From Candidatus Omnitrophota bacterium (GTDB lineage Bacteria > Omnitrophota > Gorgyraeia > Zapsychrales > Zapsychraceae), in contig JACROV010000083.1 of NCBI GenBank assembly GCA_016214285.1, positions 1 to 43,799 on the forward strand: a DNA stretch of 43,799 nucleotides, written 5' to 3'. The notes under the pieces are model-generated. The model ran no database searches. It was not told the DNA's origin and was given only the letters and a program-made list of their open reading frames with translations. The stretch's first letter is position 1, and the number at the start of each line of letters is the position of its first letter. The translations under genes and the position numbers were made by a program. Shown one piece after another: positions 1-43,799 of this stretch.

Positions 1-2
1 AC

Positions 3-3000
3 GACGCGGCCGGGGAACTCGCGGCCCGTCCGCAGCTTCGCCGGGGCGCCCTGCTTCATTTCAACTTTGCCTTTTTCACGGAAAACAAGCCTGTTTCCAA
101 ACGCGAGATTCAGCGAAGGGTCCGTGAGGTTTCGGCGGCCCTGAAGGCCGCCGGCGTCTTCATCCGGGCCGTCGCGTTCACGCGTCCTTTGAGGGATCTG
201 CCGGGGCTTCCTTTTGGGCATGAGGACCATCCCCAGCACGAGAAGGTCGCGCGGGCCCTGACGCGGGCCCTGGCAAAAATGTCCTGGCCGCGTGATGACG
301 GCCGCCCGACGGGATCCGTCAGTTCGCCCCTGGCCGGCGCCAATGATTCGCGTTTCCTCGGGGAATTCGGGGAAGAGTTTGAGAAGGATCGGGATGCCTT
401 CGGCGCCTGGAGGAAAGAGATGACCCGCCGGGCAAGAGAGGCCGGCCGGACTTTTGATCCCTTGATCAGGTTCGGGGATTTCTTTGCCGCTCTTATTTTC
501 ATCGAACAGAGGGGGTATTTCCTGTTCGACGTTGAAGACGCTAAAAGTTTATTTTTCGATATTGCCGCTGATCCGGATATGGAAAAACGCGAGGCGTTTC
601 TGGAACGGCTCCTGGCGCTGAACCGCGCCTTTGTCAATGCCCTCAGCCGCCTAGAGTCGCGGATGCTTCATCTGGCGCCGCTCTCTTTCAAGGACAAGAT
701 TGTTTTGAGGTACGGGAATCGCCACTATGGCATGTCCGGCATGCGTTCCCGGAAGGAGCCCGTCGACGGTTTCGGTTTTCCCCAGATTGTCTTGAATCTG
801 GATTACTGGATGGGCCGCGATGCCGTTACCTCCGGGCAAGAGATAGAAGCGGAAGCGGCCAGATTTATGTTCTCTGTCCTGTCGAGGGCTTTGGGCGCGG
901 GCTACATGGAGGTGCCGCGGACGGCTCTTAAAGGTTATCCGCCGGCCATGGGCGGCATCATCAACAGAATGGGTTACGCGATGATGGCCTACCGGACGTT
1001 TTATGATCTGCTGGGGCCGGAGGCGGCGCTGGGCATCCTTTGGGAAGATGACATGAAGGCCGGCATCAAGATATTCAAAGAGAACGGAGAGGTTCTTACC
1101 GTCTTTATGTCATTCGCCATTTTTGAAGCGCTGATGGCGCTTGAGCGGGAGGGCGTCATCAGGGATGCGGTCTCCGGGATTGTCATGGAGGAGATGAAAG
1201 GGCTGTGGTTTGACCTTCGCGGTGATGTCATCAAGGCCATGGCGAGGAGAATCAATGGCTTTTCCCAAAGGCCGCTGCGCGATGCGCAGTCAATCGCGAT
1301 GAGCCGGAGCCTTTTCGACCAGCTTACGGGTTACTTTCTTTCGATGCGGCTGCGCCTTGCGGATGAAGGCGATAAGACCGCGGCGGGTTCTTCTTCCTCG
1401 CCGGTGGAGAGGCCCGACGCAAAGCTTCTTTTGAGCGATATCCGCCGCGCCGCGCCCCGGCTTAAGGCACGGATGGAGAGGCTGTATGAGATGTCCCGTC
1501 ATATTTTTGACGCGGCCGCGCAAGGAACGCCGGAAAACGATCTTCAGCCCGCCATTGAGGACGGCTCCCGTTTTATTGTCGAGACCGTGGATTGGCTGAG
1601 GCTAAGCCCGGAACTGAACCCTGTTTTGCGCTACACCCTGACAGTGGGAGACCCGGCTGCTGGAAGTGATCTTATTGGCAGGGTGCTGACGCCAATGACC
1701 GGTGTTGTGCAGATGCCGTCTGCGAAATGGGCGCGCCCGATTCTTGAAAGGTCTGTGGAATCAGGGCGGTGGATTGTCAGGATGTTTGAGTCCATCACAG
1801 AGGAGACTCTGCGCCTGAGCCTGAAGATGTCTTCTGACGGGCATTTTTATATTGACGTTGATGTGTTGCGGGAAAAGGCTTCTTCGCCGCTGGGGTCCGG
1901 TGTGCCGTCCGAGGAGGAATTGCGGGCCATTTTGGAACGGAATAACTGGGATAAGACCAAGGCTGCCGAGGAACTCGGGGTTTTGACTGTCACGATTGGC
2001 AAGTGGCTGAATGAGCGCTATCCGTTTCTTAAGAAAGAGTATGCCAGAAAAAGATATATGCAAAGATACGGTCTTTTTGTCAGGGCCATAGCAGGGGCCC
2101 AGGAGAAATCCTGGGGCAGGGAGGAGATTGCCTTTTCACTTGGCCTGAGCCTTAAGGGCCTCAGCAATGAGATTACCCGGCTTGAAAAAGAATCCTCTGT
2201 CGCAGGCTCGCTCTTTGACGACCTGCGCCGCCTGGACGATGCGGCCCTGGCCGCGGCCTTTGACCGTATCAGGGAAACAAAAGAGAATGATGACGTCATC
2301 CTCGTTAAAGATTTGGCCGAGGAAAGACAAAAGATGCTGGAGGAGCTCCGCCCTTGGCCCCCGGCTTCGCCGGGAGGCGAGCGGGGCGACGAGCGCGAAG
2401 CCTCCCGAGCGAAGCCGGGGGACGTCCTGAGCGAATCCGAAGGGCCGGATAAGATGACGGGTAAGCCCGGCGCAGTCAAAGGGCCGTCTGTTGAGCTTAT
2501 CAGCAGTTATATCCATCGCTTTCTGCCCGACGGCAGGAAATCTCTTATTTATCTGCGGATGCGGGAGCAGTTTAACCGGCTCCGGCAGGAGACAAACGGC
2601 GATTTGGAGAGCATGGCCCGGCGCATGCGTATTGACATGGTAAAGGCCAGGAAGATTCTCGGCGCTTATCTCCAAAAAAATCAACCGCGAAAAACAGGGC
2701 GCGCGGCAGAATCCAAGGGTTCTGTCCAAAACCCCGAAGATGAAATTTTCGAAAGAGCGCTGGGTCTGGCTAAAGAGATTGTCTCAGGCCGGCCCGAAGA
2801 GCAGAGCGTCCAACGTTATAGAGACATCATCCGCGCTTCGCCCGGATTGGCCTTTGAGGCTGGGCAGGTGGCCGGGCAGGGCAGAATTGGCCGGAAACAG
2901 GACGTTGTCTTGAAGGAAATCCTCGCAGTTTATAAAGATCACCCTGCGGATATCCTTAGGGATTTACGGATTTATACCGGTCTTGCCGCAGTTAAGAAGA

Positions 3001-4106
3001 GATATCGCTGGGGGGCCGTCCCACTGGCCTTTCGCAGACTGAGGGAATTGGCGGTTGCCTGGCCTGAGGTCTTTGTGAGGCGGCTCCATGACCTTCGGGC
3101 CGGCTCTGCCCGGGGGAAAGAGGCGGTGGAGAAATTTCTTGAGACCGAAGCAGGTTCCATGATTTACGGGAAGGCCGCAGACAGGACGCCTGATCAGACA
3201 AAGGGCAATCTTGTTGTGACCGCATCCATAGAAGCTGCGAAGAGACCGGCTGCCGAAAGCAGAGTTGAGGACTTGGAAACTAAACAGCGGGTGGATGTCC
3301 TTTTGAAAAAATTGGGAGACTTGGATGATTACACCGGCATCCGGGGCCGCATGAAAGAGGCCAAGTCCATGCTGGAAGAATTAGGCAAGTTCTATCAACT
3401 CAGCCCGAGGGTCATAAACCTTTTGACGGGTCTTTCAACCAACGCCAGCCATCCTCTCCAGAAAACAGCGTCGGAGATTTTGCGCGACCCCGATGGAAAC
3501 AAGAACGGCGATGGAAACAAGAACGGCCTTGCTTCTTCGCCGCTGGAGGCTGGTGATTTAGCCAAGATTCTGCGCTTGATGAATACCGATCTCGACGGAA
3601 AAGACCTCAACCAGGCCATGAAAAGATTCAGCCGCGTCCGGAAGAATCTTTCCGGCGAACTGAAGGCCAAATTTTTCAACGACGCTGGCCTTGCCTTCTA
3701 TAACCATGGAATTCATGAGACAGCGAAACAGATATGGGAAGAGGCCAGGGAAGCCGCTCTCGCGCACAGTCCGGAGTTGATTCTTGTCACGAAGCTCAAT
3801 CACGTTTATGCCCTGGCGCAGTTGGCTCTTCAAGAGGAGAACTACGGCGAGGCTGAGGCGAAGATCCTGGAAGCATTAAAGGACGCGCCGGAAGATTTTA
3901 ACTGGATTCGGGAAGATATGCCGAGGCCGCGGCGCAGTTCACGCGTCTTCTTAGCTTCCCCGGTCTCGATCCTATCAAGACTGCGGCAGGACTGTTTAAC
4001 CGCGGCCTGGCCCTGGGCTATCAAGGGAACCTTGAAGCGGCGCTGGCTGATTTTCAGGAGGCCCTGCGTCTGCGTCCGGACTATACTCTGGCGCGGGAGG
4101 CCTTAG
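3..4106 (+). CDS. Giant modular protein, 5' part (truncated at window edge, frameshifted at 3' end)
   Basis: The frame is open from the first codon at 3, so the gene begins left of the window; a TTG at 189 is only an internal possibility. I do not recognise residues encoded by about 3-1380. Ser-Ser-Pro-Val/Leu motifs lie at 321, 1395, 1881 and 3534. Just after the third, 1905-2010 encodes a Fis-type helix-turn-helix (NNWDKTKAAEELGV) like those ending NtrC-family regulators. A further possible helix-turn-helix follows at about 2490-2680. From about 3620 the sequence forms TPR-like helices. The frame then degenerates after about 3902 and stops at 4104-4106. The TPR pattern continues in the next frame, so this is the front of the ORF ending at 17329. 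Function unknown; a regulatory or scaffold role for this part is a guess. Confidence 0.8.
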   Translation, partial: DAAGELAARPQLRRGALLHFNFAFFTENKPVSKREIQRRVREVSAALKAAGVFIRAVAFTRPLRDLPGLPFGHEDHPQHEKVARALTRALAKMSWPRDDGRPTGSVSSPLAGANDSRFLGEFGEEFEKDRDAFGAWRKEMTRRAREAGRTFDPLIRFGDFFAALIFIEQRGYFLFDVEDAKSLFFDIAADPDMEKREAFLERLLALNRAFVNALSRLESRMLHLAPLSFKDKIVLRYGNRHYGMSGMRSRKEPVDGFGFPQIVLNLDYWMGRDAVTSGQEIEAEAARFMFSVLSRALGAGYMEVPRTALKGYPPAMGGIINRMGYAMMAYRTFYDLLGPEAALGILWEDDMKAGIKIFKENGEVLTVFMSFAIFEALMALEREGVIRDAVSGIVMEEMKGLWFDLRGDVIKAMARRINGFSQRPLRDAQSIAMSRSLFDQLTGYFLSMRLRLADEGDKTAAGSSSSPVERPDAKLLLSDIRRAAPRLKARMERLYEMSRHIFDAAAQGTPENDLQPAIEDGSRFIVETVDWLRLSPELNPVLRYTLTVGDPAAGSDLIGRVLTPMTGVVQMPSAKWARPILERSVESGRWIVRMFESITEETLRLSLKMSSDGHFYIDVDVLREKASSPLGSGVPSEEELRAILERNNWDKTKAAEELGVLTVTIGKWLNERYPFLKKEYARKRYMQRYGLFVRAIAGAQEKSWGREEIAFSLGLSLKGLSNEITRLEKESSVAGSLFDDLRRLDDAALAAAFDRIRETKENDDVILVKDLAEERQKMLEELRPWPPASPGGERGDEREASRAKPGDVLSESEGPDKMTGKPGAVKGPSVELISSYIHRFLPDGRKSLIYLRMREQFNRLRQETNGDLESMARRMRIDMVKARKILGAYLQKNQPRKTGRAAESKGSVQNPEDEIFERALGLAKEIVSGRPEEQSVQRYRDIIRASPGLAFEAGQVAGQGRIGRKQDVVLKEILAVYKDHPADILRDLRIYTGLAAVKKRYRWGAVPLAFRRLRELAVAWPEVFVRRLHDLRAGSARGKEAVEKFLETEAGSMIYGKAADRTPDQTKGNLVVTASIEAAKRPAAESRVEDLETKQRVDVLLKKLGDLDDYTGIRGRMKEAKSMLEELGKFYQLSPRVINLLTGLSTNASHPLQKTASEILRDPDGNKNGDGNKNGLASSPLEAGDLAKILRLMNTDLDGKDLNQAMKRFSRVRKNLSGELKAKFFNDAGLAFYNHGIHETAKQIWEEAREAALAHSPELILVTKLNHVYALAQLALQEENYGEAEAKILEALKDAPEDFNWIREDMPRPRRSSRVFLASPVSILSRLRQDCLTAAWPWAIKGTLKRRWLIFRRPCVCVRTILWRGRP
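3492..3527 (+). repeat. Tandem 18-base duplication inside the giant ORF
   Basis: Bases 3492-3509 are repeated exactly at 3510-3527, so the protein reads DGNKNG twice. The pair lies just before the SSPL linker at 3534 and looks like recent slippage in linker sequence. Confidence 0.9.
3902..3915 (+). other. Apparent one-base frameshift joining the two halves of the giant ORF
   Basis: Up to about 3900 the TPR-like protein is read in the frame of base 3. From 3902 the frame of base 3902 is open and continues the TPR pattern (FNRGLALGYQGNLEAALADF), then a charged coiled coil, and runs on to 17329. One base missing from the GGG run at 3910-3912 would explain it, since GGGG would give a smooth join. 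I see no canonical -1 slippery heptamer that works: slipping at the upstream TTTTAAC would meet a TAA at 3899. An assembly or sequencing error, or a real inactivating mutation, is more likely than programmed frameshifting. Confidence 0.7.
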
Positions 4107-4225
4107 AAAGCGGCCGGGCGCGCCTTGAGGAACTTAAGAAGGAAGAGGATATCCGTCGCCAGGAGGAGGAAGAGCGAAAGAAGAAAGAGGCCGCACAACA
4201 GGAACAGAGGAAAAGGGAAGAAGCC

Positions 4226-7200
4226 TTGGCCCGGATGAAGGAGCTTTCTGAGACTCCAAATTACAAAGAGCTCAGGCGCCGGATCCATGATCAATGGATG
4301 GAGTTTGAGGCCTCTCTAAGAACTATCCTTGAGAAAGATTATTACGAGGATGTTGTGGATCAGACCGTCGTTGTCACACGCGAATGGATTGAGAAAGGTA
4401 TCCTCGACGAAAGCCGGATGCCGCCTTCTCTGCTGGCGCGATATCTGGCGGAGCTGATTCAATTCAATTTCCAGAGAGGAGATTGGCGCGCGCCGTTGTT
4501 CGGGCTGGGCGGCTTTATCACGCCGGTCGGCCTGGCCTTCAGAAAGGACGCGTCTGCTCCTTTCAGCTTTGACGTCAAAGGACGCCGTTTTGTCTGGAAA
4601 GACGTCGTGATCCTGCCCAAAGGGTTCATCAATCACGGGGGGCGAACAAGCAGCGGATGGCTGCGCATGACGCAGTGGAAAAAACGATGGCCGGACGGCA
4701 TTAACGGCAGTGTCAGCGTCAGTGAGATGGCCATCAGGAAGCTCCATCTTAGAGATGAGGATGCTTTTAAAGATCTCATTATCCGTACCGTGCAGGACGG
4801 ATTTGATGTGTTTTATGAAGGCAAGTCCTGCGGGAATTATTTCCTTTTGCCTGCCGGCCAGGGGCAGAACAAGATAGTGGTGATGGTCATCCTTGACGCC
4901 GGAGGAAAGATCGTCGACGCCATGCCCATGAGTTATTACGCCTACCAGCGCAATATGTTTTCCTCTTATACCGGGACAGAGGATATGCGCGTGGGGGCGG
5001 ACGTGGTCGCAAGAATTTACACGGCTCTTCAGGAGCGCGGGTTTATGGTCTTCTATGATCATCAGGAGATGGAATTTTATACGGTGAAACCAGGAAACTC
5101 GGACGTCTTTGTCTGGGATATCAGCTTCAAAGAGTGTGCGAAGATCGCGGGGAAGGCTGAGGAGGTCTTTGAGAGATTCCAGCAGGACTCCGGCCGGTTC
5201 GCGGAGGTGACGGTCACTGAAAACGGTCTGGCGTTTAACGACGATCCTGTGGTTCGGGATTTGAAGGAGACGGACATCTCGGATCTTCAGGACAGCGATC
5301 GCGGCGGGAAAAATTCCGGCCGCGCATCTTCTCCGCTTAACTCCGGCGGACAGCCTTATCCTGCCGCGTGGCTTGAGACCGAGACAGACGAGAATGCCAG
5401 ATTTTATCTCTTTAAAGGCTACACTCCCGAAGAGTTTGAGGATTTGAGAACCGGCGTCAAAATGGTGAACGGCTGGATAAAAGAAAGAAAAAGGCCCGGC
5501 GAGGCGGACATCCTTAAACTTCATGAGACTGTCGCGGCTCGTATCTTTTGGCATGAAGAAAGGGGCGCGCTTATTCACATCAAAAGAGGGGCATACCGTG
5601 ATAACGTCGCCGGCGATGTGTCGAATCCTTTTGAGATTCCCCATATGTATCCTGATCCTAAAAGAATTCCTTCCCGCATGAGGAAGTTTTTCAGGTGGTT
5701 TTCAAGGGAATTCTCCAGGATGGAAACGGAACGGGGGGGCGGTGAAAATAAGGCGGTTGTCTTTGCCGCACAAGTGTTTTACAGGTTCGTCAAGACACAT
5801 CCTTTTCAGGACGGCAACGGAAGGACCGGCAGGCTCCTGATGAATTATATTCTGAAGGAACACGGACTCCAGCCCTTTGTGTTGACGGACAGCAATGAGA
5901 GGGAGTATTACGCGGTCACGCGGCGCATGAAGAAGGAGCGGGAATTTATCGATTTCCTCGCCTCGCAGACAAAGGCCGCCTCCTCGCCGGTGAAGGAATC
6001 CCGTTGGAAGAAATACGCGACGGAAAGATTAGAGACGCTGGTCTTCGGAAGAAACAGCTTTTCTTACCGTCAACCCCGCGGGCCGATTTACACACAACGG
6101 CAGAGGAAAGGACGGCATGATCTTCGACGGGATTCCCCAAATGGATCCCTCGTGGCGGCGACCTACAATATCAAATTCTCCGAAGAAATTGAAAGAGCCA
6201 TTGAAGTCATCAGGAAAAGCGGGGCCGATGTCATCGCCCTGCAGGAGATGGATTTGAAGGGCGTCCGGGAAATGGCCGGGGCATTAGGATACGACTATGT
6301 CTATGCCCCGTCTTTTTTCCACTCCGGGATTGATAAGGATTTAGGCAATGCCATTCTCTCCCGATATCCTATTGACGATTATAAAAAGATTATTCTTCCT
6401 TCCGCGCCCGGGAGGAAAATTGGGCAGACCGCCGTGTTCGCCGCCATTTCGGTTGACCATGAAAAGATAGGGATTGTCGGGACTCATCTGGATGTTTTTC
6501 CGGATGTTCATGGTAAAGCGATCCAGATTGAAAGGGTGATCCGATCTTTGCCTTCTTCGCTCAGGCATCTCGTTGTGGCGGGGGATTTTAATACTTTTTT
6601 TAAGAGAGAGTATAAAGCCGTCGCGCATTCTTTTGAAAACGCCGGCATGCTGTCGGCCACGGGCGGGGTCAGGTGGAGTTATGAATATCCGCTGGGGATC
6701 AAGCGTTTGTTGGATCAGATATGGATCAAGGGCATGGATGCGGGAGGGTCCGGCAGGATAGAAGACGGGGCCGCCAGCGATCATCTTCTTATCTGGGCGA
6801 AGGTTAAAATTTCCTCTTCCCCTGTTGGGGCCTCCTCGCCGGTACACCCCATCGCCGGCGCCTCGCGGGGAAGGGATGAAAACGGGGCAGAGGGGGTTAG
6901 AAACCATATTGAATTTGCCAAGATGCAACTCAAGAAAATGCTTCGTGAGTTTATGGCGCGGGAAGAGCCACGGAGAATATCATCCACGGCCCTAAGGCAC
7001 ATATACCTGTTGGTTGATATAACCCTTGAGCGGATGGCAGGCAGATTAGGACTGAGTGGCCGGCAAAAGGAACAATTAAAAAGTGAATTAGAACTTTCGC
7101 TGTTTGGCGAGTTCATCAAAATCAAAAGGCGTATACAAGGGCCAAAGATTCTGCGTGAGGAAGTCGAAGGCCTTGGCACAATGAGGACATTCGACGATAA

Positions 7201-10200
7201 AGGCAGGGTGTATAAAGTGAAGGTGTTTATCCCCGGCCTGGAGAGACTTTCCACGGTCGTCATTGAAGCGGTTAAAAGAGCGCCCTATGAGAGAGGCAAG
7301 CATCCTTTCATCGATATAGACATAATCTGGGATGAGGCCAATGAAAGAAATATCATTCATTTGAATTATATTAACACGGAAGAATCCGGTTTTGGCGCAA
7401 AAGGCATAGCCAAAGGGCTTATCGGGCTTATCGGTTGTGTCGCCCCCCCCGAGAGCATTTTTACTTTTGAAACCGCGGCCCCTGCCGAATTATCCCACAT
7501 CGTTAACTTTATCGGCTTTACGCAGATTCTGCCCCAAGACGATCCCCTTGTCGCAAACAATCGTTACAAATTCGGATTTATAAAACCACGGCCGATACCG
7601 CCTATGGCCGGCGGTTCGCAAGGAAACTCCGGACGGTGGGTTGGAGAGTGGGCCAAGGAATTGCGCCTGCGGGATGAAGAGACGTGGGACAATTTGGATC
7701 GCCTGTTTGAAGAGACGGTTGCCGGGATGACGAGGGAAGGCGCGGAGTCCATTCCCGATGAGACCAGGACTGTTCTGAAGGCGTCGGTCCATCCGCTGGA
7801 AACCGCGCTGGCGTATTATGAGGAAGACATCCTCCGGACGAAGGAACGCACCGCGTGGACGCATCTTGTCCGGGGACGATTCATGCTGGCGCCGGCTGTG
7901 CTGTCGCTTTTGACGGAGGCCGGCTACTTCGAGGCCAGGCGCCATGCCGCCTCCTCAAGCCCTGTTGAAGATGGCAACGGAGATGATTCAAAAGGCAAGC
8001 CGTCTTCTTTATACGGGGCAAGCCCAGTGAAAAATAGGATTATTCTCAAAGTAACGTTCCGGATTTTAGATCAATATAAAGGCAGGGTCAACCGGGTTCT
8101 TTTATCCGTCCGGCAATGGGTTAAGGATCATAAACCGTTTGTTGCGTTCGCGGCGGCAGGAATAAGCGCGTGGCTGATAGATCAGGGGACAAAGCTTTGG
8201 GTTATGAGTCTAACCCCGCCTGACGCTCTTCAGGATATACTCCGGCAGGTATATCCTCTCAAGACACTGCTTCTCTCTCCGGGATTTGATCAAAGTATTT
8301 TCGGACCCATTTTGCACCATATCGCCGGTTCGTGGTACGTTCAAGCCGCCGTGCATGTCGTCCCGAGCCTGGAGCCGCTCATGATCCATGCGGCCATGTT
8401 GCTATTATTATGGATCTATCGATATCGGCTGATCACTTCCCCGCTTATTGGCGGCGGATTAGGATTCCTGATCGGCGGATCGTTGAGCAATTTGACGAGC
8501 CTTGTTTATATGGGCGGGGTGTTGGATTGGCTGGCCTATGCCGTGCCTGTTTCAGGATTAAATGTATCTCTCGCCGTGCTTAACGTTGCTGATATCACCC
8601 AGCTGCTCGGAATGCTGGTTTTGCTATGGGGGACTTATCATCAATTACGACAGCCGGAAGATTCTTTAAAACCGGACAAACCATTAGCCCCTCGCCAAGT
8701 TCTGGCTGTAGCCTTAAGTATTTCTTTACTTGCTCATGCTGCGGTATTTAGCGATGGCTTCGCCGGCTTGCGCCGGCAGATGAGCTCGGTTGTCCAACTG
8801 GTCAGCCTGCCGTTTATGAAGTCGAGCCAAGTTCCTGTCTTAGATGAAGCCTTTAACCGGGGAACCCGCTTATATGGAAGATCCAAATTTGATTTTGGAT
8901 TTTTGAGACTTGAGGGAGAGCTTGTGAGCAAAACGAAGCCTGTGAATGGGCATTATTTAAATTATGGAGATCTTCTGAGGCCGGATCTTTTCCGCTATCC
9001 CCCCAAAGGATATGCATTTCGATTGGTTGGTGGACAGCCTTTATATGCCAGGACATATCCGCAAAATCGTGATCACGGGCTATCCTATGATTTTAAGTTA
9101 CTTGCCTATGGGCACATTGATGCTGATGCCAGTCGGTGGTCAGCGCAGTGGATTATGGCAAATTGGCAAAACGTATCCATTAAAAATCGTGACCTTTGGA
9201 AAGAATGGTCAAGGCTTTTTTACGATCAAGAAGAAGTGGCCCGTGCGGCCAGGGCATTGTTGGAGATTGCGGTAGCAGCGGCTAAATGGCCGCCTACTGT
9301 AGAATATTTAGATGAAGAGGCATGGCGGGTGAAATTTTGGGAAAAGGCATCTGTCCCGCCTGGGACGCCTGATTCATTGGCTGTCATTGCCGCGCAGATT
9401 GAGGTCATGAAGGAAGCCGTCAAAGCACAACCCATACAACTTATTAAAACACCGCCTCCCGTTATTGAAGTTAGTCTTGTGGATGATCTGTCTGTTCCTA
9501 ATCTGTCCGGGCCGGCTAACGTGGAGGCGGTATCTCCTCGTTTACCAAAGGAGAATTTTGTCGTTCCGGAACTGGTGGTGGAGATCCCCGAGACCATGGT
9601 TTCCAGTCAGGAGATCGTTGACCAGGCGCGACGACGCCTTTTGGAGCTTTTGGATGGCCAGCTTGATTTATTGCGGTCGATGGTTGAACGGCAGGAAAAA
9701 GGCTCCTCGCCGGTCTCTCATTTTGATGCGTTGATGAGGTATCTGCGCATTGACAGTGCGCCGTCGGCATATCCCTTCGCCATGCTATTGCTAGCCATGA
9801 GTAAGAGTAGAAGCATAGAAGAGGTTGGAAATCGCCGTCACATTGTTCTTATCGGGGCTGAACCCGAAGAGCTGCCCAGGGATCTTGAGCGAAAGTTATC
9901 CGCCGCCCGTATTAGTGTCGTCAATCCGGAATTTACGACTCATACAGAAGGCCGCGTTCATTATATCGGTGACATTATTCAAAATGTCGGTATTTATGGC
10001 ATTCCGCCGGCAGATTTCAGTTCGGGCCTTTTTAACGAAGAGTTCAGGCCATTTATTCATGGCCGTGGTAGTTATAAAGATATTTACGTAGACATGCTCT
10101 CGGCGGTCAAAAAGATCGCCGCCGCGGACGCGGAACTTTTGATTGCGGCGGGCATTGAAGTGAATCCAGATTTAGAGGCGGCTTTTGTGGAAACTTTTGG

Positions 10201-13200
10201 ATGGAAGGCCAGAAATATCGGCCCCGCCGGCACTTACTTTTATTATCGGTCAGTATTCGCGGAGACGGCCTTATCTCCGGGAAAAGTCTCCTCGCCGGTG
10301 AAGAGGAAGAACAAAGATGATGTCTTGTCCCGGGAGGCCGTGGATGACTTGTTCCGCCTTTTAAAGGTTTTCAGGAGAAAAGGATTGTCGAGCAAACCGG
10401 CGATTGCCGCCATGCTGCTGGATTGGCGCAGGAAGGGCGGAAAGTTTTCCGATGAGAAATTTGATGTCATCCGGATCAAGAGAGGCCAAGAAATCGCCGC
10501 GGGGACATTGAATGCCTCCCTGGCGCATTATTTATCCTTCCGCCACAGGAGTGTTGATGCCCTTGTGGTGTTGCCGGACGGAAAACTGTTGGTGCAACGG
10601 CGCACCCATGACGCGTCTTCGGAGCCTTTGCATATGTCCATCCCCGGCGGGCACGTTAAGGCCGGCGCCGGTTATGCCGGGGCCATCGGGGAGGAGCTGA
10701 AAGAAGAGCTTAACTTAAGGACGAAAAAGCCGCATGGCAGGCTGGTTATTTTAAGGCATGAGGGCGCTTTCTTCTGGAACAGAAAAGGCAACAGAGAAGT
10801 AAGGACTTTCTATGTCTATTTTCCAACAATGCGCGAATCGCAGGTTATTGCCCAATACGGGAGATATTTGGAACGGAAAAAATCGCGCATGACGCGGGAG
10901 CAGTTCCAATCATGGCTGGAAGAGACGCGCAGGAACAGACCCGGATACGCGGAAGTCTGGGCCCAGTATGCCGTGGATATTCATGGGCTGACGGCCGCGC
11001 CTTCGCTGAAGATAAAAGATGTTTTTGCCGACGGCGCGAAGGAAGAGGAGGCGTATTTTACGAAGGATACGCTTGGCCCCGCCCTCAGGGATGCCGCCTT
11101 GATGAGGGAGATCGAAAAGGTTATCGATGAAAACACAAAGACCGGAGACGTTATCATGGCGCATCTGCAGTTATTGGCGGCCGGCAGTGAGGCGGAATAC
11201 CGGGCGGCGGAAAAAGTCCTGGATGAGGTTTTATCCCGCCACGGGAAGGCGGCCATAGCAGGGGCGGTTCGCGAACTCGGACGTTATCACAAAGGCCGTC
11301 TGCCGCCGCGCCTTAAAGAATGGCTGGATGGAAATGACGGGGGCGCGCAAGAGAACAGCGGCCTTCCCGCTGATGCCTCTTCTCCTCTGGCAGACTCTCT
11401 CCAAAGCCTGGCTTCAGGCTTAAAGCGCGCTTTTGTGATCTTTCTTGTGGCTGTTCTTCCGGCGTTTTTCTTCGCGCAGTCTTCTTCCGCGGCCCAGCCG
11501 CTGCCACTGCGATGGCAGTTGGTCTTTTCCCTGCCGTATGGCAGCCGCGGTCCTCCATGGTCTCTCCCGCCGCCCGCGCCCGCCGCAGGATTTTCTGTCT
11601 TCCCCGCCGGGATGTTGACGCCGTTTGGGACCGCGACGAAGTTTACACTGAGCGGAGTCGAAGTGCTCAAGACTGGCCGGGAATATCCGCGGTATGGCAT
11701 GTTCGGCATGACCGTAGAGAATGACTGGTTTGATGGTTACGATTTCAAAGGAGGGGACCGGTATTATACAAGCGGCCTTGGGCTGACGTGGGTTTCTCCC
11801 TGGAGCGATGCCCCGGAGGGCTCTCTCTTTTCCCATTTGACACAACTGCTGCGCCTGGAAGGTCCCGGGTATCGTTACTATACGGACTTTTCCATCCATC
11901 AGAGCATATATACCCCTGCTGACACAAATTCGAAGCAAGCCGCGGGAAATGATCATCCTTATGCCGGATTGCTTTATCTGGAACAGGCCTATCATGCCGC
12001 CGGGCCGCGGAGTGACTGGAAACATTCCCTGATTGCGGATTTAGGTCTTGCGGGGCCGTACGCCTTCGGCAGGGATGTCCAGAATGGATTTCATGGCCTG
12101 ATAGGGTATAGGTCCTACGGATGGGGTAATCAGATTCATAATGAGCCTATTCTGCTTTTGAGCTATGCCGGCGAACGGAGGATGTGGAAGCGGAGGTACG
12201 GGACATTCGGCGCGGATGTGTTCGCGCACGGCGGGGCTGGCGCGGGGAACTTCAGGACATATACAAACGCCGGCGCGGAACTCCAGTTCGGATGGAACCT
12301 CGGCGATAAATCCGCCAATTTCCTGAACCGCCCCGGCAGGGGAACTCTGGCCCCGCTGCCTTACGAGGAGGATGCCCGGCGGCGGAATCAGGTGTACTTC
12401 TTTGTCATCGCGGACGGGGAGCTTGTCTTCTATGACATCACGCTGGACGGCAATACGTTGAAAGACGGGGCGCGCGTTGAGAAAAATCCAGGCGTCGCCC
12501 GCGTGATTTACGGGATGGGGATAAACTTTAAGAAGAATCTTATATTCACAGAGGGCGTCAATCTCAAAGCGGCATTCGTGCGGGAGACGGAAAGGTTCAA
12601 ATACCAGAAGGGTCCCCATAGTTATGTTTCCTTAAAAGTGGAGATTCCCTTCCGTGCATCCAAGTCTTTTACCGCAGACGGCCTGATGGCCGCCCTGCGA
12701 AAACTTTTCAGTCCGTCCGGGAATGGCGAACCACCTTCGCAACATATCCCGGAACCGCCAAATCAGGAACAGTCCCCGGCGGCTTTCACACAAAAGCCTT
12801 CCGGCTCCTCGCCGGTTGTCCACGGCGTGCGCTATGTGTTCCGCGTCAAAAATGGAGAACGCGATCTTCATGTCGCCCTTGTGACGAACGAGGAGCTTAT
12901 CCCTGGCTACAAGGACGCCTACCGTCTCAACAACGTCGCGTTGTTTGGCATCACGCGACCTCGTCTTCTTCGGGAGGCGGTTTCCGGACGGATGGGGGAA
13001 AATGCGTTGCCTCGTCTTCTTTCTTCAGAAGGAGCGGCTTTCATCGGAGGCTTGGTGTACCAGTACCGGAATTTAAATCAGGAAAAGACAGGGCGTCTGG
13101 TTTTGTCTTTGTTGAACGAATATCATTACGATCTTCTTTATGCCTCCAGCCCCGCCTCTTCGCCGGTTTTGAAGCGGTATATCGGCTTTGTGAATCGGGT

Positions 13201-16200
13201 CTTGTCGGGGCTGAATTGGTTTCTTCACCCGTCATTTCCGCAAAGACAGGCAAGGTACGATGCTGTGTTTGAAAAGGTGCGCCGTTTTGCCCTTGAACGC
13301 AGGGAGATAACCGAGCGTGATATAATCGGCTGGCAGGAGGAGCTTTTAGACCCCGATGAGGTGCTTTGGAATATTATAAACGGCAGTATCGGCGATTCAC
13401 GTGAAGATTACGCCGGTTACCGCAAAAAAGTTTTTGGCGTTCCAGATAGAAGGCATCCGGCCCCGGAGGAGGTTCCCGCCGCGATGACACAATATGTAAG
13501 GCGGCTGAATAATCAAATGAAGCGTCTGGCCCGGAACACAGATTCGTCCGCGAGAAAACAGGAGGCGATTCACGCGGCGGCCAAGGCCCATTACCGTTTT
13601 ATTGATATTCATCCCTTTGCCGACGGCAACGGCCGCATGGCCCGCCTTCTGGCCAATTATGTTCTTCTGTTCTATGGAGCGGGCTCATTTACGTTAAGGA
13701 TGGAAGGGTATAGGAATTATCGTGAAATGGCCGTGTCCGTGGATTCTTTAACCTGGTGGATCGCCGCCAGTTTATTGCGGGAAAAGCGCGGAAGAAATGG
13801 GTCAGGGTTCCGCCCGCGGGGCTCCACCGCCGCGCGCGCCAAAATAATCCGGGACATCGCTGAATTTCTCCGGGGCAATCGCAACGGCCAGGCGATTGTT
13901 GTTATCGAGGGTGTCACGGGAAGCGGGAAAACACCGTTGGCCGCGGATCTTTTGAAGGCATTGCGGGCCGACGGGGAGATCCGCAAGAGACTCGCGCTTC
14001 TGGAAGGCGATGTCCTGGATAAACGGCGGATGAGCGTTTTCTTAAGGGGCCGTTATGACGAAGAGCTTAAAGACGCCGTTGGCAGGGCGCTGCGCCGGGG
14101 CCGGACGATGATCGTCCTTGAAGGCCGCAACAGCGCGATGGCGTTTAGGCGTATCCACCGCGATTTTCCGTCGCTGAAAGTTTTCGTCCATGAAATGCCC
14201 GGCGCGCCTTATGAGGTGGAGTCTTCCGTCCTGCCGGCGGGAGGCGGGGATCCTTCCAGCTCGCCCGTCGGGGTCCCGGCATGGGTCGGCGAAATAGATT
14301 CACGGTACCGGCTCACGCAGGCGTGGTATGCCCTTTATCTCCGCGGGACGCAGGGCCGCCTGCCGGTTTCCCCGGAAGGCCTTATCGAGGCCGCGGATAT
14401 AGGATGCGGCAGATTCTCCTATGCTCTTCCCATGAAGCTGGTTTTAGACAAACTTGGTTACGCCATTGTAGCCGTGAAAAAAACGTCATCGCCGCTTCGA
14501 TTTTCCTCCTCGCCGGTTATCGATCGGAAGGACGGGGTTGAAGAATCCGGCCAAGGCGCTGTTTCTCTTCGGGAGAGGATCGCCCAGCAGGACGGCCAGC
14601 GCGGTTTTGAGGAGTGGGCGTTCCTGGTGGTTGCCTTGGTCACATTCGGCGGGTTCGTATCATCGCTGATCTCTTGGTTAGTCCTGAAGAACGGCATCCT
14701 GGTGGAGCTTGGCTTGATCGCGAGCCTCGTGGGCGCGGTGGCATGGGGAGTAGCGATTATCGTAAGATGGGCTACGGTGTCAATTCCCGTTCACATCAGG
14801 AATTTCAGAGGGTTATATAAAACAATACGATTCCCTGGAAAATCCATCAAGAGGGCCGTATGGATTCTTAAAGGAGAGCAAGGAAGGATTTTGGATATCT
14901 GCGGGCAGGGATGGGCCGGAGATTTTGTGAATGGATTCAGGGAAACAGCCGCCGGTCTTCCTTACCGGATTAAATCAGGCGTTTCCTCGATGGTGAGGGG
15001 TGTTCGTTCACTAAAAGGAATGTTTAATGAGAACAGACAGCGGCGCGGATTCGGCGAGACGGTTTCTTTTGTCATCGGATTGTCCGCCATGTCGGCGTTT
15101 GGAGGGTTATTGGCGACGATCCTCTCCGGGGCCATGAAGAGCGGGACGCTGATGAGTCTGGCGCTGACCGTGGCTATTGTCGGCGCCGGGATATGGGTCG
15201 CGGCGGTTATCGTCAGGGCTGTGGTTCACGCGGTTCATGGCGTGATCGCGTATTCCAAGGGTTTCCGTAACAGAGCAGAAAAAGACACCGCGGCTTCCAA
15301 AGACAATCCCGCCTTTGTGCGTCTCGGCACCATTTTAAAACTGGGCGGAGTGTCTCTGGCGGTTGCCGCGGTGCCGCTTGTGCCGGCGGTGGTTTCTTTG
15401 GCAGGCGGCCTTTTATCGGGATTGGGCATGCTCGTCGGGAAGGATATTTTCAAGACAGTGCCCGTGTTCCTGGCAGCCTTGAGGAACCGCGAAGAGCTGG
15501 CCGCCGCAGCCGCAGAGGCGAAGACCATCCTCGGTGAGAGGTATGCGGACGCGGTCACGCGGGTGTCGGATAAAACCTTTGTGCCCTCGCTCATCCTGAT
15601 TGTGAGCGTCTACGCCGGGCTTGCCGCGGTCTTCGCCGCCGGCTATCTCGTTATCGCCGTCAAAGTCGGACTCTCGCGCGGCGCGCGTTCCCTCCTGCGC
15701 CGTCCGGAAATGAAGGAAAAATATCTAAAGGCCTTCGAGGCAGGGATTTTCAGTCCTTCCGCAAAAAGAGCTTCAGAGGAATCCGGCTCAAAGCCCATGG
15801 AGAAAGGAAAGCCCAGATCCTCCTCGCCGGTGCGTTTTGGGATGGTTGGTCCCGTGCGGTTCAACCGCCGGGTGTTTTTGAAATGGGCAGGGGCAGCCGT
15901 CGCGCTGGGATTATTATCGCCGCAGCATCTCTTGGCGCTTGGTCTTTCCAGGAAAGAACAGGAGGGAATTATCAGGGAGTTCCTTACCTTTGCGCGCGGA
16001 CATTTTATATCTGAGACCGCTCACGTCTGGAATCTTGAGAAAGAGATGGTGGCCGCTTTCGTGCTTGAGGAATGGCATAACACCCGGACAAGGGAAGGGA
16101 TTTTGCGCGGCTTATTGAAGAGAGTCACGACGTTTCTGACCGCCGAGGGGTTGTATCATGGCACCATCGGCATCGCCAGGATCCAGCCCAATATCCTTCT

Positions 16201-17329
16201 GGCCGATGTTAAATTCTGGGAGGCCGTTGAAGGATACGGAAGAAAGATGGAGGGAATGTTGTCTGAGAGAGAGAAAGAGATCTGGGTGTCGTCCCGCGGG
16301 GTTTTGAAAGAGATAAAAGAAATATCGCCTGAGTTTAGAAAAGGATATCTGCACACAGAAAACAACAGGCGCATGCTTACACGGCTCCTGGAGGCCGAGG
16401 CCTTCAACATTTTTGGCGCCGGTTTTATTATCAGGCAAAAGGCCGGCTTGATCAGGAGAGGGGAATTGAAGAAAAGGGGAAACCACAAGACGCTTGCCGG
16501 TCACTCGAAGGATTGGCCTGAAGATTTCCGCGTAAAAGTCGCTGACGCTTATACAGGGGCAAAGGTTTCTCATCGCGGCAAGGACAAGGTGGCGTGGTAT
16601 AAAATCATCCAAGAGGCGTGGGCTAAGCAGCGGGGATCCGGGGCTCAAGGCATCGGTTTGACTAAGATCCTGCCGTCATTCGTCCATGTAAAGCCGGGGG
16701 ACCGGTGTTCCTCCTCGCCGGTCACGGCGATTGAGCGGAGAAATTCTGGTAAAGACATTGTTCTGGTCCAAACGGGGATCATCTGGGCTGGATTGAATTT
16801 GGTCGATCCGTTGCATCTGCTGTTTGATATCAGTCCCCGGTTCGATGAGCTTTTGAAGGTGATCGGACGTGCGTGGCGGTATATTAAAGCGCTGTGGTTT
16901 GAATCGGATTTTTACAAGATCTGGGAGAAGATGCTGTTGAAACCGCGCAAAAGAATCAGAGACTTGATCGTTTTCAACGTGCCGAAAGCCCTGAAGGAAG
17001 GGTCAATGATCAAGGTGCAGGGTGCAGGGTACGGGGTACAGAGAAAAATTGCACGAGCGGCGAGTTCCCCGGCGGGGGCGGTGGTGCATGCCTCTGTGGA
17101 AGCCAAGGGAAGTCCGCTTGAGCAAGATTGGTATCGTTTTTACACTAATAAACTTGATCCGCTGACACCAAATCATGAAAAGTATTTTCCCTGGTTTGTC
17201 GCGAATTTTATGGATCCGGACAAAGCGGACTGGCAGGAATTTCGTCAACAGGTAGAAGCCGATTCGAGTTCTCCCTGGCAGGTGGTGCTGGCCAAAGCGA
17301 AAGGGGGCGATACCGGTGATCGGCAATAA
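4226..17329 (+). CDS. Giant modular multi-enzyme protein, main part (4,367 aa from TTG; frame open from 3902)
   Basis: The TTG at 4226 is simply the first start-like codon after the frameshift. The coding frame really enters from 3902 through TPR and coiled-coil sequence. Modules in order: unknown (4230-5320), Fic (5340-5970), EEP phosphatase/nuclease (6150-6800), unknown (6860-7950), LspA-like membrane domain (8030-8680), unknown (8690-9700), unknown globular (9716-10288), degenerate Nudix (10500-11060), signal peptide plus LpxR-like barrel (11390-12660), unknown (12818-13144), Fic (13170-13790), P-loop kinase-like (13840-14215), membrane block (14600-15700), Tat signal plus possible lysozyme-like domain (15833-16700), unknown tail. 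Ser-Ser-Pro-Val/Leu motifs mark most junctions. Such a mix of cytoplasmic, periplasmic and outer-membrane domains is hard to reconcile with one folded polypeptide. Processing, internal starts or a decaying gene fusion are all possible. It ends 41 bases from the convergent mutL stop. Confidence 0.85.
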   Translation: MARMKELSETPNYKELRRRIHDQWMEFEASLRTILEKDYYEDVVDQTVVVTREWIEKGILDESRMPPSLLARYLAELIQFNFQRGDWRAPLFGLGGFITPVGLAFRKDASAPFSFDVKGRRFVWKDVVILPKGFINHGGRTSSGWLRMTQWKKRWPDGINGSVSVSEMAIRKLHLRDEDAFKDLIIRTVQDGFDVFYEGKSCGNYFLLPAGQGQNKIVVMVILDAGGKIVDAMPMSYYAYQRNMFSSYTGTEDMRVGADVVARIYTALQERGFMVFYDHQEMEFYTVKPGNSDVFVWDISFKECAKIAGKAEEVFERFQQDSGRFAEVTVTENGLAFNDDPVVRDLKETDISDLQDSDRGGKNSGRASSPLNSGGQPYPAAWLETETDENARFYLFKGYTPEEFEDLRTGVKMVNGWIKERKRPGEADILKLHETVAARIFWHEERGALIHIKRGAYRDNVAGDVSNPFEIPHMYPDPKRIPSRMRKFFRWFSREFSRMETERGGGENKAVVFAAQVFYRFVKTHPFQDGNGRTGRLLMNYILKEHGLQPFVLTDSNEREYYAVTRRMKKEREFIDFLASQTKAASSPVKESRWKKYATERLETLVFGRNSFSYRQPRGPIYTQRQRKGRHDLRRDSPNGSLVAATYNIKFSEEIERAIEVIRKSGADVIALQEMDLKGVREMAGALGYDYVYAPSFFHSGIDKDLGNAILSRYPIDDYKKIILPSAPGRKIGQTAVFAAISVDHEKIGIVGTHLDVFPDVHGKAIQIERVIRSLPSSLRHLVVAGDFNTFFKREYKAVAHSFENAGMLSATGGVRWSYEYPLGIKRLLDQIWIKGMDAGGSGRIEDGAASDHLLIWAKVKISSSPVGASSPVHPIAGASRGRDENGAEGVRNHIEFAKMQLKKMLREFMAREEPRRISSTALRHIYLLVDITLERMAGRLGLSGRQKEQLKSELELSLFGEFIKIKRRIQGPKILREEVEGLGTMRTFDDKGRVYKVKVFIPGLERLSTVVIEAVKRAPYERGKHPFIDIDIIWDEANERNIIHLNYINTEESGFGAKGIAKGLIGLIGCVAPPESIFTFETAAPAELSHIVNFIGFTQILPQDDPLVANNRYKFGFIKPRPIPPMAGGSQGNSGRWVGEWAKELRLRDEETWDNLDRLFEETVAGMTREGAESIPDETRTVLKASVHPLETALAYYEEDILRTKERTAWTHLVRGRFMLAPAVLSLLTEAGYFEARRHAASSSPVEDGNGDDSKGKPSSLYGASPVKNRIILKVTFRILDQYKGRVNRVLLSVRQWVKDHKPFVAFAAAGISAWLIDQGTKLWVMSLTPPDALQDILRQVYPLKTLLLSPGFDQSIFGPILHHIAGSWYVQAAVHVVPSLEPLMIHAAMLLLLWIYRYRLITSPLIGGGLGFLIGGSLSNLTSLVYMGGVLDWLAYAVPVSGLNVSLAVLNVADITQLLGMLVLLWGTYHQLRQPEDSLKPDKPLAPRQVLAVALSISLLAHAAVFSDGFAGLRRQMSSVVQLVSLPFMKSSQVPVLDEAFNRGTRLYGRSKFDFGFLRLEGELVSKTKPVNGHYLNYGDLLRPDLFRYPPKGYAFRLVGGQPLYARTYPQNRDHGLSYDFKLLAYGHIDADASRWSAQWIMANWQNVSIKNRDLWKEWSRLFYDQEEVARAARALLEIAVAAAKWPPTVEYLDEEAWRVKFWEKASVPPGTPDSLAVIAAQIEVMKEAVKAQPIQLIKTPPPVIEVSLVDDLSVPNLSGPANVEAVSPRLPKENFVVPELVVEIPETMVSSQEIVDQARRRLLELLDGQLDLLRSMVERQEKGSSPVSHFDALMRYLRIDSAPSAYPFAMLLLAMSKSRSIEEVGNRRHIVLIGAEPEELPRDLERKLSAARISVVNPEFTTHTEGRVHYIGDIIQNVGIYGIPPADFSSGLFNEEFRPFIHGRGSYKDIYVDMLSAVKKIAAADAELLIAAGIEVNPDLEAAFVETFGWKARNIGPAGTYFYYRSVFAETALSPGKVSSPVKRKNKDDVLSREAVDDLFRLLKVFRRKGLSSKPAIAAMLLDWRRKGGKFSDEKFDVIRIKRGQEIAAGTLNASLAHYLSFRHRSVDALVVLPDGKLLVQRRTHDASSEPLHMSIPGGHVKAGAGYAGAIGEELKEELNLRTKKPHGRLVILRHEGAFFWNRKGNREVRTFYVYFPTMRESQVIAQYGRYLERKKSRMTREQFQSWLEETRRNRPGYAEVWAQYAVDIHGLTAAPSLKIKDVFADGAKEEEAYFTKDTLGPALRDAALMREIEKVIDENTKTGDVIMAHLQLLAAGSEAEYRAAEKVLDEVLSRHGKAAIAGAVRELGRYHKGRLPPRLKEWLDGNDGGAQENSGLPADASSPLADSLQSLASGLKRAFVIFLVAVLPAFFFAQSSSAAQPLPLRWQLVFSLPYGSRGPPWSLPPPAPAAGFSVFPAGMLTPFGTATKFTLSGVEVLKTGREYPRYGMFGMTVENDWFDGYDFKGGDRYYTSGLGLTWVSPWSDAPEGSLFSHLTQLLRLEGPGYRYYTDFSIHQSIYTPADTNSKQAAGNDHPYAGLLYLEQAYHAAGPRSDWKHSLIADLGLAGPYAFGRDVQNGFHGLIGYRSYGWGNQIHNEPILLLSYAGERRMWKRRYGTFGADVFAHGGAGAGNFRTYTNAGAELQFGWNLGDKSANFLNRPGRGTLAPLPYEEDARRRNQVYFFVIADGELVFYDITLDGNTLKDGARVEKNPGVARVIYGMGINFKKNLIFTEGVNLKAAFVRETERFKYQKGPHSYVSLKVEIPFRASKSFTADGLMAALRKLFSPSGNGEPPSQHIPEPPNQEQSPAAFTQKPSGSSPVVHGVRYVFRVKNGERDLHVALVTNEELIPGYKDAYRLNNVALFGITRPRLLREAVSGRMGENALPRLLSSEGAAFIGGLVYQYRNLNQEKTGRLVLSLLNEYHYDLLYASSPASSPVLKRYIGFVNRVLSGLNWFLHPSFPQRQARYDAVFEKVRRFALERREITERDIIGWQEELLDPDEVLWNIINGSIGDSREDYAGYRKKVFGVPDRRHPAPEEVPAAMTQYVRRLNNQMKRLARNTDSSARKQEAIHAAAKAHYRFIDIHPFADGNGRMARLLANYVLLFYGAGSFTLRMEGYRNYREMAVSVDSLTWWIAASLLREKRGRNGSGFRPRGSTAARAKIIRDIAEFLRGNRNGQAIVVIEGVTGSGKTPLAADLLKALRADGEIRKRLALLEGDVLDKRRMSVFLRGRYDEELKDAVGRALRRGRTMIVLEGRNSAMAFRRIHRDFPSLKVFVHEMPGAPYEVESSVLPAGGGDPSSSPVGVPAWVGEIDSRYRLTQAWYALYLRGTQGRLPVSPEGLIEAADIGCGRFSYALPMKLVLDKLGYAIVAVKKTSSPLRFSSSPVIDRKDGVEESGQGAVSLRERIAQQDGQRGFEEWAFLVVALVTFGGFVSSLISWLVLKNGILVELGLIASLVGAVAWGVAIIVRWATVSIPVHIRNFRGLYKTIRFPGKSIKRAVWILKGEQGRILDICGQGWAGDFVNGFRETAAGLPYRIKSGVSSMVRGVRSLKGMFNENRQRRGFGETVSFVIGLSAMSAFGGLLATILSGAMKSGTLMSLALTVAIVGAGIWVAAVIVRAVVHAVHGVIAYSKGFRNRAEKDTAASKDNPAFVRLGTILKLGGVSLAVAAVPLVPAVVSLAGGLLSGLGMLVGKDIFKTVPVFLAALRNREELAAAAAEAKTILGERYADAVTRVSDKTFVPSLILIVSVYAGLAAVFAAGYLVIAVKVGLSRGARSLLRRPEMKEKYLKAFEAGIFSPSAKRASEESGSKPMEKGKPRSSSPVRFGMVGPVRFNRRVFLKWAGAAVALGLLSPQHLLALGLSRKEQEGIIREFLTFARGHFISETAHVWNLEKEMVAAFVLEEWHNTRTREGILRGLLKRVTTFLTAEGLYHGTIGIARIQPNILLADVKFWEAVEGYGRKMEGMLSEREKEIWVSSRGVLKEIKEISPEFRKGYLHTENNRRMLTRLLEAEAFNIFGAGFIIRQKAGLIRRGELKKRGNHKTLAGHSKDWPEDFRVKVADAYTGAKVSHRGKDKVAWYKIIQEAWAKQRGSGAQGIGLTKILPSFVHVKPGDRCSSSPVTAIERRNSGKDIVLVQTGIIWAGLNLVDPLHLLFDISPRFDELLKVIGRAWRYIKALWFESDFYKIWEKMLLKPRKRIRDLIVFNVPKALKEGSMIKVQGAGYGVQRKIARAASSPAGAVVHASVEAKGSPLEQDWYRFYTNKLDPLTPNHEKYFPWFVANFMDPDKADWQEFRQQVEADSSSPWQVVLAKAKGGDTGDRQ
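5340..5970 (+). other. Module: Fic domain (first)
   Basis: The Fic core motif HPFQDGNGRTGR is encoded at 5798-5833 (residues 525-536 of the main part) and fits HxFx(D/E)GNGRxxR with every catalytic position present. Fic enzymes usually transfer AMP, or another phosphate-containing group, from a nucleotide to a protein hydroxyl. A helical segment and a Pro-Asp-Pro-x-x-Ile-Pro loop before the motif are typical of Fic proteins. I could not identify a clear inhibitory (S/T)xxxE(G/N) helix. The module is bounded by SSPL at 5327 and SSPV at 5981, so the linkers delimit it neatly. Confidence 0.88.
6150..6800 (+). other. Module: endonuclease/exonuclease/phosphatase (EEP) domain
   Basis: The family motifs occur in the correct order: TYNIK near the start, LQEMD at about 6239 (metal-binding Glu, residue 674), GTHLD, GDFN at 6581-6592 (catalytic Asp 787 and Asn) and SDH at 6776-6784 (His 853). 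This is the fold of exonuclease III, DNase I, sphingomyelinase and inositol polyphosphate phosphatases. The substrate cannot be told from the motifs. All main catalytic residues appear intact. It is followed by two adjacent SSPV motifs at 6815 and 6833. Confidence 0.85.
8030..8680 (+). other. Module: signal peptidase II (LspA)-like membrane domain
   Basis: The order of features follows prolipoprotein signal peptidase: an N-terminal membrane helix ending in DQGTK (Asp codon at 8180), further hydrophobic helices, a Gly-rich segment with SNL, then GGVLDW (Asp codon 8525) and LNVAD (Asp codon 8591). The last two correspond to the catalytic Asp pair of LspA, so the site may be functional. It differs from ordinary LspA in being embedded in a huge protein and in lacking the usual NxxDR after the Gly-rich segment. 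LspA removes signal peptides from diacylglyceryl-modified prolipoproteins in the inner membrane. Confidence 0.65.
10500..11060 (+). other. Module: Nudix hydrolase-like domain with degenerate box
   Basis: The Nudix box lies at 10646-10714. It begins GGHVKAG and ends with the GEELKEELNL pattern, keeping the EExxEE metal ligands. The first conserved Glu of GX5E is replaced, and the Arg of REUXEE is Gly. The flanking strands (DALVVLPDGKLLVQRR before the box) look like a normal Nudix fold. Nudix enzymes hydrolyse nucleoside diphosphates linked to another group. Loss of the Arg and first Glu suggests weak activity or binding only, but that is inference. Confidence 0.75.
11390..12660 (+). other. Module: signal peptide plus LpxR-like lipid A 3'-O-deacylase barrel
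   Basis: Just after SSPL at 11378 comes Lys-Arg, a long hydrophobic run and SSSAAQ, a classic Sec signal peptide pattern (about 11420-11500). The barrel follows and has the LpxR/DUF2219 marks: ENDW at about 11717 (Asn 2499, Asp 2500), DRYYTSG at 11756, HPYAGLLYL at about 11953, then QNGFHGLIG with His codon 12092 and a GWGNQIHNEP segment. Asn, Asp, Thr/Ser and His match the family's catalytic set. LpxR is an outer-membrane enzyme that removes the 3'-acyloxyacyl group of lipid A. An outer-membrane barrel in the middle of a giant chain needs explaining. Confidence 0.82.
13170..13790 (+). other. Module: Fic domain (second)
   Basis: HPFADGNGRMAR at 13610-13645 (residues 3129-3140 of the main part) is a complete Fic core motif. 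It differs enough from the first Fic module that the two look like separate acquisitions or old duplicates. It starts straight after a doubled SSPA/SSPV linker at 13145-13168. The preceding residues are helical and rich in Arg and Glu, as in other Fic folds. Predicted activity is AMP or similar transfer to a protein target. Confidence 0.87.
13840..14215 (+). other. Module: P-loop nucleotide kinase-like domain
   Basis: GVTGSGKT at 13910-13933 is a Walker A loop. It is preceded by a hydrophobic strand (IVVIE) and followed by a helix, as in small-molecule kinases. A second strand (TMIVLEGRN) may provide the Walker B region. There is no SSP motif between this domain and the preceding Fic domain, so the pair may act as one unit, somewhat like zeta-toxin or Fic-kinase pairings. 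That functional reading is a guess. Confidence 0.65.
14600..15700 (+). other. Module: membrane block of the giant protein
   Basis: At least five strongly hydrophobic helices are encoded at about 14620-14770, 15060-15240, 15325-15440 and 15580-15670. Basic amphipathic stretches separate them. The first and second halves resemble each other (Phe-Gly-Gly, Val-Gly-Ala and Val-Ile-Val-Arg segments recur), which suggests an internal duplication. I do not recognise a family. SSPV at 14507 and 15821 bound the block on both sides. Confidence 0.7.
15833..16700 (+). other. Module: twin-arginine signal plus possible lysozyme-like domain
   Basis: NRRVFLKWAG (Arg-Arg at 15866-15871) followed by a hydrophobic stretch and LLALG is a convincing Tat signal peptide. 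It is placed a few residues after SSPV at 15821, just where a protein N-terminus would be. The domain after it has AFVLEEWHN, then GTIGIARIQP. That resembles the catalytic Glu and the following Gly-x-Gln-Ile region of lysozyme-like transglycosylases, though the Gln is replaced. A cell-wall role is tentative. Confidence 0.6.
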
Positions 17330-17369
17330 TCCGTTACAATGGGCTTCGGACAGAAACAATCCCGAGAAT

Positions 17370-19217
17370 TCAGGTGCGCAAGAATTGTTTATCGAGGAAT
17401 TCTTCCGACAGTTCAATGACCGTTGGCCGGCCGTGAGGACAGGTGAAAGGGTCCAGACACTGGAGCAGCTCATCGCGCATGTGTTGGGCTTGTTGGGGTT
17501 TAAGCGTGTCGCCCGCCATGACCGATGAGCGGCAGGCCCGGCGGGCGAGCGCGTCGTGATTCCCCCGGCCGAGCGGGTCACCACCCAGGATGTATCTTGC
17601 CGCTTTTTCAATATCCTTCAAGAACGTCGGATAACTGTGTACCGCAATCGTTTCCTTGTCCCAGAGGTTAGTGTCGAGGCCGATGGTATTGAATTGATCC
17701 CGCGCTTTCTCCCAGACGAGCATTTCCTGGATGGAGAGTTTGAGCAAAACGGGACTTAAAAGCCGCTGGACTTCGACATGGCCTTTATTCATCTGCCGGA
17801 TGAGGCGTTCGTAGGTGATCCGCTCGGCCGCGGCGTGCTGGTCGACCACAAGCAGGGAGCGTCCTGCCTGGAATAGTTGGTATTTGCTCAGCAAAGCCCC
17901 GACGTAAACCGCACCAGATAATTTACTCTGAAGGTTTTCCTGGCGGTTTAATTCAGGCACGAAAAATTTTTGTCTTTCCGGCGCAGCGCTATCGGCCGTC
18001 CCCCGACTTCGCTCGGGACTCCCTCCGGTCGGATAGGCGTAATCCCGGGCCGCCTCAAACACTTCCGTCCCCAGCGGGGGATCGAACGTCACCTCCGACG
18101 GGTGCGCGCCCATGAGCGCCCGCTCCACAACATCTTTCCGGGTGGCCTGGTGACTTGGTGACCTGGTGACTTCTTTCGTTTGTCCAGTACCAAGCAGTGT
18201 TTCCTCACAGAGTTCGCGCAGAATCAAACATATCTTCTGTTCCTCGCGGATCTTGACCTCGCGTTTGGCCGGATGGATATTAACGTCGATCTCCTTCGCC
18301 GGTATCTGCAGGGACACGACAAAAAGCGGATACAGGTCTTCGGGCATGATGAGCCGGTAAACCTGGTTGAGATGAAATCCGATCGCTTTATTCTGCACCG
18401 GACGGCCGTTGACGAAGATAAACTGCATGTCCCGTCGGGCGCGTTTGATGTTGATATCGCCGAGGATCAAATCGATACGCAGGGACAGGTCTGGACCTGT
18501 CCTTACGGTTAAAAGATGTTTTTCATCGACGCGCAGGACGTGCGCCACGCGGCTTTTCGCATCTGAACAAGGCGCGACATCGACCAGATCCCTGCCTTCA
18601 TGGGTCAATTGAAACCGCACGTTATGATGAAGCAGGGCATAGGGGATGAAGGTGTTGAGGGTATGATGGATTTCGGCTGCATCGGATCTGAGGAATTTCC
18701 GCCGGGCAGGGGTGTTAAAAAACAGTTCCTTGACCTCGATCTCGGTCCCGTGCCCGGGCATGGCGCAGGGACGCAGGTCGAGTCTTTTTCCACCGCGTAT
18801 ATGAATTTGCCACCCCGTCTTTGGCGGGGTGCCCCCGCGCTTGATTTCACCGAAGGTGGAACCTGCGGGGGCTTCTTTACTACGCAAGGTCACATCCGCG
18901 ATGGCGCCGATGGAATAAAGGGCCTCGCCGCGAAAGCCCAGGGACTCAATGTCATAGAGGTCATCGGCCTTTTCGATCTTGCTGGTCGCGTGGCGCGCAA
19001 ATATCTTTTCGAGGTCGTCACGTTCGATGCCGTGGCCGTTGTCCTTGATCTTGATCAGTATTTTGCCGGCTTCCTGCAGGGAAACTTCGATCGTGTCCGC
19101 GCCGGCATCGAGGGCGTTCTCAATGAGCTCCTTGATGACGGAGGCGGGCCGCTCGATGACCTCGCCGGCGGCGATCTTGCTGATGACTTCTTCTTTGAGG
19201 ATGTGGACTTTGGACAT
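17370..19217 (-). CDS. mutL: DNA mismatch repair protein MutL
   Basis: This is the matchmaker ATPase of mismatch repair, 615 residues. The N-terminal GHKL ATPase has ELIENALDAGA, DNGHGI and GFRGEAL, and the linker motif FFNTPARRKFL is present. The C-terminal half carries the endonuclease motif DQHAAAERITYE (from Asp 459) plus ACRSSV and CPHGRPT, so it should be a nicking MutL like those of species without MutH. Palindromic repeat sequence lies in frame at 18002-18017 and 18483-18502, with GGTPPKTG-type sequence near 18800. These are additions to the normal family sequence. A GGTGAC-repeat stretch also falls in frame at 18148-18175. It precedes the convergent giant gene by 40 bases. mutS lies upstream on the same strand, with a repeat in the 60-base gap. 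Confidence 0.97.
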   Translation of the reverse strand: MSKVHILKEEVISKIAAGEVIERPASVIKELIENALDAGADTIEVSLQEAGKILIKIKDNGHGIERDDLEKIFARHATSKIEKADDLYDIESLGFRGEALYSIGAIADVTLRSKEAPAGSTFGEIKRGGTPPKTGWQIHIRGGKRLDLRPCAMPGHGTEIEVKELFFNTPARRKFLRSDAAEIHHTLNTFIPYALLHHNVRFQLTHEGRDLVDVAPCSDAKSRVAHVLRVDEKHLLTVRTGPDLSLRIDLILGDINIKRARRDMQFIFVNGRPVQNKAIGFHLNQVYRLIMPEDLYPLFVVSLQIPAKEIDVNIHPAKREVKIREEQKICLILRELCEETLLGTGQTKEVTRSPSHQATRKDVVERALMGAHPSEVTFDPPLGTEVFEAARDYAYPTGGSPERSRGTADSAAPERQKFFVPELNRQENLQSKLSGAVYVGALLSKYQLFQAGRSLLVVDQHAAAERITYERLIRQMNKGHVEVQRLLSPVLLKLSIQEMLVWEKARDQFNTIGLDTNLWDKETIAVHSYPTFLKDIEKAARYILGGDPLGRGNHDALARRACRSSVMAGDTLKPQQAQHMRDELLQCLDPFTCPHGRPTVIELSEEFLDKQFLRT

Positions 19218-19218
19218 T

Positions 19219-19276
19219 TGAGTCGTCAGACATCAGTCATCAGTCGTCAGATTTGTCTGAAGACTGATGTCTGATA
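19219..19276 (+). repeat. Inverted repeat, TCAGTC family (copy 1, between mutS and mutL)
   Basis: A run of cagacatcagtcatcagtc is followed by its inverted partner tctgaagactgatgtctga. It fills the whole mutS-mutL gap, so it would form a hairpin in the shared transcript. The same family fills gaps at 27999, 29475 and 30727. Confidence 0.85.
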
Positions 19277-19277
19277 G

Positions 19278-21845
19278 CTAACTTTCCTTTTTTTCAATCA
19301 GTTTTTTCAATTCCTGCATCTTATTCATCGCCTCCAGCGGCGTCATGGCATCGAGGTCCATCGAGCGGATGGTTTCTTTGATGGTTTCCGCCATCGGGTC
19401 GACGGGCATGTGGAAGATGTCCAGTTGTTTTTCCGGCGCCTGTTCGCCTTTAAGATTTTCTTTCAAGTCATTTTTCAATTCCAATTGCGTCAATATGTGC
19501 CTGGCGCGGCCGATGATCGCCTTGGGGATGCCGGCCAATTTGGCGACGTAGATGCCGTAGCTGTCGTCGGTCGAGCCGGGGATGATCTTGTGCAGGAAGA
19601 TCACTTCATCTTTCCATTCTTTGACCGCGACGTTATAGTTCCTTACTCCGCTTTTCTTATCAGCAAGCGCCGTTAATTCATGAAAGTGGGTCGCGAAAAG
19701 CGTTCGCGTTTTGGTCGTTTGCAAATGTTCGGCGATCGCCCAGGCGAGGCTTAATCCGTCGTAGGTGCTCGTTCCCCGGCCGATCTCATCAAGGATGATG
19801 AGGCTGCGGTTGGTCATGTTGTTGAGGATGTCGGCGGTCTCGTTCATCTCGACCATAAAAGTGCTTTGGCCTTTGTTGATATCATCGTGCGCGCCGATGC
19901 GCGTAAAGATTTTATCCACGATCCCGACATGGGCGGAGGAGGCCGGGATAAAACTTCCCATCTGGGCCATGATGGTCAGGATGGCGGTTTGCCGGATATA
20001 GGTGGATTTCCCGGACATGTTCGGTCCGGTCAGGACGATAAGATGGTTTTCTTCGCCATCGAGCAGGGTATCATTGGGTACGAAAGAACCGGCGAGTATT
20101 CTTTCAACGACCGGGTGGCGGCCATCTTTGATCTCCAGCAACGTATCATCGGCGATCTCCGGGGCAATGCAGCCCGGCGATTGGGCCAGCACGTGCAGGG
20201 AGTAGAGGGTATCGAGTGTGGCGATCGTTTGGCAAAATTGATGAAGCCGCGCCGAATGCGTCAGGACCTCCTGCTGGATTTCCTGCACGAGCGCGTTCTC
20301 GATCTTGAAGATCTTTTCTTCGGCGGTAAGGATCTTTTCTTCATGTTCTTTGAGCGCGGGCGTGATGTATCGTTCGCCGTTAACGAGCGTTTGTTTGCGG
20401 ATATAATCCTGCGGCGCAAGATGCTGGTTCGCCCTGGTGATCTCGATGTAATAGCCGAAGATCTGGTTGAACCCGACTTTGAGCGAATTGATCCCCGTGC
20501 GTTTGATCTCGTTTTCCTGGAATTTTTTAAGCCACTGCCGTCCGTTTTCTTGCAGGTCCCGCAAGGCATCGAGTTCGGCGTGATACCCCGCGCGGATGAT
20601 TTTGCCTTCGGGATGTGACAGCGGGATGGTGTCATTGACGGCGCGTTCCAGATATTGGCGCAGGTCAGGGATGTCTTCTAAGTCAAAGAGGGCATTACGA
20701 GACACGACGGGGTTGATCGCATTCTGGATCGCGGGCAGAAGCGCTAACGTATTGCGGATCGCTAAAAGGTCTTTGGCGTGGGTGTAGCCGCAGCTTAATC
20801 TTGAAATGTTTTTTTCAAGGTCGGGAACTTTATCGAGAAGATCTTTTAACTGCCGGCAGACTTCAGGGTGGGCGCTTAACACCCGGATAGCATCCTGGCG
20901 TTCGATGATATCCGGCGCGCTTTTGAGCGGATGCGTCAGCCAGAACCGGAACATCCGCCGGCCCAGCGGCGTCAGGGTAGAATCAAGCGTAGCGATGAGC
21001 GTGTCTAATTCCAGGCCGCGCGCGGCCGCCGGGGAAATAAAAACGTAATCGTCGTCGTTGTACAGGGCGATGCGGTCGATGTGCTTGAGCGGCTGCTTGT
21101 TCATCTCCCGCAGGTATTCTAAAAGCGCGCCGGCGCTCGAGGTGGCGCTGGTCAGACCTTCGATGCCAAAGCCATGAAGGTTGTGGACGGCAAAATGTTC
21201 GCACAGTGTTTTTTTGGCGATATCCTGGTTGAATGACCATTCCCCGTAAGGACTTAAGGCGATATTTTTTGCGCGCAAAAGCGGGTATTCGAAAATGGGT
21301 TTGATCTTCGCTTCGGTTTCTTCCCCCTGCGGGTAAACGCATTCATAAATGGGGAGCTTGGCGATCAATTCCGCCAGCCGGCCGTATTCCAGGGGATATT
21401 GGTTCGTCTGGATCGTGCCGCTGACTGGATCGGTGAACGCAACTCCGATATTCTTTTCGTTGGGACTTAAACACAACAGATACCGCGCGTCGCTGTTGTG
21501 CTCATCGAGCCAGGTGCCGGCGGTGATGACCCGGATCACGTCGCGCCGGACGATACCTTTGGCGAGCGCGGGGTCTTCCATCTGTTCGCAAATGGCGACT
21601 TTGTAGCCGGATTTGATGATCCTGGCGATGTAGTTGTCGGCGGCATGATAGGGTACGCCGCACATGGGGATCTTGTTCGAAGAACCTTTGCCGCGGGAGG
21701 TCAAAACGAGATCAAGCGTCCTGGATGCCAGCTTGGCATCGTCGTAAAACATCTCGTAGAAATCGCCGAGACGGAACAACAGGACGCAGTCTTTGTGCTT
21801 CTCTTTGATAGAGCGGTACTGCGCGAGCATGGGGGTTTCGGACAT
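19278..21845 (-). CDS. mutS: DNA mismatch recognition ATPase MutS
   Basis: At 855 residues this is full-length MutS. The N-terminal mismatch-binding GDFYEMF (the Phe-x-Glu wedge) is present. The ATPase has Walker A GPNMSGKST, then DEIGRGTSTYDG and the ATHFHEL switch. The start ATG at 21845 gives the usual short N-terminus (ETPMLAQYRSIK). It recognises mispairs and recruits MutL, whose gene follows 60 bases downstream on the same strand, so the two form a likely operon. No repeat insertions were noticed in it, unlike mutL. Confidence 0.98.
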   Translation of the reverse strand: MSETPMLAQYRSIKEKHKDCVLLFRLGDFYEMFYDDAKLASRTLDLVLTSRGKGSSNKIPMCGVPYHAADNYIARIIKSGYKVAICEQMEDPALAKGIVRRDVIRVITAGTWLDEHNSDARYLLCLSPNEKNIGVAFTDPVSGTIQTNQYPLEYGRLAELIAKLPIYECVYPQGEETEAKIKPIFEYPLLRAKNIALSPYGEWSFNQDIAKKTLCEHFAVHNLHGFGIEGLTSATSSAGALLEYLREMNKQPLKHIDRIALYNDDDYVFISPAAARGLELDTLIATLDSTLTPLGRRMFRFWLTHPLKSAPDIIERQDAIRVLSAHPEVCRQLKDLLDKVPDLEKNISRLSCGYTHAKDLLAIRNTLALLPAIQNAINPVVSRNALFDLEDIPDLRQYLERAVNDTIPLSHPEGKIIRAGYHAELDALRDLQENGRQWLKKFQENEIKRTGINSLKVGFNQIFGYYIEITRANQHLAPQDYIRKQTLVNGERYITPALKEHEEKILTAEEKIFKIENALVQEIQQEVLTHSARLHQFCQTIATLDTLYSLHVLAQSPGCIAPEIADDTLLEIKDGRHPVVERILAGSFVPNDTLLDGEENHLIVLTGPNMSGKSTYIRQTAILTIMAQMGSFIPASSAHVGIVDKIFTRIGAHDDINKGQSTFMVEMNETADILNNMTNRSLIILDEIGRGTSTYDGLSLAWAIAEHLQTTKTRTLFATHFHELTALADKKSGVRNYNVAVKEWKDEVIFLHKIIPGSTDDSYGIYVAKLAGIPKAIIGRARHILTQLELKNDLKENLKGEQAPEKQLDIFHMPVDPMAETIKETIRSMDLDAMTPLEAMNKMQELKKLIEKKES

Positions 21846-21911
21846 GGGGGATGCCTTTAATGATTATTGATGCGAAATTTTAACACAAATTATCGATAAG
21901 AGGAATAGTAA

Positions 21912-22052
21912 AATTCGAAGCACGAAATCCGAAATACGAAACAATACCTCAAATTCAAATGACCCAAAATCATAAACTAGCGGTTTTAATTATTGGAATT
22001 TAGAAATTGGGATCTGTTTCGTGCTTCGAGATTCGGATTTCGGATTTTAGAA
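21912..22052 (+). repeat. Inverted repeat, TTCGTATTTCGG family (copy 1, mutS-pilin gap)
   Basis: Left arm at about 21912-21942 (gaagcacgaaatccgaaata) and right arm at about 22017-22050 (gtttcgtgcttcgagattcg) are imperfect complements around an AT-rich centre. It separates the divergent mutS and pilin genes and belongs to the family also found at 26600, 27556 and 31393. Confidence 0.85.
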
Positions 22053-22059
22053 GAGAATG

Positions 22060-22088
22060 CTTACGCGTCATTTTATCTATGCTATACT
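22060..22088 (+). promoter_or_regulatory. Possible promoter of the pilin gene
   Basis: TATACT at 22083-22088 is a fair -10 box. A weak -35-like TTACGC at 22061 is spaced 16 bases from it. A transcript from here would start almost at the predicted GTG codon, so it would have little or no leader. Confidence 0.35.
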
Positions 22089-22094
22089 TTTATT

Positions 22095-22535
22095 GTGGAT
22101 AATACGCATCTTAAAAAACGGGTGTCCGGCTTTACGATGATCGAGATCATGATCGTTTGCGTCATCATCGGCATTCTGGCCGCTATCGCGTTCCCGAGCT
22201 ACCGGATCCAGATGCTGAAGATCAAGAACCAGGAAGCGATCCGCGCGCTTATGGCCGTCTGGGACGCGCAGAAAGATTATTACCGGGCCACTGGCGCCTA
22301 TGCGGCGATTATGGGGAATCTCGACGTTGAGTTTCCTTCGGGGTTGAAACATTTCAGCGGGCCGAATGTCGTCGCTGGCGATCCGAGTTCCTGCGGCGGC
22401 CCTGCCACGCCGGTCTTGGCGACGGCGGTATCTCTAGCGGAAGGGTATGCCCTCTCTGTATTGGACGACGGACGCGTTGTTTGCTCTCCCTGCGGTGATG
22501 CGCGGTGCACAAAGATGGGATTCCCCGACTGGTGA
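22095..22535 (+). CDS. Type IV pilin-like protein (prepilin)
   Basis: The class III signal is complete: a short basic leader (LKKRVSG) ending in Gly, then FTMIEIMI with Glu at position 5 of the mature protein, and a hydrophobic helix. PilD-type peptidase should cut Gly-Phe and methylate the Phe. Mature length is about 135 residues, typical of minor pilins or pseudopilins. The C-terminal half has four Cys, enough for disulfides. Longer versions starting at 21993 would translate the upstream repeat, so I prefer GTG 22095. The stop overlaps the next gene's ATG, suggesting translational coupling. The secretin at 23903 is a plausible partner. Confidence 0.85.
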   Translation: MDNTHLKKRVSGFTMIEIMIVCVIIGILAAIAFPSYRIQMLKIKNQEAIRALMAVWDAQKDYYRATGAYAAIMGNLDVEFPSGLKHFSGPNVVAGDPSSCGGPATPVLATAVSLAEGYALSVLDDGRVVCSPCGDARCTKMGFPDW

Positions 22536-23530
22536 TGGCGATCGTTCTTCTGGGTTTGGCGTTCATCGTTTATCTGGATGCCCGGATGCTGCGCCAGCTA
22601 TGCTGGCGCAGCCGGAGCAGCGCGCGTTTGTTTAACGACGTATTTATCGTTTCGCCGGTTTTAACCGTCATTATCGCCGGGCTGATCTTGTTTCACCTGG
22701 CCATCGTTGAAAATTCCCCACAGGGCCTGCCGCAGTTTCTTTTTATCGCTTTATTGCCGATCTACCTTCTGCGCCGGATACGGTTTTTAAATTCCGTTGG
22801 TGGCAGGGACAGGCCGCGGCCTGCCCCTACGGAGACCGAAACCCTTGTTTCCGACGCGTATAACGTCATTCTGATCTGGTTTCTGGCCATGGTCGTCATC
22901 GGCGCTTTTTTAAAGAGTGTCGAGCAGATCTTCCCGGCATTTGGCTCCGAAATGGGCCAGCTGCTTCTTTCCGCGGTATTTTCCTCGGCGATCGCGCTTA
23001 TTCTGATCGTCAGGGCGTCGCAAGAATTTTCCGGCCGGGGGTTCCTTTATAATATCGGATTACGTAAAGGCGGGCGATCCGTCGTTGAAGTGTTCGTTGT
23101 CCCGGTACTGACAGGGTTATTTTTTGCCATTGTTTCTTCGCTCATCATCTGGTTGCGTCACGAGCAGCCGGTCACTCCTTTAAGCAAGATCATTGACGCG
23201 ACCGATTCGGTCTGGCTGTTCGCGGTCTTTCTGGCCATGGCGATCCTTGCGGCGCCTTTCATCGAAGAGGTCATTTTCCGCGGGTATTTTTTTCATGTCC
23301 TTAGCCGGGCCAGGGGCGAGCGCTTCGCCATTTACGTGATCGCGCTGGTCTTTGCCTTTCTTCATATCGGGCAATACTGGGGCGACTGGGCCGCGATCGT
23401 GATGGTCATGCTCCTTGGATTTGCCCTTACGATGCTGCGCGCCTGGAGCGGTACGACACTGGCAAGCATTATTGCTCACTACGCATATAACGCCGGGGTG
23501 ACCATTATTCCCTTCTATCTGGTCAAATAG
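22535..23530 (+). CDS. CPBP-family intramembrane metalloprotease
   Basis: Multi-pass membrane protein of 331 residues from ATG 22535, which overlaps the pilin stop (TGATG). The C-terminal half has the CPBP (CAAX protease/bacteriocin-processing) motifs: EEVIFRG, then FLHIG with the second metal ligand, and HYAYN. Members cleave substrates within or at the membrane. Two hairpins lie in frame in the N-terminal half: a 10-base-stem hairpin at 22589-22611, and an 11-base-arm palindrome at 22806-22827 giving an Arg/Pro-rich loop between helices. Both look like inserted repeats. The substrate is unknown; coupling to the pilin is suggestive only. Confidence 0.85.
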   Translation: MAIVLLGLAFIVYLDARMLRQLCWRSRSSARLFNDVFIVSPVLTVIIAGLILFHLAIVENSPQGLPQFLFIALLPIYLLRRIRFLNSVGGRDRPRPAPTETETLVSDAYNVILIWFLAMVVIGAFLKSVEQIFPAFGSEMGQLLLSAVFSSAIALILIVRASQEFSGRGFLYNIGLRKGGRSVVEVFVVPVLTGLFFAIVSSLIIWLRHEQPVTPLSKIIDATDSVWLFAVFLAMAILAAPFIEEVIFRGYFFHVLSRARGERFAIYVIALVFAFLHIGQYWGDWAAIVMVMLLGFALTMLRAWSGTTLASIIAHYAYNAGVTIIPFYLVK

Positions 23531-23542
23531 CTATCATCCTGC

Positions 23543-23571
23543 TTGACAGTTTTGGGTAAATGTATGAGAAT
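23543..23571 (+). promoter_or_regulatory. Possible promoter upstream of the MerR-like gene
   Basis: A perfect TTGACA at 23543-23548 is followed, 17 bases on, by GAGAAT at 23566. The -10 box is weak. It lies just upstream of the palindromes at 23604-23640, so a repressor or activator bound there could act on it. Confidence 0.4.
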
Positions 23572-23603
23572 GCTATCTACTTGGATAGTGCCATAGATTG
23601 GTC

Positions 23604-23642
23604 CCGGATACCCGGGTATCCGGATAACCGGATATCCGGAAC
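23604..23642 (+). promoter_or_regulatory. Double palindrome, likely operator
   Basis: GGATACCCGGGTATCC is a perfect 16-base palindrome. It is followed closely by a second perfect one, CCGGATATCCGG. Both are built on a GGATA/TATCC unit. They lie between the possible promoter and the start of the small MerR-like gene, where autoregulation would be expected. Confidence 0.6.
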
Positions 23643-23653
23643 GTGTCGTAAAA

Positions 23654-23896
23654 ATGAAGAATATCTACCTCCTCAAAGACCTCGCCAAGCTCAGCGGGCA
23701 TTCGACGCACACCCTGAAATACTACCTGCGGCTCGGGCTTTTCAAGGAGATTGGCCGTTCTCCAGCGACGAATTTCCGGTATTTCGACGATACTTCCTGC
23801 GAACGGCTTAAAAGGATACGCCGGCTCCAGAAGGAGAAATATTCCTTAAAAGAGATCTGCGAGCGGCTCCGACGCCTCGAAGAGGGCCGGGATTAG
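23654..23896 (+). CDS. Small MerR-type DNA-binding protein
   Basis: An 80-residue protein made up almost only of the MerR winged helix-turn-helix: YLLKDLAKLSGHSTHTLKYY, then FKEIGR..NFRYFDD and a helix with LKRIRRL. No room is left for an effector domain, and only part of a dimerising helix remains (KEICERLRRLEE). Similar mini-MerR proteins act as local regulators. Strong palindromes directly upstream suggest it controls itself and perhaps the secretin 6 bases downstream, with which it should be co-transcribed. Confidence 0.8.
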   Translation: MKNIYLLKDLAKLSGHSTHTLKYYLRLGLFKEIGRSPATNFRYFDDTSCERLKRIRRLQKEKYSLKEICERLRRLEEGRD

Positions 23897-23902
23897 GTAA
23901 CG

Positions 23903-25387
23903 ATGATGATTAGAAAAAGTGTCTTTATATCGCTGATGGTCATTTTGATCGCGGGCGGGACCCCTGCGGGCCGCGCGCGGGCGCAATCTTTGAACGCGGT
24001 TTCAAACAGCGTCCTGGAAGCGGATGAGCCTGAGGCGAAACCGTCCGCTGAAGTGACTGCCGCGAAAGTCATTAAAACAACACTCGACACACTGGATGTC
24101 CAGGAAATGGACATTAAAGAGGTCCTCAAGAGAATAGCTTTTCAAAGCGGTCTTGAGATCATTTCAGACGAAGATATCAGCGCGCGGGTGACGATCTGTT
24201 TGAAGAACGTCGATGTCTTTGACGCTTTGCGGATCATCCTGGATACTAATGGACTCGCATATAGCCAGGATGTCTCGCCGGCAGCCGCGTCGGCGGGAGC
24301 GCCCGTACCGTCCGGTGCCGTGCATGTGATGACGGCCCGGAGTTTCGAGAGCCGCTTCGGTTATCCGTTCAGCCAGAAGGTCCAAACGAAGATCATCCCG
24401 CTTTCCCACGCGCAGCCTGAGAAGGTAGGCGCGCTTTTGGACAAGATGAAAGGCGCGGCCGGCAAGGTCATTTACAGCGAGGGCACCAGATCGTTTATTC
24501 TCATCGACGCTGCGCAACAGCTCGCGTCCATGAGCGATCTTATCCGGGAGATGGACGTTCCCGTGGAATCTAAAACGTTTGATCTGCGTCACGTAAAAGC
24601 CAAGGACATGGCCGCGCGTATCCAGGAATTCCTGACCAGGAACGTCGGGAGGGTCGAATTCGGTGAGCGTGAAACGATTCTGACCATCGAAGACACGCCG
24701 GCGCGGCTCGTGGAGATCGATAAACGTATTGAAGAACTCGACAAACCCGCCAAGGAGGTTTTTCTTGAGGTGAAGATCCTTCAGATCATCCTCAACGACG
24801 AAAACCGCCAGGGAGTTGACTGGGAGGCGATCGTTTCCGATTATCAGAGTTTTCTTTTCACGGGCTTTGAGGGAAAAGGGACCGGCATTCTAAGCGTGGG
24901 AACTGTTTCGGAAGAAGATTATGTCGTGCTCCTGGATGCCCTGGACACCGTCGGTATGCTTAATACGGTATCGAATTTGAAGATGACGGCGGGTGACGCG
25001 GGGCGTAATGAAATTTTGATCCGGGCCAGGGACTTGCTGGCGGATTTTGAGCCGCAGGAGCCGCAAGAGGGATTGACGGGCAAAACGGAAGTGCTTTATG
25101 GCGTTGGTTCCAGTCTGGGAGATGACGCGCAGATCATGCTGGAGATCCAGCCGCAGGTGCTGGGTGAGTCTGTCGGCGAGAAAAAAGGTCTAACGCTCAA
25201 ACTTCAGGAAGGCACCACGGTTGTCGTCGGCGGGCTGTTCAAGAGCGTTCATGTTGAGGCAACACGCAAGATCCCCTTGCTCGGCGATCTGCCGTTATTG
25301 GGTTTCGCGTTCCGGATGCAGGGGCAGCGCCTGCGGGAAACGGAGATCATCGTCTTTTTAACGCCGAAAGTGATAGTAAAAGAATAA
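23903..25387 (+). CDS. Secretin family protein (type II secretion / type IV pilus)
   Basis: It has a signal peptide (about residues 5-28, ending RARAQS), then a small domain with DIKEVLKRIAFQSGLEIISD typical of secretin/TonB short N-terminal repeats. N-type repeats follow (LRHVKAKDMAARIQEFL), then the C-terminal barrel with LQEGTTVVVGGLF and the signature IPLLGDLPLLGFAF. Secretins form ring channels in the outer membrane through which pilins or secreted proteins pass. At 494 residues it is shorter than most GspD/PilQ but has the complete barrel signature. The central barrel strands look degenerate, so it may be a divergent PilQ. The pilin upstream fits a pilus role. Confidence 0.88.
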   Translation: MMIRKSVFISLMVILIAGGTPAGRARAQSLNAVSNSVLEADEPEAKPSAEVTAAKVIKTTLDTLDVQEMDIKEVLKRIAFQSGLEIISDEDISARVTICLKNVDVFDALRIILDTNGLAYSQDVSPAAASAGAPVPSGAVHVMTARSFESRFGYPFSQKVQTKIIPLSHAQPEKVGALLDKMKGAAGKVIYSEGTRSFILIDAAQQLASMSDLIREMDVPVESKTFDLRHVKAKDMAARIQEFLTRNVGRVEFGERETILTIEDTPARLVEIDKRIEELDKPAKEVFLEVKILQIILNDENRQGVDWEAIVSDYQSFLFTGFEGKGTGILSVGTVSEEDYVVLLDALDTVGMLNTVSNLKMTAGDAGRNEILIRARDLLADFEPQEPQEGLTGKTEVLYGVGSSLGDDAQIMLEIQPQVLGESVGEKKGLTLKLQEGTTVVVGGLFKSVHVEATRKIPLLGDLPLLGFAFRMQGQRLRETEIIVFLTPKVIVKE

Positions 25388-25540
25388 GGTTAAAAGAGGT
25401 TTTAAAATGTTGAGAAAGGTTACAAAAAGTTTCAGGTTACCCAAAGGTTGCAAGAAGATAACGAAACCTTATGCAACTTCAAGAAACCTAAAAACCTTTT
25501 CCAACCTTTTCCAACCTTTTCTAACATTTAGCAACTTAAA
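25388..25540 (+). repeat. Inverted repeat of AACCTTTT type over the amidase N-terminus
   Basis: Copies of aacctttt cluster at 25497-25520. Upstream is the inverted counterpart (atgttgagaaaggttac), with gttgc/gcaac pairs inside. The block looks like an intergenic hairpin, yet the only ATG for the amidase frame lies within it. Confidence 0.7.
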
Positions 25541-26600
25541 CCACTTTCAGTTTTGGCTTTTCGTTCTCTCGTTTGTCCTGTTTACGAGCGGCTGCGCGAC
25601 GGTCCCCGGGGGGCGTATCACGGATTCGCGCAGGCGGATCTATCTGAAAGATCTTTGCGACCGGTATTCGCTCGCCTGGCAATGGGACCATATTTCCCAG
25701 ACGGTGGATCTGAAAATAGACGGCACCGCCGTCCGTCTTCTGATGGGGAGCGACATTTTATTGCTGGGCAAGGAGCAGGTCAAGTTGAACGCTCCTGTTC
25801 TGATCGATCAGAGCTCGGTGATACTGCCGCATGATTTCAGGGCAAAGGTCATGGACAGATTCCCGAATTTATTTACCGCGAAGGCGCCATCGCGATCACG
25901 GGTCACGCGGGTCACGCGCGTGTTCCGCAAGCTCCGGGAAGTGGTCATCGATGCCGGTCACGGCGGCAAAGATCCCGGCGCCATCGGCGTCGCGGGCATG
26001 AAGGAAAAGACGGTCGTCCTTGATGTCGCCCAGCGGCTAGAAAAGTTACTGGAGGCCGCGGGGGTCAAGGTGACGATGACCCGCAAAGACGATACGTTCA
26101 TTTCCCTGCAGGAGCGTACCGAGATCGCCAGCCGGTCCAAGGCGGATCTGTTTATCAGCATCCACGCGAACGCGAGCTCCGCGCGCAGCGTCCACGGCGT
26201 GGAGGCGTATTGTTTGAAGGATTTAGGGACACTTGAGAAAAATGAGGCCCAGCGCCAGGCGAACCATAAATTGATGTTCAAAAATCTGGCCATGGAAAAA
26301 GGTTCTTTGAACCTTGAGGATATCGTTGAGGATATGCTTTATACGCACAAGCAGAGCGTTTCTCCAGCGCTGACGGCAAAACTTGCGGACCGGGTGGCCC
26401 AGACGGCCAAGGCGAATGATCGGGGCGATAAGCAGTCGCGGTTTTTTGTCCTGCGCAACACGTTGATCCCGGCGGTGTTGGTGGAGATCGGTTTCGTGAC
26501 CAATCCTAAAGAGGGGCGGTTACTGAAGACCGGTGATTATCGGCAAAGGATCGCCGAGGGACTGGCGAACGGGATTTTGGGATACGGGGATGGGCGGTAA
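25407..26600 (+). CDS. N-acetylmuramoyl-L-alanine amidase (Amidase_3), predicted lipoprotein
   Basis: The C-terminal half is a zinc amidase: VVIDAGHGGKDPGA (first His), KEKTVVLDVA (Glu ligand), SIHANAS (second His) and VLVEIGFVTNPKE (catalytic Glu). It cuts the bond between MurNAc and the stem peptide in the envelope. A hydrophobic segment ends in LFTSGC, a good lipobox, so it is probably lipid-anchored. The ATG at 25407 places about 45 residues of translated repeat before that signal. The true start may be a non-standard codon nearer 25540, or the repeat has captured the start. A GTCACGCGG tandem at about 25900 sits in the linker before the catalytic domain. Confidence 0.9.
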   Translation: MLRKVTKSFRLPKGCKKITKPYATSRNLKTFSNLFQPFLTFSNLNHFQFWLFVLSFVLFTSGCATVPGGRITDSRRRIYLKDLCDRYSLAWQWDHISQTVDLKIDGTAVRLLMGSDILLLGKEQVKLNAPVLIDQSSVILPHDFRAKVMDRFPNLFTAKAPSRSRVTRVTRVFRKLREVVIDAGHGGKDPGAIGVAGMKEKTVVLDVAQRLEKLLEAAGVKVTMTRKDDTFISLQERTEIASRSKADLFISIHANASSARSVHGVEAYCLKDLGTLEKNEAQRQANHKLMFKNLAMEKGSLNLEDIVEDMLYTHKQSVSPALTAKLADRVAQTAKANDRGDKQSRFFVLRNTLIPAVLVEIGFVTNPKEGRLLKTGDYRQRIAEGLANGILGYGDGR

Positions 26601-26722
26601 AAGCACGAAATTCGAAGCTCCAAACCCGTAAATTCAAGATCCAAAACAACGTTTTGAATTTAGATATTTGGATTTTGTTATTGTTTCGTATTTCGGATTT
26701 CGGATTTCGTGCTTCGGATTTA
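26600..26722 (+). repeat. Inverted repeat, TTCGTATTTCGG family (copy 2, amidase-murI gap)
   Basis: Left arm aaagcacgaaattcgaagct at 26600 pairs with tttcggatttcgtgcttcgg at 26695-26717. A second inner pair surrounds aaaacaacgttttgaattta. It fills nearly all of the gap before murI. Confidence 0.85.
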
Positions 26723-26738
26723 AGAATAGGATACTGAA

Positions 26739-27554
26739 ATGTCTTTAAATTATAGTCCAATCGGTGTTTTTGACTCGGGCCTCGGCGGGTTGACTGTGGT
26801 CAAGGAATTGATCCGGCAGCTGCCGCGAGAGCACATCGTCTACTACGGCGATACCGCGCGCGTGCCCTACGGGACCAAATCCAAAGAGTCCATCATCCGC
26901 TTTTCCCATGAGAACACGCGGATCCTTTTGAAACGCAATGTCAAGATGGTGGTCGTGGCCTGCAATACCTCATCGAGTTACGCGCTTGTCCAATTGCGCA
27001 AGCATTTTCATTTACCGATTGTGGGCGTTATCGATCCCGGCGCGCGCAAGGCGGCGGAGGTGACGCGTAACCGGAAGGTGGGGGTCATCGCCACGCCGGC
27101 GACGGTCAACAGCCGTTCCTACGCCAGGGCCATTTTTCGTTACGACCGCGCGATCCAGGTGTCCAGCCAGGCGTGTCCTTTGTTCGTTCCATTGGTGGAG
27201 GAAGGCTGGCTGCGCAAACCCGTGACCACGGCCGTGGCCCGCGAATATTTGAAACCTTTGCGAAAGACCGGCGTCGACACGCTGGTATTGGGATGCACGC
27301 ATTACCCGTTGCTGAAAAGTGTTCTCAAAGACGTGATGGGCGCGAAGGTGGCCCTGGTCGATTCCGCCACGGAGGTCGCCGCCGAGGTCAAACGCATCTT
27401 GCAAGACAGACAATTGTTGCGTCCGTCCGCCGTCAGGCTCTTCCCCTCAGGAAGACGGGCGCGATACAGCTTTTTGATCAGCGACCGGCCGCAACAGTTC
27501 GAAAAAACGGCCAGGGAGTTTTTGGGGTATAATATCAAAGCAGTTAAGATCTGA
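26739..27554 (+). CDS. murI: Glutamate racemase MurI
   Basis: It makes D-glutamate for peptidoglycan from L-glutamate. GVFDSGLGGLTV at the N-terminus, YGDTARVPYG, the first catalytic Cys in VVACNTSS and the second in LGCTHYPLL are all present. At 271 residues it is normal size. It follows the cell-wall amidase, with only a repeat between, and precedes the queuosine genes. The start ATG at 26739 leaves the usual short lead-in (SLNYSPIGVFDSG). Confidence 0.97.
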   Translation: MSLNYSPIGVFDSGLGGLTVVKELIRQLPREHIVYYGDTARVPYGTKSKESIIRFSHENTRILLKRNVKMVVVACNTSSSYALVQLRKHFHLPIVGVIDPGARKAAEVTRNRKVGVIATPATVNSRSYARAIFRYDRAIQVSSQACPLFVPLVEEGWLRKPVTTAVAREYLKPLRKTGVDTLVLGCTHYPLLKSVLKDVMGAKVALVDSATEVAAEVKRILQDRQLLRPSAVRLFPSGRRARYSFLISDRPQQFEKTAREFLGYNIKAVKI

Positions 27555-27555
27555 T

Positions 27556-27634
27556 GGTTCGTCGTTCGTATCCCGTATCTCGTATTCCGTTGAATGTTTA
27601 CGAAATACGAAACACGGACGACGAGATACGAAAT
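27556..27634 (+). repeat. Inverted repeat, TTCGTATTTCGG family (copy 3, murI-queD gap)
   Basis: Arms cgtcgttcgtatcccgtatc (from 27559) and gacgacgagatacgaaa (to 27633) are near complements and fill the gap. A longer queD reading frame from 27594 only translates this repeat, so it does not mark the start. Confidence 0.85.
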
Positions 27635-27635
27635 T

Positions 27636-27998
27636 ATGTTTGAACTCTCTGTCAAAAGTCACATTGCCTCAGCGCATTTTTTAACAGGATACCAGGGCCG
27701 GTGCAAGAACCTGCACGGCCACACCTGGCATATCGAGGCCGTGATCGCCGGTGATGACCTTGATCCGATCGGCATGGTGGCGGATTTCGCGGGTCTAAAG
27801 AAGCAATTGAACGAATTCTTGATGCCCCTCGACCATGTGTGCCTCAATGATCTGGGGTATTTCAAGCGCAACAATCCGACGACCGAGAATATCGCCAAAT
27901 ATATTTACCAGAATTTTGCCGGGGTGGTCGCGCCGCTAAAGATCAAAAGGGTCCAGGTGTGGGAATCGGAAACTTCGAGCGTGGTGTATTTTGAATGA
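27636..27998 (+). CDS. queD: 6-carboxytetrahydropterin synthase QueD
   Basis: Second step of queuosine precursor synthesis: dihydroneopterin triphosphate to 6-carboxytetrahydropterin, in the cytoplasm. The protein is 120 residues from ATG 27636, normal for the family. Zinc ligands are in SAHFL and NLHGHTW, the catalytic Cys is in GRCKNLHGH, and the WESETSSV end motif is present. It is the first of four clustered preQ1 genes. No folE, which makes the substrate, is in the window. Confidence 0.95.
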   Translation: MFELSVKSHIASAHFLTGYQGRCKNLHGHTWHIEAVIAGDDLDPIGMVADFAGLKKQLNEFLMPLDHVCLNDLGYFKRNNPTTENIAKYIYQNFAGVVAPLKIKRVQVWESETSSVVYFE

Positions 27999-28062
27999 GA
28001 CGTCAGTCATCAGTCTTCAGACATCAGGCTGACGACTGACGTCTGATGTCTGAAGACTAAAA
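27999..28062 (+). repeat. Inverted repeat, TCAGTC family (copy 2, queD-queC gap)
   Basis: cgtcagtcatcagtcttcag is followed by its inverted partner ctgaagact at the right end, with gtctgatgtctga between. It fills the gap completely. Confidence 0.85.
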
Positions 28063-28755
28063 ATGAAGAAAGCAGTCATTCTCCTCTCCGGCGGGCTGGA
28101 TTCGAGCACGGTCCTTTATTACGCCAGGGCCAGGGGATTTCAGCCGTCTTGCTTGGTCTTCGATTACGGGCAGCGCCACCGCGTGGAACTAAAAAGGGCG
28201 GCGGCAATCGCGCGGCAGGCGGGGTGCCCGTGCCGGATCGTAACGATCCGTCTGCCGTGGGGCGCTTCGGCGCTTTTGGACAAAAGGATCGGCTTGCCGA
28301 AACGAAAGGCGGTCGACCCCCGGGAGATCCCCGTAACGTACGTGCCGGCGCGCAACATCATCTTTTTAAGCTTCGCGGCGTCGTTCGCGGAAGCGATCGG
28401 CGCCCGGGCGATCTTCATCGGCGCCAACGCGATTGATTATTCCGGGTACCCGGATTGCCGGCCGGAATTCTTTCGCGCGTTCCAGCAGGCGCTCGACCGG
28501 GGCTTGAGATCCGGCGTGCAAAAAAAGACGATCAAAATTTACGCCCCGCTGTTACGTAAAACCAAGGCGCAGATCATTCGAATGGGATTGAAATTAAAGG
28601 TCCCTTACCAACGGACGTGGTCGTGCTACAGCGGCGGGCGCCGGCCTTGCGGCGCTTGCGACAGCTGCCTCTTGCGCCGCCGGGGATTTGAAGAAACCGG
28701 GTTAAAAGATCCGCTACTTGTCACCAGGACACCAGGTCACCCGTCACACGTGTGA
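28063..28755 (+). CDS. queC: 7-cyano-7-deazaguanine synthase QueC
   Basis: It converts 7-carboxy-7-deazaguanine to preQ0 using ATP and ammonia. The PP-loop LLSGGLDSST is at residues 6-15. Four zinc Cys are in the C-terminal WSCYSGGRRPCGACDSC. DYGQRH and GANAIDYSGYPDCRPEF are family motifs. The last dozen residues (from about 28719) are translated GGTGAC-type repeat, so the normal C-terminus has probably been extended by the repeat. Confidence 0.96.
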   Translation: MKKAVILLSGGLDSSTVLYYARARGFQPSCLVFDYGQRHRVELKRAAAIARQAGCPCRIVTIRLPWGASALLDKRIGLPKRKAVDPREIPVTYVPARNIIFLSFAASFAEAIGARAIFIGANAIDYSGYPDCRPEFFRAFQQALDRGLRSGVQKKTIKIYAPLLRKTKAQIIRMGLKLKVPYQRTWSCYSGGRRPCGACDSCLLRRRGFEETGLKDPLLVTRTPGHPSHV

Positions 28756-28785
28756 CTTTGTGACGTGGTGACTTGGTGACTTTGA
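28719..28785 (+). repeat. Inverted repeat, GTCACCAGG/GGTGAC family
   Basis: cttgtcaccaggacaccagg and its inverted partner gtggtgacttggtgac flank a central cacacgtgtg. It overlaps the 3' end of queC and ends just before queE's start. Related GGTGAC runs lie in mutL (18148-18175), with a GTCACGCGG variant in the amidase gene. Confidence 0.85.
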
Positions 28786-28787
28786 AT

Positions 28788-29477
28788 ATGAAAGCAAGAA
28801 TTTCCGAAATCTTCCACTCCATCCAGGGCGAAGGCAAGTACACCGGCCGGGAGCAGGTGTTCGTGCGGTTTTTTGAGTGCAACATGCACTGCGTCTGGTG
28901 CGACACGCCCAGGTCGATCGGCGACACGACCCGCCATTATAAAGAGTACGGCCTTGAGGAATTGCTCTCCGAGGTGAGAGACCTGTGGCCGGGCTGCCAT
29001 TCGGTGAGCTTGACCGGCGGCGAGCCGCTGGTGCAGAAGGATTTTATCAAAGAGCTTTTGCCGTCTTTTAAAAAAGAAGGAATGCGCTCCTGCCTGGAGA
29101 CCAACGGGATCTTTGACCGGCACCTTGCCGAGATCATCGACGACGTGGACATTATCGCGATGGACTTCAAATTGCCCAGCTCGACGAAGTGCCGGCCGTA
29201 TTGGGAGGAGCACGCGGCGTTCTTGCGGGTCGCCCGGCAAAAAGAGGTTTTTATCAAAGCGGTCATCTCCAGCGACACGGACAAAGAGGATATCGCGCGT
29301 TCCGTGGAGCTGGTCGCGGGGATCGACCCGAACATCCCCTTTATCCTGCAGCCGAATTATTTTGAGCGGCAAAACGGCGCCCTGGACCGCTGTCTGGATT
29401 ATCAGGATTATTGCCGGCAATATCTCACCGACGTCAAAGTGATGTCGCAGATGCACAAGGTGTGGAAAATAAGATGA
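28788..29477 (+). CDS. queE: 7-carboxy-7-deazaguanine synthase QueE
   Basis: A radical SAM enzyme that contracts the pterin ring to form 7-carboxy-7-deazaguanine. The cluster motif CNMHCVWC (CxxxCxxC) and SAM-binding TGGEPL are present, with the N-terminal SIQGEGKYTG typical of QueE. ATG 28788 is preferred over the GTG at 28773, which lies in the repeat. At 229 residues it fits the family. It works between QueD and QueC, its direct neighbours. Confidence 0.96.
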   Translation: MKARISEIFHSIQGEGKYTGREQVFVRFFECNMHCVWCDTPRSIGDTTRHYKEYGLEELLSEVRDLWPGCHSVSLTGGEPLVQKDFIKELLPSFKKEGMRSCLETNGIFDRHLAEIIDDVDIIAMDFKLPSSTKCRPYWEEHAAFLRVARQKEVFIKAVISSDTDKEDIARSVELVAGIDPNIPFILQPNYFERQNGALDRCLDYQDYCRQYLTDVKVMSQMHKVWKIR

Positions 29478-29540
29478 GTCTTCAGTCATCAGTCGTCAGA
29501 TTGGTCTGAAGACTGAAGTCTGATGTCTGACGACTAAGAG
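29478..29540 (+). repeat. Inverted repeat, TCAGTC family (copy 3, queE-queF gap)
   Basis: gtcttcagtcatcagtcgtc and tctgaagactgaagtctgat are complementary arms around a short centre. Same family as the mutS-mutL and queD-queC gaps. Confidence 0.85.
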
Positions 29541-29552
29541 CGAGGTTTTTCA

Positions 29553-29990
29553 ATGCCCAAACGAAAAAGTTCTTACGAAGACCGGCAGAATAATATCCGC
29601 GCGCTCAAGACGCCGGAGATCGAGGTTTGGGAAAATAAATATCCCGACAGAGATTACACAGTGCAGCTGTCTGTTCCCGAATGTACCTGCATTTGCCCCA
29701 AAACGGGCCTGCCGGATTTTGTGACGATCCATGTGACTTACGGGCCGGATAAGACGTGTGTCGAGTTAAAATCGTTTAAAATGTACATTATCGCCTTCCG
29801 TGATGTCGGGATCTTTCACGAACATCTGGTCAATAAGGTCCTCGATGATCTCGTCGCCGCCTGTCGTCCGCGCTGGGCGGAGGTTGAGGCGACCGTGAAC
29901 CCGCGCGGCGGCATTACGGCGACGGTGGTGGCGGAGTACCAAATGAAGCCTAGACTTACGGAACGAAGTGAACGTAAGTCTAAAGGCTGA
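29553..29990 (+). CDS. queF: NADPH-dependent 7-cyano-7-deazaguanine reductase QueF (short type)
   Basis: It reduces preQ0 to preQ1, which is then put into tRNA by Tgt (not in the window). The catalytic Cys lies in [11 protein letters not shown], with the Asp of the same motif. The QueF signature ELKSFKMYI follows. At 145 residues it is the unimodular form. A gaggttttt sequence gives a fair ribosome site before ATG 29553. The last 12 or so residues ([12 protein letters not shown]) are encoded by a perfect 10-base-stem hairpin at 29951-29982, apparently a repeat that replaced the native C-terminus. Confidence 0.95.
29951..29982 (+). repeat. Hairpin repeat with GAACGAAGTGAA loop in the 3' end of queF
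   Basis: tagacttacg and cgtaagtcta form a perfect 10-base stem around gaacgaagtgaa. Loop and stem resemble the 37844-37880 hairpin. Confidence 0.9.
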
Positions 29991-30009
29991 ATTTGGTAAA
30001 GGGGGGATT

Positions 30010-30726
30010 ATGTCCAGAGTAGACGGCCGCAATCCGGATCAACTGCGTAAAATTAAAATTACGAAGAATTTCGTCAAACACGCCGAAGGTTCCTGCCTGA
30101 TCGAATGCGGATTGACGCGGGTCATCTGCACGGCGAGCGTTGAGGAAAGCGTCCCGCCTTTTTTAAAAGGCAAAGGCACCGGCTGGGTGACCGCCGAATA
30201 CGGGATGCTGCCGCGATCCACGGACACGCGGATGCGCCGGGAAAAAACGCTCACCTCCGGACGGACGCTGGAGATCCAGCGCCTGATAGGAAGGTCTTTG
30301 CGCGGCGTCATTGATCTAAAACAATTGGGCGAGCGCACCGTCAAGATCGATTGCGACGTCATCCAGGCCGACGGGGGAACGCGCACGGCATCGATCACCG
30401 GCGGGTTTATCGCCCTGGCCCTGGCGCTTGACAAAATTAAGAAACAAAACTTGATCGACCGCGCGCCCTTGACGGATTACGTGGCCGCGGTGAGCGCCGG
30501 CATTTATAAAGGACAACCGCTCCTTGATCTCAATTATGAGGAGGATTCTTGCGCGGACATGGACATGAATGTGGTGATGGTCGGCAGCGGGAAATTCGTG
30601 GAAGTGCAGGGTACCGCGGAGCGCGCGCCGTTCTCCAGGCAGCAGATGGACAAGCTCTTGAATCTGGCCGCGCAAGGTATTCGGGAATTGATAAAAATGC
30701 AGAGAAAGTATGTTGGAACCATTTAG
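30010..30726 (+). CDS. rph: Ribonuclease PH
   Basis: A phosphate-dependent 3' exonuclease that trims tRNA ends. ATG 30010 is preceded by aaagggggg, a strong ribosome site. The 238-residue length matches the family. The start [12 protein letters not shown] and the phosphate-binding [11 protein letters not shown] are clear, and an Asp pair (DMDMNVVM) supplies metal ligands. The gene pair rph-rdgB is a common arrangement in bacteria. Confidence 0.97.
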
Positions 30727-30790
30727 TTTTCAGTCATAAGACTTCAGTCTTCAGACTAATCTGACGACTGATGACTGACGTCTGATGTCT
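30727..30790 (+). repeat. Inverted repeat, TCAGTC family (copy 4, rph-rdgB gap)
   Basis: agtcataagacttcagtctt and gacgactgatgactgacgtc are the arms. The right arm runs into the first possible ATG of rdgB at 30785, which favours the later ATG at 30797 as the true start. Confidence 0.85.
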
Positions 30791-30796
30791 CATCCA

Positions 30797-31393
30797 ATGC
30801 ACGAACTCATCATCGCGACAACCAATCAAGGCAAGCTGCGGGAGATCAGGGAACTCCTCAAAGATTTTGTTCTTAAGATCACGTCTTTGTCCGATTATCC
30901 GGACGCGCCCAAAGTAGAAGAGGATGGCAAGAATTTCGCCCAGAACGCGCTCAAGAAAGCGGCCACGATCGCGTTGTACACGGGGAAGCTGACCCTCGGC
31001 GAGGATTCCGGCCTGGAAGTCAAGGCTTTGGATAACAAGCCCGGGATCCATTCGGCCCGCTTCTCGGGCGCCGACGCGACGGATAAAAAGAATAACGCCA
31101 AACTGCTGCGGGTATTGCGCGGCGCGCCTTTGAGAAAACGCCAGGCGCGTTACCGCTGTTTTGCCGCCCTTGTCGACGGGAAAGGTGTCATCGACGTGGT
31201 GAACGGTTCATGCGCCGGGCTTGTCGCGCTTCGCGGCCGCGGCAAGAACGGCTTCGGCTACGACCCGCTGTTTTTCCTTCCGCGATACAACAAAACTTTC
31301 GGAGAGCTGGCCCCTGCCATCAAAGCCAGGATCAGCCATCGGGCGAGAGCATTAAGCAAAGTAAAGAAAGTGTTAAAGAAATACATCGGATAG
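30797..31393 (+). CDS. rdgB: XTP/dITP diphosphatase (RdgB/HAM1 family)
   Basis: It removes ITP, dITP and XTP from the nucleotide pool. ATTNQGKLREI near the start, LGEDSGLEV with the metal Asp, and SHRARAL at the C-terminus are all diagnostic. With ATG 30797 it is 198 residues; ATG 30785 adds four residues from repeat DNA. It is the last gene of the murI-que-rph run, followed by a repeat and a convergent gene. Confidence 0.96.
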   Translation: MHELIIATTNQGKLREIRELLKDFVLKITSLSDYPDAPKVEEDGKNFAQNALKKAATIALYTGKLTLGEDSGLEVKALDNKPGIHSARFSGADATDKKNNAKLLRVLRGAPLRKRQARYRCFAALVDGKGVIDVVNGSCAGLVALRGRGKNGFGYDPLFFLPRYNKTFGELAPAIKARISHRARALSKVKKVLKKYIG

Positions 31394-31459
31394 TTAGTAT
31401 TTCGTATCTCGCATACCGTATTTCGTACGAAATACGAGCGACGAAATACGAGATACGAT
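31393..31459 (+). repeat. Inverted repeat, TTCGTATTTCGG family (copy 4, between convergent rdgB and the AsmA-like gene)
   Basis: atttcgtatctcgcataccg and cgacgaaatacgagatacg are close complements around tttcgtacgaaa. It could act as a terminator for both converging genes. Confidence 0.85.
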
Positions 31460-34400
31460 TAGAAAATTTCCTTCAATATCGTCCCAATCCCTTCCTTGAT
31501 GCCTCCCTTGAGGACATCCGTCGTTTTTTCGAGGATTTTAAAAGGAAGGGTCTGGACTTTGTACTGCGGATTGCGCAGGGTTCCGGTGAGCTTTATGGAA
31601 ACATAATCTCCCTGGGACAGCAAAAGCGAGGGGATTTTTTTGAGCGATGTGGATTCGGCGGCGGCCAGTTCCCCAAAAGTCGGCGCGATGTCGAAGTTGA
31701 TGTTCCCCTCAAGATCGATCCATCCCTGTCCTTTAAGGCTGATGCTGTTGCTGTTCATCGCGGCGTCGGCGGTCGCGATCTTCCCGTCGGCCATTGTAAA
31801 ATTTGCCTGCCCGTCGGTAAAGACGACGTCCTTGAACTCCGGGATGAGCAGCACATCCGGAAGACCGTCAAGGATGTTCCAGCGGAAAAGATGTCCTTGT
31901 GTGACGGACAACGAGCCGCCGCCTTTCCATCGCGCGGGGTCTTTGAGGATGCCGCTTAAATTCAGGAAAGCGGAAAGTCGTCCGGCCAGGAATTTATTTC
32001 TCGGCAGGTTGCTTTCGCGTAAAATGGCCAGGTCCATGCCTTCCAGCGATCCGGTCAATTGCGCGAGGATTTCTTCCTGCGCCAGGTCCGCCGAGGAAAT
32101 GAGGTTAAGGCTGCCGTTATAGACGCGGCCCGTGAGATCGCATTTGCTGACGTGCCGGTCGCGCTGCGTGTATTCAATGACAGGGTCATCGAGATGAAAG
32201 CCGTTGAAAGATACCGTCGGCGCGCGGGCGGTAAACGTCAGGTCCCAGTCCTGCCAGTTTTTCGGTTTTCCTTTAAAGAGTCCTCCGCCGGAAAACGTGC
32301 CAACGGGCTGGAATTTCAAGATCCGCTCTTTAAGCGCGGACGAGAAGGCGCTCAAGTCCTCGAGGCTCAAGGTGAACGTTCCACGGATGTCCATATCCGG
32401 CTCATTTTTTTCCAGCAGATGCACGTCGCCTTTGATATCCATCGAGCTGTTGAAATATTTCCCCGTCAGGAAAACGATCTGAAAGGCCTGGTTCAAGATT
32501 TTGATCTGGGCCGAAGCGTTGAGAACTTGCGAGGTCACCTCAACGTCCACGGTCGGCCGCGAAAAGTCGGCGAACTGGCCGTTAATGGTGTATTGGTTCT
32601 TTTGGTAAAGGCCCCGGAGATCTTTCCAGACGATCAAGTCTTTTTTGTAATCGATCTCCCCGGAAATTCCGGTAATTTCACCCGGGACTTTTGGGCTGGT
32701 GATGGTCGCGTTGTGCAATTTGGCATTGAGCTGGATGTCCGCGGTAGCGGGGCTTTTGATATCTCCCAGGTAAGACGTCTCAACGGCGGCCGTCCCGGCG
32801 GCAGTGAAGTTCGTTTTTTCCGCCAGGACCGGGAACGCCGCGAAAAGTTTTTGCAGGTCGAGGTTGTCCGTTTTCGCTTTGATATTCAAGAGGGGCTGGC
32901 CGAAGTTGATAAGGGAGCCGGAGGCCTCGATGTCCGTCCCCTGCGCCTGAAAGCTCAACTGGCCGCTGGCAAGCCGGTTGGTCTCGATCTGGATCGTCCC
33001 GCGTATTTTCTCGATTCTCCCGACGTAGGGGACGTCCTTGATGACCCCGTCGGCAAAATGCAATTCGCCGGAATAAAGATATTTATTGTCCTGGCCGTTA
33101 GGGTCATACTGATAGGTCAGGTTCCCGTCGGGGTGACCTTCCAGGGCGATCTGCGGCGTCAATTGCAGATGAGCATTTCTCAAGCCCAGGTCGGATTTGA
33201 TCTCGCAGCCGCCTCCTTGACAAATTAATTGAGTTTCATGGCTTTTGAGGTCCGTCTGAAGAAATTTGTCAGCGGCCCAATCCATACGTCCGTCGGAAAA
33301 CTGCAGGTCGCTTAAGATGCCGAGCCTGCCTTCATCGAAGGCGAACTTTGTTTTTTGTGTCGTCAGATCCCCGCGCAGTTTATAGTCAACGGAAAACGCC
33401 GCGTCCAGCCCGTTGATGTCCAGGGCCGTTTCCAGGCGGATGCCGCGCTCATCGTTACGCATGACAAAGTCGTTGGCCCGGACGGTTTGCGCGCGGATAC
33501 CTTTGTTTTCCCCCGTGACCACGCGCGTCTCTTCCAGGATGAGGCTGCCTTGGGCGGACATTCCCTGGGGAGAAATATCCAGCGATTTTATGTCGGCGCT
33601 TATCTTGCCATTGAGCGAACGCCCTTGCGCGAACGTGATAAAAGTTGAGTCAGATTCCAGGTGCCCGCTGGCCGTCCAGCGCCCGTCCTGGCGGGTCAGG
33701 GAAACGTCGGTTGCCTGCGCCGAAGTGACGATTTTCTTTCCTCCGGCAAGCTCGACGTCCATCTTGTCGACGGCCGCGCTCCCCTGGACCTGCAGCCCGT
33801 CGGGCTCCCAATTCAGGTTCAAATCCAGCGAGGTGATGATACCGTCTTGGAAATGGATATCCTGCGGCAGCCATAGGTCCCCCGAGGGGGAGGAGCCTTT
33901 GGCCGCGGGGGAGGGAATAAGGGATAAGTATTGGGCCAGGGCGACGCGCTCCGCGATGACGCGGGCGGAAAGCCTGCGTGATTCAAGGTAATAATTTCCT
34001 TTGATGTTGACGGTAGATTCACGGCGGGGAATTCTGCCTTGCAGGGTAAAGCGGACGATCTTGTTGAGCGAGAACCGGGCGTCGAGTTCGATGTTGTTGA
34101 TGACTTCATGAAAATTTCCCGGCACGGTCTGGTCGGTGTAGGCGATCTCGCCGTTTTTGACGATGATCTTGCGCGGGGCGAGAGTCCATGAACTCTTGCC
34201 GGAGGTTCCCTCCCCTCGGGGAGCCTCTGGCCGAGGGGAAGGAGATTTCTCCGTGGCCAGCAGATCGGAGAAATTCCACCGGTTGGTGTCTTCACGCACG
34301 ATCTGCGCGAACGGGCCGCTCACGCGCATCGACGGGATCAGGATGATCTTTTTCTGGAATACCGGCGCCAGGAGGACATGGAAACTGACCTCATCGGCCT

Positions 34401-34644
34401 GCAGAAAGACGCGCTCGGGATCGTCTTTCTGGTAGACGGTGACGTTACGCACGATAAACCCGCGCAAGGGGCTGAAGTGGATCTCATCGATGGTGACGTT
34501 ACGCTGAAGATATTCCTGCGCCCGGGCGATGACGAAGCGTTTGAACTGGACCGGCAAAAAGATGTTCTGAATATAGAAATAAAGAAAATGGGACAGGATA
34601 AAGATCGTCAGGAGGGTATAGATTGTCTTGCGCGTCCAGTGCAT
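31459..34644 (-). CDS. Large AsmA-like envelope protein
   Basis: 1,061 residues with an N-terminal membrane anchor (about residues 8-30) and the rest predicted periplasmic beta-rich sequence. Typical AsmA features are NVTIDEIHFSPLRGFIVRNV, repeated G.L/D.N.KA.. strands and a C-terminal LTGTLRNPQYKV close. AsmA/TamB-type proteins are long bridges thought to carry phospholipids between membranes. The gene has an in-frame palindrome at 34208-34242 giving a Ser/Pro/Arg-rich insert (SPSPRPEAPRGEG), and a second Pro/Ser-rich insert near 33870-33910. Both look like inserted repeats in loops. lpxD lies divergently upstream, consistent with an outer-membrane role. Confidence 0.85.
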   Translation of the reverse strand: MHWTRKTIYTLLTIFILSHFLYFYIQNIFLPVQFKRFVIARAQEYLQRNVTIDEIHFSPLRGFIVRNVTVYQKDDPERVFLQADEVSFHVLLAPVFQKKIILIPSMRVSGPFAQIVREDTNRWNFSDLLATEKSPSPRPEAPRGEGTSGKSSWTLAPRKIIVKNGEIAYTDQTVPGNFHEVINNIELDARFSLNKIVRFTLQGRIPRRESTVNIKGNYYLESRRLSARVIAERVALAQYLSLIPSPAAKGSSPSGDLWLPQDIHFQDGIITSLDLNLNWEPDGLQVQGSAAVDKMDVELAGGKKIVTSAQATDVSLTRQDGRWTASGHLESDSTFITFAQGRSLNGKISADIKSLDISPQGMSAQGSLILEETRVVTGENKGIRAQTVRANDFVMRNDERGIRLETALDINGLDAAFSVDYKLRGDLTTQKTKFAFDEGRLGILSDLQFSDGRMDWAADKFLQTDLKSHETQLICQGGGCEIKSDLGLRNAHLQLTPQIALEGHPDGNLTYQYDPNGQDNKYLYSGELHFADGVIKDVPYVGRIEKIRGTIQIETNRLASGQLSFQAQGTDIEASGSLINFGQPLLNIKAKTDNLDLQKLFAAFPVLAEKTNFTAAGTAAVETSYLGDIKSPATADIQLNAKLHNATITSPKVPGEITGISGEIDYKKDLIVWKDLRGLYQKNQYTINGQFADFSRPTVDVEVTSQVLNASAQIKILNQAFQIVFLTGKYFNSSMDIKGDVHLLEKNEPDMDIRGTFTLSLEDLSAFSSALKERILKFQPVGTFSGGGLFKGKPKNWQDWDLTFTARAPTVSFNGFHLDDPVIEYTQRDRHVSKCDLTGRVYNGSLNLISSADLAQEEILAQLTGSLEGMDLAILRESNLPRNKFLAGRLSAFLNLSGILKDPARWKGGGSLSVTQGHLFRWNILDGLPDVLLIPEFKDVVFTDGQANFTMADGKIATADAAMNSNSISLKGQGWIDLEGNINFDIAPTFGELAAAESTSLKKIPSLLLSQGDYVSIKLTGTLRNPQYKVQTLPFKILEKTTDVLKGGIKEGIGTILKEIF

Positions 34645-34944
34645 GGCATTTATGGTTCGACGCGCTTCGCTTGCTCACCATTGGAGCGTCGAACCACCCT
34701 GAGCGAGCGAAGCGCGTCGAAGGGTTAACTTAAAGTTAGAAGTTTATTATAACCAGGCGCGGCACGCGTTGCAAAGCAAAACAAAAGGGAGGGAATCCGA
34801 GGATTCGGAGATCCTTTCCGAAGCTTGAAGAATCCTGTCTGGCACTATTTCGCGGCAGTGCTACAATATATAATACTTTGAACAAATAAATCAAAAGAAG
34901 GACCTCTGTCGCAAAAGGACGCTCACGCCGCGGAAAGGAAAAAT
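34645..34944 (+). other. Divergent AsmA-lpxD intergenic region
   Basis: No gene seen. It holds a long inverted repeat with arms at about 34654-34679 and 34698-34725, built on gagcgagcgaagcgcgtcga. An AT-rich stretch, a smaller imperfect palindrome around 34795-34815 and the likely lpxD promoter at 34840-34867 follow. Confidence 0.7.
34840..34867 (+). promoter_or_regulatory. Likely promoter of lpxD
   Basis: CTGGCA at 34840-34845 and TACAAT at 34862-34867, spaced 16 bases, fit a housekeeping promoter. A tataatact run directly after the -10 box helps melting. The gene's ATG is about 80 bases downstream, with aaagga as ribosome site. Confidence 0.55.
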
Positions 34945-36009
34945 ATGTTCCCATTAAATAGCTTCGAAAAGCTCGACCCCAGTTTCAAGGTCCGTTCGCC
35001 CAAAGGGAAGGGAAACGGCGCGCCGGTCACCACGCTCTGTTCGCTTGACCAGTTCCATCAGGGCGGCATGATCTTCATCAAAAATAAAAAATATTACCAA
35101 CGGCTGCTGGATAAGCTGCAAACGGGCGCGGCGCTTAATGATGTAGGCGTTGTTTTCCAGGATTCGTTTTTTAAGACGATTGCCGCGGAGGAAAAATCCG
35201 GCGCGCTGGAGCGCTTCGCCTTTTACGCTACCGTAGAATCCGTTGACCTGGCGTTGTCGCGTTTTTCAAAATTATTTTATGATGAATTTAACGCTCTGGG
35301 CAACGATCTCGTCGATGGGCGCAAAACAGGCACGGCCAGGGTCGATCCCGCCAGCGCAGTCGCGGAAAATGTCTTTATCGGCGCGGGCGTCACGGTCGGC
35401 GCGCGCGCTGTTATTCATTCCGGCTGCGCGATACTATCGCATTCGACGGTCGGCGAGAATACGGTGCTCTATCCCAACGTCGTGATTTACCGCAATGTGC
35501 ACATCGGCAAGAATTGCCGGATCCACGCGAACACGACGGTCGGTTCGGACGGGTACGGCTATAATTATTTTAAAGGCGAGCACCTGAAGGTCTGGCATTT
35601 CGGCGGGGTTGTGATCAAGGATTCGGTCGAGATCGGATCAGGGACATCGATCGACCAGGGCACGTTCTCTCCGACGACGATCGGCGAAGGGACCAAGATC
35701 GATAACCAGGTCCATATGGGGCATAATTGCAAGGTCGGCAAAGGTGTTTTGATCACCGGACAGGCGGGGTTCTCCGGCAGCGTCACTGTGGGTGACTATG
35801 TCGTGATGGGAGGGTGCGCTGTTTTTGCTCCGGAGGTCGTCGTCGGCAAAGGTGCGCAGATCGGCGGGCTCTCGGGGGTGACCAGCGACGTGCCGGAAGG
35901 GGCCGTATATGCCGGGCATCCCGCGCGCCCGCTCAATGAATTTCTGCGGTCTGTGGCCGCATTAAGAAAACTGGCTCTGAAAAATAAAATAAAAATTCCG
36001 GTGGAATAA
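34945..36009 (+). CDS. lpxD: UDP-3-O-acylglucosamine N-acyltransferase LpxD
   Basis: Third step of lipid A synthesis, adding the amide-linked acyl chain. The C-terminal two thirds are hexapeptide repeats forming a left-handed beta helix. The catalytic His is in NQVHMGHNC, and VGSDGYGY with FGGV fits the LpxD active-site region. The N-terminal 100 residues would be the uridine-binding domain but are divergent, with a long lead-in. A C-terminal helix (LRSVAALRKL) is as expected. At 354 residues it is of usual length. It shows that the organism makes lipid A. Confidence 0.93.
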   Translation: MFPLNSFEKLDPSFKVRSPKGKGNGAPVTTLCSLDQFHQGGMIFIKNKKYYQRLLDKLQTGAALNDVGVVFQDSFFKTIAAEEKSGALERFAFYATVESVDLALSRFSKLFYDEFNALGNDLVDGRKTGTARVDPASAVAENVFIGAGVTVGARAVIHSGCAILSHSTVGENTVLYPNVVIYRNVHIGKNCRIHANTTVGSDGYGYNYFKGEHLKVWHFGGVVIKDSVEIGSGTSIDQGTFSPTTIGEGTKIDNQVHMGHNCKVGKGVLITGQAGFSGSVTVGDYVVMGGCAVFAPEVVVGKGAQIGGLSGVTSDVPEGAVYAGHPARPLNEFLRSVAALRKLALKNKIKIPVE

Positions 36010-36091
36010 GTGTTCTAGTCTGTCTGGGGTTGAATCTGCTATGATGTGTCCCTGTCGATGAGACGGGAAAAATCGGAAAGGGGGTGGCCGC

Positions 36092-36157
36092 ATGGGAGAC
36101 AAGAGCAAGGGCAGGAAAGACAAGAAAAACAAGAAGCCCAAGCAGGGCAAAAAATAG
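36092..36157 (+). CDS. Tiny lysine-rich peptide (21 aa)
   Basis: ATG 36092 starts a 21-residue peptide beginning MGDKSKG; 12 of its residues are Lys or Arg. A ribosome site (gaaaggggg, about 10 bases upstream) and a TATGAT box at 36040 support expression. Very short basic peptides with this kind of start (MGDKS...) are found in many Proteobacteria, but I know no function. A strong hairpin at 36176-36199 follows the stop. It could be a nucleic-acid-binding or ribosome-linked peptide; that is a guess. Confidence 0.55.
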   Translation: MGDKSKGRKDKKNKKPKQGKK

Positions 36158-36175
36158 TTTTTTTAAGCCGGGCTC

Positions 36176-36199
36176 CCGGGGGCAGCACATTGCCCCCGG
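36176..36199 (+). terminator. Strong hairpin after the lysine-rich peptide
   Basis: ccgggggca and tgcccccgg form a perfect 9-base GC-rich stem with a 6-base loop. No T-run follows, so it is at best an imperfect terminator. Confidence 0.45.
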
Positions 36200-36495
36200 T
36201 GCCGGGTTGACCTTCCCTCCGAAAACGCCCGTCGGTTTTTATCCGTAAATTGCGGCCTTATTTATCCGCCTTCCTCCCGCAGGGAGCCTAACGGGCAGAA
36301 TACCACGGCTTTTTAAGCCGTGGATGAATGCGGTAAAAAGCCGTGGCGCTTCGGTGGATTCCGCCCCAACGACATGTCTGCGGATAACCCCGACGAGTAT
36401 GGCGAAATTGTCGAAGAGAATTTCGCCATATTTTATCCCGAGAAATTTCTTTAGAAATTTCCGGGACTTTACCCTTGAAATCGCAGGGGCGATTT
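36200..36495 (+). other. Hairpin-rich stretch without a clear gene
   Basis: Several strong palindromes lie in a row and run on to about 36550: ccacggctttttaagccgtg at 36302, an atggcgaaatt/aatttcgccat pair at about 36399-36430, gaaatttctttagaaatttc at about 36443, and gaaatcgcaggggcgatttc at about 36477. A less perfect ccacgagctttagcccgtgg lies at about 36522. I see no convincing protein here. It may be a structured RNA or an array of unrelated hairpin repeats. Confidence 0.6.
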
Positions 36496-36702
36496 CTAAG
36501 GGCGAGTCGGGGTAAACCAGGTACCACGAGCTTTAGCCCGTGGGGCTCCATAACCCCGGTCTTTGACGATCTTCCGGCGGTTGATCTGGTTGACCAGAAA
36601 GGTCCACGTCAATATCCCCATGATAATCATGGCGATGAGGAACAGCGCGTAGGCGATCGGCCGATTGATAAAGCCTCCCGTCATCCGGGTGTATTTCGAC
36701 AT
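36496..36702 (-). CDS. Possible small single-span membrane protein
   Basis: Read from ATG 36702 it is 68 residues. A short polar start (SKYTRMTGGFINR) is followed by one clear membrane helix (IAYALFLIAMIIMGILTW) and a basic tail. The hydrophobic block and normal codon use argue that it is real. The last 15 or so residues run into the hairpin at about 36520-36550, so the native end may have been replaced by repeat. A TATAAC-like box on this strand lies about 55 bases upstream. No family is recognised. Confidence 0.45.
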   Translation of the reverse strand: MSKYTRMTGGFINRPIAYALFLIAMIIMGILTWTFLVNQINRRKIVKDRGYGAPRAKARGTWFTPTRP

Positions 36703-36776
36703 GCCGCCTATCCCGGCGATCAGATTGATATATTTTTGCAAAGGCCTGAAGAGCGTGTTATACTGCCTCCCATAAC

Positions 36777-36942
36777 GGGGAGTAGCGTTAATGAGCACAT
36801 AAGTTGCAGAGCCGACAGGCGAGGTAACTTATAGGTGCGAATTAATCCCGGGGAGTGAAGCGACGAGGGACCTAGATGTGCATAGGCATCTCGCCCTAAA
36901 ACGGGCTCGATGCGAATTGCGGACAGTTAAGTGAGAGCAATT
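36777..36942 (+). ncRNA. Structured region upstream of tRNA-Pro, identity unknown
   Basis: GGGGAGTAGCG at 36778 resembles the opening of yybP-ykoY manganese riboswitches. A long hairpin (ttaat..cataagtt / aactta..attaa, 36788-36845) follows. Further hairpins form at 36872-36893 (agatg..catct), 36893-36908 (gccc..gggc) and 36912-36944 (cgaattgc..gcaattcg). The distal conserved bases of yybP-ykoY are not evident, and no protein gene follows on this strand. A non-coding RNA or repeat array are both possible. Confidence 0.3.
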
Positions 36943-37016
36943 CGGGGAGTAGCGCAGCTGGCTAGCGCACTTGCTTTGGGAGCAAGGGGTCGAGAGTTCA
37001 AATCTCTCCTCCCCGA
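36943..37016 (+). tRNA. tRNA-Pro (anticodon TGG)
   Basis: A full cloverleaf: acceptor cggggag/ctccccg, anticodon stem cttgc/gcaag around loop tttggga with anticodon TGG, and T loop ttcaaat. The discriminator is A at 37016, and CCA is not encoded. It lies 3 bases from the convergent DedA gene's stop. Confidence 0.96.
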
Positions 37017-37019
37017 TTT

Positions 37020-37652
37020 CTACAATATATCCTTTTTGCGGTGGCGCAGGAATTCGATCGCCCCCGGCAGGAACGAAACAATGATAATGCCCAGAATGAC
37101 CAGAGAGAAATTTTTCTTGACAAATTCCAGCGCGCCGAAATAATATCCCGCCAGCGTCAGTAAAAAGACCCACAGCAGCCCTCCCACGACGTTATAAAGA
37201 AGGAACCGTCGGTAGCGCATGGCCCCTGCGCCGGCCAAAAACGGCGCGAAGGTGCGGATGATGGGGACAAAGCGCGCGATGATGATCGTTTTCCCGCCGT
37301 ATTTCTCGAAGAATTTTTCTGTCCGTTCCAGGTATTCCTGTTTCAGAAAGGGTATTTTTTGATGCTGGAAGACCTTGGGCGCCAGCGCGTGGCCGATTCC
37401 ATAATTGGCGCTGTCGCCCAGGACGGCGGCCGCGCTTAGAAGGAAAAGCACTCCCTGGATATCCAGATATCCGACCGCGGACATGGCTCCGACGGCAAAA
37501 AGCAGCGAGTCGCCGGGCAGAAACGGTGTGAAGACCAGGCCCGTCTCGCAAAAAACGATCAAAAACAATACAAGATAGGTCCATGACCCGCAGGTCTGGA
37601 CCAGCGCGTTGAGATGATCGTCTAGGTGGAGGAAAAGATCGATGAAGTTCAT
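37020..37652 (-). CDS. DedA family membrane protein
   Basis: A 210-residue membrane protein with the DedA signature: FCETGLVFTPFLPGDSLLF, GDSANYGIG and the conserved RFVPIIRTFAPFLAGAGAM. DedA/SNARE-associated proteins are flippases for undecaprenyl phosphate or phospholipids. The membrane-reentrant ETG...PGDS loop and the downstream Arg residues are intact. It is last in an apparent minus-strand set after the NSS transporter and its small partner, though a repeat (37672-37712) lies between. Confidence 0.93.
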   Translation of the reverse strand: MNFIDLFLHLDDHLNALVQTCGSWTYLVLFLIVFCETGLVFTPFLPGDSLLFAVGAMSAVGYLDIQGVLFLLSAAAVLGDSANYGIGHALAPKVFQHQKIPFLKQEYLERTEKFFEKYGGKTIIIARFVPIIRTFAPFLAGAGAMRYRRFLLYNVVGGLLWVFLLTLAGYYFGALEFVKKNFSLVILGIIIVSFLPGAIEFLRHRKKDIL

Positions 37653-37671
37653 GGTGTCTCTTTCTTATAAG

Positions 37672-37712
37672 GCACATCGTCGTTCGTACATCGTATTCGA
37701 AGTACGATCTGC
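37672..37712 (+). repeat. Short inverted repeat, TTCGTATTTCGG-like (copy 5)
   Basis: cgttcgtacatcgtattcga is followed by agtacgatctgcg. It fills the gap between the small membrane peptide and the DedA gene and resembles the other TTCGTATTCG repeats. Confidence 0.55.
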
Positions 37713-37717
37713 GGCAT

Positions 37718-37819
37718 CTACACCGTTTTTTTCGTCAAAATCCGTCTAAAGCAGTAAAAAGTCAACCCCGTGATAAATCCCCAGGAAATGATCAGGAACA
37801 GCCAGCCGTCGAGTCTCAT
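37718..37819 (-). CDS. 33-residue membrane peptide, likely small subunit of the NSS transporter
   Basis: Starts at ATG 37819, directly preceded by aaggagatcaaacc, an excellent Shine-Dalgarno. It is 33 residues: MRLDGWLF, one membrane helix with SWGF and TFYCF, then a basic end RRILTKK. It lies immediately downstream of the NSS symporter on the same strand. Small one-helix partners of NSS transporters are known (MetS of the Corynebacterium MetPS methionine importer). The Trp-rich start and single helix fit that idea. The match to MetS is by context and type, not by clear sequence identity. Confidence 0.7.
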   Translation of the reverse strand: MRLDGWLFLIISWGFITGLTFYCFRRILTKKTV

Positions 37820-37843
37820 GGTTTGATCTCCTTCAATGAGCGC

Positions 37844-37880
37844 ATCACTTACGGAAGCACGAATGTGCGACGTAAGTGAT
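37844..37880 (+). repeat. Hairpin repeat, ACTTACG stem
   Basis: atcacttacg and cgtaagtgat form a perfect 10-base stem. The 17-base loop gaagcacgaatgtgcga contains its own gcac/gtgc pair. The stem shares acttacg with the queF hairpin at 29951. Confidence 0.85.
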
Positions 37881-37893
37881 CAGCGCGAATTGG

Positions 37894-37939
37894 ACCCTTG
37901 ACCCTTGACAACTTAATTAAGTTGTCAAGGGTCAAGGGT
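37894..37939 (+). repeat. Perfect 46-base palindrome with no loop
   Basis: The 23 bases acccttgacc...acttaa are followed directly by their exact reverse complement. It contains acccttg twice per arm. It lies about 50 bases past the NSS transporter stop on that gene's 3' side, so it could end or stabilise the transcript. Confidence 0.95.
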
Positions 37940-37950
37940 GAATTCCGGCA

Positions 37951-37983
37951 GCAACTTATGTTCACTGTCGTTCCATAAGTTGC
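37951..37983 (+). repeat. Hairpin repeat, GCAACTTATG stem
   Basis: gcaacttatg and cataagttgc are perfect 10-base arms around ttcactgtcgttc. It ends 5 bases from the NSS transporter stop. A related cataagtt/aacttat hairpin lies at 36798-36832. Confidence 0.9.
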
Positions 37984-37987
37984 GCCG

Positions 37988-39541
37988 TCATTCATATTTG
38001 CGCTTCCAGGCCAGCTTGACCAGGACGATCAAAATGATGAAGATCGCCAGAAGTCCCAGCCGGGTCGCCAGCACGCAGATTTTATTTTCCGGCGCGACAT
38101 TTTCCATCAGGATCATTTTAAGCCAGTCCTGGTAGAACCATGCGCTCAGGATCGTCAAAAGAAAAAGCGGTGTTACGTATTTGATGATGAATTTGTAAAT
38201 TTTAGGGACTTCCATGTCCGCGCCGTGATGGACTTCCGCCCAGGCTTTATCCATGCCAAAGACCCATGAGAAGAGGATCACCTCCACAGTGGCGAATACG
38301 ACCAGGCAGAAGGTCCCTCCCCAGAAATCAAGTTCGTCCACCACGCCATTTTTAAGAAAGAAAATAGCTGGATGGCATAAGACAAAAGCCACTGCCCCAA
38401 AGATCAGTACGGCGCGTTTACGGCTAAGGTTGAATTCATCTTCGAGAAACGCGACCGCGGGCTGAGCGAGTGAAACCGAGGAAGTGATCCCCGCCAAAAA
38501 CAGCAGAAAGAACCAAAAGAATCCCATCAAATGCGGCATAGGCATTTGATTGACCACCAGCGGCATGGTGACAAACCCCAGGTTAAAGACGCCGGACTGG
38601 GCGATCGTTTGGATCTGTGTGGGCCCGAAGAAAATGAACGCGGCCGGTAAAATAATACTGCCGCCCAAAATGACCTCCGCGACTTCGTTGGTGCTCGCCG
38701 CCGTCGTGCCGGAGAGGACCACGTCGTCGCCTTTGTGCAGGTAACTGGCATAGGTGAGGATGACCCCGATGCCGACACTCAACGTAAAGAAGATCTGTCC
38801 CGCGGCCTCCAGCCAGACGCGGGCGGATAAAAGCGCGCTAAAATCCGGATTCCAGACAAAGCCAAGGCCGTTGCTGACGTTCCAGTCCGGACGGGCCGGG
38901 TCCGGCGTGCCCAAAGTCAGGACGCGGACAAACAGGATGACCGCGCAGAAAAAAAGCGCCGGCATGGCCCATTTGCAAAAGCGCTCGATGCCGCCTTTGA
39001 TGCCGTGGTAGATCACGACGGCATTGAGGAAGAACGTGATCAGAAAAAAGAAATACGCCCAACCGAGGCCATGGAAATGCCGGTTTTGTTCCAAGCCCTG
39101 GTAGCCGCTTAAAAAATTTTTCATGCCGGCCTGGTCGGTGAGACCATCATATTTTCCCAAAAGAGCGAAGAAACTGTAGGCGAGCGTCCAGGATTCGATG
39201 TAGGTGTAATAGATGAAAATAACGAGGGGGCCGAAGATGCCGATGACGCCGAAATATTTGATGAAGCGGTTTTTGCGCCAGATGCTGTGGAAGATGCCCG
39301 GCGCGGTGCCGTGGCCGAACCCGCCGCCGTAACGGCCCAGCGTCCATTCGATCCATATTAAGGGAATTCCCAGGAGAAGCAGCGAAACAAGGTAGGGGAT
39401 CATGAACGCCCCGCCGCCGTTGGCCGCCACTTTGGCCGGGAACCTTAAGAAATTCCCGAGCCCGATCGCCGAACCCGCGACCGCCATGATGATCCCCAGC
39501 CGCGAGCCCCATTGCTGCCGGGTTGCCGGTGTTTTGCTCAT
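37988..39541 (-). CDS. Neurotransmitter:sodium symporter (NSS) family transporter
   Basis: 517 residues from ATG 39541, preceded by a gaaggataag ribosome site. It has about 12 membrane helices. The first contains GSAIGLGNFLRFP, the unwound sodium- and substrate-binding segment as in LeuT, and GGGAFMIPYL follows. These transporters import amino acids or similar solutes with sodium. Translating from further upstream (39667) adds a non-conserved extension, so the shorter start is preferred. Downstream are a tiny membrane peptide and a DedA gene. The substrate cannot be told from sequence. Confidence 0.95.
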   Translation of the reverse strand: MSKTPATRQQWGSRLGIIMAVAGSAIGLGNFLRFPAKVAANGGGAFMIPYLVSLLLLGIPLIWIEWTLGRYGGGFGHGTAPGIFHSIWRKNRFIKYFGVIGIFGPLVIFIYYTYIESWTLAYSFFALLGKYDGLTDQAGMKNFLSGYQGLEQNRHFHGLGWAYFFFLITFFLNAVVIYHGIKGGIERFCKWAMPALFFCAVILFVRVLTLGTPDPARPDWNVSNGLGFVWNPDFSALLSARVWLEAAGQIFFTLSVGIGVILTYASYLHKGDDVVLSGTTAASTNEVAEVILGGSIILPAAFIFFGPTQIQTIAQSGVFNLGFVTMPLVVNQMPMPHLMGFFWFFLLFLAGITSSVSLAQPAVAFLEDEFNLSRKRAVLIFGAVAFVLCHPAIFFLKNGVVDELDFWGGTFCLVVFATVEVILFSWVFGMDKAWAEVHHGADMEVPKIYKFIIKYVTPLFLLTILSAWFYQDWLKMILMENVAPENKICVLATRLGLLAIFIILIVLVKLAWKRKYE

Positions 39542-39617
39542 GGCCTTATCCTTCGGTTGCTCATAATTGGCTACATTATACCTTCCCTCGAAAAAAGAGG
39601 GTATGAATAATTTATTT

Positions 39618-39646
39618 TTGTGCGCAGGGTATTTGCTATGTATAAT
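39618..39646 (+). promoter_or_regulatory. Likely promoter of the molybdate transporter gene
   Basis: TTGTGC at 39618-39623 and a perfect TATAAT at 39641-39646, spaced 17 bases. A hairpin repeat lies between it and the gene's start. Confidence 0.65.
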
Positions 39647-39659
39647 ACGGGCGTGTTTA

Positions 39660-39731
39660 TGACCCATTCGACTACGCTCAGGGTCATCCTGAGCAAACGA
39701 CGAATAAAATGAGGAGTGTGTCGAAGGATGA
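39660..39731 (+). repeat. CTCAGG/CCTGAG repeat supplying RBS and start
   Basis: ttcgactacgctcagggtca is followed by tcctgagc and then tcgaaggatga. The last part is the usual end of this widespread repeat type, and here it provides the gaagg ribosome site and the ATG of the downstream gene. Confidence 0.7.
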
Positions 39732-40855
39732 AAAACAGAATCCAGTTTAACCGCAATGAGCTTTCAGGAAGTTTTGGGGATATCGGCACCGATTTTCCGT
39801 TGATCGCGGGAATGATCCTTGCGTCAAACCTTGACGTGGCCAGCGTCTTTGTGATGTTCGGCTTGATGCAAATTCTCACGGGGATCGTTTACGGATTGCC
39901 GATGCCCATGCAGCCGCTCAAAGCCATGGCGGTTTTGGTTATTTCCCAGAACATTCCATCTTCCGTATTGTTCGGCGCGGGATTTGCCATCGGTCTGGTG
40001 ATGCTGGTTTTAAGTTTGAGCGGCGCGCTCAACTGGCTGGCGGTAAAAACCCCGTCGTGTGTGGTGCGCGGGATCCAATTCGGTTTGGGGTTATCCCTAG
40101 CATCGTTGGCGCTTACGAAATATGTCCCGAGTATGGGCAACGATGGTTATGTTCTTGCTTTGATCGGCTTTGTGATCATGGTCGTTTTGCTGGGCAACCG
40201 CCGCTGGCCTCCGGGGATCTTTGTCATCGGCCTGGGGTTGCTTTACGCTATTTTCTTTAAGGTGGATTTGAACAGCCTTTCTTCCGGGATAGGTTTGCGT
40301 TTGCCGCAGTTTTCTTTACCCGGCGCCCGTGATATTCTCGCCGGGTTTTTCCTTCTGGCCCTGCCGCAACTGCCGCTTTCGATATCGAATTCCGTGATCG
40401 CGACCAACAAGACCGTCCACGACCTTTTCCCTGAGCGAAACATATCGGTCAAAAAGATCGGGATGACTTATGCCTTTATCAATCTGGTGGTGCCGTTTTT
40501 CAAAGGGATCCCTGTCTGCCATGGCTGCGGCGGCCTTGCCGGTCATTACGCGCTGGGCGGACGGACGGGGGGGGCGGTGATCATTTATGGATCGGTCCTT
40601 GCCGTCATCGGCCTGATGTTCAGCCAGGCGTTTCATCAGGTTGTCCAATTTTTCCCGCAGCCGATCCTGGGTGTCGTGTTATTTTTTGAAGCCTTGACGC
40701 TGATGCTTTTTATCCGCGATCAGGCGCAAAGCAAACGCGGCACGGCGATAGCTTTGCTCGTTGCCTTGGTGTGCCTGACACTGCCCCAGGGATATGTCGT
40801 TGGGTTGATCATCGGGACAGCTTTGTATTATTCTCCTTACTTCAAGGGCCTTTGA
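39728..40855 (+). CDS. MOT1-like molybdate/sulfate transporter
   Basis: 375 residues from ATG 39728, about 10-12 membrane helices. NELSGSFGDIGTDFPLI at the N-terminus, MPMQPLKAMAV and PVCHGCGGLAGHYALGGRTGG are the marks of the MOT1 molybdate transporter group, which is related to SulP but lacks the STAS domain. The Gln and Gly-rich segments are in place. The GTG at 39716 would add four residues of repeat. No molybdenum-cofactor gene is near, so the substrate is inferred from family only. Confidence 0.88.
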   Translation: MKNRIQFNRNELSGSFGDIGTDFPLIAGMILASNLDVASVFVMFGLMQILTGIVYGLPMPMQPLKAMAVLVISQNIPSSVLFGAGFAIGLVMLVLSLSGALNWLAVKTPSCVVRGIQFGLGLSLASLALTKYVPSMGNDGYVLALIGFVIMVVLLGNRRWPPGIFVIGLGLLYAIFFKVDLNSLSSGIGLRLPQFSLPGARDILAGFFLLALPQLPLSISNSVIATNKTVHDLFPERNISVKKIGMTYAFINLVVPFFKGIPVCHGCGGLAGHYALGGRTGGAVIIYGSVLAVIGLMFSQAFHQVVQFFPQPILGVVLFFEALTLMLFIRDQAQSKRGTAIALLVALVCLTLPQGYVVGLIIGTALYYSPYFKGL

Positions 40856-40889
40856 TTCGGTGACAGATGCTCTTTTATGCATAATAAAT

Positions 40890-41018
40890 GTACCCAATAG
40901 GGTACTATATAAACAAAAATATATAATTATGCACCCTTTCGGGTATACTAAAATCATAATAATCCCCATCGGGTATAATAAACAAAAGTATTAATTGAAA
41001 TTGTACCCGACAGGTGTT
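40890..41018 (+). promoter_or_regulatory. Four ACCC-N4-GGGT operators upstream of hipB
   Basis: GTACCCAATAGGGTAC (40890-40905), CACCCTTTCGGGTA (40932-40945), TCCCCATCGGGT (40963-40974) and TACCCGACAGGTGT (41004-41017) share the pattern ACCC-4-GGGT. Their centres are about 41, 30 and 42 bases apart, close to 4, 3 and 4 helical turns. A perfect TATAAT (40974-40979) overlaps the third site and TATACT the second, so HipB bound here would cover the promoter. Autorepression by HipB is typical; the operator sequence itself is inferred. Confidence 0.75.
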
Positions 41019-41030
41019 ACATTATTACCA

Positions 41031-41288
41031 ATGAATTACCATATTATTAATCTTCAAATTAAAGATTTGCGGAAAAAATTAGGTCTGACGCAAGTTGATT
41101 TTGCGAAACGGGCTGAAATCGGTCTGCGTTTTTTAAGAGAACTTGAGAGGGGAAAAACTACTGTTCGATTGGATAAACTTAATAAAGTTTTAGATTTTTT
41201 GGGATATCACTTGGAATTAAAAAGGAATGAACCTGAAAAGGCATCCGGAACTCTTATCACTAAACTTGGTAAAAGGAAAATAACTTAG
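41031..41288 (+). CDS. hipB: HipB-like antitoxin/regulator
   Basis: An 85-residue Xre-type helix-turn-helix protein (IKDLRKKLGLTQVDFAKRAE ... FLRELERGKTTVRLDKL) with the extended C-terminal tail common in HipB. ATG 41031 is chosen because the longer version from 40995 runs through the fourth operator. It binds DNA and helps repress its own operon. Base composition is clearly AT-rich compared with the flanking genes, as in all three genes of this locus. hipS follows 13 bases later. Confidence 0.88.
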   Translation: MNYHIINLQIKDLRKKLGLTQVDFAKRAEIGLRFLRELERGKTTVRLDKLNKVLDFLGYHLELKRNEPEKASGTLITKLGKRKIT

Positions 41289-41301
41289 GGCAAGAGAACC
41301 T

Positions 41302-41631
41302 ATGAAATCGTTACGACAAGCGCAAGTTTTTTATGGGAATGAATTAGCCGGGTATCTTCAAGAGAGAGAAGACGGTTATATTTTTGAATATGATAAGGAG
41401 TTCTTGAAAAAGGATATTCCTGTTTCAGTATCTTTGCCTCCAAGAGAAGAACCTTATAAGTCTAAAGAATTATTTCCATTCTTTAAAGGTCTTTTGCCCG
41501 AAGGTTGGTATTTAAATATTGTCAGTGCTACCCGGAAAGTCGATAGCAAAGATTCGTTCGGTGTTTTGCTTTCAACGGCGAGTGTAGATACCATCGGTGC
41601 GGTAACGGTGCGAAGCAGAAAGGCGGTATAA
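41302..41631 (+). CDS. hipS: HipS-like protein (HipA N-terminal subdomain on its own)
   Basis: At 109 residues it matches the HipA N1 subdomain: QAQVFYGNELAGYLQ, FSLPPREEP-type segment (SVSLPPREEPY), FPFFKGLLPEGW and DTIGAVTV. It stops cleanly before the kinase part. In the HipBST systems of E. coli O127 and Legionella this piece is a separate antitoxin that blocks the HipT kinase. The gene order B-S-T here is the same. Splitting by mutation of a normal hipA is the alternative, but the 8-base gap and new start favour a true three-part system. Confidence 0.85.
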   Translation: MKSLRQAQVFYGNELAGYLQEREDGYIFEYDKEFLKKDIPVSVSLPPREEPYKSKELFPFFKGLLPEGWYLNIVSATRKVDSKDSFGVLLSTASVDTIGAVTVRSRKAV

Positions 41632-41639
41632 CTTTAGAA

Positions 41640-42503
41640 ATGAGTGATAAATTTATAAAAAATATGTTCAATGCTTCTGAATTGCCAATTATAGATTTTG
41701 GCTTGGAAGATATGTCCCAAAAAGCGCAGAAATTAACCGGGAAACTATCCATTTCTGGAGTCCAGCCAAAATTACCGATGAAACTGGATAAAAAAAGGAA
41801 TTCCTTAATTCCTGTTGCTGACGGCGGGGAGTATATCTTAAAACCACAAAATGCCGCTTTTCCCAATATTCCAGAAAATGAACAGTGTTGCATGGATCTG
41901 GCGGAAGAATTTGAGATAGATGTCCCCCCCCATTGCTTGCTTTCTTTAAAGGATGGCAGTTTGGCATATATCGTCAAAAGATTTGACCGAGAGTCAGGCG
42001 TGAAAATACATCAAGAGGATTTCTCTCAAATACTGGAAGTCGAAGACAAATATAAAGGTTCTGTTGAGCAAATCGGACGTAAATTAAAAGAAATATCAAC
42101 AGCGCCAGGGTATGATGCGCAGTTATTTTTTGAAAGAGCCGTCTTTAACTTCATTATTGGGAACGGAGATGCGCATCTAAAGAATTATTCAATCACATAC
42201 AAGGATAAGGAAACTATCCGACTGACTCCTGCTTATGATATTGTTTGCTCAAAATTAGTGATCCCGGATGAAGCAGATTCCGCTTTAACAATTAATGGTA
42301 AGAATAATAAACTGAAGAAAGAGGATTTTGATAAATTTGCGGAATATTTGAATATTCCACCTAAAATCCGATATGAAAAATTTGGGAAGAGTCTGAATTT
42401 GATGGAAGCAGTCATTAAGGGTTCCAGGATTAAGAACGAGAGCCAGAAAAAATTTATTGATATTATAAAAACGCGTTTATTACGTCTGGAATTACCTGCC
42501 TGA
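41640..42503 (+). CDS. hipT: HipT-like serine/threonine kinase toxin
   Basis: 287 residues with the HipA kinase core: SISGVQPKL at 37-45 (Gly-rich loop, with Ser 37 and Ser 39 as in the HipT autophosphorylation motif), ILKPQ, VKRFDR, the catalytic NGDAHLKN (Asp 177) and the metal Asp of PAYD (Asp 200). HipT-type kinases phosphorylate and inactivate an aminoacyl-tRNA synthetase (tryptophanyl in E. coli O127), stopping translation. All key residues appear intact. tRNA-Arg lies 100 bases downstream, a typical neighbour for a mobile island. Confidence 0.9.
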   Translation: MSDKFIKNMFNASELPIIDFGLEDMSQKAQKLTGKLSISGVQPKLPMKLDKKRNSLIPVADGGEYILKPQNAAFPNIPENEQCCMDLAEEFEIDVPPHCLLSLKDGSLAYIVKRFDRESGVKIHQEDFSQILEVEDKYKGSVEQIGRKLKEISTAPGYDAQLFFERAVFNFIIGNGDAHLKNYSITYKDKETIRLTPAYDIVCSKLVIPDEADSALTINGKNNKLKKEDFDKFAEYLNIPPKIRYEKFGKSLNLMEAVIKGSRIKNESQKKFIDIIKTRLLRLELPA

Positions 42504-42602
42504 AAGATAAAGAGATAAGTAGAATTCCAAACGTGATACAATGATCGCCCTGTTATTTGCTGGAATTCTTTACATTGATTTGATGAATTTTGAAATATTT
42601 TT

Positions 42603-42677
42603 GTCCCTGTAGCTCAGACTGGATAGAGCATTTGCCTTCTAAGCAAAGGGTCGGCCGTTCGACTCGGCCCAGGGACG
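42603..42677 (+). tRNA. tRNA-Arg (anticodon TCT)
   Basis: Acceptor gtccctg/cagggac, D stem gctc/gagc, anticodon stem tttgc/gcaaa around cttctaa (anticodon TCT), T stem ggccg/cggcc. CCA is not encoded. The gene lies between the hip island and an AsmA-like gene and may be the island's target site. Confidence 0.96.
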
Positions 42678-42686
42678 TTTTAATTT

Positions 42687-43505
42687 ATGAATACACTCAA
42701 GAAAATTTTTATCGGCTGTGTCATTATCGTTGTTCTGGCCGCGGTGGCGGCCTCGATCTACGTCAAGCTCTACGGCAAGGCGTTGCTGGAAGCGGAGCTT
42801 AGCCGGTCGTTGCAAAAGCAGGTGCGGCTTGAGACGATCGCGTATCAGTTCCCCTTTGGCGTGCGCGCGGGCAACGTGCGTATCGACCCGGATTTCTCGG
42901 CTGGCGAGGTCCTGGCGCAATTCGCCCCGTCGTCTTTATGGGCCGAGCCGCGGCGCGTGACGCGCGTGGTTGTCAACGGTGGCGTGTACAGCTACATCGG
43001 CCGCGGGGAAAATCCGATGCGGTTTCGCGTCGAGGATATCCACCTCGCGGCGGGTGAACTTTTGATTCCCTTGTCGCCGGTCCATACGAATTTCAAGTTC
43101 GATGGTCACTTGGCCCAGGAGCGGAATCCTTTAAGCGGAAGCCGCGTCGAGTCCTCCGGCTGGGTGGATTGGGTGAAGAAAGATATGGAAGGGACATTGC
43201 GGGTCGTTGACCCGAGCGGACACGCCGGATTGACCGCCCAGGCGGTCTCTAGAAATAATGACATGACCGTGACCGGTGACCTGAAGATGACCAGCCTGCC
43301 TGCCGTGACGCGGTCCACGGACGCGGCGGCTATCAATGAATTGATCTCCGGGGTGCTTTCCGCCGCCGGTGTCGAGATCGGCGCCAGATTTTCGTTCAAG
43401 ACAAAAATGGACGACCTGCAGATCAGTAATATCGCTTTTTCGGGCAAGGTCATCGCGGGCGGGGGCTTTGAGAAAATGTTTTCCGGGGAACCGGCGGCGG
43501 AATAA
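42687..43505 (+). CDS. AsmA-like envelope protein (small)
   Basis: 272 residues with an N-terminal anchor (VIIVVLAAVAASIYVKLYG) and beta-rich sequence after it. VRAGNVRIDPDFSAGEVLAQ, VNGGVYSY and the C-terminal DLQISNIAFSGKVIAGGGF resemble AsmA/DUF748-type proteins. It is much shorter than the AsmA-like protein at 31459-34644. Such proteins are thought to act in lipid transport or outer-membrane upkeep. It starts 9 bases after the tRNA-Arg gene. Family assignment is by pattern, so moderate. Confidence 0.7.
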   Translation: MNTLKKIFIGCVIIVVLAAVAASIYVKLYGKALLEAELSRSLQKQVRLETIAYQFPFGVRAGNVRIDPDFSAGEVLAQFAPSSLWAEPRRVTRVVVNGGVYSYIGRGENPMRFRVEDIHLAAGELLIPLSPVHTNFKFDGHLAQERNPLSGSRVESSGWVDWVKKDMEGTLRVVDPSGHAGLTAQAVSRNNDMTVTGDLKMTSLPAVTRSTDAAAINELISGVLSAAGVEIGARFSFKTKMDDLQISNIAFSGKVIAGGGFEKMFSGEPAAE

Positions 43506-43720
43506 GCGTTTGTCGTCCGGGGGCTTTGTGGTAGAATCTTTCAATCAAATATCCAAGATACAAGAGACAATCAGCAAACAATAGTCAAATAATAACCAAT
43601 TTATTTTAAGATTTTTTGTAGCCATTTGTTTATTGGAATTTATTTGGTTATTGTTTCTTCTCGACTTTAGACATTTTTCACGGTTAAAGATAGCCCAGCT
43701 AAACGAAACCCACGAGGGAA
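43506..43720 (+). repeat. Inverted repeat in AT-rich sequence
   Basis: No gene is seen. aaacaatagtcaaataataa at about 43577 and its partner in ttatttggttattgtttc at about 43640 form imperfect arms. This is a further repeat type, resembling the centre of the 26600 copy. Confidence 0.55.
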
Positions 43721-43799
43721 TTGGATAAAAAGGCCATAAAGGTCCTGGGTATTTTTTTCATGTCATTGTTTTCTGGCAACATGGAAAAAAGATTTAAGT
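43721..43799 (+). CDS. Possible start of a gene running off the window
   Basis: From TTG 43721, preceded by gaggg a few bases upstream, the frame is open to the edge: a basic start (DKKAIKV) and a hydrophobic run (LGIFFMSLFSG). It could be a signal or membrane segment. Only 26 codons are in view, so this is weak. Confidence 0.25.
   Translation, partial: MDKKAIKVLGIFFMSLFSGNMEKRFK

Follow-up and report, generated by a model that had tools for sequence, protein, structure and literature searches.

Four operator sites precede a three-gene hipB-hipS-hipT operon in the 43,799-nt Candidatus Omnitrophota contig analyzed here (the window, taken at its full length), and their centres lie close to whole helical turns apart. 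These sites, with this type of spacing, are present in two phyla, which suggests that the repressors line a single face of the helix and act in concert. We estimate at about three in four the probability that the sites form an autoregulatory operator array of the HipBST operon, on which HipB dimers sitting on one DNA face would bind cooperatively and block RNA polymerase.

The three genes are read from the plus strand. hipB (41034..41288, 84 aa) encodes a Cro/C1-type helix-turn-helix regulator (HTH_3, E = 9.8e-12), which scores 73.8 bits against TIGR03070 couple_hipB (cut-off 71.65) and has L. pneumophila HipB as a solved relative (8ezt, E = 3e-7). hipS (41302..41631, 109 aa) encodes a stand-alone HipA N-terminal subdomain (Couple_hipA PF13657, E = 3.5e-24), whose solved relatives are H. 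influenzae HI_0666 (7czo, 2.2e-15), then the HipS chains of 7vkb (Legionella, 1.2e-11) and 7ab3 (chain B, 1.2e-10). hipT (41640..42503, 287 aa) encodes a HipA-like kinase devoid of subdomain 1 (HipA_C PF07804, E = 1.4e-49), for which HipT(Lp) (8ezr, 1e-44) and 7ab3 (5.7e-24) are solved relatives, with 8ezr, 7vkb and 7ab3 all ranking above HipA. Its kinase motifs are intact, GVQPKL, GNxDxHxKN and PAYD being invariant in an alignment of six HipT. The gene order is that of HipBST systems: a hipB helix-turn-helix gene, a hipS gene for N-subdomain 1 and a hipT kinase gene without subdomain 1. Because Couple_hipA and HipA_C are found in two different ORFs, rather than together in the one-chain HipA of K-12-type hipBA, and given the solved relatives of HipT, HipS and HipB, the predicted proteins identify the locus as a split-HipA, HipBST-type three-gene toxin–antitoxin operon and not a two-gene hipBA. 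The first-pass annotation had assigned the sites to a hip locus; this part stands, as they are conserved in front of the hip operon, the type of the locus being the three-gene HipBST and not hipBA. The same gene order and split are described for E. coli O127 HipB-HipS-HipT in the accessible parts of PMC6581861 and PMC10627512, with a HipT of 335 aa there versus 287 aa in the window.

The array occupies the interval between a molybdate-transporter-like gene (ending at 40855) and hipB (starting at 41034), and is composed of four 18-bp inverted repeats (40889-41019), two of which are imperfect in one arm. The distal operator 4 (40889..40906, TGTACCCAATAGGGTACT) has a matrix score of 18.8, the second best match of the window, and operator 3 (40930..40947, TGCACCCTTTCGGGTATA) is the best match, with a score of 24.5. 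Operator 2 (40960..40977, TAATCCCCATCGGGTATA), imperfect in one arm, scores 17.7, and the promoter-proximal operator 1 (41002..41019, TGTACCCGACAGGTGTTA), the right arm of which is merged with an extended −10, scores 14.5; this merged form is also present in most relatives. The centres, at 40897.5, 40938.5, 40968.5 and 41010.5, are exactly 41, 30 and 42 bp apart, bearing out the four sites and the distances given previously. The motif ACCC-N4-GGGT, which had been ascribed to all four, is exact in two of them, while the third reads TCCC-N4-GGGT (one mismatch) and the fourth ACCC-N4-GGTG (two mismatches). When 40856-41033 was shuffled 2000 times with dinucleotides preserved, no shuffle reached two exact sites, none reached three sites with at most one mismatch, and 8 reached four sites with at most two mismatches, the counts observed in the window. 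The four sites also come out as the best four matches of the 43.8-kb window (24.7, 17.9, 16.9 and 12.9) when the window's own sites are withheld from matrix training, the next best match scoring 8.9.

Across the window's own genome, the 18-bp pattern with up to two mismatches occurs at 47 places, versus 95 for a reversed-pattern control, and forms no second cluster; a regulon of hip operators across this genome was rejected on these grounds. Only one other exact match occurs, at C24:3561; it falls within a predicted ORF of 629 aa and is taken as chance.

Relatives of HipT were collected from 71 of 383 related genomes (distant HipA-like matches included) and from 39 named contigs, mostly Candidatus Omnitrophota MAGs. 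Once duplicates had been discarded, upstream sequence was usable in 64 loci, of which 59 belong to the core family. Sites of score ≥9 are present in every one of these 59 non-redundant Omnitrophota core loci, at two to six per locus (three to five in most) and 204 in total, compared to 15 matches in 235,009 positions of these loci beyond their upstream 450 nt, and to 0.025 matches per shuffled upstream region. These counts exclude L011/L045 (upstream cut off), L023/L057 (contig without hipB), L097 (no hipB match), L076, L091, L093 and L095 (contig ends) and, as lying outside the core family, L068, L069 and L098-L101, with L099-L101 treated apart. Note that the weak proximal site of L043 is lost at a stricter threshold, and that the operator matrix recognized no array in L068, L069 and L098. 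Conservation upstream of homologous loci, a check named beforehand, is thus found throughout the core family and supports the sites as conserved operators of the hip locus.

In Omnitrophota loci whose operator is of the ACCC/GGGT type, HipB has a nearly constant recognition helix, GLRF[LIVFM]R[KDE][LM]E, and the HipB of a viral contig with the same operator (see below) reads GVGLRFVREME, which keeps the GLRF-x-R-x-x-E stretch. A second, distant hip-type system of Omnitrophota (L099, L100 and L101) has a TTACC-N4-GGTAA operator with a spacing of 50/50/49 bp, and in these loci HipB carries RFISELE, preceded by TGN, NVG or similar. The recognition helix is therefore constant where the motif is constant and different where the motif differs, pointing to HipB as the cognate regulator. 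This covariation, from sequence comparison, favours the earlier proposal that HipB is the regulator of the sites, and HipB very probably reads them.

We then considered the distances between neighbouring sites. Those of 20-60 bp number 128, from 64 loci that include L068, L069 and L099-L101, these five contributing none. All but two correspond to three, four or five turns, i.e. 30/31, 41/42 or 51/52 bp (30 bp, 9 times; 31 bp, 47; 41 bp, 21; 42 bp, 39; 51 bp, 2; 52 bp, 8), and none of these 126 deviates by more than 1.2 bp from a multiple of 10.4 bp. The exceptions are proximal steps that adjoin the promoter, of 34 bp in L055 and 44 bp in L032, indicating that an array can do without a phased proximal site. 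A further 17 distances outside 20-60 bp were omitted: eleven of 70-72 bp and single values of 16, 18, 76, 82, 98 and 116 bp, most of which involve weak sites. The 70-72-bp distances amount to about 7 turns, 1-2 bp short, and come mostly from a two-site clade (L082-L088, L090 and L096) in which two near-perfect operators stand that far apart and the middle site is absent. When each lineage-and-interval class was reduced to one value (9 values, the classes having been grouped after the data were seen), the in-phase score was beaten by none of 20,000 uniform draws; with one value per lineage (5 values), it was beaten by 26 of 20,000.

A comparable spacing is also observed outside Omnitrophota. 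In Bacteroidota, the second phylum, nine plasmid loci were scanned with a matrix trained on Omnitrophota only; the HipT of the four Bacteroidota loci in our alignment is ~38-42% identical to that of the window. Six of the nine loci, and one viral contig, harbor the same operator at intervals of 40-41 bp, with three sites each in Runella (41/40), Persicobacter (40/40), Bacteroides (41/41) and Hymenobacter (41/41), and intervals of 41/41 in Phocaeicola and 40 in Bergeyella. The Parabacteroides locus L113, apparently close to the Bacteroides one, has a single site above threshold. The matrix recognized no array in Arcobacter L110 or in Sinorhizobium L111, the latter encoding a fused HipA and lacking the motif, and no ACCC/GGGT array in Bacteroidales L115 and L116; these last two plasmid hip loci display a TCACA-N6-TGTGA operator spaced by 61/61 bp, about six turns. 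The viral contig, L117 (IMG/VR), carries HipBST genes and three sites at 40/40. It was obtained, along with L118, a second IMG/VR viral contig with HipBST-type genes, from a second viral scan using an alignment, the first one being empty; genes and operator array together were read on L117 only. No HipT relative was found in the phage collection.

The position of the array on the promoter indicates how it could act. A promoter scan of the plus strand predicts a −35 element TTGAAA (40995..41000) and a −10 element TACATT (41018..41023), the latter preceded by TG (extended −10), with a 17-bp spacer that is filled by the proximal operator. Relatives aligned on the proximal site present TTGnAA (TTG in at least 90% of them), then the operator within the 17-bp spacer, then TATATT or a similar hexamer. 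The proximal operator is the weakest of the four in the window, and its right arm reads GGTGnTA in most Omnitrophota; this arm keeps the predicted extended −10 at the expense of operator symmetry. In the mechanism that we propose, each 18-bp palindrome (consensus TATACCC-N4-GGGTATA) would be bound by one HipB dimer. With sites 3, 4 or 5 turns apart, all dimers, together with any HipS or HipT that they carry, would be placed on one face, where neighbours could touch directly or through small in-phase bends and would fill the array cooperatively. Since the proximal site lies in the 17-bp promoter spacer, the filled array would shut RNA polymerase out; being compromised by the extended −10, this site probably leans on the stronger upstream ones.

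The upstream sites could alternatively be phased to RNA polymerase rather than to each other, with HipB activating at low level and repressing once the proximal site fills, in a lambda CI-like manner. The site centres fall near −19.5, −61.5 and −92.5 from the predicted start, and class I activators such as CRP act from positions like −61.5 and −92.5. This scheme is also in line with the many loci that have centres 42 and 73 bp upstream of the proximal one, and with a proximal site that is the weakest in the window. We nevertheless find it unlikely. The promoter step is shifted in L055 and L032 while the upstream steps are still 52 and 31 bp, and the −61.5 site is absent in L082-L088 and L090. 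Moreover, of the seven Bacteroidota loci that have an ACCC/GGGT-type operator, six show a box resembling TAnnTTTG, the consensus that we take to be the Bacteroidota −7 promoter box, directly next to one site; the boxed site covers the start point and not a −35/−10 spacer, and the whole-turn spacing is kept where measurable. The array is thus placed differently on the promoter in the two phyla while the whole-turn spacing persists, and this, along with the shifted steps of L055 and L032, argues for dimers phased to one another rather than to RNA polymerase. Finally, in E. coli O127, the hipBST promoter is repressed by HipB alone, a lower expression sufficing with HipT present, according to the accessible part of PMC10627512.

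The sites might also be true operators whose spacing is merely inherited by descent, without functional need, as many of the loci have a common ancestry and 31-42 is the commonest arrangement on the HipT tree. The spacers argue against this. Among 25 loci with the 31-42 block, compared at HipT identity below 70% (225 of 300 pairs), 74% of site bases are common, but the figure for spacer bases is 40%, close to the 38% expected from composition alone; the spacer length is thus conserved where the sequence is not. In addition, the distal interval, beyond the core, is of 3, 4 or 5 turns, at least five changes among these are needed on the HipT tree, and the changes go in whole turns. Near-whole-turn distances are also found in the second phylum and with other operator sequences. 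Simple inheritance hence appears improbable, and the comparison between loci shows that the whole-turn spacing is under selection. The near-whole-turn spacing that the first-pass annotation had noted in the window therefore holds in the relatives, both in the 126 of 128 distances and in the length kept over diverged spacers. It is least probable that the repeats act as RNA hairpins or a terminator instead of protein sites: the distal one is flagged as terminator-like on the minus strand, but the stems are short (6 pairs in the flagged one), the outer TATA...TATA pattern is kept, the sites, located inside the promoter or further upstream, are not part of its transcript, and the motif changes along with the HipB recognition helix.

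In K-12, hipB is likewise preceded by four 18-bp palindromes that fit one frame, and the hipBA regulator is a helix-turn-helix protein of the HipB family. In the accessible parts of the K-12 studies, the locus is autoregulated by cooperative HipB binding (PMC3376134, PMC3920265) to operators of consensus TATCC-N8-GGATA (PMC3376134), with a DNA bend of ~70 degrees per site (PMC3376134, PMC3920265). The window consensus differs, being TATAC-N8-GTATA in the same 18-bp frame, and the Omnitrophota matrix gives the K-12 promoter-proximal operator a score of 13.3. With this frame common to both, the contrast formerly drawn between a spacer of 4 and the 8 of E. coli HipB is misleading, an artefact of the bases counted, and the real difference is the distance between sites. 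The K-12 sites are 28, 39 and 28 bp apart, about 2.7 and 3.75 turns (10.25-10.5 bp per turn). These are not whole turns; neighbouring K-12 sites are thus rotated against each other by about a quarter to a third of a turn, whereas those of the window and its relatives, at ~31/42, are on one face. In K-12 HipBA, the site-to-site geometry is tied to the persistence function. HipA is a single chain in K-12 and is split in the window operon.

Another close precedent is Legionella HipBST, whose operators were the first reported for a HipBST system according to the accessible part of PMC10653801. As described there, this operon has, like the one in the window, several 18-nt operators, one of which overlaps the promoter. 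Legionella HipB binds three conserved operators (O1-O3) with six-base arms and 53-bp gaps, distinct in sequence from hipBA operators; their spacing is even in almost all of 28 species. The window differs by its four sites at 41/30/42. The Legionella centres would be 71 bp apart if the published gaps run edge to edge, like those of the two-site Omnitrophota clade (70-72 bp). The same text raises intermediate occupancy, in contrast with the cooperativity of K-12 HipB.

We found no report of whole-turn-phased HipBST operators in the literature on HipBST, HipB operators, helical phasing in toxin–antitoxin systems, Omnitrophota HipA and Bacteroidota, a search that covered only a minor part of the subscription papers. 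Omnitrophota and Bacteroidota thus present an operator different from that of Legionella with a strict whole-turn spacing, which offers a testable prediction on the way in which split-HipA regulators cooperate on DNA, as opposed to K-12 HipBA. Tentatively, HipBST regulators across phyla may use a one-face operator code (n = 3 to 7 turns), the stacked assembly bending the promoter into a planar curve. Were the K-12 HipBA bend of ~70 degrees to apply to each site, the four bends, being in phase, would describe most of a circle of ~130 bp. Such an assembly, if real, would be both a cooperative switch and a toxin store, unlike the rotated K-12 arrangement.

Two minor features of the operon are worth mentioning. 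The predicted −10 ends at 41023 and the hipB ATG is at 41034, giving a leader of ~4 nt, similar in many relatives; this leaves no room for a Shine-Dalgarno sequence, and hipB may thus be translated from a nearly leaderless mRNA. The hip module (40856-42600) is GC-poor, with ~35-41% per 500-base step versus ~46-61% in the flanking steps, and a tRNA-Arg gene (42602-42678) lies just downstream of the operon. The nearest HipT proteins (77-79%) belong to other families in the class, and the figure is only ~70% in two genomes of the same genus, which fits horizontal spread. Taken together, the GC-poor island, the adjacent tRNA-Arg gene and the closest HipT in other families indicate that the hip operon is probably a mobile module.
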